39,203 nucleotides of DNA from Acidobacteriota bacterium (lineage in GTDB: Bacteria > Acidobacteriota > Thermoanaerobaculia > Multivoradales > J023). The stretch lies in assembly GCA_003697015.1 (NCBI GenBank), contig RFGL01000332.1, positions 1 to 39,203 on the forward strand. The letters are read 5' to 3'. The notes beneath the pieces were generated by a model. That model saw only the letters and a list, made by a program, of their open reading frames with translations. It made no database searches and was not told the origin of the DNA. Positions 1 through 39,203 of the stretch are shown here, piece after piece. The position numbers and the translations under genes are program-made. Position 1 is the first letter of the stretch. Each line of letters begins with the position of its first letter.

Positions 1-2
1 CC

Positions 3-560
3 GCCGCTCCGCCGCCGCCCGCGGCGGCGGAGCGCCCAGCCCCACCGCCGTCCACCACCGCCCCGCCGCCGGCCGCTGCCGCCGGGCGCGTGAAAGGCGA
101 GCCGGTGACCGACGATCCGCTCGAAGCGGCGGACATGGCGTTGGGAGATCTCGCCGAGCTCATGCTCTTCGATCTCCAGTGGGAGATCCGCCTGGACGAG
201 AACAATGCCCTGGAGGTGGAGCTCGGCGGCGAGGACGCCGAGCGGCTGGTGGCGGAAGACGGCAAGCTGTTGCGCTCGATGGAGCATCTTCTGCCGCGGC
301 TGCTGCGAGCCAAGCTCGGCCATAGCCTGCCCTGCAGCCTCGACTGCAACGGCTTCCGCGAGCTCCATGAATCCAGTCTCGAGGCGTTTGCCAAACGGGT
401 GGCGGAGGAAGTGCGCAAGACCCAACGCTCCCGTCTTCTCGACCCGATGACGCCGGCCGATCGCCGCACCGTGCACGTGACCCTGGCCAACGACCCGACG
501 GTGGAAACGCGGAGCGAGGGGAGTGGCTTCACCAAGCGGGTCCGGGTTTCACCGGCCTGA
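3..560 (+). CDS. khpB: Jag/KhpB-like RNA-binding protein (KH-R3H), 5' end outside window
   Basis: C-terminal part of a Jag/SpoIIIJ-associated (KhpB) protein. The frame is open from base 3, so the GTG at 90 in the ORF track is probably internal and the true start lies upstream. The visible N-terminal part is an Ala/Pro-rich linker, as found between the Jag-N and KH domains. A KH-like segment follows (LEVELGGEDAERLVAEDG), then a convincing R3H domain (TPADRRTVHVTLANDP) carrying the RxxxH signature. KhpB family proteins bind RNA and are usually encoded next to yidC near the origin, which agrees with the rsmG-parA-parB genes downstream. The usual GxxG loop of the KH domain (often GRRG) reads AEDG here, so RNA binding by that domain is doubtful. 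Family assignment is strong from R3H plus context; function in this organism is inferred. Confidence 0.8.
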   Translation, partial: AAPPPPAAAERPAPPPSTTAPPPAAAAGRVKGEPVTDDPLEAADMALGDLAELMLFDLQWEIRLDENNALEVELGGEDAERLVAEDGKLLRSMEHLLPRLLRAKLGHSLPCSLDCNGFRELHESSLEAFAKRVAEEVRKTQRSRLLDPMTPADRRTVHVTLANDPTVETRSEGSGFTKRVRVSPA

Positions 561-610
561 GCGGGCGACCGGTCCCTGCACGAGGGCGGATTGCCAGCGG
601 CAGCGGTAGG

Positions 611-624
611 GTTCCACGTGAAAC
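611..624. promoter_or_regulatory. parS: parS centromere site 1
   Basis: GTTCCACGTGAAAC differs by one base from the perfect palindrome GTTTCACGTGAAAC, the known ParB-binding parS core. It lies between jag and rsmG, a short way upstream of parA-parB, where chromosomal parS sites commonly occur. Confidence 0.85.
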
Positions 625-712
625 GCTACACTGGGCGGCGCTCATTCAGCCAGCGGGCCGATGCCAGCCACGGCTGGCGGTGAGGGGGAGGCCCCAGGGA
701 GGTCTGGATTGC

Positions 713-726
713 GTTCCACGTGAAAC
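713..726. promoter_or_regulatory. parS: parS centromere site 2
   Basis: A second, identical copy of GTTCCACGTGAAAC, 102 bases after the first and ending one base before the ATG chosen for rsmG. Two identical 14-mers this close would be improbable by chance. ParB bound here could influence rsmG expression; that is inference. Confidence 0.85.
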
Positions 727-727
727 C

Positions 728-1402
728 ATGGCAAGCGAGCTTCCTGCATACCCCTTCGACACCTTCACCTGCCATCTCCGCGAGATGTCGGCAGTGCCCT
801 TGAGCGACGCGACCCTCGCCGCTCTCTACGCCCACTATCAGGAGCTGCGGCGCTGGAATCGGCGCCTTTCCCTGATCGGCCCCGGAACCGCCGGCGAAGT
901 CCTGAGCCGGCACTACGGCGAGTCTCTCGCTGCCCTGCCGTGGCTGAGGCCGGAGGACCAAGTGCTGGTCGACGTCGGCTCCGGGGCCGGTTTCCCCGGC
1001 TTCGTCCTGGCGGCGGCGCGACCGGGCCTCGAGGTCTATCTGGTCGAGTCGCGGGAGCGCAAGTGGAGCTTTCTCAAGAGCGCCGTGCGCCGCGCCGAAG
1101 CGGCGCAGGCGGAGCAGGGCGCTGCGTCGTCTGCGTTGTCCTGCCGGTGCATCAATGCTAGGATCGAACGATCGCTGCCGCCCGCACTGCCGGCCGGAAT
1201 CGACATCGTCACCAGCCGTGCGGCGGGACTCTCCCCGGACGTGCTCGGGACCTTCGTCGAGCACAGCCCGCAGGTGCGCTTCTTCCTCTGGCAGGGCGCC
1301 CGGCGGTGGCTGCCGTTCGGATTCGAGGTCCTGAAGCTCCACAAGCTCTCCTACAGTCAACAACGCTGGCTGGTGGAGATCGGTCCCGAAGCGGCGGCGT
1401 GA
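728..1402 (+). CDS. rsmG: 16S rRNA (guanine-N7) methyltransferase RsmG (GidB)
   Basis: SAM-dependent methyltransferase of the RsmG/GidB family, which makes m7G at position 527 (E. coli numbering) of 16S rRNA. The SAM-binding motif I, VDVGSGAGFPG, sits at about residues 81-91, followed by the acidic strand-2 end YLVESRERKWSFL typical of RsmG. With the ATG at 728 the protein is 224 residues, a normal length. The ORF track start at 680 would read through the second parS site, so I prefer 728 (MASELPAYPFD). It is followed by parA after about 44 bases, the common rsmG-parA-parB order near bacterial origins. The tract between about residues 115 and 135 (EAAQAEQGAASSALSC) looks like a small insertion relative to typical members. 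Confidence 0.92.
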   Translation: MASELPAYPFDTFTCHLREMSAVPLSDATLAALYAHYQELRRWNRRLSLIGPGTAGEVLSRHYGESLAALPWLRPEDQVLVDVGSGAGFPGFVLAAARPGLEVYLVESRERKWSFLKSAVRRAEAAQAEQGAASSALSCRCINARIERSLPPALPAGIDIVTSRAAGLSPDVLGTFVEHSPQVRFFLWQGARRWLPFGFEVLKLHKLSYSQQRWLVEIGPEAAA

Positions 1403-1446
1403 CGCGCGGCCAGATCGGCGCGTCAAGAACGATCCACGGATGACCC

Positions 1447-2283
1447 ATGGAGCCGTCGACCGATCCCCGCACCGATCCGCCCGCCTCGTGCCGCCGGCCC
1501 GAGCTCGGGGGTAGCCGCGCCCGGAACGCGGTGGTGGTGGCGGTCGCCAACCAGAAGGGTGGCGTCGGCAAGACCACCACCGCGATCAACCTCGGCGCCG
1601 CCTTGGGTGCCTTTGAGAAGCGGGTGTTGATCGTCGACTGCGACCCGCAGGGCAACGCCACCCGCGGCCTGGGAGCCGAGGCCGAGCCGCCTCACCTCTA
1701 CCACGTCCTGGCGGGCCAGAAGGGGGCCCGGGAGGCGGTCCAGCAGACCGGCTTCGCCGGCTTGAGTCTGTTGCCGGCGAATCACGAGCTGGTCGGCGTC
1801 GAGGTCGAATTCGTCGGCACCGACGCCTGGGAGCTGCGCCTGCGCCGGGCGATCGCCGATCTGCTGCCGGACTACGACTACGTCTTCCTCGACTGCCCTC
1901 CCTCCCTCGGCCACCTGACGGTCAGCGCCCTGTCGGCGGCCGATCAGGTGCTGGTTCCGCTGCAGAGCGAATATTTCGCCCTCGAAGGCATCAGCGCCCT
2001 GGTCGCCACCGTGCGGCGGGTCCAGGCTCGGGTCAACCCGCGACTCGCCATCGGCGGGGTGGTGATCACCATGTACGACGATCGCACCCTGCTGTCCCGC
2101 GACGTCGCCGAGGAGGCACGCCGCCACTTCGGCGACGTGGTCTTCAAGGCCGTGGTGCCGCGCAACGTCCGCCTGGCCGAAGCACCGAGCCACGGCCGGC
2201 CGATCCTGCACTACGACGTCAAGAGCCGCGGCGCCCTGGCCTACCTGGCGGTGGCTCGCGAGCTCATGGGACGGCTGTCATGA
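1447..2283 (+). CDS. parA: Chromosome partitioning ATPase ParA (Soj)
   Basis: ParA/Soj ATPase that works with ParB and parS to move the origin region. The deviant Walker A motif KGGVGKTT is at residues 37-44, with the signature lysine before GGVGK. Walker A' VDCDPQGNAT and the Walker B strand FLDCPPSLG follow in the expected order. The protein has 278 residues, including an N-terminal extension of about 30 residues before the first beta strand (VVVAVANQ). It lacks the N-terminal HTH of plasmid ParA proteins, so it is the chromosomal type. Its TGA overlaps the ATG of parB (ATGA), indicating translational coupling. Confidence 0.95.
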   Translation: MEPSTDPRTDPPASCRRPELGGSRARNAVVVAVANQKGGVGKTTTAINLGAALGAFEKRVLIVDCDPQGNATRGLGAEAEPPHLYHVLAGQKGAREAVQQTGFAGLSLLPANHELVGVEVEFVGTDAWELRLRRAIADLLPDYDYVFLDCPPSLGHLTVSALSAADQVLVPLQSEYFALEGISALVATVRRVQARVNPRLAIGGVVITMYDDRTLLSRDVAEEARRHFGDVVFKAVVPRNVRLAEAPSHGRPILHYDVKSRGALAYLAVARELMGRLS

Positions 2284-3170
2284 GCAGCCGCCGGCGCGGC
2301 CTGGGTCGTGGTCTCGACGCCCTGCTCGGCGGCGAGCCGCTGGTGCCGGCGCCGGCGGTGGTCGCCGCCGGCGGGTTGACCACCTTGCCGGTCGAAAGCC
2401 TGGAGCCCAACCGCTTCCAGCCGCGCAACCGTTTCGACGAGAGCAGCCTCGAGGAGCTGGCGGCTTCGATCCGCAGCCAGGGGGTGGTGCAGCCCCTGGT
2501 GGTCACCGACCGCGGCGACGGACGCTACACCATCATCGCCGGCGAACGGCGCTGGCGGGCGGCGCGACGGGCGGGGCTCGCCGAGGTGCCGGTGGTGGTG
2601 CGGGAGGTGGCGGACGACCAGCAGCTGCTCGAGCTGGCGCTGGTCGAGAACCTCCAGCGCGCCGATCTCAACGCGATCGAGGAGGCCGAGGCCTACCGCA
2701 TGCTCGCCCAGCGCTTCGGTCTGTCGCAGGAGCAGATCGGCGAGCGGGTCGGCAAGAGCCGTCCGGCGATCACCAACGCCCTGCGCCTGTTGCGTCTTCC
2801 CGCCCCGGTGCAGGATCTGCTGCGCGACGGCCGGCTGACCCCCGGGCAGGCGCGGCCGCTGCTCGCCCTGCCCGACGAGACGCGGCAGATCGAGCTCGCC
2901 GAGGAGGCGGTGGAGAAGGGGCTGACCGCACGCCAGCTGGAGCGGGTCGCCGCCGACAGCCGCCCGGCCGCCGAGCGGCCGAAGGGCAAGACGAAGCCCG
3001 AGCTCGACGTCCACACCCGGGCGGCGCAGGATAAGCTCACCCGCGCCCTTCAGACCCGCGTCGACATCGTGCGGCGCCGTCGCGGGGGACTGGTGCGCAT
3101 CCACTTTCACTCCGAGGAGGAGCTGATCCGGCTCTTCGATCACCTGACGCAGGGAAAAGGGGACGAGTGA
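2280..3170 (+). CDS. parB: Chromosome partitioning protein ParB (Spo0J)
   Basis: ParB CTPase and parS-binding protein. It begins with the typical basic leader [14 protein letters not shown] and has a ParB/Srx N-terminal domain containing [12 protein letters not shown] (from residue 88, the CTP-binding box) and [18 protein letters not shown] helix-turn-helix follows at about 146-175 ([18 protein letters not shown]), which would read the parS sites upstream of rsmG. The C-terminal ~60 residues form the dimerisation region. Length is 296 residues, usual for the family. It overlaps parA by 4 bases, and the bactofilin gene starts one base after its stop. Confidence 0.95.
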
Positions 3171-3171
3171 C

Positions 3172-3594
3172 ATGATTCGCAGAGGATCTGCGTCGGCGCA
3201 GGGTGACTTGAACGGTTTCCTCGATGCCGGCAGCGAAATGAACGGCGAGCTGCGGTTCGAGGACACCTTCCGCATCGACGGCCGCTTCAGCGGCAGCATC
3301 CAGGCCACCGGCGGCGACCTGATCGTCGGCGAGCGCGGCGTCGTCGAGGCCGACGTCTGCGCCCGCCGGGTCTTCATCTCCGGCACGGTGCGGGGTACGG
3401 TCAAGGCGCTGGAGCAGCTGGAGATCACTTCTATCGGTAAAGTCTATGCTGACCTCAAGACCCCATCGCTGGCGGTCGAAGACGGCGCCTTCTTCGAGGG
3501 CCGCTGCTCGATGGAAGGCCCCGGGCGCGCCGGCGAGCCGGCGGTGAGCAGCGACAAGGTGCGCCACATGCCCCTGGCCACCGAGCGGGGTTGA
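3172..3594 (+). CDS. Bactofilin family cytoskeletal protein
   Basis: Bactofilin (DUF583): a short right-handed beta-helix protein that polymerises without nucleotide. The repeat-rich core runs from about residue 18 to 115 with the family cadence FRIDGRFSGSIQATGGDLIVGE, VRGTVKALEQLEI and YADLKTPSLAVEDGAFFEG. It has 140 residues and short disordered ends. In other bacteria bactofilins act in cell shape or stalk formation, and a bactofilin associates with ParABS in Myxococcus. Its place directly after parB, as the likely third gene of the operon, makes a similar scaffold role for the ParABS machinery a reasonable inference. It ends 7 bases before the convergent phosphodiesterase gene. Confidence 0.9.
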   Translation: MIRRGSASAQGDLNGFLDAGSEMNGELRFEDTFRIDGRFSGSIQATGGDLIVGERGVVEADVCARRVFISGTVRGTVKALEQLEITSIGKVYADLKTPSLAVEDGAFFEGRCSMEGPGRAGEPAVSSDKVRHMPLATERG

Positions 3595-3600
3595 GCGCCG

Positions 3601-5379
3601 TCAGGGCGGGCTCAGGGTCTCGTAGGACGGCACGAACGTCAGGGGGTGGCGGGCGAGGAAGGTGGTGTCGAACGCACGGGTGAGCACCGTGCCGTCGAGA
3701 TCCTCGCCGACCGGGAAGCCGAGACCGTAGAGCAGGGTCGGCACCACGTCCACCAGGTCGACGTCGCTGAGCCGGGTGCCCGGGCGGATGGCGTCGTCGC
3801 CGAGGAGCATGAAGACCCCCGGCGGCGGGCGCTGGAGGAGGGCGTCGGAGATCGGGCCCCGGGTCAGGGCGCGCAAGGCCTTGCGCCAGGTGCGACGGTC
3901 GTCGCTGCCCTCGGCCGACACCACCGCCAGCAGGCGCGGCGGCGGCGTCGCCTCCCACAGGCGGGCGAGGAAGTCGTCGAGTACGCCGTAGTAGGCGGCG
4001 AGGAGCTGGGTCTGTTCGACCACCTCGGGATCGAGCACGCCGTCCACGTGGTGGGCGGCATGGGCGGCGAAGAAGCGATCGGAGACCGGGCCCAAGCCGG
4101 GAAGCTGCAGGAAGAGCGCCTCGACCGGAGGGCCCTGGCGGAGGAGGAATTCACTGAGGGATCCGCGCCACGCGTCCTGCACCAGACTGTCGAGGATCAC
4201 CGCCGGCGGCCGGCTGCCGAAGGGGGCGACGAGACCGGGATCGAGCTCTTCCGGCTGCGGCCGGAAGAGGAGTGCCCGTTCGCCGAGGTCGGCCGGCGAG
4301 CGCTCGATCGGATCGGCGGCGCCGCGGAAGAAGCGCTCCGACAGCAGCACCGCGAGGTCGGCCTTGGGCGGTGCGGCCAGCGGCCAGCCGATCACCGCCG
4401 CCGGCATGCCGAGCCGCGCCAGGATCTCCCACAGCCTGAGGACCCGGACCGCGCGCGCGTCGAGGCGTCGCGCCAGGGGCCAGGTGCCCCAGCGGTCGAA
4501 GGCCACCGCCATCGGCAGCAGGCTGAGGCTCTGATCTTCGCCGGCGAAGGGGGCGGCAAAGAGCGCCTCGCCGACGACGCCGTGCTTGTAGGGGTAGCTG
4601 CCGGTCGCCAGGGTGGTCCAGAGGGGCGTCCGCACCGCCGGCTTGATCGATTCCATATTGCCGAACGCCCCCTCTTGCTGCAGACGCGCGAAGAAGGGCA
4701 GCTCGCCCATTTCGGCCAGGGGCAGGATGGCGTCGAGGGTGGCGGCGTCGAGGCCGACGACCACCAGGTGCGGCCGCAGGCTGCCCTCGACCGTGGTCGC
4801 CCGCGGCGTGGGGCGCGGCGCGGGCTTGAACGCCTCCCGCCGCTCCAGCGCCAGATACACCGAGAGCACGGCCATCAGGGCGATGAGGAGCTTGCTGCCC
4901 GCGCCGTACCGCCGGCTGCGAAGCTGGTGCAGGAGGACGGTGTAGAAAGTGATCACCGCGCTGGCGCTGAGGAAGCTGGCGAGTTTCAGCAGCCGGCGGT
5001 TGATGCCGCCGGGAAGGAAGTAAGAGTAGGTCGAGGCGTGGGCCCAGGCGGAGAGGGCGGCGACGGCGAGGACCAGGGTCAGGCTCCAGGGCAGGATCGC
5101 CCGCGCCCGCCGGCGCCGGCCCCAGGTGAAGGGCAGGTGGAGCACCAGACTGACCAGGCCGAGCAGCACGCCGTAGAGCAGCACCGCCCGCGCCACCGGG
5201 GCGGGGGAGAAGGGGAGGTGGGGGTTGAGGAAGAAGAGCAGGCCGGCGATCTGGGTGCCGGCCAGCGCTCCCGGCAGGAAGCCTGCCGCGACGATCTCCA
5301 GGTCGACCCACCGCCGGCGGGGGTCGGCGCCGGCCGGGATGGCGGCGGAGTCGTCAGATGAGGAAGATGTCCCGATCAA
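3601..5379 (-). CDS. Membrane protein with alkaline-phosphatase-superfamily (type I phosphodiesterase-like) domain, active site partly lost
   Basis: 592 residues. The N-terminal ~180 residues hold several hydrophobic segments (about 25-52, 65-82, 97-113, 135-152, 163-177). A soluble domain of the type I phosphodiesterase/nucleotide pyrophosphatase group follows. Residues that fit this superfamily are the first metal aspartate (VVGLDAATLDAI, about D210) and the nucleophile segment RTPLWTTLATG (about 250-260). The C-terminal end VDLVDVVPTLLYGLGFPVGEDLDG is also typical. However, the metal box usually written SDHG reads VVSAEGSDD, and the box usually like DxxSHxFW reads GPVSDRFF, so several ligands appear replaced. 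Hydrolytic activity is therefore doubtful. The start overlaps the stop of the preceding small gene by 26 bases, suggesting one transcript with the lepB genes. Substrate unknown. Confidence 0.75.
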   Translation of the reverse strand: MIGTSSSSDDSAAIPAGADPRRRWVDLEIVAAGFLPGALAGTQIAGLLFFLNPHLPFSPAPVARAVLLYGVLLGLVSLVLHLPFTWGRRRRARAILPWSLTLVLAVAALSAWAHASTYSYFLPGGINRRLLKLASFLSASAVITFYTVLLHQLRSRRYGAGSKLLIALMAVLSVYLALERREAFKPAPRPTPRATTVEGSLRPHLVVVGLDAATLDAILPLAEMGELPFFARLQQEGAFGNMESIKPAVRTPLWTTLATGSYPYKHGVVGEALFAAPFAGEDQSLSLLPMAVAFDRWGTWPLARRLDARAVRVLRLWEILARLGMPAAVIGWPLAAPPKADLAVLLSERFFRGAADPIERSPADLGERALLFRPQPEELDPGLVAPFGSRPPAVILDSLVQDAWRGSLSEFLLRQGPPVEALFLQLPGLGPVSDRFFAAHAAHHVDGVLDPEVVEQTQLLAAYYGVLDDFLARLWEATPPPRLLAVVSAEGSDDRRTWRKALRALTRGPISDALLQRPPPGVFMLLGDDAIRPGTRLSDVDLVDVVPTLLYGLGFPVGEDLDGTVLTRAFDTTFLARHPLTFVPSYETLSPP

Positions 5380-5734
5380 CGTGGATCTTCACGTTCCAGT
5401 CGTAATCCATAATGAAGAAGTCAAGAACCACCGTGAACTCGACGTCCATGACGACCCGATTGGGCCATTTCTGGACCTTGACGTTCTCCCGGGTGACGGG
5501 CAGGTTGCGCTCCGCTGCCTTGTCGAGGATGTACTTGACGTAGTCGCGCTCGGTGCCGCGGGGCATGAGCTGAGCGGCCTCGCGCATCTTGTCCTTGAGC
5601 TCCATGGTGGCGATCTTGATCGGGATCACTTTGACCGCCACCATGATGCCGATCACCAGGGCCAGGGACCAGAGAATGCAGCCGGCCCGGCTTTCACCTT
5701 TCTGGCTTCTGAGTCGTTGCCACATCGTGCCCAC
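5354..5734 (-). CDS. Small single-pass membrane protein, DUF4845-like
   Basis: 126 residues with one N-terminal hydrophobic helix (CILWSLALVIGIMVAVKVIPI, about residues 19-39), then a soluble part with alternating beta-like and helical segments ending in VDRDIFLI. The pattern of a short basic head, a helix ending in a VKVIP-type stretch and a small periplasmic domain resembles the DUF4845 group, which in proteobacteria is encoded directly after lepB. The same placement here supports the similarity, but I cannot verify it. A GGAGAGGAG-type Shine-Dalgarno lies just before the ATG. Function unknown; a role near protein export or pilus-like secretion is speculation. Confidence 0.6.
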   Translation of the reverse strand: MGTMWQRLRSQKGESRAGCILWSLALVIGIMVAVKVIPIKIATMELKDKMREAAQLMPRGTERDYVKYILDKAAERNLPVTRENVKVQKWPNRVVMDVEFTVVLDFFIMDYDWNVKIHVDRDIFLI

Positions 5735-5760
5735 TCCTCTCCGTGTGTCTCGTACTGCGC

Positions 5761-6525
5761 TCAGCGGACCAGCAGAAGACAGCGATCCCAGCGGGTGCCC
5801 TTCAGGGCGCTGGCGAGCTTGCTCGGGCGCCAGCCGATCTTATCCCGAGACGCCGCCGGCATCCGCGACCAGTAGATCAGGAAGGCGCGGCCTTTGACGT
5901 TGGCCGCCGGTACCGGGCCCCAGAAGCGGGAATCGTTCGACTCGTCGCGATTGTCGCCGAGGACGAAGTAGTGTGCTGGCGGCACGGTGTAGGGGCCGAA
6001 GTTGTCGCGATGGCGGTAGCGCTCGTCGAGAAAGGGAGAGCTGGCGTAGACCTGGGGATCGGCGTGGCGGACGTAGGCGCTCTCGTCGACGCGCCGGCCG
6101 TTGAGCCACAGCACCTTGTCGACGATCTCGACCGTGTCGCCCGGGACGGCGACGCAGCGCTTGACGAAGTCCTGCCGCGGCCGGAAGGGGTGGCGGAAGA
6201 CCACCACGTCGCTGCGGCGGACGGGGCGCATCGGCAGCAGCCGCACCGTGCCGCCGCCGCCGCGCTGGTGGGCGTAGATCATCTTGTTGACCAGGATGTG
6301 GTCGCCGGCGAGCAGGCTGGGTTCCATCGACGGCGTCGGCACGCTGAAGGCCTGGAGCAGGAAGGCGCGGGCGAAGGAGGCGAAGATCACCGCTACCAGC
6401 AGGGCCTCGGCGTACTCGCGCAGGATCCCCCTCCGCCCTGCGGTCCTCTCCCCACCGCCGGCCGCAGCAGCCTCCACCGCCGGCTCGGGCCGTCCGTCCA
6501 TCAGCAGCGGAGCGGTCTCGCCCAA
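5761..6525 (-). CDS. lepB: Signal peptidase I (first of a tandem pair)
   Basis: Type I signal peptidase (S26), which cleaves Sec/Tat signal peptides on the outer face of the inner membrane. It has one N-terminal transmembrane helix (about residues 40-58) and the catalytic serine box PTPSMEPSLLAGD (Ser66). The catalytic lysine is in QDFVKRCVAVPGDTVEI (Lys122), and the conserved box FVLGDNRDESNDSRFWGPV follows. All family boxes are intact in 254 residues, so this copy should be active. It starts 7 bases after the second lepB stop, so the two are almost certainly cotranscribed. Confidence 0.93.
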   Translation of the reverse strand: MGETAPLLMDGRPEPAVEAAAAGGGERTAGRRGILREYAEALLVAVIFASFARAFLLQAFSVPTPSMEPSLLAGDHILVNKMIYAHQRGGGGTVRLLPMRPVRRSDVVVFRHPFRPRQDFVKRCVAVPGDTVEIVDKVLWLNGRRVDESAYVRHADPQVYASSPFLDERYRHRDNFGPYTVPPAHYFVLGDNRDESNDSRFWGPVPAANVKGRAFLIYWSRMPAASRDKIGWRPSKLASALKGTRWDRCLLLVR

Positions 6526-6532
6526 TCGCCCA

Positions 6533-7285
6533 TCAGCGGACGAGGTGGAAGGTGCGCGACCAGCGCGTCTTGGTCACGAATCCGGTCGCGGTGCGGCCGA
6601 TCTGCACCAGCTTGCTGCGCCAACCATGCCAGGCTCCGTCCGGGGTCTGGCCGCCGTAGGACCAGTAGATGAGGAGCGCCCGCCCCTTGATCAGGTGACG
6701 GGGGACGGCACCCCAATAGCGCGAGTCGTAGGAGTGGTCGCGGTTGTCGCCGAGAAAGAAGTAATGATCCTCCGGCACGGTGAAGGGGCCGAAGTTGTCG
6801 CGCAGCCGCACCTGGGGACTGAACGCCGGACGGTCGGGGAAGGTCCGCGGGTCGCGGTGGGCGGCGTAGCTCGAATCGTCGACCTGCCGGCCGTTGACGA
6901 AGAGGACTTTGTCGACGATGCGGATGGTGTCGCCGGGCAGGCCGACGCACCGCTTGACCAGGTCCTGCTGCGGCGTCTTCGGCGAGCGGAAGATCACCAC
7001 GTCGCCCCGTTGAACGTCGCGCAGCGGCAGCAGCCGGCGCTCGAGCGCGGTCCTGGCGGGGCCGTAGATGAAGCGGTTGACGAAGAGGTGATCCCCCACC
7101 AGCAGGGTGTCCTCCATCGAGCCGCTCGGGATGTAGAAGGTCTTGATCAGGAAGTTGTTGGTGAAGCCGAGGAAGATGGCGGCGATGAGCAAGGCCTCGA
7201 AGTACTCGCGGCCGACCGCGCGCGGCGGAGCGGCGGCCGTGTTCTCCGGCTTGGACGCGGCGGCGGCTTTGACGGGGGCGGACAT
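6533..7285 (-). CDS. lepB: Signal peptidase I (second of the tandem pair, promoter-proximal)
   Basis: A second complete S26 signal peptidase of 250 residues. It has a transmembrane helix at about 30-48, the serine box PSGSMEDTLLVGD (Ser56), the lysine box QDLVKRCVGLPGDTI (Lys111) and FFLGDNRDHSYDSRYWGAV. It is clearly homologous to the downstream copy along its length but has diverged around the substrate-pocket residues next to the serine (SGSMEDT against TPSMEPS). The two may therefore differ in preference for the residue before the cleavage site; that is inference. It is the first gene of the minus-strand group that continues through the DUF4845-like and phosphodiesterase-like genes. Confidence 0.93.
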   Translation of the reverse strand: MSAPVKAAAASKPENTAAAPPRAVGREYFEALLIAAIFLGFTNNFLIKTFYIPSGSMEDTLLVGDHLFVNRFIYGPARTALERRLLPLRDVQRGDVVIFRSPKTPQQDLVKRCVGLPGDTIRIVDKVLFVNGRQVDDSSYAAHRDPRTFPDRPAFSPQVRLRDNFGPFTVPEDHYFFLGDNRDHSYDSRYWGAVPRHLIKGRALLIYWSYGGQTPDGAWHGWRSKLVQIGRTATGFVTKTRWSRTFHLVR

Positions 7286-7309
7286 GAGCGTACTCTAGCG
7301 GAGTGCCGG

Positions 7310-7350
7310 GCGCGGATCCAGAACCCGCGCGCGGATCCAGAACCCGCGCG
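7310..7350. repeat. Two tandem copies of a 19-bp repeat
   Basis: The unit GCGCGGATCCAGAACCCGC occurs at 7310-7328 and again at 7329-7347, followed by GCG. It sits in the ~100-base gap between the divergent lepB and cutA genes. It could be a simple slippage duplication or a paired protein-binding site; nothing in the sequence decides which. Confidence 0.85.
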
Positions 7351-7387
7351 TTGACCGCCGGGCTTCACTGGAGTAAGGTCCGGATCC

Positions 7388-7753
7388 ATGGGTGCGATCG
7401 TGGTGGTGACCACCGTCGGCGACGAGGAGGAGGCCAACCTGCTGGCGCGGGAGCTCGTCGGACGCCGCCACGCCGCCTGCGTCAACATGATCTCCAGCGT
7501 CAAGTCGGTCTACCGCTGGCGCAGCAAGATCTGCCGCGACAGCGAGTACCTGCTGGTGATCAAGACCATGGCCGACGAGTATCCGGCCGTCGCCCGCACC
7601 ATCCACGAGCTGCACAGCTACGAAGTGCCCGAGATCCTCGCCTTCGACGTCAGCCAGGGCGAGCCCCGTTTCCTCGACTGGGTCGCCGCCAGCCTCGACA
7701 AGGACGCCGCCTTCGACGAGGAGGAGGATCTCTCCGATCTCGAAGGGATCTGA
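7388..7753 (+). CDS. cutA: CutA family divalent-ion tolerance protein
   Basis: CutA1 protein, a small PII-like trimer that binds Cu(II) and other divalent ions in vitro; its cellular role is unsettled. Recognisable family segments are IVVVTTVGDEEEANLLARELV at the start, the central RRHAACVNMISSVKSVYRW and YEVPEILAFDVSQG near the end. Length is 121 residues against the usual 105-115, with a short acidic tail (DEEEDLSDLEGI). The ATG at 7388 is preceded after 8 bases by TAAGGT, a -10-like hexamer with no Shine-Dalgarno between, so the mRNA may be nearly leaderless. It converges on the cystathionine lyase gene with a 5-base gap. Confidence 0.93.
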   Translation: MGAIVVVTTVGDEEEANLLARELVGRRHAACVNMISSVKSVYRWRSKICRDSEYLLVIKTMADEYPAVARTIHELHSYEVPEILAFDVSQGEPRFLDWVAASLDKDAAFDEEEDLSDLEGI

Positions 7754-7758
7754 CCGAG

Positions 7759-9006
7759 CTACGCCGCGGACGCCCGCTCCAGGGCCTGCTCGACGTCCGC
7801 TTCCAGGTCTTCGTAACACTCCAGACCGACCGACAGGCGGATCAGGCTGTCGCTGATGCCCAACTCCCGGCGCATCGCCGCCGGCACCGAGGCATGGGTC
7901 ATGCTCGCCGGCAAGCAGGCGAGGCTCTCGACGCCGCCCAGGCTCTCCGCCAGGGTGAAGACCTCCAGCGCTTCGAGAAAGCGCCGCGCCGCCTCCCTCG
8001 AGCCGAGATCGAAGGAAATCATGGCGCCGAAGGCGCCGCCCGCCTGCCGGCGCTGGATCGCGTGGCCGGGGTGGCCGTCGAGGCCGGGGTAGAGCAGGCG
8101 GTCGATCGACGATCCCTCTTCCATCCGGCGCGCCAGGTAGGCGGCGAGCCGCTGGCCGTTGTCCTCGTGTTGCTCCATGCGCACCGCCAGGGTGCGCAGG
8201 CCGCGGAGCACCAGGAAGCATTCGAAGGGGGCCAGGACGCCGCCGGCCGACTTCTGCATGAAGGCGAGGTGGGCGGCGAGATCGCCGTCGTAGAGCCCGG
8301 GCAAGGCGGCGAGGATCGCCGGATCGATCGACCCGGCGGTGATCGCCACGCCGCCGAGGGAGTCGCTGTGGCCGTTGAGGAACTTGGTCGTCGAATGCAC
8401 TACCGCGTCGGCCCCGAGCTCGAGGGGACGCTGGAAGTAGGGGGTCATGAAGGTGTTGTCGACCACCAGGAGGGCGCGCGCGCGGTGGGCGATCTCGGCG
8501 ACGGCGGCGAGGTCGGTGATCTCCATCAGCGGGTTCGACGGGGTCTCGACGTAGACCATGCGCACCCGCTCGCCCGCCGCCACCGCCGCCTCGACCTCCT
8601 CGACGCGGCTGGTGTCGACCCAGCGGATGCCGACGCCGAAGCGCCGCAGCACCTGGTTGAAGTAGCGGTTGGTGCCGCCGTAGACGTCGCGCGACACGAC
8701 CACTTCTTCGCCCGGGCTGAGCACCGACAAGAGCGCCTGGATGGCCGCCATGCCGGAAGCGAAGGCGTGGCCGGAGCGCCCCCCCTCGAGCCCCGCCACG
8801 TTGCGCTCCAGCGCGGCGCGGGTCGGGTTCTGGACCCGAGCGTACTCGTAGGGTGGATCGTCGACCAGGCCGGGCTGCTCGTAGGTCGAGGTCTGGTAGA
8901 TCGGGACGGTGATGGCGCGGGTGGCGTCCTCGGGGCGGTCAGCGGGGTCGTGCCCGAGGTGGATGGCGCGGGTGGCGAAGCCACAACGTCGTGGATCGAG
9001 CTTCAA
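7759..9006 (-). CDS. PLP-dependent cystathionine gamma-lyase / gamma-synthase family enzyme
   Basis: Cys/Met metabolism PLP enzyme of 415 residues. The PLP lysine is in HSTTKFLNGHSD (Lys208), with the cofactor aspartate in VVDNTF (about 182-186). The substrate and phosphate loops YARVQNPTRAALE and FASGMAAIQALLS are present, and the C-terminal IRLSVGLECYEDLEADV is typical. The family includes cystathionine gamma-lyase (makes cysteine), gamma-synthase (makes cystathionine) and methionine gamma-lyase, which sequence alone separates poorly. The next gene downstream of the promoter side is a cystathionine beta-synthase type enzyme 18 bases away, so a gamma-lyase in a homocysteine-to-cysteine (reverse transsulfuration) pair is the best reading. 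Confidence 0.88.
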   Translation of the reverse strand: MKLDPRRCGFATRAIHLGHDPADRPEDATRAITVPIYQTSTYEQPGLVDDPPYEYARVQNPTRAALERNVAGLEGGRSGHAFASGMAAIQALLSVLSPGEEVVVSRDVYGGTNRYFNQVLRRFGVGIRWVDTSRVEEVEAAVAAGERVRMVYVETPSNPLMEITDLAAVAEIAHRARALLVVDNTFMTPYFQRPLELGADAVVHSTTKFLNGHSDSLGGVAITAGSIDPAILAALPGLYDGDLAAHLAFMQKSAGGVLAPFECFLVLRGLRTLAVRMEQHEDNGQRLAAYLARRMEEGSSIDRLLYPGLDGHPGHAIQRRQAGGAFGAMISFDLGSREAARRFLEALEVFTLAESLGGVESLACLPASMTHASVPAAMRRELGISDSLIRLSVGLECYEDLEADVEQALERASAA

Positions 9007-9024
9007 TGAAGGCGTCCTCTCGGC

Positions 9025-10002
9025 TCAGGGATCGGGATCGAGGTAACCGGTCGAAACGTAGCGCTCGGCGCTGTCGGGAAAGACCGTCACCACCCGTTTG
9101 CCCGGTCCCAGGCGGCGGGCGATCTGCAAGGCGGCGTTGGCGTTGGCGCCGGCCGAGCCGCCGATCAGCAGCCCCTCGGATCGCGCCACCAGGCGGGCGG
9201 TGGCGAAGGAGTCGTCGTCGTGCACCATGATCACCTCGTCGATCAGCTCCCGGGCCAGGACCGGCGGGATGAAGCTGACGCCGATGCCCTCCACCTTGTG
9301 GCGCCCGGGCTCGCCTCCCTGCAGGATCGAGCCGTTGGGCTCCACCGCCACCCGCAGGCAGCTCGGGGCGCGCTCGCTGAGAAAGCGGGCGATGCCGGAG
9401 AAGGTGCCGCCGGTGCCGACGCCGACCACCATGGCATCGATACGGCCCTCCATCTGACGCCAGATCTCCGGCGCCGTGGTTCGGTAGTGGATCTCCGGGT
9501 TGCCCGGGTTCTCGAATTGCTGCGGCACGTAGGCGCCGGGAATGCCGTCGGCGATCTCGCGAGCCTTCTTGATCGCCCCCTTCATGCCGTCCTCTTCCGG
9601 CGTCAGCACCACCGTGCCGCCGAGCGCCGCCATCAGCTTGCGCTTCTCGAGGGAGAAATTCTCCGGCACGCAGAGGATCACGCGATAGCCGAGCTGGACG
9701 CCGACCAGCGCCAGGCCGATGCCGGTGTTGCCGGCGGTGGGCTCGACCAGGGTGCCGCCGGGCTTCAGGTGGCCGTGCGCCTCGGCCCAGCGGATGAGCC
9801 CGATGCCCAGCCGATCTTTGACCGAGCCTCCGGGATTGAGCAGCTCGAGCTTGGCGAAGAGCGCCGCCCGCGGCGGCTCGGGTGCGAAACGGGTGAGCTC
9901 GATCAGCGGCGTGTTGCCGATCAGCTCGGCGGTGCTCTTGACCGCCCGCGGCGGGGCGGCGGCTGGACTGTCTTTCTCGGTGAGCATGGGGTTGGCGAGC
10001 AT
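9025..10002 (-). CDS. Cystathionine beta-synthase / cysteine synthase family enzyme
   Basis: Fold-type II PLP enzyme. It has the PLP lysine in LNPGGSVKDRLGI, the substrate loop EPTAGNTGIGLA, the phosphate-cup GVGTGGTFSGIARFL and the C-terminal LIGGSAGANANAAL. There is no haem-binding N-terminus and no Bateman (CBS) regulatory domain, as in short bacterial enzymes. PTAGNTG and GLLIGGSAG resemble bacterial cystathionine beta-synthases more than CysK, and the neighbouring gamma-lyase type gene supports that. O-acetylserine sulfhydrylase remains possible. The ORF track start at 10017 is TTG; I prefer the ATG at 10002 (another lies at 9987), though none has a clear ribosome-binding site. Confidence 0.87.
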   Translation of the reverse strand: MLANPMLTEKDSPAAAPPRAVKSTAELIGNTPLIELTRFAPEPPRAALFAKLELLNPGGSVKDRLGIGLIRWAEAHGHLKPGGTLVEPTAGNTGIGLALVGVQLGYRVILCVPENFSLEKRKLMAALGGTVVLTPEEDGMKGAIKKAREIADGIPGAYVPQQFENPGNPEIHYRTTAPEIWRQMEGRIDAMVVGVGTGGTFSGIARFLSERAPSCLRVAVEPNGSILQGGEPGRHKVEGIGVSFIPPVLARELIDEVIMVHDDDSFATARLVARSEGLLIGGSAGANANAALQIARRLGPGKRVVTVFPDSAERYVSTGYLDPDP

Positions 10003-10101
10003 ATCAGCGCGGGTCAAAACACGGGCGGCCGATAATCGCCCGCAACGGGCGCGCCGTCAAGCCCATCACCCCACCATGACGCCTGTGTGGCGGCGCCGTG
10101 G

Positions 10102-10353
10102 TCAGGACGTGGCGCTCGGCGAGCAGCAGGCCGGCGCCGGCGGGCTCAGCCCGGCGGCGGGCGGTGGCGACGGGTGGGGGGCGGTGCAGACCCGGATCAG
10201 GCCGGCGGTGAGGGCGAGCAGGAGAAGCAGGCGCCAGAGGCCGCGGGCGCCGCGCCAGGAATCGGGCAGGAGCGGCGGCAGCTCGCCGGCGGGGGCGGGC
10301 TGCGTCGCCGGCGCCGCCGCCTCTTCCCGCGCCTGATCCGGAGTCTCGTTCAT
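10102..10353 (-). CDS. Hypothetical small single-pass membrane protein
   Basis: Possible gene of 83 residues starting at the ATG at 10353 (MNETPDQAREEAAAP). An acidic, Ala/Pro-rich head is followed by one hydrophobic helix (LWRLLLLLALTAGLIRVC, about residues 39-56) and a Pro/Ala-rich tail. There is a weak GGCAGGG before the ATG. I do not recognise a family. It could be a chance ORF, since the base composition favours open frames. Confidence 0.35.
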   Translation of the reverse strand: MNETPDQAREEAAAPATQPAPAGELPPLLPDSWRGARGLWRLLLLLALTAGLIRVCTAPHPSPPPAAGLSPPAPACCSPSATS

Positions 10354-10665
10354 CCCTGCCGCCTTTTCCGTCCGCCGGCAGCGTAGCATCCGCCGAGCCG
10401 TGACGGCGGCCCCGGCGCATAAAAAGCGACGCCGGGTTGCCGGCGCCGTTTCGGGGGAGAGGGGATGGAGGCGGCGGAGTCGGAGGACCTCCGAGCCGGT
10501 GCGGGAGGTAGATGCGATGCTTCCGGCTCAGGTCCCTGCTGCTCCGTCGGATGATCAGCTTACGGCCGCCGTCCCAATGGCTGCGACCTCCATCGGGGCG
10601 GGACGCCACACGCCGGCGCACGGGATCGGCCCCACCCCGAGGGGTGGGGCGAGCAGCCGATCCGG
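10354..10665. other. Intergenic stretch without a supported gene
   Basis: About 310 bases between the small membrane ORF and the end of the three-part fusion gene. The 221-codon ORF crossing it (10004-10669) has an arginine/proline-rich composition and no recognisable domain, so I treat it as a shadow. I looked for SRP RNA, TPP riboswitch and 6S RNA hallmarks on both strands and found only weak partial resemblance. The one clear structure is the hairpin at 10629-10650. Confidence 0.5.
10629..10650 (-). terminator. Strong GC hairpin, probable end of the fusion-gene transcript
   Basis: GCCCCACCCC and GGGGTGGGGC form a perfect inverted repeat separated by GA (in practice a 9-bp stem with a CGAG loop). 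It starts 16 bases past the stop of the large minus-strand gene. No T-run follows on either strand, so termination would not be of the classic intrinsic type; it may instead protect the 3' end. Confidence 0.5.
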
Positions 10666-13600
10666 TCACGACGCGGGCTGCTCGTTGAGCGACCAGTCAT
10701 AGGGCAAGTAGTCGAGCTCATAGCGCCCCGCCTCCAGGTAGGCGCGGTCCTCCTCCCCGAGGTAGTGGCTGACGAAGTTGAGCACCGCCCGCTCGCGCTC
10801 GCCGTGGCCGGCGAAGCTGTCGGCGCGATCGGGCCCCGGGGCGAAGCGGGGGACGAAGTCCTCGCCGTACCAGTCGAAGATCTTCGACAGGTAGACCTTG
10901 GCCGCCTGGCGATCGATGCGCAGTCCGCTTTCCGGCCGTGCCAGCCAGCGACGCACCTGATCGTCGAGCTGCCGGTCGAGGCGCTCGGCGACGAAGGGTT
11001 CGCCGCGCAGGGGCGGGCAGCTCATCGCCGCGCACACCAGCGCGGCGTGGATGCGCGGCTCGTCGTAATCGACGCGCAGGATCTTGTGCTCGATGTCGTT
11101 GAGCGTCAGCGCCTCCCCCATCACCGTATAGGGCGTGTCCCAGACGTTGGGGATCCAGCGGATGCCGCGCGGGTGAGCGAGGGTCAGGGCGGCGTTCCTG
11201 AGGCCGCGCTCGAGCGGGTAGTGGTCGACGATGGCGTAGAGGGTGAGGGCGTTGTAGGCGTTGATCCAGAAGGCGATCCGGGCGTCGTCGTCCCAGGCCT
11301 CGAAGGTCGTGCGGTCGAGGGCGGCGACGGCGGAGCGGAAGGCATCGAGGTCGCCCGGTTCCGCCTTGAGGCCGGCGTAGTCGACCAGGCCGCGCTCGTC
11401 GACCCGCTCGAGAACCCGGGCGTAGGCGGCGTAGGAGAAGGCGCTCGTTTCGGCGCTCGTCGCCGTCGCCGCAGGATCCGCCGCCGTCGCCGTCGCCGCC
11501 GGGGCACCGTCGGATACCGCGGCGACGCCGGCGCCGACCGCCGCCAGCAGCAGCACCGCAAGGGTGGCGACCGCCGCCTTGGCCAGCGCCGGCATGGGCT
11601 CGCCGCGCCGCCAGCCGTGGAAGCGCTCAAGCCAGCGCAGCAGGCGCTCCGGTGCGTGCGCCTTGCGCCAGTTGCCGGCGGCGTACTTGTTGGCCTCCGC
11701 CAGGGTCGGGTAGGGGTGCACGGTGCCGAGGATCTTGTTGAGGCCGACGCCGTGCTTCATCGCCAGAACGTACTCCGCCAGCAGGTCGCCGGCGTGGGGG
11801 CCGACGATGGTCGCGCCGAGAATGCGATCCTTGCCCGGCACGGTCAGCACCTTGACCATGCCGTAGGCCTCGCCGTCGGCGATCGCCCGATCGAGGTCGT
11901 CGATGCCGTAGGTGGTGACCTCGTACGGGACGCCCTGCTCGCGGGCTTCGAGCTCGTTGAGGCCGACCTTGGCGACCTCGGGATCGGTAAAGGTGGTCCA
12001 GGGGATCACCCGGTAGTCGGCGCGGAAGGTCTTGAGCGGGCTGAAGAGGGCGTTGACGGCGGCGTACCACGCCTGATGGGCGGCGGTGTGGGTGAACTGG
12101 TAGGGCCCGGCGACGTCGCCGCAGACGTAGACGTTGGGGAAGTTGGTGCGCATGAAGTCGTCGTGGCGGACGGTGCGGTCGACCTCCACCCCGAGCTCCT
12201 CGAGCCCGAAGCCGCGGGTGCGTGCCCGGCGCCCGAGGGCGACCAGCACGCGGTCGAAGTCGACCCGCACCTCCCCGCCGTCGGCGGTCTCGCACAGCAC
12301 GTAGGCCTGGCCGTCGTCGTCCTTGCCGAAGCTCTTCGCTTTGTGGCCGGTGAGCACCCGCACGCCCTCCTCCTCGAAGCGCTTCAGCACCAGGGCGGAG
12401 ACGTCCGGGTCCTCGCGGCTCAGGATGCGCGGCAGCATTTCGATCTGGGTCACCTGCGAGCCCAGGCGGGCGAAGGCCTGAGCCATCTCCGAGCCGATCG
12501 GCCCGCCCCCCAGCACCACCAGCCGCTCCGGCCGCTCCTTGAGCTGCCAGAGGTTGTCGCTGGTCAGGGGGTCGACCTGATCGAGGCCGGGGATCGGCGG
12601 CACCAGCGGCGTGGCGCCGGTGGCGATGATGACGTTGCGGGTGGTGAGCAGGCGGTCGCCGACCCGCACCGTCCAGGGGGATTCGATGCGTGCCTCCCCC
12701 TGGATGCAGTCGACCCCCAGGCTCTGGTAGCGCTCGACCGAGTCGTGGGGCTCGACGGTCTCGATCACCCGGTGGACGCGCTGCATCACCTCGCCGAAGT
12801 CGTAGTCGACCGTGGCGCTGCGAAAGCCCCAGTCCTCGGCCCGCCTGGCGTAGTGCAGCATCTTGGCCGAGCGGATCAGGGCCTTCGACGGTACGCAGCC
12901 GGTGTTGAGGCAGTCGCCGCCCATCTTGTGCTTCTCGATCAGCGCCACCTTGGCCTTGACCGCGGCGGCGACGTAGGAGGCCACCAGGCCGGCGGAGCCG
13001 GCGCCGATCACCACCACGTTGTAGTCGAAGCTGCGCGGCCGCCGATGGCCGCGGTAGACCCGCCGCGCCTTGATCAGGGCGACGATCCGGCGGGCGATCA
13101 GCGGAAAGAGGCCGAGCAGGGCGAAGGCGCCGAGGAGGCCGGGGGAGAGCAGGCCCGAAGGGGAGTCGATCTGCGCCAGCTGGGTGCCGGCGTTGACGTA
13201 GACCGCGGTGCCCGGCAGCATGCCGAGCTGGCTGACCCAGTAGAAGGTGCGCGCCGGCATGCGGGTCAGGCCCATGCCGAGGTTGATCAGGAAGAAGGGG
13301 AAGATCGGGATCAGGCGCAGGGTGAAGAGGTAGAAAGCCCCTTCCCGCTCGATGCCCTCGTTGAGCCGCCGGAGCTTGGCGCCGTAGCGCCGTTGCACCT
13401 CGTCGCCGAAGACATAGCGCGCCACCAGCATGGCCAGGGTGGCGCCGATCGAGCTGGCGAAGGAGACGACGACGGTCCCCACCCCCAGGCCGAAGAGCAG
13501 GCCCGCAGCCAAGGTCATGATCGTCGCTCCCGGCAAGGAGAGCGCCGCCATCAGCACGTAGGCGACGAAGAAACCGGCGATCCACAGCACCGGCCGCGCC

Positions 13601-13743
13601 GCGGTGGCGGCCTGCAGCTCGGCCTGACGGGCCTTGAGATTGGCGAAAGTCAGCTGCTCGTGCCACCCCTGCTGGAAGAAGACGGCGGCGAGCGCGGCCA
13701 CCAGCAGGAGAATGGCGAGCTTCTTGAGGCTTGCGGTGTTGAT
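10666..13743 (-). CDS. Three-part fusion: TVP38/TMEM64 membrane domain, mercuric-reductase-like flavoprotein, DUF547 domain
   Basis: About 1025 residues if translation starts at 13743. Part 1 (~1-230) is a TVP38/TMEM64 (SNARE-associated, DedA-like) membrane domain with FVAYVLMAALSLPGATIM and FFLINLGMGLTRMPARTFY. Part 2 (~240-720) is a class I pyridine-nucleotide disulfide oxidoreductase. It has the FAD motif VVVIGAGSAGLVASYVAA, the redox pair GGDCLNTGCVPSK, the NAD(P) motif VVLGGGPIGSEMAQAF and the interface box TVHPYPTLAEANKY. A transmembrane helix and Ala/Thr linker lead to a DUF547 domain (~800-1010) with VCAAMSCPPLRGEPF and VYLSKIFDWYGEDF. TVP38-oxidoreductase fusions are known in bacteria; adding DUF547 in the same chain is less usual. 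There is no ATG near the first hydrophobic segment. A Shine-Dalgarno AAAGGGGA lies 7 bases before an ATC at 13743; the nearest ordinary alternative is TTG at 13815. The ATG at 13995 would overlap ridA. Substrate unknown. Confidence 0.85.
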   Translation of the reverse strand: MNTASLKKLAILLLVAALAAVFFQQGWHEQLTFANLKARQAELQAATAARPVLWIAGFFVAYVLMAALSLPGATIMTLAAGLLFGLGVGTVVVSFASSIGATLAMLVARYVFGDEVQRRYGAKLRRLNEGIEREGAFYLFTLRLIPIFPFFLINLGMGLTRMPARTFYWVSQLGMLPGTAVYVNAGTQLAQIDSPSGLLSPGLLGAFALLGLFPLIARRIVALIKARRVYRGHRRPRSFDYNVVVIGAGSAGLVASYVAAAVKAKVALIEKHKMGGDCLNTGCVPSKALIRSAKMLHYARRAEDWGFRSATVDYDFGEVMQRVHRVIETVEPHDSVERYQSLGVDCIQGEARIESPWTVRVGDRLLTTRNVIIATGATPLVPPIPGLDQVDPLTSDNLWQLKERPERLVVLGGGPIGSEMAQAFARLGSQVTQIEMLPRILSREDPDVSALVLKRFEEEGVRVLTGHKAKSFGKDDDGQAYVLCETADGGEVRVDFDRVLVALGRRARTRGFGLEELGVEVDRTVRHDDFMRTNFPNVYVCGDVAGPYQFTHTAAHQAWYAAVNALFSPLKTFRADYRVIPWTTFTDPEVAKVGLNELEAREQGVPYEVTTYGIDDLDRAIADGEAYGMVKVLTVPGKDRILGATIVGPHAGDLLAEYVLAMKHGVGLNKILGTVHPYPTLAEANKYAAGNWRKAHAPERLLRWLERFHGWRRGEPMPALAKAAVATLAVLLLAAVGAGVAAVSDGAPAATATAADPAATATSAETSAFSYAAYARVLERVDERGLVDYAGLKAEPGDLDAFRSAVAALDRTTFEAWDDDARIAFWINAYNALTLYAIVDHYPLERGLRNAALTLAHPRGIRWIPNVWDTPYTVMGEALTLNDIEHKILRVDYDEPRIHAALVCAAMSCPPLRGEPFVAERLDRQLDDQVRRWLARPESGLRIDRQAAKVYLSKIFDWYGEDFVPRFAPGPDRADSFAGHGERERAVLNFVSHYLGEEDRAYLEAGRYELDYLPYDWSLNEQPAS

Positions 13744-13941
13744 GGCGAGTCCCCTTTGTCGGCAGTTAGGGTTGTCGATGCCGTCTCGTCCCGGCGTCTG
13801 CGCCGGCCGGGTCAACGGCCGCTGGTGAGATGCGCCCCGACCTCCGATCGTTTCACGCGGTACGGTGCTGGGAGCTACCGGAGGTCGCGTGCTGCCAGAG
13901 CTACGGCCGGCGAACCGGCGCGGATTGAGCGCGCCGGCGCA

Positions 13942-13947
13942 TAGAAT
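13942..13947 (+). promoter_or_regulatory. Candidate -10 element for ridA (near-leaderless transcript)
   Basis: TAGAAT lies 7 bases before the ATG at 13955, with no Shine-Dalgarno between. If it is used, transcription would start at or within a base or two of the ATG. No good -35 is visible. Confidence 0.4.
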
Positions 13948-13954
13948 CGGCGGC

Positions 13955-14360
13955 ATGATGCAGAACCGGAAGAGGATCACGGTCTCGACCGGCACGCCGT
14001 GGGAAGAACGGGTGGGCTACTCGCGCGCGGTGCGGGTCGGCGACCGCATCTTCGTCACCGGCACCGTCGCCGTCGGCGCCGACGGCCGGCCCCACCCCGG
14101 CGACGCCTACGCCCAGGCCAGGCGTGCGCTCGAGATCATCGGCGACGCCCTGGCCCAGGCCGGTGCCAGCCTCGCCGACGTGGTGCGCACCCGCATCTAC
14201 GTCACCGACGTGGAGCGCGACTGGCAGGGTGTCGGCCGCGCCCACGCCGAGGTCTTCGGCGACGTCCGCCCGGCCACCACCATGGTCGAGGTCAGCAAGC
14301 TGATCGCCCCCGAATACGTGGTCGAGATCGAGGTCGACGCCATCGCCGGCTCGGGGCCTC

Positions 14361-14374
<14 letters not shown>
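13955..14374 (+). CDS. RidA family (YjgF/YER057c/UK114) protein
   Basis: RidA-superfamily trimeric protein. Characterised RidA members hydrolyse reactive enamine/imine intermediates released by PLP enzymes. Family segments are YSRAVRVGDRIFVTGTVAVG, ALEIIGDALAQAGASLADVVRTRIYVTDVERDW (with the arginine usually needed for imine hydrolysis in VRTRIYV) and the C-terminal VEVSKLIAPEYVVEIEVDAIA. With the ATG at 13955 the protein has 139 residues; the ORF track start at 13865 adds 30 residues without family similarity. The gene is divergent from the fusion gene, and its last 14 bases overlap the end of the convergent pseudokinase gene. Confidence 0.9.
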
Positions 14375-16316
<1,942 letters not shown>

Positions 16317-16712
16317 GACGACTCCGTCCGTGATCCGCCGGCTGACCCGAGGTCTCATCCCGCTAGCAGCCCCCCTCGTCATGTGCCGGAAGCCCCGATC
16401 TTACTATGCCAGCCGCCCACAGCCTAGCAGTCCGTGATGGAGCTCCCGCCGCCGCGGGTGAGCGAGCCCCCAGACGGCCGAATCGCCGGTGGACGCGCCC
16501 GGCGACTCCCGAATCGCCGGTCGTCTTCGACCCGGAACCAGCGCCGGCGATTCCGCGCCCCCGCACCGCCAAACGTCGGCTTCCACGATCGACAGGAGGG
16601 TCACTCCAAACCTTCGACCGCGACGTCGGCCAGTCTGGCCCGCGGCTCTACGGCAGCCGATTCTCGCTCGAATCTGGGGCTCGGCCCTCTCTCCGGCCGT
16701 TCGGCATCGGCG
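16317..16712. other. Intergenic stretch with a short repeated motif
   Basis: About 400 bases between the pseudokinase gene and the mltG stop, with no ORF I can support. CGAATCGCCGGT occurs at 16479-16490 and 16510-16521, 31 bases apart, and a near-complementary GCCGGCGATTCCG lies at 16543-16555. On the minus strand TAAGAT (16403-16398) is a weak -10 candidate for the pseudokinase gene. Confidence 0.5.
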
Positions 16713-17768
16713 TCAGCCGCCATCGCGTTCCCGCGCCCAGCGCTCGCGCCAGTAGCGACGCTGCCAATGCTCGACGTTGCGATTGTGCTCGCTCAGGGTG
16801 CGGGCGAAGACGTGGCTGCCGTCGTTGCGGCTGACGAAGTAGAAGTAGGGCACCGCCGCCGGCGCCGCTGCGGCGCGCAGGCTGGCGAGGCCGGGGGAGC
16901 AGATCGGCCCGGGGGGCAGGCCGGCGTAGACGTAGGTGTTGTAGGGCGAGTCGTAGCGCAGGTCGGCGCGGCGCAGGTTGCCGTCCCAGTCGCCGCGCTG
17001 CTTGATGGCGTAGATCACCGTCGGGTCGGCGTCGAGCCGCATGCCGCGGCGCAGGCGGTTGGCGAAGACGCCGGCGATGGCCGGTCGCTCGTCGTCGAGC
17101 AGGGCTTCTTTCTCGACGATGCTGGCGAGGGTGACGACGGCGCGCACGCCGCCGCCGAGTGCGGGGTCGCGGTCCGCCGCCAGCAGCGGCGCCACCTGCT
17201 CGGCGTAGCGGCGGCGGAAGGTGGCGACCAGGGTGTCGACGATGGTCCGGGCGCTGGTGCCGCGGGCGAAGTGGTAGGTGTCGGGGAAGAGGTAGCCCTC
17301 GAGGTCCGTCGCCGCCGGATCGAGGTCGGCGATGCGCGACGGGTCCTCCATCTCCCGTCGCAGGGCGCCGGCGTCGCTGAAGCCGGCGGCCTCGATGGCG
17401 GCGGCGACCTCGCTCAAGGTCAGGCCCTCGATCAGGGTCAAGGGGTAGGCGACGACGGCACCGCGGATCAGCTTGGCGAGCACCTCGGGGGTCGACAGGG
17501 GGGCGTCGAAGCGGTACTCGCCGGCCTTGATCGGCGGGTCGCCGAGGACGTAGACCAGATAGAGGCGGGCGAGGCGGGCGTCGGCCAGCACGCCGGCCGC
17601 CGCCAGCTCCTCGAGCACCGCCCGCGCCGCCTGGCCCGGCCGCACCTCGAAGCCGAGCTCGCCGTCGTACCCCCGGTAGGGCTGGTGGATCGCCCACCAG
17701 CTCCAGCCGGCGGCGGTGATCCCCGCCACCGCCAGGAGCGCCGCCGCGCGCAGCAGCCGGCGCCTCAT
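16713..17768 (-). CDS. mltG: Endolytic murein transglycosylase MltG (YceG-like)
   Basis: MltG cleaves nascent glycan strands at the inner membrane and is thought to set glycan length. There is one N-terminal signal-anchor (LLRAAALLAVAGITAAGWSWWAI). The YceG/MltG domain contains EGYLFPDTYHFARG, the catalytic glutamate segment TLASIVEKEALL (Glu219 by comparison with E. coli), VFANRLRRGMRLDADPTVIYAI and the substrate loop SPYNTYVYAGLPPGPICSPG. Length is 351 residues, normal for the family. Its ATG overlaps the TGA of ruvX (ATGA), a pairing of these two genes found in many bacteria. Confidence 0.94.
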   Translation of the reverse strand: MRRRLLRAAALLAVAGITAAGWSWWAIHQPYRGYDGELGFEVRPGQAARAVLEELAAAGVLADARLARLYLVYVLGDPPIKAGEYRFDAPLSTPEVLAKLIRGAVVAYPLTLIEGLTLSEVAAAIEAAGFSDAGALRREMEDPSRIADLDPAATDLEGYLFPDTYHFARGTSARTIVDTLVATFRRRYAEQVAPLLAADRDPALGGGVRAVVTLASIVEKEALLDDERPAIAGVFANRLRRGMRLDADPTVIYAIKQRGDWDGNLRRADLRYDSPYNTYVYAGLPPGPICSPGLASLRAAAAPAAVPYFYFVSRNDGSHVFARTLSEHNRNVEHWQRRYWRERWARERDGG

Positions 17769-18238
17769 CGCTCCACCCCCGCCGCCGGCGCTGCCTCGAG
17801 CGGCCGGCCGCCGCCGTCGAGGGCCTCCTGGAGCAGGATCTGGGCCGCCACCATGTCGCGGCGCTCCTCGGCGCTGCGCCGGTCGGCGCCGATGCGGGCC
17901 AGGCGGCGCCGCGCCTCGTCGGTGGTCAGCGCCTCGTCCACCAGGCGCAGGGGCAGGCCGGTGGCCCGCATCAGCTTGCGGCCGAAGCGGCGCACCCGCT
18001 CGCGCGACGAGCTCGGCTCACCGCTCGGCCGGTGGGGATCGCCGAGCACCAGCAGGCCGACGTCCTCGCGGCGGGCGATGGCCGCGATCCGGTAGACCGC
18101 CCGGCGATCGCTCCGGCGCTCGACGACCTCGAGCGGCAGGGCGTAGCGGCCGGCTGGATCCGACAGCGCGAGGCCGATGCGGCGCTCGCCGAAATCGATC
18201 CCCAGGGCGCGGGTCGCAGGCGGTTTCGGCTTGTTCAT
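17765..18238 (-). CDS. ruvX: Putative pre-16S rRNA nuclease / Holliday junction resolvase-like YqgF (RuvX)
   Basis: YqgF/RuvX family RNase H-fold protein, implicated in 16S rRNA 5'-end maturation and named a Holliday junction resolvase homologue. Conserved segments are [18 protein letters not shown] (first catalytic aspartate), [21 protein letters not shown] and [15 protein letters not shown], followed by [13 protein letters not shown] with another conserved aspartate. The ORF track start at 18466 is too long and would run through the divergent thiolase promoter; the ATG at 18238 ([15 protein letters not shown]) gives 157 residues, close to the usual 140-150. Confidence 0.92.
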
Positions 18239-18353
18239 GGGCAGGCGTCCGGCGGTGGGCGGGAGGCGCGCGGCTGTGGTACGATCGCCGCCGCAACCCA
18301 GCGTCCCGGCGCGCGTCGTGCCGGGCTCAGCAGGCACATCGTCGGGAGCTATT

Positions 18354-19543
18354 ATGCAGGAAGTCGTCATTCTGAGCGCTGCCCGCACGCCCATCGGCGC
18401 GTTCCAGGGCGCCCTCGCCCCGCTCACCGCCCCGCAGCTCGGCGCGCGGGCCATCGCCGCCGCCATCGAACGCGCCGGGGTGGAGCCGGCGGCGGTAGAG
18501 CAGGTCTACATGGGCTGCGTGCTGCCCGCCGGCCTGGGGCAGGCGCCGGCCCGCCAGGCCACCCTCGGCGCCGGCTGTCCGACGTCGACCGGCGCGGTGA
18601 CGTTGAACAAGGTCTGCGGCTCGGGCATGCGGGCGGTGATGAGCGGCGCCAACGACCTGCGCTGCGGCGACTACAAGCTGGTGGTGGCCGGCGGCATGGA
18701 GAGCATGAGCCGGGCGCCCTACCTCCTGCCCGGCGTACGCGACGGCCTGCGCCTGGGGCACGGCAAGGTGGTCGACTCGATGATCCACGACGGCTTGTGG
18801 GATCCCTACAAGGACCAGCACTGGGCAACTGCGCCGAGACCTGCGCCGCCGAGTACGCGATCGATCGCCAGGCCCAGGACGACTACGCCGCCGACAGCTA
18901 TCGCCGCGCCCGGGCGGCCACCGAGCAGGGCCTCTTCGCCGCCGAGATCGTGCCGGTCGAGGTCCCCCAGCGCCGCGGCGAGCCGCACCGGGTCGAGCGC
19001 GACGAAGAGCCCGAGCGGGTCGACTTCGAGAAGATGAAGCGCTTGCCGCCGGTCTTCCAGCGCGACGGCGGCACCGTCACCGCGGCCAACGCCAGCAAGA
19101 TCAACGACGGCGCCGCGGCGCTGGTGCTGACCACCGCGGACGAGGCCGCGCGGCTGGGCCTGCGGCCGCGCGCCCGGCTGGTGGCGCAGGCGACCTACGC
19201 CCAGGAACCGGAGTGGTTCACCACCGCCCCGGTCGGCGCCGTGCGGCGGCTGCTCGAGCGCGCCGGTCTCGCGGCCGGCGACGTCGATCTCTTCGAGATC
19301 AACGAGGCCTTCGCGGTGGTGGCCCTGGCCTGCATGGCCGAGCTCGGGATCCCCCGCGAGCGGCTCAACGTGCACGGCGGCGCCGTCGCCCTCGGCCATC
19401 CGATCGGCGCCTCCGGGGCGCGCATCCTGACCACCCTGCTGCACGCCATGGAGGCGCGCAACGTCCACCGCGGCTGTGCCGCGATCTGTCTCGGCGGCGG
19501 CGAGGCCACCGCCGTCCTGATCGAGCGAGAGGTTGAAGCTTGA
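18354..19543 (+). pseudogene. Acetyl-CoA acetyltransferase (thiolase) with a single-base frameshift
   Basis: Thiolase of the acetoacetyl-CoA type. The first frame starts at ATG 18354 behind GGGAGC and reads [19 protein letters not shown] with the acyl-accepting cysteine segment [16 protein letters not shown]. It is correct up to [10 protein letters not shown]. The homologous sequence then continues in the next frame as [13 protein letters not shown] through NEAFAVVALACMAEL, NVHGGAVALGHPIGASGAR (catalytic His) and the final AICLGGGEATAVLIE. Inserting one A after CAC at 18819-18821 restores HMGNCAE, the normal thiolase text, and gives about 396 residues, full family length. All other catalytic boxes are intact, so this is either a sequencing/assembly error or a very recent mutation. 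The stop overlaps the TTG start of lptD. Confidence 0.88.
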
Positions 19544-21852
19544 ATCTGCCACGGAACCTGATCGAGAGGCGCTGGGCGGGCGCGTTGCTGGCGGCGATCC
19601 TGGCGGCGGCCCCGCTGGCGGCACAGGAAGCGGCGCCGCCGGCGCCGGCGCCGGCCGAGCGCGGCGACGCGACGCCGGCGGAGGGCAAGAAAGACGCCGA
19701 GCGAGACGACGAGCGGGTGCGCTTCGAGGTCGAGCTCGCCGACGGCCGGGCGGTGATCCGGGCCGAAGACTTCCGTTACCAGCCGGGCGATTACATGATC
19801 GCCACCGCCGGCGTCGAGGTGCGCTACAAAGACCTGGTGCTCACCGCCGACCGGGCGCGGCTCGACATCCCCACCCAGTTGATCACCGCCGAAGGCAACG
19901 TGGTGCTCGACGAGGGTCCGCGCCGGCTGAGCGGCGACACCCTCGAGTACCACCTCGAGAGCCGCACCGGCCGGCTGACCAACGCCACCGCCTACGTCCA
20001 GCCCGACTACTACTTCTCCGGCGTCGAGCTGGCCAAGACCGGGCCCGAGGACTACGCCGTCACCGACGGCGTCTTCACCTCCTGCAGCGGCGACTCCCCC
20101 CCCTGGAGCATCGCCCTGTCGAGCGCCAAGGTGACCCTCGAAGACTACGCCCGGATCAAGAACGCCCGCATGCGGTTCAAGAACGTGCCGGTGCTCTACG
20201 TGCCCTACATCCTGTGGCCGACCAAGACCGAACGCAGCTCGGGCTTCCTGATCCCCAAGCCCGGCTTCTCCAGCCGCCGCGGCGCCTACCTGGGGGTGGC
20301 CTACTACCAGACCCTCGGCCGCAGCGCCGACCTGACCCTGCTCGGCGACGCCTACAGCGAGAGCTACTTCGGCGGCGGCATGGAGCTGCGCTGGCGGCCG
20401 TCCGAGACCTCCCGGGGGCTCTTTCAGGGCTACTTCATCACCGAGCCGGACGAGATCGACCCCGCCGACGTGCCGCCGGTCCGCATCGATCCCAACTTCA
20501 TGCAGGGGGACGACCGCTGGAAGCTGCGCTTCTTTCACCAGCAGGACAAGATCTTCAAGCACTTCCGCGCCGTCATCGACTTCGTCGACTACTCGGACTT
20601 CAACTTCCAGGGTGACTACGAGCGCGACGTCAGCCGCAGCGCCCAGTCCTTCGTCTACTCCAACGCCTACCTGACCGCCAACGTCGGCAACCAGTCCTTC
20701 AACATCCTGGTCGACCGCCGCGAGCGGGTACGGCGCGGCGGCCGCGACGTGCGTCACCAGCTGCCGGAGATCGAATACCGCCTGCGGCCCACCCGGCTGG
20801 GGTCGACGCCGATCTACTTCAGCCTGCTGTCGTCCCTCAACTACTTCCAGGTGCAGCTCGACGAGGACGAGTTCGACTACGGCCGGGCGGACCTGCTGCC
20901 CTTCTTCTCCATCCCCCTGAGCACCATCCCCTGGCTGTCGGCCAAGCTCGACGTCGGCGGCCGGGTGACCTTCTACAGCGACAGCCTCAACGATCGCCGC
21001 AGCGAGTTCTCCGGCGAGTCCCTGACCCGCACCTTCGGCAGCGCCACCCTGGAGGTGGTCGGACCGGCGTTCTCGCGCATCTTCAACAAGGGCCTCGGCC
21101 GTTTCGCCAAGATCAAGCACGTCATCGAGCCGCGCTTCGACTTCAATTTCGTCAGCGACTTCGACGACCAGCTCTTCGTGCCGGTCTTCGACGAGGTCGA
21201 CAACTTCCTCTCGCGCCAGGACGTGGTCTTCTCCTTCAACCACCGGCTGATCGCCAAGCCGGCGGCGGACGAGGAGGACGATCCGTCCGCCGGCGGCGCC
21301 TTTGAGATCGCCAGCTTCAGCCTCGCCCAGGGATACAGCTTCGACGACGACCGGCCGCTGCAATTCGGCCGCCGCGACCGGGACCGCAAGAGCCAGGCCA
21401 GCCCGATCTTCGCCAGCCTGCGGCTCAATCCCAGTCAGCGCACCAGTCTGAAGCTCGACGCGGCGTACAACACCCTCTTCGGCCGCTTCGAGTCGGCCAG
21501 CCTGAGCGGCCGGCTGGCCCTCGGCAAGCACAACGAGCTCGGCGCCGCCTGGTTCACCCGCTTCAATGCCGAGACCGGCGCCGAGCAGCGCAACCAGGCC
21601 CAACTCTTCGGCAGCTTCGCCCTGCTGCCCGAGCGCCTCTTCCTCGACGGCGCCTTCCGCTTCGACCTGCGGTTGGAGGAGACCCTGGAACAGATCCTCC
21701 GGCTGCGCTACAACGGCTCCTGCTACGGCCTGCAACTGGAGTGGCGGGAGTCCAACTTCGCCAACGTCGACCAGAGCGACGTCCGCTTTCTGCTGACCCT
21801 CAAGCACGTCGGGACCTTCCTCGACTTCACCAGCAGCACGGGCTCTTTCTGA
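19540..21852 (+). CDS. lptD: LPS-assembly outer membrane protein LptD
   Basis: LptD/OstA beta-barrel that inserts lipopolysaccharide into the outer leaflet with LptE. It starts at TTG 19540, overlapping the thiolase stop, with AGAGG 7 bases upstream. A signal peptide (RRWAGALLAAILAAAPLAAQEAA) is followed by an OstA/LptA-type beta-jellyroll (about 65-145: VRYKDLVLTADRARLD, ITAEGNVVLDEGPRRLSGD). The LptD barrel domain then runs to the end, with family segments VFTSCSGDSPPWSI, MRFKNVPVLYVPYILWPTKTERSSGFLIP and a late LRYNGSCYGLQLEW. The two cysteines in SCSG and SCYG are candidates for an inter-domain disulfide like that of characterised LptD. Length is 770 residues, usual. It is strong evidence for a diderm LPS-bearing cell. 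Confidence 0.93.
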   Translation: MNLPRNLIERRWAGALLAAILAAAPLAAQEAAPPAPAPAERGDATPAEGKKDAERDDERVRFEVELADGRAVIRAEDFRYQPGDYMIATAGVEVRYKDLVLTADRARLDIPTQLITAEGNVVLDEGPRRLSGDTLEYHLESRTGRLTNATAYVQPDYYFSGVELAKTGPEDYAVTDGVFTSCSGDSPPWSIALSSAKVTLEDYARIKNARMRFKNVPVLYVPYILWPTKTERSSGFLIPKPGFSSRRGAYLGVAYYQTLGRSADLTLLGDAYSESYFGGGMELRWRPSETSRGLFQGYFITEPDEIDPADVPPVRIDPNFMQGDDRWKLRFFHQQDKIFKHFRAVIDFVDYSDFNFQGDYERDVSRSAQSFVYSNAYLTANVGNQSFNILVDRRERVRRGGRDVRHQLPEIEYRLRPTRLGSTPIYFSLLSSLNYFQVQLDEDEFDYGRADLLPFFSIPLSTIPWLSAKLDVGGRVTFYSDSLNDRRSEFSGESLTRTFGSATLEVVGPAFSRIFNKGLGRFAKIKHVIEPRFDFNFVSDFDDQLFVPVFDEVDNFLSRQDVVFSFNHRLIAKPAADEEDDPSAGGAFEIASFSLAQGYSFDDDRPLQFGRRDRDRKSQASPIFASLRLNPSQRTSLKLDAAYNTLFGRFESASLSGRLALGKHNELGAAWFTRFNAETGAEQRNQAQLFGSFALLPERLFLDGAFRFDLRLEETLEQILRLRYNGSCYGLQLEWRESNFANVDQSDVRFLLTLKHVGTFLDFTSSTGSF

Positions 21853-21925
21853 GATCGGGACGGTGCGCCGTGCGGCGCCGCGTGCCGGCCGGCAGCGGCG
21901 GCGCAGGCCACGGAGACCACGGACG

Positions 21926-23014
21926 ATGAAAGGTTTGATCTTGAGCGGAGGGCGCGGCACGCGCCTGCGGCCGCTGACCTACACCTCGGCCAAGCAGCTG
22001 GTGCCGGTGGCCAACAAGCCGGTGCTCTTCTTCGGCATCGAATCCCTGGTGGCGGCGGGCATCACCGAGCTCGGCATCGTCGTCGGCGATACGCGGGCCG
22101 AGATCGAGGCCGCGGTCGGCGACGGCTCGCGCTTCGGCGCCCGGGTCACCTATCTCGAGCAGGACGCGCCCCGCGGCCTGGCCCACGCGGTGATGATCGC
22201 CGAGGAGTTCATGGCCGGCGAGGATTTCGTCATGTACCTGGGCGACAACCTGATCGCCGGCGGCATCACCGGCCTGGTGGAGGAATTCAAGCAGCGGCGG
22301 CCCAACGCCATGATCCTCCTCGCCGAGGTGCCGAATCCGCAGCAGTTCGGCGTCGCCGAGCTGGAGGAGGACAACGGCGACGGTCCGGTGCGGGTCAAAC
22401 GCCTGGTGGAGAAGCCGCCGCAGCCGCGCAGCAACCTGGCGCTGGTCGGGGTCTACCTCTTCGACCGCAACATCTTCGATTCGGTCAAACGCATCCAACC
22501 GTCGGCGCGCGGCGAGCTGGAGATCACCGACGCCATCCAGGACCTGATCGACCGCGGCTTCGAGGTCCACCCGCACAAGGTGCAGGGCTGGTGGAAGGAC
22601 ACCGGCAAGCTCGACGACATGCTCGAGGCCAACCGCATCGTCCTCGACACGATGCCCCTCACCGGCGCCGGCTCGGCCCGTCTCGACGCCGCGAGCCGCA
22701 TCGAAGGGCGGGTCGAGCTCGGCGCGGGCGTCGAGCTGATCGATGCCAAGGTCCGCGGGCCGGTGATCGTCGGCGCCGGCACCCGCCTCGAGCACGCCTT
22801 CATCGGCCCCTACACCTCAATCGGCGAAAGCTGCACCCTGGCCCACTGCGAGGTCGAGAACTCGATCATTCTCGCCGACAGCCAGATCCGCGACGTCGAC
22901 CGCCGCATCGACGGCTCGCTGATCGGCCGCGGCGTGCGCATCGTCAAATCCAAGCTCAAGCCCCGTGCCCACCGCTTCATGCTCGGCGACAACTCCGAGG
23001 TGGAGATCGTCTGA
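21926..23014 (+). CDS. rmlA: Glucose-1-phosphate thymidylyltransferase, long form with C-terminal beta-helix
   Basis: Nucleotidyltransferase that makes dTDP-glucose from dTTP and glucose-1-phosphate. The catalytic signature is MKGLILSGGRGTRLRPLTYTSAKQLVPVANKP, with MYLGDNLIAGG and GWWKDTGKLDDMLEANRIVL further on. At 362 residues it is the long type (StrD-like), with a left-handed beta-helix after about residue 245 (ASRIEGRVELGAGVELIDAKV, IGPYTSIGESCTLAHCEVEN) rather than the ~290-residue RmlA. The ORF track start at 21863 adds an arginine-rich tract; ATG 21926 matches the family start. The stop overlaps the rmlD ATG (ATGATG-type coupling). Confidence 0.9.
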   Translation: MKGLILSGGRGTRLRPLTYTSAKQLVPVANKPVLFFGIESLVAAGITELGIVVGDTRAEIEAAVGDGSRFGARVTYLEQDAPRGLAHAVMIAEEFMAGEDFVMYLGDNLIAGGITGLVEEFKQRRPNAMILLAEVPNPQQFGVAELEEDNGDGPVRVKRLVEKPPQPRSNLALVGVYLFDRNIFDSVKRIQPSARGELEITDAIQDLIDRGFEVHPHKVQGWWKDTGKLDDMLEANRIVLDTMPLTGAGSARLDAASRIEGRVELGAGVELIDAKVRGPVIVGAGTRLEHAFIGPYTSIGESCTLAHCEVENSIILADSQIRDVDRRIDGSLIGRGVRIVKSKLKPRAHRFMLGDNSEVEIV

Positions 23015-23880
23015 TGCGCATGCTGGTCTTCGGCGGCACCGGCATGCTCGGCCGGGCGCTGGCGGCGGAGGGGCGCCGGCGCAACCAGCCGGTGCTGGCG
23101 CTCTCCCGTGCCCAGGGCGACGTCCGCGATCGCCGGCGGCTGGCCTACTGGGCCGGCGCCTTCGCCCCGGAGGTGATCGTCAACTGCGCCGCCTTCACCC
23201 AGGTCGATGCCTGCGAGGAACGCCGCCAGCACGCCCTCGAGGTCAACGGCGAGGCGGTGGCCCACGTCGCGGCGGCGGCGGCCGGGGCCGGCGCCGCGCT
23301 GGTCCAGGTGTCGAGCGACTACGTCTTCGACGGCGGGGGCAGCCGGCCCTACCGCGAGGACGACCCCCTCGGCCCGCTGTCGGTCTACGGCGAGAGCAAG
23401 CGCCTGGGGGAGGAACGGGCCCTGGCCTACGAGCGGGCGCTGGTGGTGCGCGCCAGCTGGCTGTTCGGCGCCGGCGGGCCGAGCTTTCCGGCGACGATCC
23501 GCCGGCTGATCGCCGACGGCAAGACGCCGCTCCGGGTGGTCGACGACCAGGTCGGCGCCCCCACCTACACCCCCTACCTGGCGCGGGCGATCTGGGACCT
23601 GGCGCAGCGGCGGGCGACGGGGGTGGTGCACTACCGGAACCGCCCTCCGGTATCCTGGTACGGCGTCGCCTGCGAAATCGCCGCGGCGGTGCGGCCGCGG
23701 GCCGAAGTCGTCCCGGTCACCACCAGCGAGTTTCCGCGGCCGGCACCGCGCCCCGCCTACTCGGTGCTCGACGTCGGCCGCTTCGAGGAGCTGGTGGGCC
23801 GCGCAGTGGAGCCGTGGCTCGCCGGCTTGACCGACTTTCTCGATACCATGGCCCGCCGGGAGGGGAACTCGGGAGACTAG
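23014..23880 (+). CDS. rmlD: dTDP-4-dehydrorhamnose reductase
   Basis: Short-chain reductase that finishes dTDP-L-rhamnose. The NAD(P)-binding start is MRMLVFGGTGMLGRALAAEG, followed by IVNCAAFTQVDACEERRQHALEVN (the RmlD hallmark), VQVSSDYVFDG, the YxxxK pair in SVYGESKRLGE and RASWLFGAGG. With the ATG at 23014 it has 288 residues, normal. It overlaps rmlA by one base. No rmlB (4,6-dehydratase) or rmlC (epimerase) is in the window, so those steps must be encoded elsewhere. Confidence 0.9.
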   Translation: MRMLVFGGTGMLGRALAAEGRRRNQPVLALSRAQGDVRDRRRLAYWAGAFAPEVIVNCAAFTQVDACEERRQHALEVNGEAVAHVAAAAAGAGAALVQVSSDYVFDGGGSRPYREDDPLGPLSVYGESKRLGEERALAYERALVVRASWLFGAGGPSFPATIRRLIADGKTPLRVVDDQVGAPTYTPYLARAIWDLAQRRATGVVHYRNRPPVSWYGVACEIAAAVRPRAEVVPVTTSEFPRPAPRPAYSVLDVGRFEELVGRAVEPWLAGLTDFLDTMARREGNSGD

Positions 23881-23883
23881 AGA

Positions 23884-24864
23884 ATGAAAGCGTTGATCAC
23901 AGGCATCACCGGCTTCGCCGGCTCGCACCTGGCCGACTACCTGCTCGCCCACCAACCGCAGGTCGAGGTGGTCGGCACCCGCCGCTGGCGCAGCCCGATG
24001 ACCAATCTGCGGCAGGCCGCCGGCCGCGTCGACCTGCGCGAGTGCGATCTGCGGGACGCGGCGGCGGTCTACAATCTGCTCAAGGACGTGCGGCCGGACG
24101 TCATCTTCCACCTCGCGGCCCAGAGCTTCGTGCCCACCAGCTGGAGCGCCCCGGGCACCACCCTCGACACCAACATCCTGAGCCAGACCAACATCTTCGA
24201 GGCGGTCCGCGCCCTCGAGCTCGATCCGGTGATCCAGATCGCCTGTTCGAGCGAGGAGTACGGCCTGGTCAAGCCCGACGAGACGCCGATCACCGAGAAG
24301 AACCCCCTGCGTCCGCTGTCGCCCTACGCCGTGTCGAAGGTGGCGCAGGACTTCCTCGGCTACCAGTACTTCAAGAGCTACGGCCTGAAGGTGATCCGTA
24401 CCCGCGGCTTCAATCACACCGGCCCGCGCCGGGGGGAGGTCTTCGTCACCTCCAACTTCGCCAAGCAGGTGGCGTCGATCGAGGCCGGGGTGCAGGAGCC
24501 GGTGATCCGGGTCGGCAACCTCGACGCCATCCGCGACTTCACCGACGTGCGCGACATGGTCCGCGGCTATTGGCTGGCGGTCAACCGGGCGCGGCCGGGG
24601 GAGGTCTACAACCTCTGCAGCGGCGAAGGGATCACCATCAAGGAGCTGCTGGAGCGGCTGATCGCCCTGGCCAAGGTCGAGGTCGAGGTCAAGACCGACC
24701 CCGCCCGCCTGCGGCCGTCGGACGTCGAGATCCTGATCGGCGACAGCTCCAAGTTCCGCGCCGACACCGGCTGGCGACCGGAGATCCCCTTCGACCAGAC
24801 CCTGCGCGACACTCTCGACTACTGGCGCCAGCGGGTGGCGGAGGGTGCGCCGGTCAACGCTTGA
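23884..24864 (+). CDS. gmd: GDP-mannose 4,6-dehydratase-like SDR enzyme
   Basis: Extended SDR enzyme of 326 residues. It has the nucleotide-binding GITGFAGSHLADYLL, the substrate region HLAAQSFVPTSWSAPGTTLDTN, the active-site segment QIACSSEEYGLV and the catalytic YAVSK. RTRGFNHTGPRRGEVFVTSNFAKQVA is close to GDP-mannose 4,6-dehydratases (Gmd). The reaction would give GDP-4-keto-6-deoxy-mannose. A related reductase follows 3 bases downstream and fits the next step. The SSEEYG in place of the more usual S/T-SE-x-YG is also found in Rmd-like proteins, so the split of dehydratase and reductase roles between the two neighbours is likely but not certain. Confidence 0.78.
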   Translation: MKALITGITGFAGSHLADYLLAHQPQVEVVGTRRWRSPMTNLRQAAGRVDLRECDLRDAAAVYNLLKDVRPDVIFHLAAQSFVPTSWSAPGTTLDTNILSQTNIFEAVRALELDPVIQIACSSEEYGLVKPDETPITEKNPLRPLSPYAVSKVAQDFLGYQYFKSYGLKVIRTRGFNHTGPRRGEVFVTSNFAKQVASIEAGVQEPVIRVGNLDAIRDFTDVRDMVRGYWLAVNRARPGEVYNLCSGEGITIKELLERLIALAKVEVEVKTDPARLRPSDVEILIGDSSKFRADTGWRPEIPFDQTLRDTLDYWRQRVAEGAPVNA

Positions 24865-24866
24865 GC

Positions 24867-25772
24867 ATGCGCGTCCTGATCAGCGGCATCACCGGCTTCG
24901 TAGGCGATCACCTGGCCCGTGCCCTGCTCGATGAGCACGAGGTCTGGGGCTTTGCCAACGAGGCCGGCACGCCGCCCGCCGGCTGCGAGGTGCGGGTGGT
25001 CGATCTGCTCGACGAGCAGGCTCTGACCGAGCTGGTGGCCGAGGCGCGGCCCCAGGCGGTGGTCCACCTCGCCGGCCTGAGCCACGTCGGCGCTTCCTTC
25101 GACCGCCCCGCCGCCTACCGCCGGGTCAACGCCGGTGGCACCCACGCCCTGTGCCGGGCCCTCGCCGCCGCGGCGCCCAGGGCCCTCCTGGTGGTCGCCT
25201 CGAGCGCCGAGGTCTACGGCCCGGTGCCGGCGTCGGAGCAGCCGATCGTCGAGGAGCGCTCGCCCGATCCGCGCTCGCCCTACGCCGAGTCGAAGGTCGA
25301 GGCCGAGCAGCTGGCCCTCGCCGCCGGCGGGGTGGTGGTGCGGCCGTTCAACATCATCGGTCCGGGCCAGGCGCCGACCTTCGCCCTTCCCGCCTTCGCT
25401 CAGCAGCTGGCGCGCATCCGGGCGGGACGGCAGGAGGCGGTGATCCGGGTCGGCGACCTGAGCCCGCGGCGCGACTTCACCCACGTCGGCGATGCCGTCG
25501 CCGCCTACCGCCTGCTGCTCGAGCGCGGGGCGCCCGGCGTGGTCTACAACCTGGCCTCGGGCCGGGCGGTGGCCATGCGCGAGGTGCTCGAACGGCTGAT
25601 GGCGATCGCCGGGGTGACGGCCGAGATCCGCCCCGATCCGGCGCGTTTCCGGCCCTGCGACGCGCCCGTGATGTGCGGCGACGGCAGCCGCCTGCGCGCC
25701 CTGGGCTGGGCGCCGGCGCGCGATCTCGACCACGCCCTGCGCGACCTCTGGTGCCACACCGTGGCGGGGTGA
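24867..25772 (+). CDS. rmd: GDP-4-keto-6-deoxy-D-mannose reductase-like SDR enzyme
   Basis: Extended SDR enzyme of 301 residues, with GITGFVGDHLARALL at the N-terminus, VVHLAGLSHVGASFDRP, the active-site serine segment VVASSAEVYGPVP and the catalytic YAESK. VVRPFNIIGPGQAPTFALPAF and the C-terminal DPARFRPCDAPVMCGDGSRLRALGW match Rmd-type reductases, which would yield GDP-D-rhamnose from the product of the preceding gene. The ATG at 24867 lies 3 bases after the gmd stop. The ORF track start (22965) is a read-through of the upstream gene. GDP-L-fucose-type reductases or other SDR activities are the alternatives. Confidence 0.78.
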   Translation: MRVLISGITGFVGDHLARALLDEHEVWGFANEAGTPPAGCEVRVVDLLDEQALTELVAEARPQAVVHLAGLSHVGASFDRPAAYRRVNAGGTHALCRALAAAAPRALLVVASSAEVYGPVPASEQPIVEERSPDPRSPYAESKVEAEQLALAAGGVVVRPFNIIGPGQAPTFALPAFAQQLARIRAGRQEAVIRVGDLSPRRDFTHVGDAVAAYRLLLERGAPGVVYNLASGRAVAMREVLERLMAIAGVTAEIRPDPARFRPCDAPVMCGDGSRLRALGWAPARDLDHALRDLWCHTVAG

Positions 25773-25793
25773 GGGCCGCCCGCGACGAGCGCC

Positions 25794-27152
25794 ATGGGCC
25801 GGAGGTTGAGCCGCGGCGAGCTGGCGCGCAAGCTGATCCACCTCGGCGCCGGCACGATCGCCTTCGCCGTCGTCTTCCTCGGCCCGGCGCCTAGCGCTCT
25901 GGTCGCGCTCCTCGGGCTGGCGACCAACCTCTTGGTGCTGCCGGCGGTGGGCGGCAAGCGGCTGTGGCGGGAAGACGAGCTGGCGCGCGGCGTCTCCGCC
26001 GGCATCGTCTTCTACCCCCTGTCGGTCTTGATCCTGATCCTCGCCTTCCGGCGCCACCCCGAGGTGGCGGCGGCGACCTGGGGCCTGCTCGCCTTCGGCG
26101 ACGGCATGGCGGGGCTGGTCGGCATGCGCTTCGGTCGCCGCCCGCTGCCGTGGAATCCGGCCAAGACCTGGCTCGGCAGCCTCGCCTACGCCGCCTGCGG
26201 CGGCCTGGCGTCGGCGGTTCTCCTGTGGTGGACCGTGAGCCACCCGCTCGGCGCCGGCGGGCGGCCGATCGATCTCGGCTTCGTCGCCGCCATCTGCGCC
26301 GTCACCGCCATCGCCGCCGCCTTCTTGGAGTCCCTGCCCCTGGGCCTCGACGACAACCTCGGGGTGCCTCTCGTCGCCGGCCTGCTGCTCTTCGCCCTGC
26401 GCCTGACCGAAGGCCGCTGGGCGCTCCTCGACTGGCCGGCCCTGGCGTCCGGCGCCGCCGCCGGCTTGGCGTTCAACCTGGTGCTCGCCGCCGCCGCCCT
26501 GGGCAGCCGTGCCCTGAGCGCCTCGGGGGCGGTGGCGGGGGTCGTCGTCGGCACCGCGATCTACGCCGGCGCCGGCTGGCGGGGCTACCTGCTGCTGGTG
26601 GCCTTCGTCGTCCTCGGCTCCGCCGCCACCCGCGCCGGCTACGCGCGCAAGCGGGCGGCGGGCCTGAGCCAGGAGCATGGCGGCCGGCGGCGGGCGCGCC
26701 ACGCCCTGGCCAACGGTGCGGTGGCGGCGCTGGCGGCGACGTTCGCCGTCGTGACCCCGTACCGGGAAAGTTGTCTGCTCGCCCTGGCCGGCGCCCTGGC
26801 CACCGCCCTGGGGGATACCCTGAGCTCGGAGCTGGGCCAGCTCTGGGGCCGGCGGCCGGTCCTCCTGACGACCTTCCGGCGCGCGCCGCCGGGCACCGAC
26901 GGCGCGATCTCCGCCGCCGGCACCCTCGCCGGTCTCGCCGGTGCCCTGGCGATCGCCGCCCTCGGCGCCGCCGCCGGTCTCTACCCCGCCGCCGGCGCGG
27001 CGCTGGTCGTCGTCGCCGGCTTCGCCGGCACCACCGCCGACAGCCTCCTCGGCGCCACCCTCGAGCGCCGCGGCCTGCTCGACAACGAAGCGGTCAACTT
27101 CCTCGCCACCCTGGCCGGGGCCCTGACCGCCGGCGTCCTCGCCGCTCAGTAG
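25794..27152 (+). CDS. Fusion of a dolichol/phytol kinase-like (VTE5 type) and a DUF92 (VTE6 type) membrane domain
   Basis: 452 residues, almost all membrane segments, in two halves. The N-terminal half (1-~205) matches the SEC59/DGK1/VTE5 group of CTP-dependent polyprenol, diacylglycerol or phytol kinases. It has ELARKLIHLGAGTIAF, the signature GDGMAGLVGMRFG, PAKTWLGSLAY and GLDDNLGVPLVAGL. The C-terminal half (~215-452) is a DUF92/TIGR00297 protein with SGAVAGVVVGTAIY, DTLSSELGQLWG, VLLTTFRRAPPGTDGAISAAGTLAG and FAGTTADSLLGATLERRGLLDNEAVNF. In plants VTE5 phosphorylates phytol and VTE6 (DUF92) phosphorylates phytyl phosphate, so one polypeptide could carry both steps from a prenol to its diphosphate. 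The actual alcohol is unknown. It starts 21 bases after rmd; its last 7 bases overlap the convergent STN gene. Confidence 0.85.
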   Translation: MGRRLSRGELARKLIHLGAGTIAFAVVFLGPAPSALVALLGLATNLLVLPAVGGKRLWREDELARGVSAGIVFYPLSVLILILAFRRHPEVAAATWGLLAFGDGMAGLVGMRFGRRPLPWNPAKTWLGSLAYAACGGLASAVLLWWTVSHPLGAGGRPIDLGFVAAICAVTAIAAAFLESLPLGLDDNLGVPLVAGLLLFALRLTEGRWALLDWPALASGAAAGLAFNLVLAAAALGSRALSASGAVAGVVVGTAIYAGAGWRGYLLLVAFVVLGSAATRAGYARKRAAGLSQEHGGRRRARHALANGAVAALAATFAVVTPYRESCLLALAGALATALGDTLSSELGQLWGRRPVLLTTFRRAPPGTDGAISAAGTLAGLAGALAIAALGAAAGLYPAAGAALVVVAGFAGTTADSLLGATLERRGLLDNEAVNFLATLAGALTAGVLAAQ

Positions 27153-27508
27153 GCCGCGTCGCCCAGGCGCACCAGCCCCGGCTCGCCGTCGCTGCTACCG
27201 ACGACCACGAAGCGGCCGGCGATCACCGCCTGCAGGTCGTTGATCCGCACCAGCTGATCGAGCGCCTGGTCCCAGGGCACGCCGTGGAGCTCGACGGTCA
27301 CGCCGGCGCTCACGTCGAGGCCGACCTCGATCGCCAGCTTCTTGCCGGCGCGCTGCGCGATCTCCTGCAGCACCGTTCCGAGCTGCGCGTTCTTGACGCT
27401 CAGCGAGATCGGCTGCTCCACCCAGCCGGAATCTGCGCTGGCGGGTAGATGGGCGGCGAGGGTGGTGATCAACAAGGCGGCGATCAGCAGAAGTCGTGCA
27501 CGTGTCAT
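27146..27508 (-). CDS. Small secreted protein with a secretin/TonB short N-terminal (STN) domain
   Basis: 120 residues with a clear signal peptide (RARLLLIAALLITTLAAHLPASA, cleavage near ASA-DS). It consists of little more than one STN-like fold: ISLSVKNAQLGTVLQEIAQRAGKKLAIEVGLDVSAGVTVELHGVPWDQALDQLVRINDLQ. STN domains normally sit at the periplasmic end of secretins (PilQ, GspD) and TonB-dependent transducers; a free-standing one is unusual. Its ATG overlaps the stop of the dual-OB-like gene (ATGA) with GGGAGGT just upstream, so it is translationally linked to the DUF488 operon. Whether it shares a function with those cytosolic proteins or is a chance neighbour is unknown. Confidence 0.75.
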   Translation of the reverse strand: MTRARLLLIAALLITTLAAHLPASADSGWVEQPISLSVKNAQLGTVLQEIAQRAGKKLAIEVGLDVSAGVTVELHGVPWDQALDQLVRINDLQAVIAGRFVVVGSSDGEPGLVRLGDAAY

Positions 27509-28155
27509 CGTGACCTCCCGTTTGGGTTCGCATTGTCAGAACCATACCATTCCGATAATTGAAGATAGCAGCGCTCCTCGAAGTCCTCCGCCTCCTCCGG
27601 TTTCCACCAGGTGGCGAGGGATATCCGGACCAGGGTGCCGGCGGCAATCCGCGGCGGCGGTTTCCGCTCGCCGACGTAGGCTAGGCCGCGGACCAAGTCG
27701 TTGAGGTTGGGGTGGTGGTAATCGAGATGTCTGCCGTCCGACCGCAGGACAAGATCCCGATCCGGGATCCAAAAGCCGGTGCTGTGATCGGGCACGCCGA
27801 CGCGCCGGCAGACGTAGCCGTTGCCGTTTGCGGTAAAGCGCACGAGGCCGTCGAAGAGCTTGGCGATCGAGCCGCGCCAGGGGCGCACGAAGGCGCGCAG
27901 GTGATGGTCGAGGTGCGCCACGCGATCGACGCGCCGCGCCTCGAGTACGCGGACGTTCTCCACATGCGGCGGCACGACGTTGTCGACCTTTTCGAAGACC
28001 AGCTCCCAGACGTCTCCGACGCGGGCCGGAGACGAAGCGTCGGGGTGCTCGCCGGTGGCCCTCAGCAAGCGCACCGGCTGCTTCGTCTCGGTGATCCCGC
28101 CGATGCACCGGTGACCTCCGTGCATGCGGGTGCGGGCGACGATCAGGACCCGCAC
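27505..28155 (-). CDS. Dual-OB-like protein of the DUF488 operon
   Basis: 216 residues if it begins at GTG 28155 (VRVLIVARTRMHGGHRCIGGI). The longer ORF track start gives only an arginine-rich shadow of DUF488. It begins LIVARTRMHGGHRCIGGITETKQPVRLL, continues GDVWELVFEKVDNVVPPHVENVRVLEA and contains CRRVGVPDHSTGFWIPDRDLVLRSDG and LVRISLATWWKPEE. Overall it is a run of beta-rich segments with a GWxI/FWIPD-type core. This resembles proteins named dual OB-domain containing in public annotation, which I recall sitting beside DUF488 genes; that is memory, not checked. OB folds typically bind nucleic acid or nucleotides. It overlaps the upstream DUF488 by 13 bases and the STN gene by 4. Confidence 0.6.
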   Translation of the reverse strand: MRVLIVARTRMHGGHRCIGGITETKQPVRLLRATGEHPDASSPARVGDVWELVFEKVDNVVPPHVENVRVLEARRVDRVAHLDHHLRAFVRPWRGSIAKLFDGLVRFTANGNGYVCRRVGVPDHSTGFWIPDRDLVLRSDGRHLDYHHPNLNDLVRGLAYVGERKPPPRIAAGTLVRISLATWWKPEEAEDFEERCYLQLSEWYGSDNANPNGRSR

Positions 28156-28652
28156 GGCGTGACGTGCTCGATTTCCAGGTTGAGCTCCTGCGCCAGGCGC
28201 CGGGCGAGGAGCGAGCGGTGGCAGGCGGCCGGATTGTCCTCGACGCAGAAGAGGGCGGCGGCGCGGGCGCCTTCTCCCAGCCGGCGGACGAAGGCCTCCG
28301 CGTCGAGGGCGTCCAGGCATTGCGCGGCGTAGGCGCGCACGAAGTCGTCGCACAGGGCGGTGCGCTCGCCCCGGCGCAAGCCGCCGGCCTTGTCCGCCTG
28401 CCGTTGCAGCTCGCGCACCGACTCCGCCGGCGACAGATCCTTCAGGTGCAGGTAGCGGATCCCCATCGCCTGCAGCCGATCCTGCAACCGGCGGCTGTTG
28501 GCGAAGGCGTAGCGCGAGCCGCGCAGCCCTCGCCGCCGCCGCACGTCGCAGAAGACGTCCACCCCCGCGGCCTCGAGGGCGGCGAAGAAGGCGTCTTCGG
28601 TAAAGCCGTAGACGCCGATCGTCAGCAGCCGCAGATCAGCCACTCTCCGCAC
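28143..28652 (-). CDS. DUF488 family protein (second copy)
   Basis: 169 residues with the DUF488 layout: LLTIGVYGFTEDAFFAALEAAGVDVFCDVRRRRG at the start, the Tyr-Leu-His region IRYLHLKDL in the middle and the conserved FCVEDNPAACHRSLLA, where the C-x-E and CHR residues form the family hallmark. DUF488 biochemistry is unsettled; the invariant Cys, Glu, His and Arg suggest an active site. This copy is divergent from the upstream one (VRRRRGLRGSRYAFANS in place of VRSSPHSRFNPDF). It overlaps the upstream DUF488 by 17 bases and the downstream dual-OB-like gene by 13, so the three are translationally coupled. Confidence 0.85.
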   Translation of the reverse strand: MRRVADLRLLTIGVYGFTEDAFFAALEAAGVDVFCDVRRRRGLRGSRYAFANSRRLQDRLQAMGIRYLHLKDLSPAESVRELQRQADKAGGLRRGERTALCDDFVRAYAAQCLDALDAEAFVRRLGEGARAAALFCVEDNPAACHRSLLARRLAQELNLEIEHVTPCGS

Positions 28653-29259
28653 CCCCAGCCGTGCCCGGCCGGTACCGCTTGCGCGAGGTAAACGCTGTGC
28701 CGAAGAGGCTCTTCTGGCCGCCGGTCAGACGGCGCACGACCTCTTCCTGGCTGCGCAGGCTGCCATCGGGCGCAATGTGCTGGACCGGGATGCCGCTGCC
28801 GTCGAGCACGGTGCCGATCAGCTTGCTGCGGTGGCAGCGTTCGGGCTGGCCTTCGCTGCACAGGATGCATATCCGCAGCTCCTTGCGCCAGGCGTCCTTC
28901 AAGCGATCGATTCCCCGGCGGAAGGCCGCCGTCATCTTGACCCGCTCGTAGTCGACTTTGCCGTCGCGATAGCAGGCCGGATCCTGCGGCCGGCCGCCGA
29001 GGAGATCGCCCATGAAGACGTAGCGCAGACCCGCCTCCGCGAGGGCACTCTCGAGGGGGAGGCGGGAGAAGTCGGGATTGAATCGCGAGTGGGGCGACGA
29101 ACGCACGTCGACGACGAAGGCGACGCCGTGGCGCCGCAGGTTGCCGAGGAGCTCGTCCATCCGGAGGCCGCCATAGCCGATGGTGTAGACCGCGCCGGGC
29201 GCCGACGTCCCATTGCAGGCAGGCGCCCGCGCCGGGGGATCTGTTGGGGATTTCGTCAA
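28636..29259 (-). CDS. DUF488 family protein (first copy)
   Basis: 207 residues from TTG 29259, chosen because GGGAG lies 7 bases upstream and the DUF488 domain begins soon after (VYTIGYGGLRMDELLGNLRRHGV). The ORF track start at 29412 would run antisense-like through the thioesterase remnant in another frame. Canonical DUF488 motifs are present: VVDVRSSPHSRFNPDFSRLPL, LRYVFMGDLLGGRP and the Cys-Glu...Cys-His-Arg box ICILCSEGQPERCHRSKLI. The C-terminal ~45 residues (LRSQEEVVRRLTGGQKSLF) extend beyond the core, as in the standard long family form. First gene of a four-gene overlapping operon. Confidence 0.88.
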   Translation of the reverse strand: MTKSPTDPPARAPACNGTSAPGAVYTIGYGGLRMDELLGNLRRHGVAFVVDVRSSPHSRFNPDFSRLPLESALAEAGLRYVFMGDLLGGRPQDPACYRDGKVDYERVKMTAAFRRGIDRLKDAWRKELRICILCSEGQPERCHRSKLIGTVLDGSGIPVQHIAPDGSLRSQEEVVRRLTGGQKSLFGTAFTSRKRYRPGTAGGAESG

Positions 29260-29276
29260 CGCTACGCTCCCGCGGA

Positions 29277-29399
29277 TCAGACCTCGATTTCGATCACCGC
29301 TCGCGACTCCGACACCTCGATCGTCGGTTCGTAGAACGCATCGATCGGAGCCGAAAGATACATCCGCTCGAGTGCTAGGTAGTGGGGATCCCGGGCCAT
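29277..29399 (-). pseudogene. Truncated PaaI-type (hotdog) thioesterase, first 40 codons only
   Basis: A 40-residue ORF starting at ATG 29399, missing from the ORF track. MARDPHYLALERMYLSAPI and DAFYEPTIEVSESRAVIEI read like the N-terminal start of PaaI/hotdog thioesterases, where the text normally continues into the catalytic helix region. Here a TGA follows EIEV directly, and no continuation is seen in any frame before the DUF488 start 18 bases downstream. It is therefore probably a remnant left when another piece of DNA, perhaps the DUF488 operon, replaced the rest. The family call is from pattern memory. A genuine 40-residue peptide cannot be excluded. Confidence 0.45.
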
Positions 29400-29659
29400 G
29401 GAGTGACCTCAACCGGCGCCGAAAACCGGTGCCTGCGCCGTCCTCAACAGCCGTTCGACTGTACTGGAGGGGTCGCGGACGGTCAAGGAAGCGCGCCGTC
29501 CCCTGCGGCGGCCGGCCACGGCCGCGGGCGCGGGCTGGCGCAGCCTGCTAGGGGTGCGGATTCGTGGCCCACGAGCCGTGAGAAGACCGCCGGACGGCAG
29601 ACCTGGCAAGCTCGATGGCGGTGGCGTAGAATCCTCTCACGACCGACCGAGGAGACGCG
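29400..29659. other. Intergenic stretch between the thioesterase remnant and the YkvA-like gene
   Basis: About 260 GC-rich bases with no supported ORF. It must hold the promoter of the minus-strand operon and that of the plus-strand gene. For the latter TAGAAT at 29627-29632 is a -10 candidate, followed by GAGGAG just before the GTG. Confidence 0.4.
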
Positions 29660-30235
29660 GTGAGCGCCAGCAACAGCCAATCCAGCGAACCCGCGGCCGC
29701 AGACGCCGGCCTCGACCTTCTGGCCCGCGACGCCGCGCGGGCCGCCCGCGGAGAGCTCGACCACCTGCCGAGCACCGGGCTCCTGTCCTTCTACGACCGC
29801 CTGCGCGAGCGGGTGGTGGCGCGGATCGAGCGCGGCGGCCGGCTGAGCCCGGCGATGACCGACGCGCTCCTCCTGGTGCCGGACGTCTTCATGCTGCTCG
29901 TGCGTCTGGCCCTCGACCGCGGGGTGCCGCGCGCCGAGCGCGCCTTGGTGGCGAGCGCTCTGGCCTACTTCGTCCTGCCCTTCGACCTGATGCCCGAGCT
30001 GGCCCTGGGTACGGTGGGCTATGCCGACGACCTGGTGCTGGCGGTGATCATCCTGTCGCGGACCTTCAGCGGCGACCTGGCACCCTACGCCGAGAAGCAT
30101 TGGAGCGGCTCGGCCCGGCTGCGGGCAGTCCTCCGCGACGTCCTCCAGACCGCCGACAGCCTGCTCGGCGACCGAGTCTACGGCCGACTGAAGAAACTCC
30201 TCGCCAGCCGCGGCATCGAGGTCGATGATGGTTAG
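29660..30235 (+). CDS. YkvA/DUF1232 domain membrane-associated protein
   Basis: 191 residues from GTG 29660, with GAGGAG 5-10 bases upstream. The central segment RALVASALAYFVLPFDLMPE and the following GYADDLVLAVIILSRTF are the DUF1232 (YkvA) signature, with the LPFDxxPD/E turn between two helices. An N-terminal ~80 residues of helical sequence (GLLSFYDRLRERVVARIERGG) and a C-terminal ~50 residues flank it. DUF1232 has no settled function. The TAG overlaps the end of the convergent hypothetical gene by 4 bases. Confidence 0.82.
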   Translation: MSASNSQSSEPAAADAGLDLLARDAARAARGELDHLPSTGLLSFYDRLRERVVARIERGGRLSPAMTDALLLVPDVFMLLVRLALDRGVPRAERALVASALAYFVLPFDLMPELALGTVGYADDLVLAVIILSRTFSGDLAPYAEKHWSGSARLRAVLRDVLQTADSLLGDRVYGRLKKLLASRGIEVDDG

Positions 30236-30780
30236 AGGAGCCGCTTGAGGCGTTGACGAATCTGCGCCTCATCCCGGGCCACCGACCGCACGTGCGTGAG
30301 CCAGTCCTCGGCTCGCCAGATCTCGAGACGCTCCCAAGCGACGAATACGACCGCCGCCTCGCCCGTCGCCGGCGCCACTCCCAACAGGCGCGGCTCCTCC
30401 GGCATCGAGATCGAATAGCGATTGACCCGATCCCCATCCTCCCTTCCGCTCCCTTCTGCGGATAACGACACTCGCCAAGCGGTAGCGAGATAACGCACGT
30501 AGGAGGCGATCTCAGTCCCAGGATCTTCCTCGTCGATCGCGGCTGCGAGGGCCTCGGCCAGCTCGGTCTGGGCAGCTGGCGGTTCGCGTCGGATGATCAA
30601 GCCTCCCGCCGGTCCAACGCTCGCCACGCAGTCGAGGCGCCCCGGTTTTGACGGGAGCCAAGGGAGCAGGGGGGCCAAGCGGCTGGCTGCTATGCGAATC
30701 CTGTTCTGCGAGTGAACGCGGGTACACCATTGAATCCACGGGCGGTCCTGCCCAAGAGGTTTGCTGTCGCCGCGCGGCAT
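30232..30780 (-). CDS. Hypothetical protein, lower-GC region
   Basis: 182 residues from ATG 30780 (MPRGDSKPLGQDRP); the ORF track start is a TTG 33 bases earlier. I recognise no family. The protein looks like a single alpha/beta domain: PGRLDCVASVGPAGGLIIRREPP, a helix QTELAEALAAAIDEE and then beta-like RYSISMPEEPRLLGVAPATGEAAVVFVAWERLEIWRAEDWLTHV. It ends with a charged helix. Its composition is less GC-extreme than the envelope genes around it. TAGAAT on the minus strand at 30833-30828 is a possible -10. It could be a regulator or an accessory protein; nothing shows which. Confidence 0.5.
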   Translation of the reverse strand: MPRGDSKPLGQDRPWIQWCTRVHSQNRIRIAASRLAPLLPWLPSKPGRLDCVASVGPAGGLIIRREPPAAQTELAEALAAAIDEEDPGTEIASYVRYLATAWRVSLSAEGSGREDGDRVNRYSISMPEEPRLLGVAPATGEAAVVFVAWERLEIWRAEDWLTHVRSVARDEAQIRQRLKRLL

Positions 30781-31106
30781 AGGTTTTTTGCACCCTAAAC
30801 TGGCCTGTGGCAATCGAAATCGTATTGATTCTACAATAAAATAGCTCTTGACTCTCGGAGCTATGTAGGTATAATCAGCCCGATTTTGCCGAAGAGCCTT
30901 GCCGGCGTGCTCTGCAGGAGGGCAGAACGAGGTCAGCTGAACATGACGGGCCGCTCCGCCGTAGAATCAAGCAGGGGATGCACCGGTCTTGGGTTTCAAC
31001 CCGAGCTCCTGCAAGAGACGCTCGTGCAAGAGACGTCAGTTGACGGAGTTCCGATGGTGGCCGCGGCAGCGGTACCAGGAGCGTTGTTTCCCGGCGAGGA
31101 GGCGTC
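30781..31106. other. AT-richer intergenic stretch with promoters and a short repeat
   Basis: Contains a strong plus-strand promoter (listed separately) and a minus-strand -10 candidate. A possible small ORF (30943-31119, 58 codons, GAGGT upstream) overlaps the next gene start. GCAAGAGACG is repeated at 31011-31020 and 31026-31035. I cannot support the small ORF by homology. Confidence 0.45.
30848..30875 (+). promoter_or_regulatory. Near-consensus sigma70-type promoter
   Basis: TTGACT at 30848-30853 and TATAAT at 30870-30875 with a 16-base spacer. It stands out in this GC-rich window and points toward the 31107/31413 genes, leaving a leader of roughly 220 bases. Confidence 0.7.
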
Positions 31107-31400
31107 ATGGGCCGATTGACTTGGCGAAAGTTCGTTGGTAGGCTTGCAGATCTTCGCCTTTGGCAAAAGGCACCGGGGGCGTGCACTGCCGAAGGAGGTG
31201 CGGCGATGCAAGCGCAGCAGGGCAAGAACAACGGGAGTGGCGAGCTGGATGTGCGGTCCGGCTACGACGTCACGCCATCGGGACAGGTGGTGGTTGAAGT
31301 CGACGTCCTTCGCCAGAGCCCAGCGGTTCAAGAAGTTGCCAAGCTCGCCCGCGAGATTGTTCGGCGTTCCGTGAGGAAGCCCGTCGCCGCCAACCGCTAG
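31107..31400 (+). CDS. Hypothetical small protein
   Basis: 97 residues from ATG 31107 with GAGGAGG shortly upstream. A basic N-terminus (MGRLTWRKFVGRLADLRLW) is followed by a Gly/Gln-rich middle and VVVEVDVLRQSPAVQEVAKLAREIVRRSV, likely one strand and an amphipathic helix. No family recognised. It lies under the strong promoter at 30848 and 12 bases before the GTG of a membrane protein, so the two may form an operon. Confidence 0.45.
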   Translation: MGRLTWRKFVGRLADLRLWQKAPGACTAEGGAAMQAQQGKNNGSGELDVRSGYDVTPSGQVVVEVDVLRQSPAVQEVAKLAREIVRRSVRKPVAANR

Positions 31401-31412
31401 CGTCCGATAACG

Positions 31413-32210
31413 GTGCCGTCCAATTTCCTGCTCCTCCTGCCGATCTTGGGCGGTTACCTGTTCAACACCACCTCGCACTTTTTCCATTTCAGAGCCCAGG
31501 CCTTACGCGGCCATCGCTTGGTCTTCGAGGCTGCTGTGGTCGGCATCCTCTTCTTGATCCCGGCCCGCATCCTGATTCTCATTCTCGTGGCGATCGGTTG
31601 GCCGGAGTGGCTCCTCGCTCGCTGGCCCCAGTTCACCAATGACACAGCCCTCGTCGGGACCTCCTCGCTGGCGGTCATCCTGGCGCCGCTGGCGGCCATC
31701 CTGTGGAATCTGGGAGCCGGATTCCGGCATCGGGAGCGCATCGGAACCGAGAAACTGGCCGGATTCTCCGGCCTCAGCCGTCCTTTGCGGCGCTGGTGGA
31801 AGGCGAGCCGGGACTATTATCTGGATCGCGCCATCCGGCGCTCCGGCGACGGGCTTCAACAGATCCTCCATGACGTCGCCGTTCGCAGCTCAACCGACGG
31901 CACGGTGGTTGGCATCACCCTCAAGAGCGGCAAGATCTACGCAGCCTACGTTACGCGTTCGCCGAACCTCTCTCCGGATGACGAGTACGTAATGCTCGCG
32001 CCGTTGATGAGCGGTTATCGAGACGCCGGCACCCAGGAAGTACGGTATCGGTATCTCTATCCCGGCTTTGAAGACGGGGTGGCAGGGGCGACGATGACAA
32101 TGGTCGTTCCGACCAGCGAGATCCAGATCGCACACGTGCTCGATCGGGCTTCCTGGAACACGGTTCTCGAGAGGCTGAAGACTGAGGAGCCGGGCGATGA
32201 GTCGGCCTGA
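31413..32210 (+). CDS. Hypothetical membrane protein with C-terminal beta-rich domain
   Basis: 265 residues from GTG 31413. Three hydrophobic segments lie at about 3-20, 34-60 and 78-98 (LVFEAAVVGILFLIPARILILILVAIGW; GTSSLAVILAPLAAILWNLG). A linker and a C-terminal soluble part follow, with VVGITLKSGKIYAAYVTRSPN and EYVMLAPLMSGYRDAGTQEVRYRYLYPGFEDG. The layout of membrane helices followed by a small barrel reading LKSGKxYxAYV recalls DUF6338-like proteins, but I do not claim membership. Its last 14 bases overlap the bshB1-like start. Confidence 0.6.
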   Translation: MPSNFLLLLPILGGYLFNTTSHFFHFRAQALRGHRLVFEAAVVGILFLIPARILILILVAIGWPEWLLARWPQFTNDTALVGTSSLAVILAPLAAILWNLGAGFRHRERIGTEKLAGFSGLSRPLRRWWKASRDYYLDRAIRRSGDGLQQILHDVAVRSSTDGTVVGITLKSGKIYAAYVTRSPNLSPDDEYVMLAPLMSGYRDAGTQEVRYRYLYPGFEDGVAGATMTMVVPTSEIQIAHVLDRASWNTVLERLKTEEPGDESA

Positions 32211-32937
32211 GGCGTCGAAGCTGGACGTCGTCGCGTTCGGGGCGCATCCGGACGACGTCGAGCTGGCTTGCGGCGGCACGCTGGCGCTCCTGGTCGAGCG
32301 CGGCTACCGGGTGGGCATCGTCCATCTGACCCGGGGGGAGCGCGGTACCCGGGGGACGGTGGCGGAGCGTGAGGCGGAGGCGCGGGCGGCGGCGGCGGCG
32401 CTCGGGGTCGAGGTGGTGCGGTTCTTGAATTGCGTCGACGGCGGCCTACGGACCGGCGAAGCCTATGAGGACGCGGTGATCGAGGTCATCCGCGAGCACC
32501 GGCCGGAGCTGCTCTTCGCCCCGCCCCCCGCCGACCGCCATCCGGACCATGCCCGCGGCCACCGCCTGGTCGCGGCCGCTGCCTTCTACGCCGGGCTGGC
32601 GCGCCGCGGCCAGGGCGAGCCCCACCGGCCGGCAGCGGTCTTCTGCTACATGGAGCACGATCTCTTCATCCCCAGCTTCATCGTGGACGTGACCGCGACC
32701 TGGGAGAAGAAGCGCCGCGCCCTGGGGTGCTACGGCAGCCAGTTCTTCCAGCCCGGCGCCGCCGGCCGCGACGAGCCGATGACCAAGGTGTCGAGCCCCG
32801 AGTTCGCCGCCGCCCTCGTCGGCCGGGCGCAGCACTACGGCCAGCTGATCGGCGCCGCCTACGGCGAGCCCTTCTGGTGCCGCCAGCCGCTGGCGGTCGG
32901 CGATCCGATGCTCCTCCTCCCCGGCGGCCTGCGGTAG
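32197..32937 (+). CDS. bshB1: BshB1-like N-acetylglucosaminyl-malate deacetylase (PIG-L/LmbE family)
   Basis: Zinc-dependent deacetylase of the LmbE/PIG-L family. The metal-binding box VVAFGAHPDDVELACGGTL is at residues ~10-28 and the second metal/catalytic box PPPADRHPDHARGHRLV is at ~108-124. VVRFLNCVDGGL and the C-terminal HYGQLIGAAYGEPFW are typical of BshB1, which makes glucosaminyl-malate for bacillithiol. Acidobacteria and Bacteroidetes often use this route. No bshA or bshC is in the window, so the precise substrate is inferred. Length 246 residues, normal. It overlaps the upstream membrane-protein gene by 14 bases. Confidence 0.82.
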   Translation: MSRPEASKLDVVAFGAHPDDVELACGGTLALLVERGYRVGIVHLTRGERGTRGTVAEREAEARAAAAALGVEVVRFLNCVDGGLRTGEAYEDAVIEVIREHRPELLFAPPPADRHPDHARGHRLVAAAAFYAGLARRGQGEPHRPAAVFCYMEHDLFIPSFIVDVTATWEKKRRALGCYGSQFFQPGAAGRDEPMTKVSSPEFAAALVGRAQHYGQLIGAAYGEPFWCRQPLAVGDPMLLLPGGLR

Positions 32938-32992
32938 ACTCCGCGGCAAGATTCGAAACCTGCGATCCCTGTCTGAAAGGAGAGGCGAAGCG

Positions 32993-33400
32993 ATGAGCGA
33001 GAACGAGAACGAGAACGAGAACGCCACCCCACCGCCGCCGCCGCCGTCGACCCCGCCGCCGCCCCCGTCGGAGCCGCCCGCCGGCGGCGGCTCGAGCAAC
33101 CGCTCGATCATGCTGGTCCTGTCCTACCTGTGGCTGCTGGCGCTCATTCCGCTGCTGGTGGAGAAGGAGGACAGGGAGGTGCAGTGGCACGCCAAGCACG
33201 GCATCGTGCTGATGGTGGCGGAATTCCTGGTCTGGATCGTGCTTATGGTCCTTTCGAGCATCTTGAGCTGCCTGGCGGGGATCATCGCCATGTTCGTCTG
33301 GCTCGCCATCGTCATCCTGCACGTGATGATGATCGTCCAGGCGCTGAACGGCAAACGGATGCTGATCCCCGGGCTGAGCCACTACGCCGACCAGTTCTGA
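32993..33400 (+). CDS. DUF4870-like (Tic20-fold) small membrane protein
   Basis: 135 residues with AAAGGAGAGG before the ATG. The N-terminus is a low-complexity head (four Glu-Asn repeats, then a Pro-rich run). The membrane part reads IMLVLSYLWLLALIPLLVEKEDREVQWHAKHGIVLMVAEF and VLSSILSCLAGIIAMFVWLAIVILHVMMIVQALNGKRM, matching the DUF4870/Tic20-like layout of four helices with an internal QxHAKxG turn. Function unknown. A GC hairpin after the stop probably ends the transcript. Confidence 0.8.
   Translation: MSENENENENATPPPPPPSTPPPPPSEPPAGGGSSNRSIMLVLSYLWLLALIPLLVEKEDREVQWHAKHGIVLMVAEFLVWIVLMVLSSILSCLAGIIAMFVWLAIVILHVMMIVQALNGKRMLIPGLSHYADQF
32999..33022 (+). repeat. Four copies of the hexamer GAGAAC inside a coding region
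   Basis: The hexamer encodes the Glu-Asn repeat at the start of the DUF4870-like protein. Such a run is prone to copy-number change; being six bases, changes would stay in frame. Confidence 0.8.
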
Positions 33401-33418
33401 TCCGGGCGTCGAGTCCCC

Positions 33419-33447
33419 CCGCGGCCGGGCGGATGGCCCGGCCGCGG
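33419..33447 (+). terminator. Hairpin downstream of the DUF4870-like gene
   Basis: CCGCGGCCGGGC and GCCCGGCCGCGG form a 12-bp perfect stem with loop GGATG, 19 bases after the stop. No T-run follows. Confidence 0.55.
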
Positions 33448-33469
33448 CGTGGGGTAGCCGGGTAGAGCC

Positions 33470-33820
33470 GTGGCACGAGATCCCGCATACGAGGCCCCGG
33501 GACGCCGGGCCGGAGTCCGCCGCCGGCGGCTGGCCGCCGCGCTGCTGGTCGCCGGCCCGCTCCTGGCCCTCGACCTGAGTCGTCCGCCGCCGGCGCAAGT
33601 CTCGGCGCGGGTGCTCCTCGCCGGCATCGACCTCTACCAGGCGAGCCTGTCGCGGTGGATGCCGGCGATGGGGGTCCACTGCCGCTTCCGTCCCACCTGC
33701 AGCCACTATGCCGAGGCGGTCGTCCGTCGCGACGGGGCGCTGATCGGCGGCGGCCGGGCGGCGTGGCGCCTGCTGCGCTGCGGCGCCTGGACCCCCGCCG
33801 GCACCGACGATCCGCCCTGA
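33470..33820 (+). CDS. yidD: YidD-like membrane protein insertion efficiency factor
   Basis: 116 residues from GTG 33470. After a basic, hydrophobic N-terminal extension of about 45 residues comes the YidD core: GIDLYQASLSRWMPAMG, HCRFRPTCSHYAEAVVRRDGALIGG and AWRLLRCGAWTPAGTDDPP, with the conserved cysteines in CRF, TCS and LRC. YidD is normally an ~80-residue protein encoded between rnpA and yidC near the origin. Here it lies about 33 kb from jag, with a hydrophobic extension and beside other small membrane proteins, so it may be a relocated or second copy. It is followed 7 bases later by a DUF2752 gene. Confidence 0.85.
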   Translation: MARDPAYEAPGRRAGVRRRRLAAALLVAGPLLALDLSRPPPAQVSARVLLAGIDLYQASLSRWMPAMGVHCRFRPTCSHYAEAVVRRDGALIGGGRAAWRLLRCGAWTPAGTDDPP

Positions 33821-33827
33821 GGACCCG

Positions 33828-34223
33828 ATGCGCCGTCCCCCCCATCCGCCACGGCGATCCTTCGCCTTCCTGTGGGGAGGTTCCGCCGTGCTGCTGGTCG
33901 CCGCGGCGGCCGCCGCGCCCTCCCTCGCGACCCTGGTTCCGGCCTGCCCGCTGAAGACCCTCACCGGCATCCCCTGCCCCGGCTGCGGCAGCACCCGCGC
34001 CCTCCTCGCCCTGGCGCGCTTCGCGCCGCTCGAGGCCTTCGCTCATTACCCCCTGGCGGCAGCCGGCTGGACGCTCTTCGTCGCCGGCGGGGTGGTCGCT
34101 GCCGCCGCCGCCGCCGCCGGCCGGCCGCTGGCCGGGCCGCGCCGCATGCCCGCCTGGCTGAAGGTCTTGCTCGCCGCCCTGCTCGCCGCCAACTGGATCT
34201 GGAACCTGACCCAGGGGGTGTAG
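33828..34223 (+). CDS. DUF2752 membrane protein
   Basis: 131 residues with three hydrophobic segments (about 11-32, 65-90, 106-122). The family signature CPLKTLTGIPCPGCGSTRALLAL carries the conserved CPxxxxTGxPCPGCGxTRA motif, whose cysteines suggest a metal or redox site near the membrane. Function unsettled. It is cotranscribed with the YidD-like gene. Confidence 0.85.
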   Translation: MRRPPHPPRRSFAFLWGGSAVLLVAAAAAAPSLATLVPACPLKTLTGIPCPGCGSTRALLALARFAPLEAFAHYPLAAAGWTLFVAGGVVAAAAAAAGRPLAGPRRMPAWLKVLLAALLAANWIWNLTQGV

Positions 34224-34438
34224 GCCCTTTTCCGTCCGCCGTCGCCCCGCGGCCGGCCTCGCCGCCCGCGAGGACAAATACTCCAAACCCCCCCTAGACG
34301 GAGCTCGGGGCGCGATTTTCCCTCCACTTTGTGCTAGGGTTTCGCCATTCACTCACGTGTTGAGCGGGATGCGGGGCAAGCCCCCGCTTGGCTTGGCCCT
34401 GCGTCGCCTCATGCGAAAAGGACAAGGAGGAAGCTCGT

Positions 34439-34759
34439 ATGGGAAACGTGGGCAAGTACGCGTTTATCGCCGGTTTGGTCTTGGCGGTGGTGGCGGCCTT
34501 CATCGGCACGTCGTGGTCCTGGCTGCCCTGGGTGCTGGCGATCCTCGGTCTGATCGTCGGCTTCATGAACGTCGGTGCCGGTGAGACCAAGATGTTTCTG
34601 CTGGCGGCGATCGGCCTGCTGCTCTCTGCCAATGCGGTGGCCAGCCTGCCCTACGTCGGCGGCTACCTCACCGACATCCTCAACAACGTGGTGGTCTTCA
34701 TCGCCGCAGCGCTCTTGATCGTGTCCCTGAAGGCCCTCTTCGAGACGGCGAAGGACTAG
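34439..34759 (+). CDS. Small polytopic membrane protein, unrecognised family
   Basis: 106 residues from ATG 34439, which has a strong AAGGAGG Shine-Dalgarno 8 bases upstream; the ORF track start at 34388 precedes that site and is unlikely. Four hydrophobic stretches (KYAFIAGLVLAVVAAFIG, WLPWVLAILGLIVGFMNV, TKMFLLAAIGLLLSANAV, NVVVFIAAALLIVSLKALF) make nearly the whole protein. The strong ribosome-binding site suggests high expression. The ~215 bases before it are non-coding and contain a small GCGGGG/CCCCGC hairpin. Confidence 0.7.
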   Translation: MGNVGKYAFIAGLVLAVVAAFIGTSWSWLPWVLAILGLIVGFMNVGAGETKMFLLAAIGLLLSANAVASLPYVGGYLTDILNNVVVFIAAALLIVSLKALFETAKD

Positions 34760-34770
34760 CGGCGCAATCT

Positions 34771-34800
34771 GCTGCGGGCCGGGCGGGCCCGGCCCGCAGC
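34771..34800. terminator. Bidirectional terminator hairpin between convergent genes
   Basis: GCTGCGGGCCGG and CCGGCCCGCAGC form a perfect 12-bp stem around the loop GCGGGC. It is centred between the stops of the small membrane protein (34759) and the radical SAM gene (34831). No T-run on either side. Confidence 0.65.
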
Positions 34801-34830
34801 GAGCGGCGCACCGGCGGAGCCCGGGCGACC

Positions 34831-36402
34831 TCACCCCATGCGCATGAAGTGCCAGCGCAGCCGGCGGGGCTGGGGCTTGAAGACCTCGGGGTGGATGCGG
34901 TCTGCGAAGTCGCGCAGGATCGAGGCGACGTGCTGGCCGCGGGCGACGCGCTCCAGGGCGTCCGCGGCGTCGCGGCCGGCGCGGCTCAAGTAGGTCTGCC
35001 ACACCGCCTGGCGCACCGACATGGTGCTCAGGGTGACGTTCGGCAGCTGGGCGACGCCGCGCTTGAGCAGCGACAGCTTCGCTTTCAAGCTGCGTTCGTC
35101 GTCGAGCGGTTGGCGCTGCCACGGGGTGTACGGTTTGGGGATTAGCAGGTTGGTTCCCAGGTGGACGTTGCCGACCACGCCGCTCTTGCGCGCTTCCTCG
35201 AGCATCAGCTGGCGGCAGCGCGCGGCGAGCTCGAGGATGGCGTGGACGTCCTCCGGGGTCTCTTCCGGCAGGCCGAGGATGAAGTAGAGCTTGAGCTGGG
35301 TGAAGCCCTGGCGGAAGATCAGCCGCACCTTGTCGAGCAGTAGCTCGTTCGGAATCGGCTTGTTCATCAGGAAACGCAGCCGGTCGCTGCCGGTCTCCGG
35401 CGCCAGGGTGATGGAGCGCGCACCGGAGGCGTAGAGCGGTTCCAGGGTCTCCTCGCGCACCGCCGGGATGCGGATCGACGACACCGAGGAGCGGAAGCCG
35501 CGGGCACAGGCCTGGCGCAGGATGCGGGCGATCTGCGGGTGGTCCCCCACCGCGGTGGCGACGAAGCCCACCTGGTCGGTGACGGCGCGCGCCCGCTCGA
35601 GGGAAGCGAGGATGTAGTCGGTCGGGTGGTAGCGGAACGATCCCATGCCGAAGGTGGCCCAGCAGTACTTGCACTTCTCCGGGCAACCGCGGGACATCTC
35701 GATCAGGTACTTGTCGGCGAATTCGGTGCGCGGGGTGACGATGCAGCTCGACGGCAGATGGCCGGGCTGGCGCAGCTGCTCGGCGCTGAGCTCGAGCTTC
35801 TTCAGCTTGGGCAGGGCGTCGTCGTCCTCGGGCCGGTGGTGGGCGGGGACGAAGAAGCCCGGGGCCGCCGCCAGACGCTCGAGCACCGCCGTCTTGTCCT
35901 CCTCCTCGGCGAGCGCGCCGAGCAGGGCCGGCAGCAGATTCTCGGCTGCGCCGAGGGCGAAGACGTCGACGAATCCCGCCATCGGCAGGGGGTTGATGGC
36001 GGCGCAGGAACCTCCCATCACCACCAGCGGATGCCACGGCTCGCGCGCCTCGCGACGCAGGGGGATGGCGGCACGGTCGAGGAGGCGGAGGAGCTCGACG
36101 TAGTCCTCTTCGAAGGACACCGAGAACGCCACACACGCGAAGTCGGAGAGCGCCGCCCCGGTCTCCACCGAGCGCGGCATGCCCGCCCCGTCGCTGAAGA
36201 AGCGCTCGGCCACCCATTCCGGATGATCGTGCACCAGCTCGTAGGTGCGCTGGAAGCCGAGGCTCGACATGCCGACGGCGTAGACGTTGGCGTAGGCCAG
36301 CGCCAGCCGCCGGGCGCCGTGGCGGGCGAACTCCCGCACCGGCCGCTCGGCGTCCCGATAGGGCGCCCAATCGTGGTTCTTCGTTCGCCTGCGGCGTCTC
36401 AT
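34831..36402 (-). CDS. Radical SAM protein with N-terminal B12-binding-like region
   Basis: 523 residues from ATG 36402. The N-terminal ~190 residues have a B12-binding-like Rossmann pattern (ALAYANVYAVGMSSLGFQRTYELV, VVMGGSCAAINPLPMAGFVDVFALGAAE), though without the classic DxHxxG cobalamin motif. The radical SAM core carries the cluster-binding CX3CX2C in SRGCPEKCKYC (Cys240, 244, 247). Further segments include SSIRIPAVREETLEPLYASGARSITLAPETGSDRLRFLMNK and LKLYFILGLPEETPED. This layout matches TIGR03960-type radical SAM proteins of unknown reaction. The C-terminal ~90 residues are basic. The 12-codon-longer start at 36438 is less likely. Confidence 0.85.
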   Translation of the reverse strand: MRRRRRTKNHDWAPYRDAERPVREFARHGARRLALAYANVYAVGMSSLGFQRTYELVHDHPEWVAERFFSDGAGMPRSVETGAALSDFACVAFSVSFEEDYVELLRLLDRAAIPLRREAREPWHPLVVMGGSCAAINPLPMAGFVDVFALGAAENLLPALLGALAEEEDKTAVLERLAAAPGFFVPAHHRPEDDDALPKLKKLELSAEQLRQPGHLPSSCIVTPRTEFADKYLIEMSRGCPEKCKYCWATFGMGSFRYHPTDYILASLERARAVTDQVGFVATAVGDHPQIARILRQACARGFRSSVSSIRIPAVREETLEPLYASGARSITLAPETGSDRLRFLMNKPIPNELLLDKVRLIFRQGFTQLKLYFILGLPEETPEDVHAILELAARCRQLMLEEARKSGVVGNVHLGTNLLIPKPYTPWQRQPLDDERSLKAKLSLLKRGVAQLPNVTLSTMSVRQAVWQTYLSRAGRDAADALERVARGQHVASILRDFADRIHPEVFKPQPRRLRWHFMRMG

Positions 36403-36500
36403 CGTCTCATCTCGGGTGGCACCCTCGCCCGGCGCCACGAACGGGGCGGCGTTGGGCTTGGCGGCGGCTCATCGCGCCGCCCGCCGACCAGCAACCGCAA

Positions 36501-36547
36501 GGGACCCCTTTCGTCGCCGCGAGGGACCCCTTTCGTCGCCGCGAGGG
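36501..36547. repeat. Two tandem copies of a 22-bp repeat
   Basis: The unit beginning GGGACCCCTTTCGTCGCC occurs at 36501-36522 and 36523-36544. It sits in the ~240-base gap between the methyltransferase stop and the radical SAM start and is followed by a shorter 11-base duplication (GCGGAGCCGGC). No function evident. Confidence 0.8.
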
Positions 36548-36642
36548 CGGAGCCGGCGCGGAGCCGGCGATCTGCCGCCGGACGGGCGGCCGAACCGATC
36601 ATTGTACCGCGTCGAGGGCGGAACGGGCCGGTCGGCGTCGAT

Positions 36643-37596
36643 CTACGACGAGCCGGCGGCCTGCTGCCGTCCGGCGCCGTCGCGGAAGTCGGCGGCCCGT
36701 ACCCGAGCGAGCTCGGGCCGGCCGAAGAGCTTGAGGTTGGCGCGTTCCCGCTCCAGCCGCGCCATCGCCAGGTCGCAGTAGGCGGGATCGATCTCGACGC
36801 CGATGCTGTTGCGGCCGCAGCGCATCGCCGCCAGGATGGTGGTGCCGGTGCCGCAGAAGGGGTCGAGGACCGTGTCTTCGACGAAGGAGAACATGCGCAC
36901 CAAGCGGAGGGCGAGCTCCAGCGGGTAGGGCGCCGGGTGCTCGCGGGTCGACGCACCGGTGATGCGCCAGAACTGCTGGAACCACTGCTCGTAGTCCGCC
37001 TTAGCGATGCGCGACAGCCGCCGCTGCCGCTCGCTCGGCTTGCGGTAGCCCCCCGGCTTGCGCTGCATGAGGATGAACTCGATGTCGTTCTTGATGATCG
37101 CGTTCGGCTCGTAGGGCTTGCCGAGGAAGCCCGCGCCCCCGCCCTGCACCTCGTAGCTGGCATTGGCGATCTTGTGCCAGATGATCGGATTCAGGTTGTC
37201 GAAGCCGATCTTGCGGCAGGCGACGGCGATGTCGGCGTGGAGCGGCACCACCACGTGCCGCCCGTGGCGCCGCGACAAGCAGACGTCGCCCACCACGCAT
37301 ACCAGCCGTCCGCCCGGCACCAGGACGCGGAAGCATTCCCGCCATACCCGCTCGAGGTCGTCCAGGAAGTCCTCGTAGTCCGCCACGTGGCCGAGCTGCC
37401 CGGGATGGTCCCGGTACTCCTTGAGGGTCCAGTAGGGAGGCGATGTGACGACTAAGTGTACGGTGCTATCCTCAATATAAAAAAGCTCTCTTGCATCTCC
37501 TTCAATCAATATATGTAGAGATGTGATGAACTCCGTAGTGTGCTTACAGCGATCTTCTACGCTCGACAATACATCTTGGATTCTATTATAGTACAT
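36643..37596 (-). CDS. Beta-class site-specific DNA methyltransferase (N4-cytosine type suggested)
   Basis: 317 residues. The catalytic motif IV TSPPYW (51-56) precedes the SAM-binding motif I DPFCGTGTTILAA (from 245), the order of beta-class DNA methyltransferases. TSPPYW is more usual for N4-cytosine than N6-adenine enzymes. Other fits are VLVPGGRLVCVVGD, the region between DIEFILMQRKPGGYRKPS and WRITGASTREHPAPYP, and SIGVEIDPAYCDLA. No restriction enzyme gene is adjacent on this side. The first ~50 codons lie in AT-rich DNA and the remainder in GC-rich DNA, with the change just before motif IV. The ATG at 37596 overlaps a TATAAT, so the true start could be a later TTG (codon 30, before IEGDARELF). 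Downstream of and codirectional with the DndB-like gene. Confidence 0.88.
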   Translation of the reverse strand: MYYNRIQDVLSSVEDRCKHTTEFITSLHILIEGDARELFYIEDSTVHLVVTSPPYWTLKEYRDHPGQLGHVADYEDFLDDLERVWRECFRVLVPGGRLVCVVGDVCLSRRHGRHVVVPLHADIAVACRKIGFDNLNPIIWHKIANASYEVQGGGAGFLGKPYEPNAIIKNDIEFILMQRKPGGYRKPSERQRRLSRIAKADYEQWFQQFWRITGASTREHPAPYPLELALRLVRMFSFVEDTVLDPFCGTGTTILAAMRCGRNSIGVEIDPAYCDLAMARLERERANLKLFGRPELARVRAADFRDGAGRQQAAGSS

Positions 37597-37693
37597 TACT
37601 AGCTCCGTGGCTCTTGGAAAAACACTAGGAATGGGGGGATCTTCAGTCGCCTCCCACTCCTATCTTGCGCGGTGTCGTACGCTGTCCTTCTGG

Positions 37694-38845
37694 TTACACT
37701 GCTTCTGCGCTACCGCTCTGTTTTCTTACTCTGCGATATCCCTTTGAAGTCGTATCGTTCAGTGCTGCATAAACTGCGTACGAGGTCTCCTTACTCCCTC
37801 CGATGGAAAATGTGCCTTTGGGTGTGAACTTGCCTGCAATGCCCTCCCAGTGCTTGCCCCGGCTCCAGTCAACACTGCGCAGCTTGTTCAATTGCCCGCG
37901 TAGGCTCTCTGACCTCGTGGCAGGATCGATATTCACGAGGTCATGTCCCATCGCCCCAATGGCGGCGAGGACTGATGGGGCAGCCGCAACAGTTCGAGAT
38001 CTATCTTCAATTGCAGGACCGATCATCTCCGTAACAGCAATAAACCATTCAACGGCGACGTCCTGAGTGTTCTCTGGAATAGCCCGGCTTGGAACGCTCT
38101 TGGCTCCATACTTGACGCCGCCAATGCCGGTAGCGAGAGTTACGCAGCTTCCACGAAGAGCGGCAATGGTTACAACATCGGTATCACTCCTTCGAAGCTG
38201 TCTGCGTACCTCGTTGACCCTACCTTTAAAGAATGGAACAGAGCGTTCGACATAACGTGCTATCCTCGTCATGGGATCTCGGAGATCCATTCCAATTGCG
38301 ATCGCAGCATTTGGCTTCACGCCATACATATTCAGGTCATGGAACGCTTGTCGCGCCCATTCAAGGGATAGCCCGTGGCATAGCATGATTGCAACGAAGT
38401 CATCTTCCGTTGATGGTTCTATGTTACGAGCTTCGAATCTAGCAGCGAGCTGCGTTTCACCGTCGATTGCCACAAGCTTAATACCCCACGGTACTTGAAT
38501 AAGTGCTGTGCCGTCCTCCTTGTCTTCGACGGTGAGCTTTTGCTGTGAGAAAAGAATAATGGGCGGAGTTAATCCGTTTTGACTCGACTTTAGCCCAGCA
38601 ATATACTCTGCATAGCTTGGAACATTCCTTCTCTTGGCCCCTTCGAACAGCCGCTGTACCTCCTGGCGGATTTCCTGAATCTCTCGGAGCTCTCTGTTTG
38701 CCTCGACCAAACTCCGATTCTCAGTTTGCCTTGGATCTGGAGCGAGCTGAAAAAGTTGAGCGGCTCTGACCCGACCCAAGAAGCGAGTCTCGTCGATCTT
38801 GACGCCAGCAATCACGTGTCCATCGGTTGGATTGATCTTTTCCAT
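37694..38845 (-). CDS. DndB-like protein (DGQHR-type domain)
   Basis: 383 residues from ATG 38845 with AGGAT-type Shine-Dalgarno just upstream. The overall layout matches DndB/DGQHR proteins, which regulate or accompany DNA phosphorothioation. N-terminal GVKIDETRFLGRVRAAQLFQLAPDPR is followed by a charged helix, then PPIILFSQQKL and the core IDGETQLAARFEAR (128-140), where DndB usually has IDGQHR. After that come IMLCHGLSLEWARQAFHDLN and a helical C-terminal half. The signature is altered (ETQ for QHR), so the call is moderate. No dndC, dndD or dndE is in the window. Codon use is visibly less GC-rich than in the rest of the window, indicating horizontal acquisition. A methyltransferase follows 97 bases later. 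Confidence 0.6.
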   Translation of the reverse strand: MEKINPTDGHVIAGVKIDETRFLGRVRAAQLFQLAPDPRQTENRSLVEANRELREIQEIRQEVQRLFEGAKRRNVPSYAEYIAGLKSSQNGLTPPIILFSQQKLTVEDKEDGTALIQVPWGIKLVAIDGETQLAARFEARNIEPSTEDDFVAIMLCHGLSLEWARQAFHDLNMYGVKPNAAIAIGMDLRDPMTRIARYVERSVPFFKGRVNEVRRQLRRSDTDVVTIAALRGSCVTLATGIGGVKYGAKSVPSRAIPENTQDVAVEWFIAVTEMIGPAIEDRSRTVAAAPSVLAAIGAMGHDLVNIDPATRSESLRGQLNKLRSVDWSRGKHWEGIAGKFTPKGTFSIGGSKETSYAVYAALNDTTSKGYRRVRKQSGSAEAV

Positions 38846-38916
38846 GGCTTGTATCCTATCCTTTATTCCTTAAGAGTTCACGGAATGGCGTTCCCACACG
38901 AATGGAACCGCCGGAC

Positions 38917-38951
38917 CAGACTCGAGATTATACGTAGATATCTCGAGTCTG
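38917..38951. promoter_or_regulatory. Perfect 12-bp inverted repeat, candidate operator of the DndB-like gene
   Basis: CAGACTCGAGAT and ATCTCGAGTCTG flank an 11-base spacer, 72 bases upstream of the DndB-like start. The arms and their position fit the binding site of a dimeric regulator, possibly the DndB-like protein itself. It could also be the end of a mobile element. Confidence 0.6.
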
Positions 38952-39094
38952 TCAATTGGCTGTCAGGCTATGCCCCGAGTTTTTGATTTGGCGTCTCGGG
39001 TTGCTTGAGTCGCATTTGATTGACCAGCGGAATTGTACTCTCTATTCCAGAGATAGCTCTATTTTTTGTGTCCCTGGCCGCCTATATATTAGAA

Positions 39095-39203
39095 TCAACG
39101 ATTTTTAAAAATCGGCATCAGCTCGTTGGGTTTTAGGCTGGTCGGGGGCTGGTGGCGGCAGTGGATGGCGAGGAGATGGTTGAAGAGGGCGGGGTCGGCG
39201 GCG
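39095..39203 (-). CDS. 3' end of an unidentified gene, runs off the window
   Basis: The last 36 codons of a minus-strand frame open to the window edge. It ends LFNHLLAIHCRHQPPTSLKP, then NELMPIFKNR before a TGA. GC-rich codons change to AT-rich ones over the last ~12 codons. I do not recognise it. A perfect palindrome, CGATTTTTAAAAATCG, covers its final codons (39099-39114) and may act as a terminator or mark a junction. Confidence 0.35.
   Translation of the reverse strand, partial: AADPALFNHLLAIHCRHQPPTSLKPNELMPIFKNR

Follow-up and report, generated by a model that had tools for sequence, protein, structure and literature searches.

Proteins with a DUF488 domain are widespread and uncharacterised. 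The DuOB and DUF488 domains and the names of their subfamilies reportedly go back to studies by Burroughs and Aravind that dealt with the rhodanese-phosphatase superfamily and with conflict systems. In PADLOC, the candidate defence system PDC-M45 requires two DUF488 genes (models B and C), and since the DuOB protein of an Acidobacteriota relative of the genome studied here matches model PDC-M45A at 303 bits, PDC-M45 can be described as one DuOB (A) plus two DUF488 proteins (B and C). Classical PDC-M45 loci occur in Allochromatium, where the locus lies beside cas1, csx16, and csm6, in Agrobacterium, where HORMA genes, AAA genes, and an integrase are in its vicinity, and in Rhodovastum, with DuOB confirmed by Pfam in these three, and also in several Acidobacteriota. 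No mechanistic paper on DUF488, DuOB, or PDC-M45 was found among the literature searched, and the PDC systems of PADLOC are mostly unvalidated candidates (PMC12482510, PMC12988326).

The locus analysed here belongs to a contig of an Acidobacteriota bacterium, the whole of which (39,203 nucleotides) is designated the window. Positions 27146-29259 of its minus strand contain four overlapping open reading frames (ORFs), flanked as follows:

DUF488-a, 28636-29259, minus strand: first cassette gene, TTG start; Pfam PF04343 at 80.5 bits (2.1e-22), PADLOC PDC-M45B at 179 bits
DUF488-b, 28143-28652, minus strand: second cassette gene, GTG start; Pfam PF04343 at 56.7 bits (4.8e-15); AlphaFold2 model
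DuOB, 27505-28155, minus strand: third cassette gene, dual OB-fold protein, GTG start; Pfam PF22557 at 63.9 bits (2.9e-17); AlphaFold2 model
STN protein, 27146-27508, minus strand: free-standing, predicted to be exported, ATG start; Pfam PF07660 at 31.8 bits (1.2e-07)
Gene remnant, 29277-29399, minus strand: N-terminal 40 codons of a 4HBT/PaaI-type thioesterase and a stop codon
DUF92 integral membrane protein, 25794-27152, plus strand: left flank, conserved anchor of the locus; Pfam PF01940; syntenic in relatives
DUF1232 protein, 29660-30235, plus strand: right flank, conserved anchor of the locus; Pfam PF06803; syntenic in relatives

The domains of all four overlapping ORFs exceed the Pfam cut-offs. 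The original prediction for this DNA had described four genes overlapping by 17, 13, and 4 bases, the third of them OB-like; the same coordinates and overlaps were recovered, and the third gene proved to be a Pfam DuOB. The start codons of DUF488-a, DUF488-b, and DuOB are uncertain, and the overlap between the two DUF488 genes is 8 bases if the next in-frame GTG of DUF488-b is used. The stop codon of DuOB and the start codon of STN share the sequence ATGA and a ribosome site GGGAGGTCACGATG (GGGAGGT) is located 5 bases upstream of STN, which makes co-expression of DuOB and STN in the window likely; the convergent genes STN and DUF92 have 7 bases in common at their 3' ends (27146-27152). Near the contig end and 7.4 kb from the cassette, a gene for a type II-like N6/N4 DNA methyltransferase adjoins one for a DndB/DGQHR-like protein (36643-38845, minus strand), possibly a defence locus.

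Like PDC-M45, the window contains one DuOB and two DUF488 genes, i.e. the same three families, in one operon. The gene order differs, being DuOB-DUF488-DUF488 in the classical loci and DUF488-DUF488-DuOB in the window; the window DuOB is only about 15-20% identical to classical DuOB; and the window-type cassettes have a sister clade with DuOB-RecQ fusions. DUF488-b scores 37 bits with PDC-M45C, below the 58.7 bits obtained with PDC-M19A. Because none of the PDC-M45A models matches the window DuOB at E values of up to 1, even though Pfam identifies the protein as a DuOB, we file the cassette as what appears to be a divergent variant of PDC-M45 and not as a member. Within Pfam, the two DUF488 proteins remain below the 27-bit cut-off of the DUF488-N3a family (PF22751) with 19.3 and 26.6 bits, whereas the window proteins score above the curated cut-offs of DUF488 (PF04343) and DuOB (PF22557).

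The original prediction had called for a search for DUF488-DUF488-OB neighbourhoods across genomes, and such a search, performed with a DuOB profile against GTDB species genomes and viral contigs and by tblastn against plasmids, uncovered a recurring unit. The census patterns were strict, so that the 24 loci obtained (the window and 23 others) are a lower bound. They are spread over about ten phyla and include one plasmid locus and two on viral contigs; among the phyla are Bacillota, Pseudomonadota, Nitrospirota, Verrucomicrobiota, Bacteroidota, Chloroflexota, Actinomycetota, Acidobacteriota (Aminicenantes and Blastocatellia), and Rhodothermota (plasmid pRMAR01); no phage record was found for the DuOB subfamily of the window, whose viral occurrence consists of the two viral contigs. 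DUF488-a and DUF488-b stand beside DuOB in 24/24 loci of this subfamily. A single locus (L044, 6295-8603) has the DUF488 pair and DuOB on opposite strands, with all three genes still present. A reduced form with one DUF488 gene followed by a divergent DuOB was observed in the same phylum as the window (L034, 6432-7669), with a gene for a large RRM-domain protein nearby. The pairwise distances of DUF488-a, DUF488-b, and DuOB correlate with r = 0.80-0.83, a value reached in none of 2000 permutations, and this correlated divergence shows that the three proteins are co-inherited.

The cassette is also horizontally mobile across phyla, as shown by three observations: the window cassette clusters with those of Bacillota, Acetobacteraceae, and Nitrospirota (tree support 99/98 and 95/96), DuOB was not found in the 58 relatives searched, and only 10 of the 396 genomes of the phylum contain it. 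The GC content at third codon positions (GC3) is 0.83 for DuOB, 0.85 for DUF488-a, 0.89 for STN, and 0.91 for DUF488-b, with DUF92, DUF1232, and three other window genes at 0.90-0.95; the lower values of DuOB and DUF488-a lend weak support to a foreign origin.

The site of insertion can be recognised from relatives. In four of them (G001, G005, G012, and G018) the gene order is sugar epimerase, DUF92, UbiA prenyltransferase (assigned by Pfam), and DUF1232, and in two others (G002 and G008) DUF92 and DUF1232 are separated by 66-230 bases. A query that finds the UbiA copies of G001, G004, and G005 finds none in the window genome (96% complete). Since UbiA lies between DUF92 and DUF1232 in several relatives and is missing from the window genome, the cassette together with STN occupies the UbiA position. 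The remnant next to DUF488-a encodes residues 1-40 of a thioesterase of the 4HBT type (Pfam 4HBT) and is 71% identical over 38 residues to the product of a full-length gene in G005. An upstream gene remnant had already been taken as a sign of insertion into the locus; the remnant is real, and insertion is supported by the cassette-free site seen in six relatives.

In 11 of the 24 loci (L045, L047-L053, and L058-L060), DuOB runs on into a RecQ helicase. The fused proteins form a single clade (support 100/99), and the window cassette belongs to a different group; this fusion in one clade is a new detail. Pfam analysis of three of the 11 fusions revealed DEAD, Helicase_C, RecQ_Zn_bind, and HRDC domains in all three, and RQC and HTH_40 domains in two each. 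The helicase reading frame is broken in L047. PADLOC matches of the fused helicase to DpdF were taken as general RecQ similarity, and its assignment to the Dpd system was discarded. The fusion hints that the cassette acts on single-stranded DNA (ssDNA). The AlphaFold2 model of the window DuOB (pLDDT 91.6) found no significant match when compared with the PDB by Foldseek (best E 0.004). Most of the leading weak matches are tandem-OB ssDNA binders or OB domains of nucleic-acid enzymes, among them POT1, Teb1, telomere end-binding protein alpha (TEBP), RNase II/R, RecO (probability 0.99 over 82 columns), and RPA, and the model thus supports, without proving it, that DuOB binds ssDNA.

DUF488-a and DUF488-b fall into two sharply separate families, each conserved internally. 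Characteristic of DUF488-a are the motifs DVRSxPYS, GG-P-D, and C-x-E-x5-C-H-R-S-K-L (CSExxPExCHRSKL) and a C-terminal LFG...TSRK.Y tail, and of DUF488-b the motifs DxRxRRGxRG and C-V-E-x5-C-H-R (CVExxPxACHRS); DUF488-a is conserved in 24/24 loci. The original prediction that both copies keep the Cys-Glu...Cys-His-Arg box and diverge around the DVRS segment is borne out: the C-x-E...C-H-R residues are invariant in the alignments of both families, and the D-x-R segment reads DVRSxPYS in the one and DxRxRRGxRG in the other. As this difference is fixed in all homologous cassettes, the two genes are an old paralogous pair, and as both retain the full Cys/Glu/Cys-His-Arg set, neither looks dead. 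No solved structure of a DUF488 or DuOB relative was found by sequence search. In the AlphaFold2 model of DUF488-b (pLDDT 95.6), five strands and helices form a Rossmann-like alternation; the invariant residues C136, E138, and C144-H145-R146 sit in a loop that connects strand 131-135 to helix 145-157, with C136 immediately following the strand, and strand 2 ends with D36-x-R38. Of an enzyme of the rhodanese-phosphatase superfamily one would expect a catalytic Cys in a strand-to-helix loop of a Rossmann-like sheet. Foldseek gave no significant match of this model in the PDB (best E 0.02) and no rhodanese or phosphatase among the matches listed.

With moderate confidence, we regard DUF488-a, DUF488-b, and DuOB as a self-contained mobile cassette whose DuOB protein binds the single-stranded nucleic acid on which the two DUF488 proteins act; the cassette would most likely serve defence and otherwise repair. 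Its insertion point in the Acidobacteriota chromosome lies between DUF92 and DUF1232. The two DUF488 proteins, each with an invariant cysteine loop, would together form a fixed two-subunit enzyme, and its substrate would be either the nucleic acid held by the tandem OB-fold protein or nucleotides that come off this nucleic acid; optionally, the RecQ fused to DuOB in the sister clade could open duplex DNA for the DUF488 proteins and DuOB. We infer ssDNA binding, catalysis, and a defence role, and the fixed DUF488 pair, always accompanied by a dual-OB protein that in one clade is welded to RecQ, gives a candidate defence system a concrete and testable class of substrate, i.e. ssDNA.

Defence against foreign DNA is favoured over repair because of the mobility and patchiness of the cassette, the CRISPR neighbours of some loci, and the methyltransferase and DndB-like genes of the window. 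Some cassette loci are flanked by CRISPR or other defence genes; on the Rhodothermus plasmid pRMAR01 (L040, 986-4515), the cassette is surrounded by TOTE-type conflict domains (TBP-TOTE helicase, PDC-M16A; S1CSD-TOTE-2) and by cas1, cas2, cas6, and csm6. The defence reading is weakened by the lack of a recurrent defence neighbour: among 105 neighbouring ORFs of the window's subclade examined with PADLOC, no family occurred in more than two, which we read only as no recurrent partner. It is possible, if rather doubtful, that the cassette is instead a unit for host DNA repair or nucleotide-damage clean-up, in which DuOB or RecQ presents damaged ssDNA from which a modified group is removed or transferred by the DUF488 pair. 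Repair systems typically contain RecQ, OB folds, and HRDC/RQC domains, many cassettes sit among ordinary metabolic genes without defence neighbours, and a distant DUF488 gene on an Acidithiobacillus plasmid is two genes away from a DNA-3-methyladenine glycosylase gene; however, the extreme patchiness, the cross-phylum transfer, and the presence on plasmids, on viral contigs, and in CRISPR neighbourhoods are more in keeping with a role in defence or in a mobile element. A more specific proposal, to which we give a low probability, is that DUF488-a and DUF488-b constitute a two-subunit cysteine enzyme that would modify or cleave ssDNA delivered by DuOB or DuOB-RecQ, i.e. an unrecognised immune chemistry of which the RecQ clade would be the helicase-driven form. 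Much less probable still is a sulfur- or redox-metabolism enzyme regulated by DuOB, with a substrate other than nucleic acid; each DUF488 protein has two conserved cysteines and a layout of D-x-R segment and Cys loop which we take to be rhodanese-like, but the dual-OB protein that always accompanies the pair and the RecQ fusion point to nucleic acid.

The preferred three-gene cassette does not include STN. The STN protein (120 residues) consists of a signal peptide, by eye a textbook-like Sec signal, and an STN domain that matches the PilQ/HofQ secretin N-domain (TIGR02515, 2.6e-09). It is homologous to the N-terminal STN domain of these secretins; in PilQ a pore domain follows the N-domains, whereas the window protein has none. 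The only other STN in the window genome is that of a PilQ-like ORF, to which the protein is 42% identical. As positive controls, the STN profile recovered known PilQ ORFs, a relative's short STN protein, and the STN gene of the window, and it found STN in 0/23 other cassette loci, by which STN is ruled out as a cassette component. The nucleic-acid sensing or repair/defence module proposed by the original prediction is plausible for the three cassette genes, given PDC-M45, the RecQ fusion, and the weak tandem-OB matches, and the exported protein foreseen as its partner drops out. That all four genes form one functional module, with exported STN serving the cytosolic cassette as a sensor or effector at the envelope, is the least probable reading, as the ATGA overlap and the strong ribosome site tying STN to DuOB in the window are outweighed by its absence elsewhere, its closest relatives being PilQ domains, the different cellular compartments, and, weakly in view of DUF488-b (0.91), a GC3 that is host-like when compared with DuOB and DUF488-a.

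STN thus appears to be a lineage-specific, secretin-derived local neighbour at the 3' end of the operon, co-transcribed at most, and setting it aside keeps the search for a mechanism from being misled towards the envelope. A tie of STN to a secretin locus, which had been named as evidence against the four-gene module, is seen in its homology to PilQ and not in its location. Three members of the same family, G004, G005, and G006 (L036, L039, and L035), also encode short exported STN-containing proteins, of which that of G004 was examined with Pfam; in each of the three the gene immediately follows one for a molybdopterin oxidoreductase, a pairing conserved in this family, and short secretin-derived STN proteins thus recur in this lineage in unrelated contexts.
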